From NCBI GenBank assembly GCA_021789095.1, contig JAJYJX010000074.1:1-11357 (forward strand): a DNA stretch of 11,357 nucleotides, written 5' to 3'. Shown in pieces: positions 1-11,357 of this stretch (position 1 is its first letter; every line of letters starts with the position of its first letter). The position numbers and the translations under genes were made by a program. The DNA comes from a bacterium. Lineage in GTDB: Bacteria > JAMCPX01. The notes below the pieces were generated by a model. The model was given only the letters and a program-made list of their open reading frames with translations, ran no database searches and was not told the DNA's origin.

Positions 1-450
1 AGGCAGGGTCTTTGATGTAAGGGCTATATAAACGATCGGCATGTCGGCAGGGTTTACTTTTTGGTACGTTGGAGGGCTCGGCATGCCCTGCGGCAGCTGC
101 GGTGATGCCGCGGCTATTGCAGCCTGAACGTCCTGTGCAGCTGCGTCTATGTTCTTGCTCAGATCGAACATAAGCGTTATCTGCGTAGCCCCGAGCATAC
201 TCGAAGAATACATTGCGTTCAGTCCGGATATGGTTGTAAATTGCCGTTCGAGCGGCGTTGCAACTGCTGATGCCATGGTATCAGCGCTTGCACCCGGAAG
301 TGCGGCCATGACCTGTATGACCGGGAAATCAACGTTCGGCAGGTCGCTGACAGCCAACAGCTTATACCCTATTATGCCGAATAGCAGGAGTCCCAGCATG
401 ACCAGGGTGGTCATTACAGGCCTTCGTATAAATAAGTCCGAGATGTTCAT
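1..450 (-). CDS. RND efflux pump, inner-membrane subunit (MdtB/MdtC-like), N-terminal part
   Basis: Inner-membrane proton/drug antiporter of the RND (HAE1) family; only the first 150 codons are in the window. The reading begins MNISDLFIRRPVMTTLVMLG, the usual N-terminal amphipathic stretch and first membrane helix. The segments LPNVDFPVIQV, LPGASADTMASAVATPLE and DVQAAIAAASPQLPQGMPSP then match the start of the porter domain, closest in my recollection to MdtB/MdtC. The start ATG (450-448) overlaps the TGA of the membrane fusion gene as ATGA, so translation is coupled. It is the third gene of an efflux operon whose first gene is the outer-membrane channel. The substrate cannot be told from this portion. 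The gene is cut by the window edge, not visibly broken. Confidence 0.93.
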   Translation of the reverse strand, partial: MNISDLFIRRPVMTTLVMLGLLLFGIIGYKLLAVSDLPNVDFPVIQVMAALPGASADTMASAVATPLERQFTTISGLNAMYSSSMLGATQITLMFDLSKNIDAAAQDVQAAIAAASPQLPQGMPSPPTYQKVNPADMPIVYIALTSKTLP

Positions 451-1646
451 TGGCTGTTTGTCCCGGTATTGATCTTATTTTTAATCGCTACCCTTGAACC
501 GTCCACAAGCTGGAGCTGGCCGTCTGTTACAACCATTTCACCCGGGGAAATGCCTTTTTCTATAATGCTTTCATGATTATAACTGTAATTTGAAACAATC
601 TTCCTTGCTTCAACGGTGTTGTCCTGCCTGACCACGAATACGTATTGCCCCGTCTGCGATACCTGTATCGCTCTTCTGGGAATAACAATCGCATCAGGTA
701 TACTGGTAAGTGTTAATGTGACAGTTACAAACTGACCGGGCCAGAGTATCTCCCTCTCGTTCTGAAAAGTCCCCTTCAGCAGAATTGTGCCCGTTGCAGT
801 ATCAACGGTATTATTCATAAAGGTAAGCTCGCCTGTCAGCGACGCATCTGTCTTTCCGGTCCCGATCACGGGTTCTACTGCAGATGCGCCTGAAAGAAAA
901 GCTGAAACCTTGAGTCTTTTGTGCTGCGAGTATTCCCTTATGTCAGGTACGTACTGTTCCGGCAGCGAGAAGGTTACATATACAGGCTTTATCTGCTGGA
1001 TTGTTACAAGCGGGGTTGTATCGTTTGCCTTGACTATGTTTCCGGCCTTTATAAGAAGGTCGCCTGTCCTGCCGGATATCGGGGCATTTATAGAGCAGTA
1101 GCCGAGTTGCAGCTGTGCGTTTCTTACCATCGCATCGTCCGCCATTACAGTAGCGCTCAATGCCTCGGCATTTGTCTTTATCTGCTCATACTGCTCTTGC
1201 GTTACATAATCCTTCTTCACAAGGTCTTCGTAGCGTTTAACGTCCTGTTCGGCGTTTTCAAACTGGGCTTTGTCGCGCTGCAGGTTGGCCTTTGCCTGCT
1301 CGAGCGCCGCCTCATAAGGCTGCGGGTCTATCAGGAAAAGCCTTGCACCCTTGTCCACAAATTGTCCCTCCCTGAAATAGACCTCTTTGAGTTCTCCGCC
1401 AACAAGTGCCTTGACCGATACAGTCGAGTAAGCCTCTACATTGCCCATAGTACTTATCTGCATGGGGACCGTCTCTTTGACAGCTGCCGCAGCAACGACG
1501 GGTACTGCTGTCTTCCGGCTGTACATGCCGGTGCTTTTTTTTGAGCATGACTGGAACACCAGTACGAGCAAAGTTATGAGTGCGGCCAGTAATGCAGGTT
1601 TAAACAGGTGCGTATGTTTATTGCTCTTACCATACTTATTTCTCAT
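447..1646 (-). CDS. RND efflux periplasmic adaptor (membrane fusion protein), MdtA/AcrA-like lipoprotein
   Basis: Periplasmic adaptor that links the RND pump to the outer-membrane channel. The 399-residue product has an N-terminal hydrophobic stretch (about 17-32) ending in a lipobox-like FQSC with Cys34, so it is probably lipid-anchored. The first biotinyl-lipoyl half lies at about 70-107 (LVGGELKEVYFREGQFVDKG). A charged alpha-hairpin follows at about 111-180, then the second lipoyl half (INAPISGRTGDLLIKAGNIV). Beta-barrel and membrane-proximal domains follow, with VIPRRAIQ and a VTDGQLQLVDGSRV ending. Length is normal for the family. Its ATG lies inside the last codons of the outer-membrane factor gene (11-base overlap), and its GGAGG ribosome site is encoded by that gene's Gly-Gly-Asn run. 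Its stop overlaps the RND start as ATGA. Confidence 0.95.
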   Translation of the reverse strand: MRNKYGKSNKHTHLFKPALLAALITLLVLVFQSCSKKSTGMYSRKTAVPVVAAAAVKETVPMQISTMGNVEAYSTVSVKALVGGELKEVYFREGQFVDKGARLFLIDPQPYEAALEQAKANLQRDKAQFENAEQDVKRYEDLVKKDYVTQEQYEQIKTNAEALSATVMADDAMVRNAQLQLGYCSINAPISGRTGDLLIKAGNIVKANDTTPLVTIQQIKPVYVTFSLPEQYVPDIREYSQHKRLKVSAFLSGASAVEPVIGTGKTDASLTGELTFMNNTVDTATGTILLKGTFQNEREILWPGQFVTVTLTLTSIPDAIVIPRRAIQVSQTGQYVFVVRQDNTVEARKIVSNYSYNHESIIEKGISPGEMVVTDGQLQLVDGSRVAIKNKINTGTNSQ

Positions 1647-3168
1647 TGTTATTATTACCTCCGTTTTCCGTATCCATCCCTGATTTGATCACAGGCACAT
1701 TTAGTCCGGGAGCTTCAGGGCCGAGCATGCCAGTGTCGTGTCCAAGCTGCGCCATTGAAATAAACCAGTTTGCCCTTGCCTGGATCTCCTGGGCCCTTGC
1801 TGAAGCAAGTGCGCTCTGTGCTGTCAGCAGGTCTATGATGCTGCCCACGCCTGCCTTGTACCGTGCAAGTGCCACATCTTCCGACTGCTGTGCGCTTGCA
1901 AGCAGGTCCTCGCTCGTTTTTACGGCCTGGGTAGCTGTCTTGAGTGCATAATAGCTGTTCCACACCTCAAGTATAACGGCCTGTCTCAGGCTCTCTGCCT
2001 GTTCCCTTGCTGTCTTTGTATAGTTCTTTGCAGCAAGTACATTGTAGCTGGTTGAAAAACCAGAGAAAAGCGGGAACTCTAAAACAACCGCTGCGGAATA
2101 GTTGTCATAATAAGGGGCTCCGGCAATACCGTAAAGGTACGTCCTTGATGCCGAACCGTTCAGTGCAAGGCTCGGCATTCCCTGGGCAAGCACGGAATGA
2201 ACATGGTACCCGGAACTCATAACCTGCGCCCGTGCAGCAGCAAGATCCGGCCTCTTGGCTTCTGCCTCTTTAATAAGCCCGTCCACAGTTTCGGATGCCG
2301 CGTCAACAGGTATGCTCTCCGGAAGAAGATCGGTAACATCGAATTGAATGTTTGCAGGCAGCCCCATTGAGGCTGCAAGCCCGCCGCGTATTGTTTCAAC
2401 CTGTCCCTGCGTATTATCACGGGCAAGTTTCGCCTGTGAAAAAGCTGTTTTTGCCTGAAGTACGTCGGCGATCGTTGCAACCCCGGAGTTGTGCCTTGCC
2501 TCTGCAGCATCAAGACTCTCTTTTGCCTCCTTAAAGCTTGCCTCCTCTGCGGCAAGCAGGGACCTTGCAGCAAGGTACTGGTAATAAACCGATTCTGTCT
2601 GAAGGATCACGTTTTGTATAGCGGTATTCTGGCTAAGGTTTGCTGCGACCATTGCATACTTTGCCTCGTCAGCCTGTGATACCCTCCCGCCGAAGTTAAA
2701 AAGTATGTAGTTTATGCTGCCGGCCATGCCGTATGTGGTATCCAGCACATTTACCGGAGTACCCACGATCGAATACTTGTTACGTGTGAAGTTTCCGCTC
2801 GCGCTGACCGTCGGAAAAAACAAAGACCGCGCACTGCCGAGATTGGCAGCAGCACCCTGTGCCTGGAACCATGCTGCTCTCGTAACAGAGCTGTTCTGGA
2901 GAGCTATGTCAAGAATGTCGGCAAGCGTAAGGTTTCGGCCTTTCTCTTCAAAGAGCGACGCGATTGCAGTGGATGTGGGAGGTAGAGCGTATTCAGACGT
3001 GAGTTCCTGCGGTACCGGCTTCCACGGTACGTCAGGGGCCGGTGACGTGTTGGAGCGTATGCCCGGGAGCGTGCTGCATCCGGTCAAAAAGACCGAGAAC
3101 GTTGACAGCATAAGCACAGTGCTCTGAACATACCTGCGATAATAATAATGTATAGAGCGTATCTGCAT
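1636..3168 (-). CDS. RND efflux outer-membrane factor, TolC/NodT-type lipoprotein
   Basis: Trimeric outer-membrane channel of the efflux system. The 510-residue product has a signal peptide ending in a good lipobox (FLTGC, Cys31), as in NodT-type channels. Two related outer-membrane efflux repeats follow, at about residues 80-265 and 290-480. They show the alternating Ala-rich helices and the repeated patterns LAARSLLAAEE...EARHNSGVATIADVLQAK and LLASAQQSEDVALARYKAGVGSIIDLLTAQ, diagnostic of the TolC duplication. Length fits the family. The start ATG has an AAGGAG ribosome site (3186-3181) about 12 bases upstream, a slightly long spacing. It is the first gene of the efflux operon and its end overlaps the adaptor gene. 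Upstream lie two REP-like inverted repeats rather than a recognisable operator or regulator gene. Confidence 0.95.
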   Translation of the reverse strand: MQIRSIHYYYRRYVQSTVLMLSTFSVFLTGCSTLPGIRSNTSPAPDVPWKPVPQELTSEYALPPTSTAIASLFEEKGRNLTLADILDIALQNSSVTRAAWFQAQGAAANLGSARSLFFPTVSASGNFTRNKYSIVGTPVNVLDTTYGMAGSINYILFNFGGRVSQADEAKYAMVAANLSQNTAIQNVILQTESVYYQYLAARSLLAAEEASFKEAKESLDAAEARHNSGVATIADVLQAKTAFSQAKLARDNTQGQVETIRGGLAASMGLPANIQFDVTDLLPESIPVDAASETVDGLIKEAEAKRPDLAAARAQVMSSGYHVHSVLAQGMPSLALNGSASRTYLYGIAGAPYYDNYSAAVVLEFPLFSGFSTSYNVLAAKNYTKTAREQAESLRQAVILEVWNSYYALKTATQAVKTSEDLLASAQQSEDVALARYKAGVGSIIDLLTAQSALASARAQEIQARANWFISMAQLGHDTGMLGPEAPGLNVPVIKSGMDTENGGNNNNEK

Positions 3169-3235
3169 TAAAAACTTTATCTCCTTAAGTTATTATAAAC
3201 GATGCATATCCACTTTTGTTCCATGATCATGTTCA

Positions 3236-3311
3236 CCCCGTTAGAAAGTCAGCAAAAAACTGCTCTCCTTTTGAGACGGACGCCGGCCCAAGAGGGGAAC
3301 TTTCTAACGGG
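3236..3311. repeat. REP-like inverted repeat 1
   Basis: A 13-base perfect inverted repeat, CCCGTTAGAAAGT at 3237-3249 and its complement at 3299-3311, separated by 49 bases. It lies in the 322-base gene-free stretch between the LysM gene end and the outer-membrane factor start. No T tract follows either arm, so it does not look like an intrinsic terminator. Its left arm shares ACCCCGTTAGAA with the next repeat, which suggests a family of interspersed palindromic elements. Confidence 0.75.
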
Positions 3312-3342
3312 ATAAAAAATATGGATTGTAAATACGAAGTCA

Positions 3343-3422
3343 ACCCCGTTAGAAGCTAATCTGATAGAAAATAATGCCCCGTCAGGAATTTGCTGCTTTG
3401 ATAAAAAAGCTTCTTACGGGGT
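3343..3422. repeat. REP-like inverted repeat 2, same family as the preceding one
   Basis: A 15-base inverted repeat with one mismatch: ACCCCGTTAGAAGCT at 3343-3357 against AGCTTCTTACGGGGT at 3408-3422, with 50 bases between. The first 12 bases equal 3235-3246 of the preceding repeat, and total length is similar (80 against 76 bases). The interior contains a degenerate direct copy of the arm (CCCCGTCAGGAA, 3377-3388). There is no T tract on either strand. The rest of the 3169-3490 gap holds no gene that I can see. Confidence 0.75.
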
Positions 3423-3490
3423 CAATACCCGTTGTAAAGCCATGTCCTTTACAGCCGGAAAGCTTGATCCGGTGAACAGGCTAAAGCCGT

Positions 3491-4372
3491 TTAAGGCTTC
3501 ACTTCATTGAATACGGAGAGTATTTTCGGGGATGTATCCCTGGGGTCGAGGCGGAATTTTGGATCGAGTTTCAGGATCACCAGAAACTCCCTTTTCGCGG
3601 CCACAGCTTCGTCAAGGGCTATATAATCGAATGCCATATACTGGTGTATCTTCACCAGGTCCCTTTTCAGGATCATGTCATCCCGGAATTTGAGGGTGAT
3701 CCCTGAAAGACTGTCAATCGATGATTTATATTCTCCTTCATCGTATTGGGCGATGGCTTCATCCAGCGCTTTTGTATACAACGAGGGATTGATTTTCTTT
3801 TCTTCTATCTTCGAAAGGCTTTTTTCATTTACGTGCTTTACTCTTTCCACCATCAGGGGTATGGCAAGCTTTTCCCCCGGCCTTATGTCGCCGAGGCGTT
3901 TGAGCCTGTTATAATCTTTAAGGAATACGGCATCCTTCTCATCCCCGAGGTATCTGGTCGCGATACCGCCCAGGGTATCACCCCGCTCCACACGATAGAA
4001 CACTTCAAAGGGGACCTTTACCATAGTTCCGGGCTTCAGCACCTTCTTTTCGTCCATGCCGTTAAGCATTGCCAGGGCTTTGGATTTCCTCGGGTCTTTG
4101 AGGTATCTTTTTGCAAGGTCCTTAAAGGTCTCCTTTTTCCTCACCTTGTGGATAGTGACAAACGGGATGATGATGGTTTTTCCGGGTTTAAGGGGCTTTT
4201 GAGGGTCAAGATGGTTGGCATTAATGATGTAGAGGTCTTTTTTCTCGTCTCCGTAATAGTACCGTGCAATCGCAGGGAGTGTTTCTCCATGTTTTATCCT
4301 GTGCTTTATAACCGATGCAAAGGCAGTCGATACGTTGAGCAGAACAAGAAAAAGACAGATCAACCTCTTCAC
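3491..4372 (-). CDS. Secreted protein with three LysM domains and a helical C-terminal region
   Basis: Probably binds peptidoglycan in the periplasm. The 293-residue product starts with a signal peptide (MKRLICLFLVLLNVSTAFA, likely cleaved after residue 19). Three LysM units follow at about 24-71, 73-124 and 127-175, each with the pattern V.(H/R).G(D/E)TL..IA..Y(Y/L) ... LKPG..I.IP. The C-terminal part (about 195-293) is helical and resembles a degenerate TPR. It includes the segments ALDEAIAQYDEGEYKSSIDS and AVAAKREFLVILKLDP. The start is GTG (4372-4370), overlapping the kinase stop as GTGA, with a GGAAGG ribosome site about 8 bases upstream. No catalytic wall-hydrolase domain is present, so a binding or scaffold role is inferred. 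The tight coupling to the kinase suggests the pair acts together at the cell envelope. Confidence 0.9.
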   Translation of the reverse strand: MKRLICLFLVLLNVSTAFASVIKHRIKHGETLPAIARYYYGDEKKDLYIINANHLDPQKPLKPGKTIIIPFVTIHKVRKKETFKDLAKRYLKDPRKSKALAMLNGMDEKKVLKPGTMVKVPFEVFYRVERGDTLGGIATRYLGDEKDAVFLKDYNRLKRLGDIRPGEKLAIPLMVERVKHVNEKSLSKIEEKKINPSLYTKALDEAIAQYDEGEYKSSIDSLSGITLKFRDDMILKRDLVKIHQYMAFDYIALDEAVAAKREFLVILKLDPKFRLDPRDTSPKILSVFNEVKP

Positions 4373-5907
4373 TTCTTTTTCCTTCCTTTCTTCAAATCAA
4401 CCTTGACAAGGATGATCCTATTGCTGGAAACCTCAACAACCTTGCTAACAGATTTGTAATAGGGATTCTTAAACTGCACTTTATGTTTCCCTGCAGTAAC
4501 CTGGAACCTTTGGGCCGTTGGCGTAAGGCCGACCTTCTTTCCGTCAATATAGACCTCTGCCCAGGGCAAAGCAACGACCCTGACATAACCGATCTTCGGC
4601 AAAACAGGTGCCACATTTGCGGCTGTTGTAGCCGGCAGCACCGCTGTGTGGGACACCGGCTCTGCAGCTTGGGTAAGCAACACCGCTGCGTGATACACTG
4701 GCATTGTGGTCTGGGTAGGGAGTGCTGCTGCGTGGGACGCCGACTCCGTAGTCTGGGACTGGGGCTTTGCTGACTGGGACGGGAATAACGACCAATTCTT
4801 TCTTATAAACTCAGACATGGTTCCGGCAAAAGGGATTTTCATGGGCCCGCGTATACGGGCTGCTGATTCCTTTATAACAGCAAGCGTATTTCCTTTCAGG
4901 AATGCGTATCCGCCCCCTGCGATAATGGCCATGATCGCAACTGCTGTAGCCATCCACACCACCTTCTTCAGGGGCAAGGTCTTGGGAGCTGTTTGCTTTA
5001 CCGTGGTCTTTGCCTCAACAGGGTTAAATCCCTTTTTGTCTTCAAAGAAACTCTTCAGGACCATGGAATAATCTTTCCCTTTGTTCTCTTGCTGTGCCAA
5101 AGAAAGAAGATATGCCCTGGACTGCTGGATAGTAGGCCTATTCCCGGGCTTCATCTTCAGGCATAGGTTAATAAATCTCCTGAGTCTCCAGGGCGCTGTT
5201 TTCTTGAAGTGTTCTGTTTGAGGGGTCCTCTTACCCTTTCTGATGCTCTCCATTAACGTGGATTTGCCGTGCTCGGCAAATGCCCTCTGGCCTGAGAAGA
5301 TCTCGTAGAGTACGCATCCGAATGACCAGATGTCCGATGACGGGTCAGCGGGTTTTCCGTCTGTCTGTTCGGGAGACATATAGGCCGGTGTCCCCATGTA
5401 AAGCCCTGCCCTTGTGAGCCCCTTTCCGCCAAGCTCCTCCTCGATATGGGCGATCCCGAAGTCCGTGAGCTTGACTTTTCCTTCCTTTGAGATGAGGATG
5501 TTCGACGGTTTCAGGTCCCTGTGTACGATCCCCCTCTCGTGTGCGTATTCCAGTGCCCTTGCGATATCGGAGGCTATAATAAGGCCGATGTTCAGGGGCA
5601 GCGGACCGGTACTCTCGAGGATCCTGGAAAGGTCTGCCCCGTCCAAATATTCCATGGCGATATAATAGGAGCCTCCCTTGTGCCAGAACTCTATTACGTT
5701 TACGATGTTCTCATGCTGGAGCCTTGCCACTGCCTTGGCCTCCTGCTCAAAGCGCGCAATGATCTCCTTGTCCTCTTTGAATGCGGACTTGAGCTCCTTA
5801 ATTACAACAAGGCGGTCAAGGGTGGTCTGGCGTGCTTTATAGATTACCGCCATCCCTCCGGAGGCTATCTGTTCCAGGATTTCAAAATTTCCTATGATCG
5901 TGCCCAT
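4369..5907 (-). CDS. Membrane-anchored Ser/Thr protein kinase with C-terminal PEGA domain
   Basis: Hanks-type kinase with a complete catalytic set. Numbered from the start chosen here (512 residues), it shows a glycine loop SGGMAV near 16-21, the ATP lysine K37 in VVIKELK and HRDLKPSN with Asp131 and Asn136. It also has DFG with Asp149 and an activation segment ending in GTPAYMSPEQ. The kinase domain spans about 6-270. One membrane helix follows at about 316-337, then a 14-residue tandem repeat (386-427) and a PEGA domain (about 440-508: VYIDGKKVGLTP, AGKHKVQFKNP). The kinase is therefore cytoplasmic and the PEGA end periplasmic. I chose the ATG at 5907 because AAGGA/AGGG lies just upstream. 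The ATG at 5928 adds seven residues and has no ribosome site. The gene overlaps the end of the DctP-like ORF upstream and the LysM start downstream. Target proteins are unknown. Confidence 0.95.
   Translation of the reverse strand: MGTIIGNFEILEQIASGGMAVIYKARQTTLDRLVVIKELKSAFKEDKEIIARFEQEAKAVARLQHENIVNVIEFWHKGGSYYIAMEYLDGADLSRILESTGPLPLNIGLIIASDIARALEYAHERGIVHRDLKPSNILISKEGKVKLTDFGIAHIEEELGGKGLTRAGLYMGTPAYMSPEQTDGKPADPSSDIWSFGCVLYEIFSGQRAFAEHGKSTLMESIRKGKRTPQTEHFKKTAPWRLRRFINLCLKMKPGNRPTIQQSRAYLLSLAQQENKGKDYSMVLKSFFEDKKGFNPVEAKTTVKQTAPKTLPLKKVVWMATAVAIMAIIAGGGYAFLKGNTLAVIKESAARIRGPMKIPFAGTMSEFIRKNWSLFPSQSAKPQSQTTESASHAAALPTQTTMPVYHAAVLLTQAAEPVSHTAVLPATTAANVAPVLPKIGYVRVVALPWAEVYIDGKKVGLTPTAQRFQVTAGKHKVQFKNPYYKSVSKVVEVSSNRIILVKVDLKKGRKKK
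4634..4759 (-). repeat. 42-base tandem repeat, three copies, inside the kinase gene
   Basis: Three consecutive 42-base units (4634-4675, 4676-4717, 4718-4759), diverged but in register. They encode 14-residue units: ESASHAAALPTQTT, MPVYHAAVLLTQAA and EPVSHTAVLPATTA. They form a Pro/Ala/Thr-rich linker between the membrane helix and the PEGA domain, so they probably act as a spacer through the periplasm. Confidence 0.8.
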
Positions 5908-6454
5908 GTTCCCTTTTTCCTTGCTCATGATTGGTATACGTATAAAAGAACCCTGTATGAATAAATCCGGTCAGAATGTACCCGTGTCTTCTGAATGCGG
6001 CTTCTATTTCATTCCTCAACCCGTCTAAAACACAATCAACCTGGCCGTAGTTATCGAAAACTAACGGCAGTGTTAAAACAGCCAGTTCCGGCACGGCATC
6101 CATAAAACCCTGGGCTGTACATCCGCAGCCCTGGAGTTCTCCAAGGCGCATCTTCTTTACAACATCCACATCCTCTCCCCTTACCCCGCCTGCGTAAATC
6201 TTAAGGTTAACTACGCCGCTTGTTTCCCATGAAAGGGATGGGACAACTGTATCTATTGCATCCTTGATCCATGGTGTATTTGCCGGAGCAAGTGTGCCTA
6301 TATTAATAACTATGGGCCCGAGTTTCTGGAGTTTTTCCACGCTTATGTTGTACTTATTCGAAAGCACGTCAATGATTTTTTCCTTTGTTGCATCCGTGAT
6401 CCCGTATTTGTCTTTCAGCATCTCAACAACGTTCTTTGCCACATCTCCGTCCAT
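5882..6454 (-). CDS. Truncated TRAP-type (DctP-like) solute-binding protein, N-terminal half only
   Basis: From about residue 48 the product resembles the first lobe of DctP-family binding proteins of TRAP transporters. The matching segments are IGTLAPANTPWIKDAID, LKIYAGGVRGEDVDVVKKMR, LGELQGCGCTAQGFMDAVPE and LPLVFDNYGQVDCVLDGLRN, then RRHGYILTGFIHTGFFYTY. Family members have about 320-340 residues and a signal peptide. This one has 190, no signal peptide, an unfamiliar helical leader of about 45 residues, and no second lobe. The family-like sequence stops near 5933, right at the kinase start, and the last 16 residues are read through kinase sequence in another frame. No TRAP membrane subunits are nearby. 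I chose ATG 6454; a GTG at 6466 is possible, and neither has a clear ribosome site. It may be a remnant or a repurposed single lobe. Confidence 0.65.
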   Translation of the reverse strand: MDGDVAKNVVEMLKDKYGITDATKEKIIDVLSNKYNISVEKLQKLGPIVINIGTLAPANTPWIKDAIDTVVPSLSWETSGVVNLKIYAGGVRGEDVDVVKKMRLGELQGCGCTAQGFMDAVPELAVLTLPLVFDNYGQVDCVLDGLRNEIEAAFRRHGYILTGFIHTGFFYTYTNHEQGKREHGHDHRKF

Positions 6455-6475
6455 TATATTGAACACAGTATTTAT

Positions 6476-7180
6476 TCAATCATTTCCGATACGTTTATTT
6501 GCAAGCAGGTCTTGTATTTTTTGCTGGGCATTTTCCGGGATCCATGTACCATGTCCCGGGCACAGGGTATTAAAGTTCAATACACCGAGTTTTTCCACGG
6601 AATGCCATGCCTGTCCTGCATCGATGGTGAAATATTTAAGAGGTCCGGTAAGACTGTTGCCCCTGTTATTTATTACATCACCGCAGAAGAGTGTTCCGTC
6701 TTTTGCATCAAGGATGGATATGGAACCCGGGGTATGTCCGGGCGTATGGATGATTCTGAAGTCCCCGAAGTCCTGGATGGCTGAATGTTCATCAACGGGT
6801 ATTGCATGCTTTGGCGGTGTATATTTCCAGAAATGCTTGGTTATGAATGAAGAAAGCTTTTCCACAAAATAGCGCGGCTCCGGAAGCGGGGCTTTGCCCA
6901 GCAAAATGTCAAAGTCGTTCCTATGGACATAAATTTTTGCAGGCGATTTGTCTGAAAGTGCAGCGCATGAACCGGCATGGTCGGGATGGGCATGGGTTAT
7001 GACTATGGCTTTTATATCGGAAGGTTTGACGTTTATTCCTGCAAGTTCCTTGATAATAGTTTCTGCCTTGCCCGGCGTACCTGTATCAATGATTAGAACG
7101 CCGCTGTCCCGCACTATTGCATAGATATTTACAAACCCGGCGGACTCCAACAGATATATATTACCCTTTACCTGTTTCAT
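6476..7180 (-). CDS. Metallo-beta-lactamase-fold hydrolase
   Basis: Two-metal hydrolase of the glyoxalase II-like MBL superfamily, probably cytoplasmic since no signal peptide is seen. In the 234-residue product the metal motif is THAHPDH (His63, His65, Asp67, His68). His149 in HTPGHTPGS, Asp168 in FCGD and His210 in CPGHG complete the ligand set, so it should be active. The HTPGHTPGS stretch is common in thioesterase or lactonase-like members, but the substrate cannot be read from the sequence. I chose ATG 7180 (MKQVKGNIYLLES), where family members usually begin. The longer reading from TTG 7216 would start on what looks like the -35 box of the gene's own promoter. It is probably the first gene of the DctP-like/kinase/LysM transcript, 21 bases ahead of the next start. 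Confidence 0.9.
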   Translation of the reverse strand: MKQVKGNIYLLESAGFVNIYAIVRDSGVLIIDTGTPGKAETIIKELAGINVKPSDIKAIVITHAHPDHAGSCAALSDKSPAKIYVHRNDFDILLGKAPLPEPRYFVEKLSSFITKHFWKYTPPKHAIPVDEHSAIQDFGDFRIIHTPGHTPGSISILDAKDGTLFCGDVINNRGNSLTGPLKYFTIDAGQAWHSVEKLGVLNFNTLCPGHGTWIPENAQQKIQDLLANKRIGND

Positions 7181-7187
7181 TGGGCTA

Positions 7188-7216
7188 ATAGTAAAGCGAT
7201 ACCGTATGACAGTCAA
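7188..7216 (-). promoter_or_regulatory. Sigma-70-type promoter of the MBL hydrolase gene, apparently leaderless
   Basis: On the minus strand TTGACT (7216-7211) is followed by exactly 17 bases and then TACTAT (7193-7188). The initiation point expected 7-8 bases after the -10 box falls at 7181-7180, the A of the start ATG. No Shine-Dalgarno sequence precedes that ATG. The motif fit is seen directly; leaderless initiation is inferred. Confidence 0.6.
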
Positions 7217-7262
7217 TTGATTTAGAAATCCGGAACGTAAAAATCCTGAAAACAGTAAACCC

Positions 7263-7297
7263 GCGCCCGGTGGGATTTGAACCCACGACCTGCGGAT
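7263..7297 (-). repeat. tRNA 3'-half fragment, left copy of a 35-base direct repeat (possible att site)
   Basis: Read on the minus strand this is the 3' half of a tRNA: the end of the anticodon stem, a variable loop AGGTC, the T arm GTGGG-TTCAAAT-CCCAC and the 3' acceptor strand CGGGCGC. The 5' half (D arm and GCGCCCG strand) is absent, so it is not a functional tRNA gene. It is identical over 35 bases to 9517-9551. The minus-strand bases just before it (CCGAA) could be the rest of an anticodon loop with CCG, which with this acceptor would suggest tRNA-Arg. That identity is tentative. Confidence 0.75.
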
Positions 7298-7352
7298 TCG
7301 GCAAATATGATTTTACATTTTAGACAGTATGTCAGGGATGCATACATTTCCC

Positions 7353-7381
7353 TTGACTAGAATTATATTCCAGATTATAAT
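7353..7381 (+). promoter_or_regulatory. Near-consensus sigma-70 promoter of the tetR gene, apparently leaderless
   Basis: TTGACT (7353-7358), a 17-base spacer, and a perfect TATAAT (7376-7381). The -10 box ends 6 bases before the ATG at 7388, so transcription should start at or within a base of the start codon. No Shine-Dalgarno sequence is present. It is the strongest promoter match in the window. Confidence 0.8.
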
Positions 7382-7385
7382 TCTA
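7358..7385. promoter_or_regulatory. Perfect 10-8-10 palindrome, probable TetR autoregulatory operator
   Basis: TAGAATTATA at 7358-7367 and its exact reverse complement TATAATTCTA at 7376-7385, with an 8-base spacer. It spans the promoter spacer and the whole -10 box immediately before the TetR-family gene. TetR dimers typically bind such palindromes of about 15-30 bases next to their own genes, so repression by blocking polymerase is the likely mode. Binding is inferred from position and symmetry. Confidence 0.7.
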
Positions 7386-7387
7386 AT

Positions 7388-7993
7388 ATGAAAAGAATGC
7401 ATGCACAATCCGGTTTCCGACAAAAAGAAATTATCAAAGCAGCACTGGATTGTTTTACCGAGATGGGATTCAATGAGACCACCATGGCGGATATATGCTT
7501 GCGGTCAAAAGCCAGCAACGGCAGCGTTTACCATCATTTTAAAAGCAAGGAACAGCTCGCTTCCGCCGTTTACCTTGAGGGAATACGTGAATACCAAACA
7601 GGCTTGCTTGGAGATCTCGACAAGGAGCACTATGCAACCCGTGGAATTACCGCAATGATACGGTATCACTTGAATTGGGTTGCCCGGAACCCTGAATGGT
7701 CGCGGTTTCTGTTCCAGAGACGTCACGAATCTTTTTTGGCCGTCACCGAAGAGGCAATAAATGCGTTGAATAAAGATTTTGCCCGAAGAATAGAAAATTG
7801 GTTCGCACGGCACATCAAAGCTGGGTCGATCAGAAAGATCCCGCTGGACATAATGATCGCAGTGATATTGGGACCATGCCAGGAATATGCGCGGCTGTAT
7901 CTGTCCGGGAAAGCACACACAAGAATGGATGAAGCCGTCCGTGAAATATCACGTGCCGCATGGGCCGCCCTTGCCCGTAAAAGAAATATATGA
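7388..7993 (+). CDS. TetR/AcrR-family transcriptional regulator
   Basis: A 201-residue DNA-binding repressor of normal length for the family. The N-terminal domain carries the helix-turn-helix at about 31-51 (TTMADICLRSKASNGSVYHHF), followed by the family hallmark FKSKEQL. The C-terminal ligand-binding and dimer region (about 65-200) is helical, and its ligand is not predictable. The start ATG at 7388 coincides with the expected transcription start of a near-consensus promoter. A second ATG at 7397 is possible but no better placed. A perfect palindrome covers the promoter, suggesting self-repression. It is the first gene of a plus-strand cassette, ending 22 bases before the hotdog-like gene, so it probably also controls that gene and the next. 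Confidence 0.95.
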   Translation: MKRMHAQSGFRQKEIIKAALDCFTEMGFNETTMADICLRSKASNGSVYHHFKSKEQLASAVYLEGIREYQTGLLGDLDKEHYATRGITAMIRYHLNWVARNPEWSRFLFQRRHESFLAVTEEAINALNKDFARRIENWFARHIKAGSIRKIPLDIMIAVILGPCQEYARLYLSGKAHTRMDEAVREISRAAWAALARKRNI

Positions 7994-8015
7994 CCTATCA
8001 TCAAAGGAGACAAGC

Positions 8016-8915
8016 ATGAAGATTGACCTTACGTTCACATTCAAAGAAAGACCTTCGGCTCTCTATACACTGTGGAAAGCTTTCAGGAACCGGAAAAGCA
8101 AGTATGTATCCGGATACCGGATGCCCGAAATTCATGCTAAAAAGGAAGGTCTCAGAATCGACGAAAAACATTTAAATGATTTTTATAAGATATGCGGGAT
8201 TTCCCGTACGTCATCCATATCGCTTCTCTATCCGTTCACTCTTGCTTATCCTTATATGCTGCGGATCTTATGCATGAAGGAGATGCCTTTTTCAATGTTC
8301 AAGGTTTTGAATACGCGCAATAGTATAACCATGTACCGGGATATGAGACCCGGTGAAAAGATCCGGATTGCGTGCAGGAATTCACCCATACGTATAGTCC
8401 CCAAAGGACTCGAAGTTAACATGGTTTCAGAGATCACAGCTGATGGAGAGAAAGTATGGGACATTATAGCAACATATTTTGCCCCCGGAAATTTCAGCGA
8501 AGGCGAAGCGACGTATATTGCCCCACGGCTTGAGCCTGTCCATGATGCGTCCATAACCCATGAATGGTATCTTGCCGCAAAAAACAGATTTAGATTTGCC
8601 CGTGTTTCCGGAGATACCAATGGGCTTCATTATTGGACGACGTATGCGAGGATGCTGGGATTTAAACGGGACTTTGCGCAACCCATCCGGGTTGTGGCAC
8701 ACATTGTTTCCCTCCTGCCCGTATCGGAAACAGGCACACCGCTCACGCTCGATTTCTTTCTTAAAGGTCCGGTATACTATGAAAATACCTTAATTCTTAG
8801 GAATCTGAATAGAGAACATAGGAATAGATTTGATCTCTATTGTAAAGGCAATGATAAACCGTGTATATCCGGGCAATTAAGTCAATTGGACATAAACAGA
8901 GATAACAGCAAATAA
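8016..8915 (+). CDS. Putative MaoC-like (double hotdog) acyl-thioester dehydratase/hydratase
   Basis: A 299-residue protein without signal peptide. The stretch at about 194-216 (FARVSGDTNGLHYWTTYARMLGF) matches the MaoC hydratase signature SGD.NP.H....A...GF, keeping Asp200, Asn202 and His205. The AHG(M) part is replaced by VVAHIV, so activity on enoyl-thioesters is plausible but unproven. The N-terminal half (about 60-170) would be the non-catalytic hotdog of a double-hotdog protein, and YRDMRPGEKI resembles the usual second-strand motif. The start is ATG 8016 with AAAGGAG at 8003-8009. An open reading from 7887 runs through the tetR gene in another frame and is not needed. Its position directly behind a TetR gene fits regulated acyl or lipid metabolism. 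The family call is by motif only. Confidence 0.65.
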   Translation: MKIDLTFTFKERPSALYTLWKAFRNRKSKYVSGYRMPEIHAKKEGLRIDEKHLNDFYKICGISRTSSISLLYPFTLAYPYMLRILCMKEMPFSMFKVLNTRNSITMYRDMRPGEKIRIACRNSPIRIVPKGLEVNMVSEITADGEKVWDIIATYFAPGNFSEGEATYIAPRLEPVHDASITHEWYLAAKNRFRFARVSGDTNGLHYWTTYARMLGFKRDFAQPIRVVAHIVSLLPVSETGTPLTLDFFLKGPVYYENTLILRNLNREHRNRFDLYCKGNDKPCISGQLSQLDINRDNSK

Positions 8916-8969
8916 CGAAGAAGGATGTATCTTTGTCAACCACGAAAAAATTTTAAAGGAGGTTACAAA

Positions 8970-9407
8970 ATGAAAGTAAGCGAAGAGGTATTTAAATCAT
9001 TGCAGGAACATCTCGGATACACTGATGAAGAAATGAAAATGTTCTATCAAAATCCAAGAAATGAAGATGTTATGTCACAGGTCCCTGCTTTAATGAATAA
9101 GACAATCATCGCAGAAGTAGTGGAATCCCACGGATGCAATAGTCAGCATAAAGTCGGCGATAAGCTCTACTTCGATGGTGCCGGCAATCTTATAACCAAA
9201 CTCAATCCAAAGAAAATTTGTATCTATGCCTTGTCTGTGGTGGCGCCATTGATCTTCACTTCAAATGAGCTGTTCTATGCAGGAACTGATCCCAATACGA
9301 TGCGTTTCAAGCGGACAGGCTGTTTTGATGTTGGGGTACGATGCGGCGGATGGGGTCATATTGTTCTGGAATTACGCGTAGAAGAACGCAAGAAAGACAA
9401 GGCCTGA
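8970..9407 (+). CDS. Small conserved protein, TIGR04076-like
   Basis: A 145-residue soluble protein with no signal peptide. From about residue 45 it resembles the TIGR04076 family of small cysteine-containing proteins of unknown function common in anaerobes. Features are VVESHGCNSQHKVGD, YFDGAGNLITK, a central LSVVAPLIF stretch, FKRTGCFDVGVRCGGWGHI and LELRVEER at the end. Cys56, Cys84, Cys118 and Cys125 are candidates for metal or thiol chemistry, but no role is established. The first 40 residues form a charged helical leader (SEEVFKSLQEHLGYTDEEM). The start is ATG 8970, set by a very strong AAAGGAGGT at 8955-8963; the ATG at 8925 is not supported. It is the last gene of the TetR cassette, 54 bases behind the MaoC-like gene and probably cotranscribed. 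Confidence 0.82.
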   Translation: MKVSEEVFKSLQEHLGYTDEEMKMFYQNPRNEDVMSQVPALMNKTIIAEVVESHGCNSQHKVGDKLYFDGAGNLITKLNPKKICIYALSVVAPLIFTSNELFYAGTDPNTMRFKRTGCFDVGVRCGGWGHIVLELRVEERKKDKA

Positions 9408-9516
9408 AAAATATAGACTACAATTATAGAGGAAGCTGTCCCCGGTTTACATAAAATCCTGGACAACAGAAGTGGAATGCCAAGAGTTCCTTCCCCTCTG
9501 AGTCGTTTAAACAAAA

Positions 9517-9551
9517 GCGCCCGGTGGGATTTGAACCCACGACCTGCGGAT
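9517..9551 (-). repeat. tRNA 3'-half fragment, right copy of the 35-base direct repeat (possible att site)
   Basis: Identical to 7263-7297 and in the same orientation: T arm GTGGG-TTCAAAT-CCCAC plus acceptor CGGGCGC on the minus strand, preceded by TCCGCAGGTC. The sequence diverges from the left copy beyond the anticodon stem, and no 5' tRNA half is present. The 225 bases between the TIGR04076-like gene and the lipoprotein gene (9408-9632) hold this fragment and a terminator. I see no further gene there. Confidence 0.75.
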
Positions 9552-9569
9552 GTCCATCTCAGATATCAG

Positions 9570-9605
9570 AAAAACCGGCGCCCCACATTTCGCTGGGCGC
9601 CGGTT
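9570..9605 (-). terminator. Rho-independent terminator of the lipoprotein gene
   Basis: On the minus strand an 11-base perfect GC-rich stem (AACCGGCGCCC at 9605-9595 pairing with 9583-9573) with an 11-base loop runs directly into five Ts (9574-9570). It begins about 28 bases past the lipoprotein stop. The plus strand has no T tract after the hairpin, so it should act mainly on minus-strand transcripts. Confidence 0.88.
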
Positions 9606-9632
9606 CATACTGCAGCAAAGATCCCGTACTAT

Positions 9633-11042
9633 TTACTGGAGTGGTATGAAACTTATTATGTGGTTGGCCAAAAGGTCATAGCTCGATGCAACCTTGTTGG
9701 TTGACGGCTCCTTGGGCGCTGCAAGCAGCCCCTTGAGATCAACAATTGCCATACAGGACGCTGTCTCATCTACCAGAAGGCCCATGGGCTTGCCGCCTAT
9801 AATAGCGGTAAATGCTGAAAGGCCATGAGGATCACCTACACTCATCCATGATGAAATGGCCGGACAATATGTCCCTACAGTGGTTGGTATCTGGGCTGAT
9901 GTATAAGATGTTACCGTAACACTTCCGCCTGAAGCTGTAGTAGGTAGCGTGGCAGCACCTATGCCGTCTCCAAACTCCTCTTCAAGAAACAGCACGTGAC
10001 TTGATGGCTCGATTACCATACCCGTTGTAAGCCATGTAGTTGGTGAATAAACGCTTTGCAGCGGAATAACGGTGTACGGCGCATCAAAGGTAGAAGTTGA
10101 ATCGTTGAACGTCGCTGCATTCATATTAAGAACCAGTAAAAGCGGCGTCCACTCGTGCCCGAGGGTCAGAATGCCTGTAGCTGCATCAATCGAAGCTGCA
10201 TCTGGTGTAAGCTGAGTAATATATAAGCCTGTGAGCTCCGGCAGGCCGTTTGCAGAGTCTACGGTTGTATCCACCATCCTTTTATTCCAGTGATAGATCT
10301 TGCCGGTGTTGACATCAATGACCCATAGATAGCTATTTGTGTAGCCAGAACCATACTCTGGAGAGTAGATTCTGTTTTTTACAGGATCATAACCGAAATT
10401 TTCCGTTGACAGATCCATAGGTGTCGTTGCAGCCGGATTGGATAAATAGGATTTTAATACTGTTCCTGAATAATTAACAACACGGTATCCGTCGCCTGAT
10501 GATACTATAAATCCATGATCAACAGAATCGATTATGACACCGCAGTTAATACAGCTTCCACCGCTGAAGCTTCCGGTCACGCTGTTCCCAAGATCATACT
10601 CTGTTGCTGTGGGAACGGATCCGCCGGCTATATAGCCCGATACATCAATAACCGCTACTTTTGAAGAGTCGTAACCAATGCATACGACCTTCAGGTTCGC
10701 TGCGTCCGCAGCACAACCGCCTAAACTGAATGATGTGGTTATAGTGATTCTTGACAATGCCATCTCATTCAGTTTTGGTGTGCCGTAAGAAGCTGTTGCA
10801 AAAGAAGAACCACTTTGTGATATCGGAAGAGCCATTACACCAGCAGGAGACGGGACAAAAGCAATTACCAGGCTCCCTGTACTGATCGTTGCAAGCCCTC
10901 CTGCTGTAGTGACAGAAGATGTTGATGGAGGCGCCTGATTGCCTCCTCCTCCACTGCTGCTTCCACAGCCTGCATACACTATGGTTAAGAATAAAACCAC
11001 CGCCAACACTTTGTAAATCTTTTCTTTTTTCCTGCTTACCAT
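9633..11042 (-). CDS. Secreted lipoprotein of unknown function, possibly beta-propeller-like
   Basis: A 469-residue protein with signal peptide and lipobox (VYAGC, Cys26), followed by a Gly/Ser linker (GSSSGGGG) and Thr/Ser-rich sequence. This suggests export and lipid anchoring at the envelope. The body is rich in short beta-strand patterns: KVAVIDVSGYI, YRVVNYSGTVLKSY, FGYDPVKNRIYSPEYG, YLWVIDVNTGKIYHW and MAIVDLKG. These resemble blades of YVTN/NHL-type propellers without a clear repeat consensus. Cysteines in SFSLGGCAAD, VVCIGYD and GGSCINCG may form disulfides. The start ATG 11042 has AAGGAGG about 6 bases upstream. It stands alone, ends in a strong terminator, and converges with the TetR cassette. 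I do not recognise a specific family. Confidence 0.88.
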   Translation of the reverse strand: MVSRKKEKIYKVLAVVLFLTIVYAGCGSSSGGGGNQAPPSTSSVTTAGGLATISTGSLVIAFVPSPAGVMALPISQSGSSFATASYGTPKLNEMALSRITITTSFSLGGCAADAANLKVVCIGYDSSKVAVIDVSGYIAGGSVPTATEYDLGNSVTGSFSGGSCINCGVIIDSVDHGFIVSSGDGYRVVNYSGTVLKSYLSNPAATTPMDLSTENFGYDPVKNRIYSPEYGSGYTNSYLWVIDVNTGKIYHWNKRMVDTTVDSANGLPELTGLYITQLTPDAASIDAATGILTLGHEWTPLLLVLNMNAATFNDSTSTFDAPYTVIPLQSVYSPTTWLTTGMVIEPSSHVLFLEEEFGDGIGAATLPTTASGGSVTVTSYTSAQIPTTVGTYCPAISSWMSVGDPHGLSAFTAIIGGKPMGLLVDETASCMAIVDLKGLLAAPKEPSTNKVASSYDLLANHIISFIPLQ

Positions 11043-11231
11043 TTCTTCCTCCTTTTTTTATGGTTTAAAATATGCACCTTTATGTATGTATAATAGGTAT
11101 ATTGGAGAATAAGGAAGTATTGCCTTTATTTTTTTTCAAATCATACAAAAACCATCAATGGCAACTCATTATATTATATAATAATTTTGATATTTCAGCA
11201 CACCTGTCAATGCATTCTATTAAAGATGTGC

Positions 11232-11269
11232 AAACATAAACATGGTAAACATGAAACATGGGTAAACAT
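11232..11269. repeat. Cluster of five AAACAT hexamers
   Basis: AAACAT occurs at 11232-11237, 11238-11243, 11247-11252, 11254-11259 and 11264-11269, five times in 38 bases. The last copy runs into the 18-base inverted repeat that follows. Together they form a compact structured block upstream of the lipoprotein gene. The remaining 11043-11231 stretch is AT-rich and contains no gene I can support. Confidence 0.6.
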
Positions 11270-11313
11270 AGGGACAACCCCCATATTGCAAAAATTATGG
11301 AGGTTGTCCCTAT
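11268..11313. repeat. 18-base inverted repeat (17/18), strong hairpin, REP/transposon-end-like
   Basis: ATAGGGACAACCCCCATA at 11268-11285 pairs with TATGGAGGTTGTCCCTAT at 11296-11313 with one mismatch, around a 10-base AT-rich loop. The core GGGACA motif recalls palindromes that I remember beside REP-associated tyrosine transposase genes in deltaproteobacterial genomes; that link is from memory only. No T tract follows on either strand. Confidence 0.75.
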
Positions 11314-11357
11314 ATTTGCTTGGTTGATTTATTTTCCTTAACGTATTGCTCAATACC
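11310..11357 (-). CDS. Possible C-terminal end of an ORF cut by the window edge
   Basis: The minus strand entering from the right edge is open for 15 codons (GIEQYVKENKSTKQI) before a TAG located inside the right arm of the 18-base inverted repeat. The charged composition is protein-like, and a transposase gene ending in its own flanking palindrome would be a familiar arrangement. Fifteen codons are far too few to be sure. Confidence 0.22.
   Translation of the reverse strand, partial: GIEQYVKENKSTKQI

Follow-up and report, generated by a model that had tools for sequence, protein, structure and literature searches.

The DNA analysed here, hereafter the window, is one complete contig (C6) of 11,357 nt from a bacterial draft genome (G000) of 2.15 Mb in 203 contigs. 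It carries an exact direct repeat of 35 nt, with both copies in the same orientation, at 7263-7297 and 9517-9551; the spacing is 2254 nt, and the chance expectation for such a 35-nt pair is ~5e-14. Read on the minus strand, each copy comprises the T arm and the 3' acceptor strand of tRNA-Arg(TCG). The intact parent gene of both resides in the same genome, on contig C122. The first-pass annotation had described just such a pair of tRNA-Arg 3' halves bracketing a small cassette, and the pair is there as claimed. The features needed for the argument are these:

7263..7300, minus strand: fragment 1, a tRNA-Arg(TCG) 3' fragment of 38 nt (38/38 identity to the C122 gene)
7388..7993, plus strand: TetR-family regulator, first cassette gene (Pfam TetR_N PF00440, E 6.4e-15)
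8016..8915, plus strand: MaoC-like (hot-dog) protein of 299 aa, second cassette gene, a weak assignment (tblastn)
8970..9407, plus strand: TIGR04076-like small protein, third cassette gene (NCBIfam TIGR04076, E 2e-5, sub-threshold)
9509..9551, minus strand: fragment 2, a tRNA-Arg(TCG) 3' fragment with flank (43/43 identity to the C122 tRNA-Arg(TCG) and its flank)
9633..11042, minus strand: 469-aa lipoprotein-like protein, the proximal-module gene, paralog of a gene on contig C47 that is conserved in the phylum
11260..11357, plus strand: first 98 nt, from a 22-nt hairpin, of a 394-nt segment (95% identity to C67:19774-19871)

Fragment 1 begins inside the anticodon, at position 35 as numbered from the sequence, and reaches the acceptor 3' end; fragment 2 begins just 3' of the anticodon and continues 8 nt into the tRNA's own genomic 3' flank (TTTTGTTT). 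The two have only the tRNA part in common. Each begins close to the anticodon loop and stops at the acceptor end or slightly beyond it; other island ends in the phylum have the same limits. Fragment 1 would then be the distal, and fragment 2 the internal, of two putative attachment-site remnants. CCA is absent from both; this, together with the genomic flank carried by fragment 2, points to an origin at the level of DNA. An RNA-mediated origin, by a reverse transcriptase copying mature tRNA halves, would account for the fact that both fragments are 3' halves, but it founders on these same two features and deserves a weight close to nil. According to ARAGORN the window contains no complete tRNA, and the 35-mer has no matches in viral contigs.

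Between the repeats (7301-9508) lie only the TetR, MaoC-like and TIGR04076-like genes, with neither a recombinase nor transfer genes. The gene content proposed at first pass is confirmed, with the proviso that the MaoC and TIGR04076 assignments are weak. The MaoC-like protein belongs to no Pfam family. In tblastn searches its reading frame has 23.5% identity (E 2e-8) to a MaoC/PaaZ-domain gene, and 21-26% identity to sequences of Actinobacteria and Acinetobacter, one of them annotated as MaoC/PaaZ. The phylum's other 8 genomes, which all belong to one family, contain no homolog, and the homologs found among 386 genomes are remote (~25% identity); an AlphaFold model made without an alignment has a mean pLDDT of 31.6. 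The TIGR04076-like gene scores 25 bits, where the curated cut-off is 33. Cassette GC is 0.433, indistinguishable from that of contig C67 (0.432); composition gives no distinction. An integron cassette array was considered and rejected: the repeats are tRNA-Arg 3' ends, not attC sites, and the window contains no integrase.

The lipoprotein-like gene on the other side of fragment 2 has 72% nucleotide identity to C47:166-1562, and ~67-71% to the genes of relatives. Beyond it, the window runs out inside the 394-nt segment. The final 62 nt of the window are identical to C67, while the last 127 nt of C122 match C67:20031-20157 at 98%; on C67 both matched stretches fall within a single 394-nt segment, at the end of which stands an intact tRNA-Arg(ACG). 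The genome search finds two copies of this segment only, the complete one on C67 and the contig-end halves on C6 and C122. As the contig ends represent the two parts of the sole other copy, in orientations compatible with a join, C6 is most simply taken to run into C122, although a third copy may exist. The intact tRNA-Arg(TCG) thus most likely lies ~290 nt past the right end of the window, across a join that is inferred from the contig ends rather than present in the assembly. The C122 genes upstream of the tRNA are common to four relatives, each with tRNA-Arg(TCG) at that place; C122 is therefore the ancestral tRNA locus. The order of the region would be tRNA-Arg(TCG), integrase relic, one-gene module, fragment 2, TetR cassette, fragment 1 and flank, and the orientation of the two fragments fits a tandem island if the contigs join in this way. 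No genome was found in which these flanks occur without the cassette; the MBL-fold protein that flanks fragment 1, scanned against genome contigs, has one remote relative and yields no empty site.

In relative G005, tRNA-Arg(TCG) and tRNA-Arg(ACG) with their 3' flanks (L105:8080-8367 and L106:1576-1866) share ~290 bp at 88% identity, which resembles the C122/C67 pair of this genome. At 5882-6466 of the window a DctP-type solute-binding gene is truncated to 194 aa and overlaps the start of a kinase gene; its full 405-aa paralog adjoins the tRNA-Arg(ACG) fragment on C67 (L072:2482-3699).

The 394-nt segment appears to end in a short relic resembling the C-terminus of a tyrosine integrase. Its last ~60 nt, adjoining the tRNA, can be aligned to the C-terminal end of a tyrosine integrase encoded on contig C133 (z 6.5 against shuffles), in the pattern KTAIG...stop. 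With other integrases of the phylum the result varies: z is 5.0 and 3.5 with two, and two more give no alignment. The relic amounts to ~16 codons only, with stops upstream, and C67 and C122 have it alike. It is part of the proximal module, not of the TetR cassette. The first-pass annotation had proposed to look for a complete tRNA in the host genome and for an integrase near it. The tRNA is intact, and what adjoins it is this short sequence like a C-terminal tail; in the window and in the examined parts of C67 and C122, tblastn detects neither an integrase gene nor any larger remnant of one.

Other tRNA-Arg loci of the genome independently support integration at this class of gene. On C67, tRNA-Arg(ACG) has a fragment on the same strand 3.3 kb off, with no recombinase in between: a 3.3-kb integrase-less unit. 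The CCG locus seems to be filled here and empty in relative G005, where the intact tRNA-Arg(CCG) adjoins a methyltransferase gene; in the present genome it is the CCG fragment, on C101, that adjoins the homologous methyltransferase gene (85% nucleotide identity over 898 bp), while the intact tRNA-Arg(CCG) is on C154, which the assembly does not join to C101. On C133 (L075:1977-3833), tRNA-Arg(ACG) lies between two tyrosine integrases that point at the tRNA; upstream of one of these integrases are genes for a ParB-like and an excisionase-like protein. Relative G002 has a remnant of the second integrase 5' of tRNA-Arg(TCG) (L094:7979-8071). In relative G003 a tRNA-fMet island has its integrase adjoining the tRNA and a fragment ~7 kb away. 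At L102, L103 and L104, where integrases lie beside tRNA or tmRNA-like ends, a further tyrosine-recombinase-like protein of ~196 aa is encoded as well.

Genome-wide scatter of the fragment, unrelated to gene content boundaries, would have spoken against an attachment-site origin. Instead, the scanned T-loop patterns give four tRNA 3'-half fragments in the genome, all of tRNA-Arg. This census covers what such patterns recognise, and unusual T loops may be missed; the last pattern gave 13 sites without a printed locus, of which only C154:271 and C180:477 were read, through the first pattern. With the parent tRNA in the genome and the same anatomy at the island ends of sister tRNA-Arg loci, the view of the repeats as remnants of integrase attachment holds.

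The fragments at C67, C101 and in several relatives have a conserved distal element end in common, with pairwise z up to ~50. The flanks of window fragments 1 and 2 give z near 0 when compared with the distal ends of elements that carry an integrase in this phylum; as they are unlike those ends, no integrase can be assigned to the insertion of the cassette. The cassette ends may be decayed, or may belong to another element type. Elsewhere in the phylum, nearly identical ends are found at different RNA genes, one end family with several targets: those at L115:3598-3731 (G008) and L103:2183-2320 (G003) abut tRNA-Arg(CCG) and tRNA-fMet fragments, and those at L084:15509-15650 and L104:8960-9111 abut a tRNA-fMet fragment and a tmRNA-like 3' end.

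One way to understand the bracket, and the one preferred here with a probability of roughly 0.77, is as the attachment-site remnants of a decayed tandem island at tRNA-Arg(TCG), built by successive integrations and then stripped of its integrase genes. That is, a first element with a copy of the tRNA 3' end would have been integrated by a tyrosine integrase, with crossover near the anticodon loop; the tRNA would have been rebuilt on one side, the old 3' end staying behind next to the MBL-fold gene as fragment 1; later, a second element would have entered at the rebuilt tRNA, closer to it, leaving fragment 2; finally, the integrase gene of the second element would have been deleted down to the short C-terminal relic. 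The TetR cassette would then be cargo of the older module, whose own recombinase is presumably gone: a CIME-like unit that probably no longer moves, or is at most mobilised by an integrase acting from elsewhere. Successive integration at one tRNA was one of two mechanisms offered at first pass, and it is the better supported, by the integrase-tail relic beside the parental tRNA, the tandem geometry and the presence of two modules.

The other mechanism offered then, movement in trans, has found no positive support and seems unlikely. It supposes a non-autonomous mini-cassette: a 2.2-kb circle with a tRNA-like attP, for which an older tRNA fragment served as target and a gene at another locus, such as one on C133, supplied the integrase. 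The implied circle would match tRNA-Arg(TCG) over 46 nt, more than either fragment does, and integrases adjoining a tRNA-Arg are present in the genome. Moreover, the relic-bearing 394-nt ends are nearly identical at two tRNA-Arg genes, which could mean that an end without an integrase has moved; recombination between the two similar loci would account for it just as well. The cassette and its ends have no second copy in this genome or in relatives, and those ends are unlike the ends of integrase-bearing elements. A broader version of the idea, which must be considered improbable, is a system specific to the phylum, in which tyrosine integrases next to tRNA genes would act in trans on very small integrase-less cassettes, each with a tRNA-Arg 3' end for its attachment site, and the cassettes would pile up at tRNA-Arg genes, much as in an integron but with tRNA ends in place of attC.

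Equally improbable is that the repeats arose with no site-specific recombination at all, through homologous duplication or rearrangement of the tRNA 3' end (copied from C122, for example). Paralogous rearrangement has taken place in the genome, to judge by the truncated DctP gene beside the island and its full paralog beside the C67 fragment. Against this, the two copies are alike in the tRNA part only, both have the boundaries seen at other island ends of the phylum, and the sister loci show integration.

The decayed tandem island has some implications. For a phylum of which nine genomes are considered here, tRNA-Arg is documented as a repeated hotspot of insertion, and the island here is one in which the integrase appears to have decayed to a short tail. 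Such an island explains the origin of recombinase-free cassettes bracketed by tRNA ends without a new mechanism of mobility. Mobility in trans, if it were shown, would make the cassette a non-autonomous unit of very small size that targets a tRNA gene.

Known systems offer several parallels. Tycheposons, described in PMC10872708 as cargo elements of 4-200 kb at tRNA genes with tyrosine recombinases, are similar in placing cargo at a tRNA gene; the cassette differs in having no tyrosine recombinase within it and in falling below that size range. In Dehalococcoides, 3' fragments of a single RNA gene delimit successive islands at ssrA, and 15 islands without integration modules were suggested to be CIMEs (PMC3146451); there, serine recombinases act at the tmRNA with crossover in the T loop (PMC3146451), whereas the integrases of the present genome are tyrosine recombinases at tRNA-Arg and the fragments start near the anticodon loop. 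An additive flexible island of Methylophilaceae has recurring 20-bp tRNA-Lys repeats (PMC10872708), and a tRNA-Met island of Alteromonas is marked by a recurring or duplicated tRNA 3' end (PMC5217437); recurring or duplicated tRNA 3' ends mark the island here as well, but hosts and tRNAs are different and the present island is ~4.4 kb. Tandem accretion and cis-mobilizable elements (CIMEs) are established (Pavlovic 2004 and Bellanger 2011, as summarised in PMC5704250). The cassette resembles a CIME: cargo between target-gene repeats of attL/attR type (35 nt, within 38 and 43 nt of identity to tRNA-Arg(TCG)), no genes for integration or transfer, and a position in tandem with another element. 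It departs from that description in its very small size (2.2 kb), in the putative status of its sites and in that no parental integrative conjugative element has been identified. Set beside these systems, the island in the window is a further case of a known kind of bacterial tRNA island.
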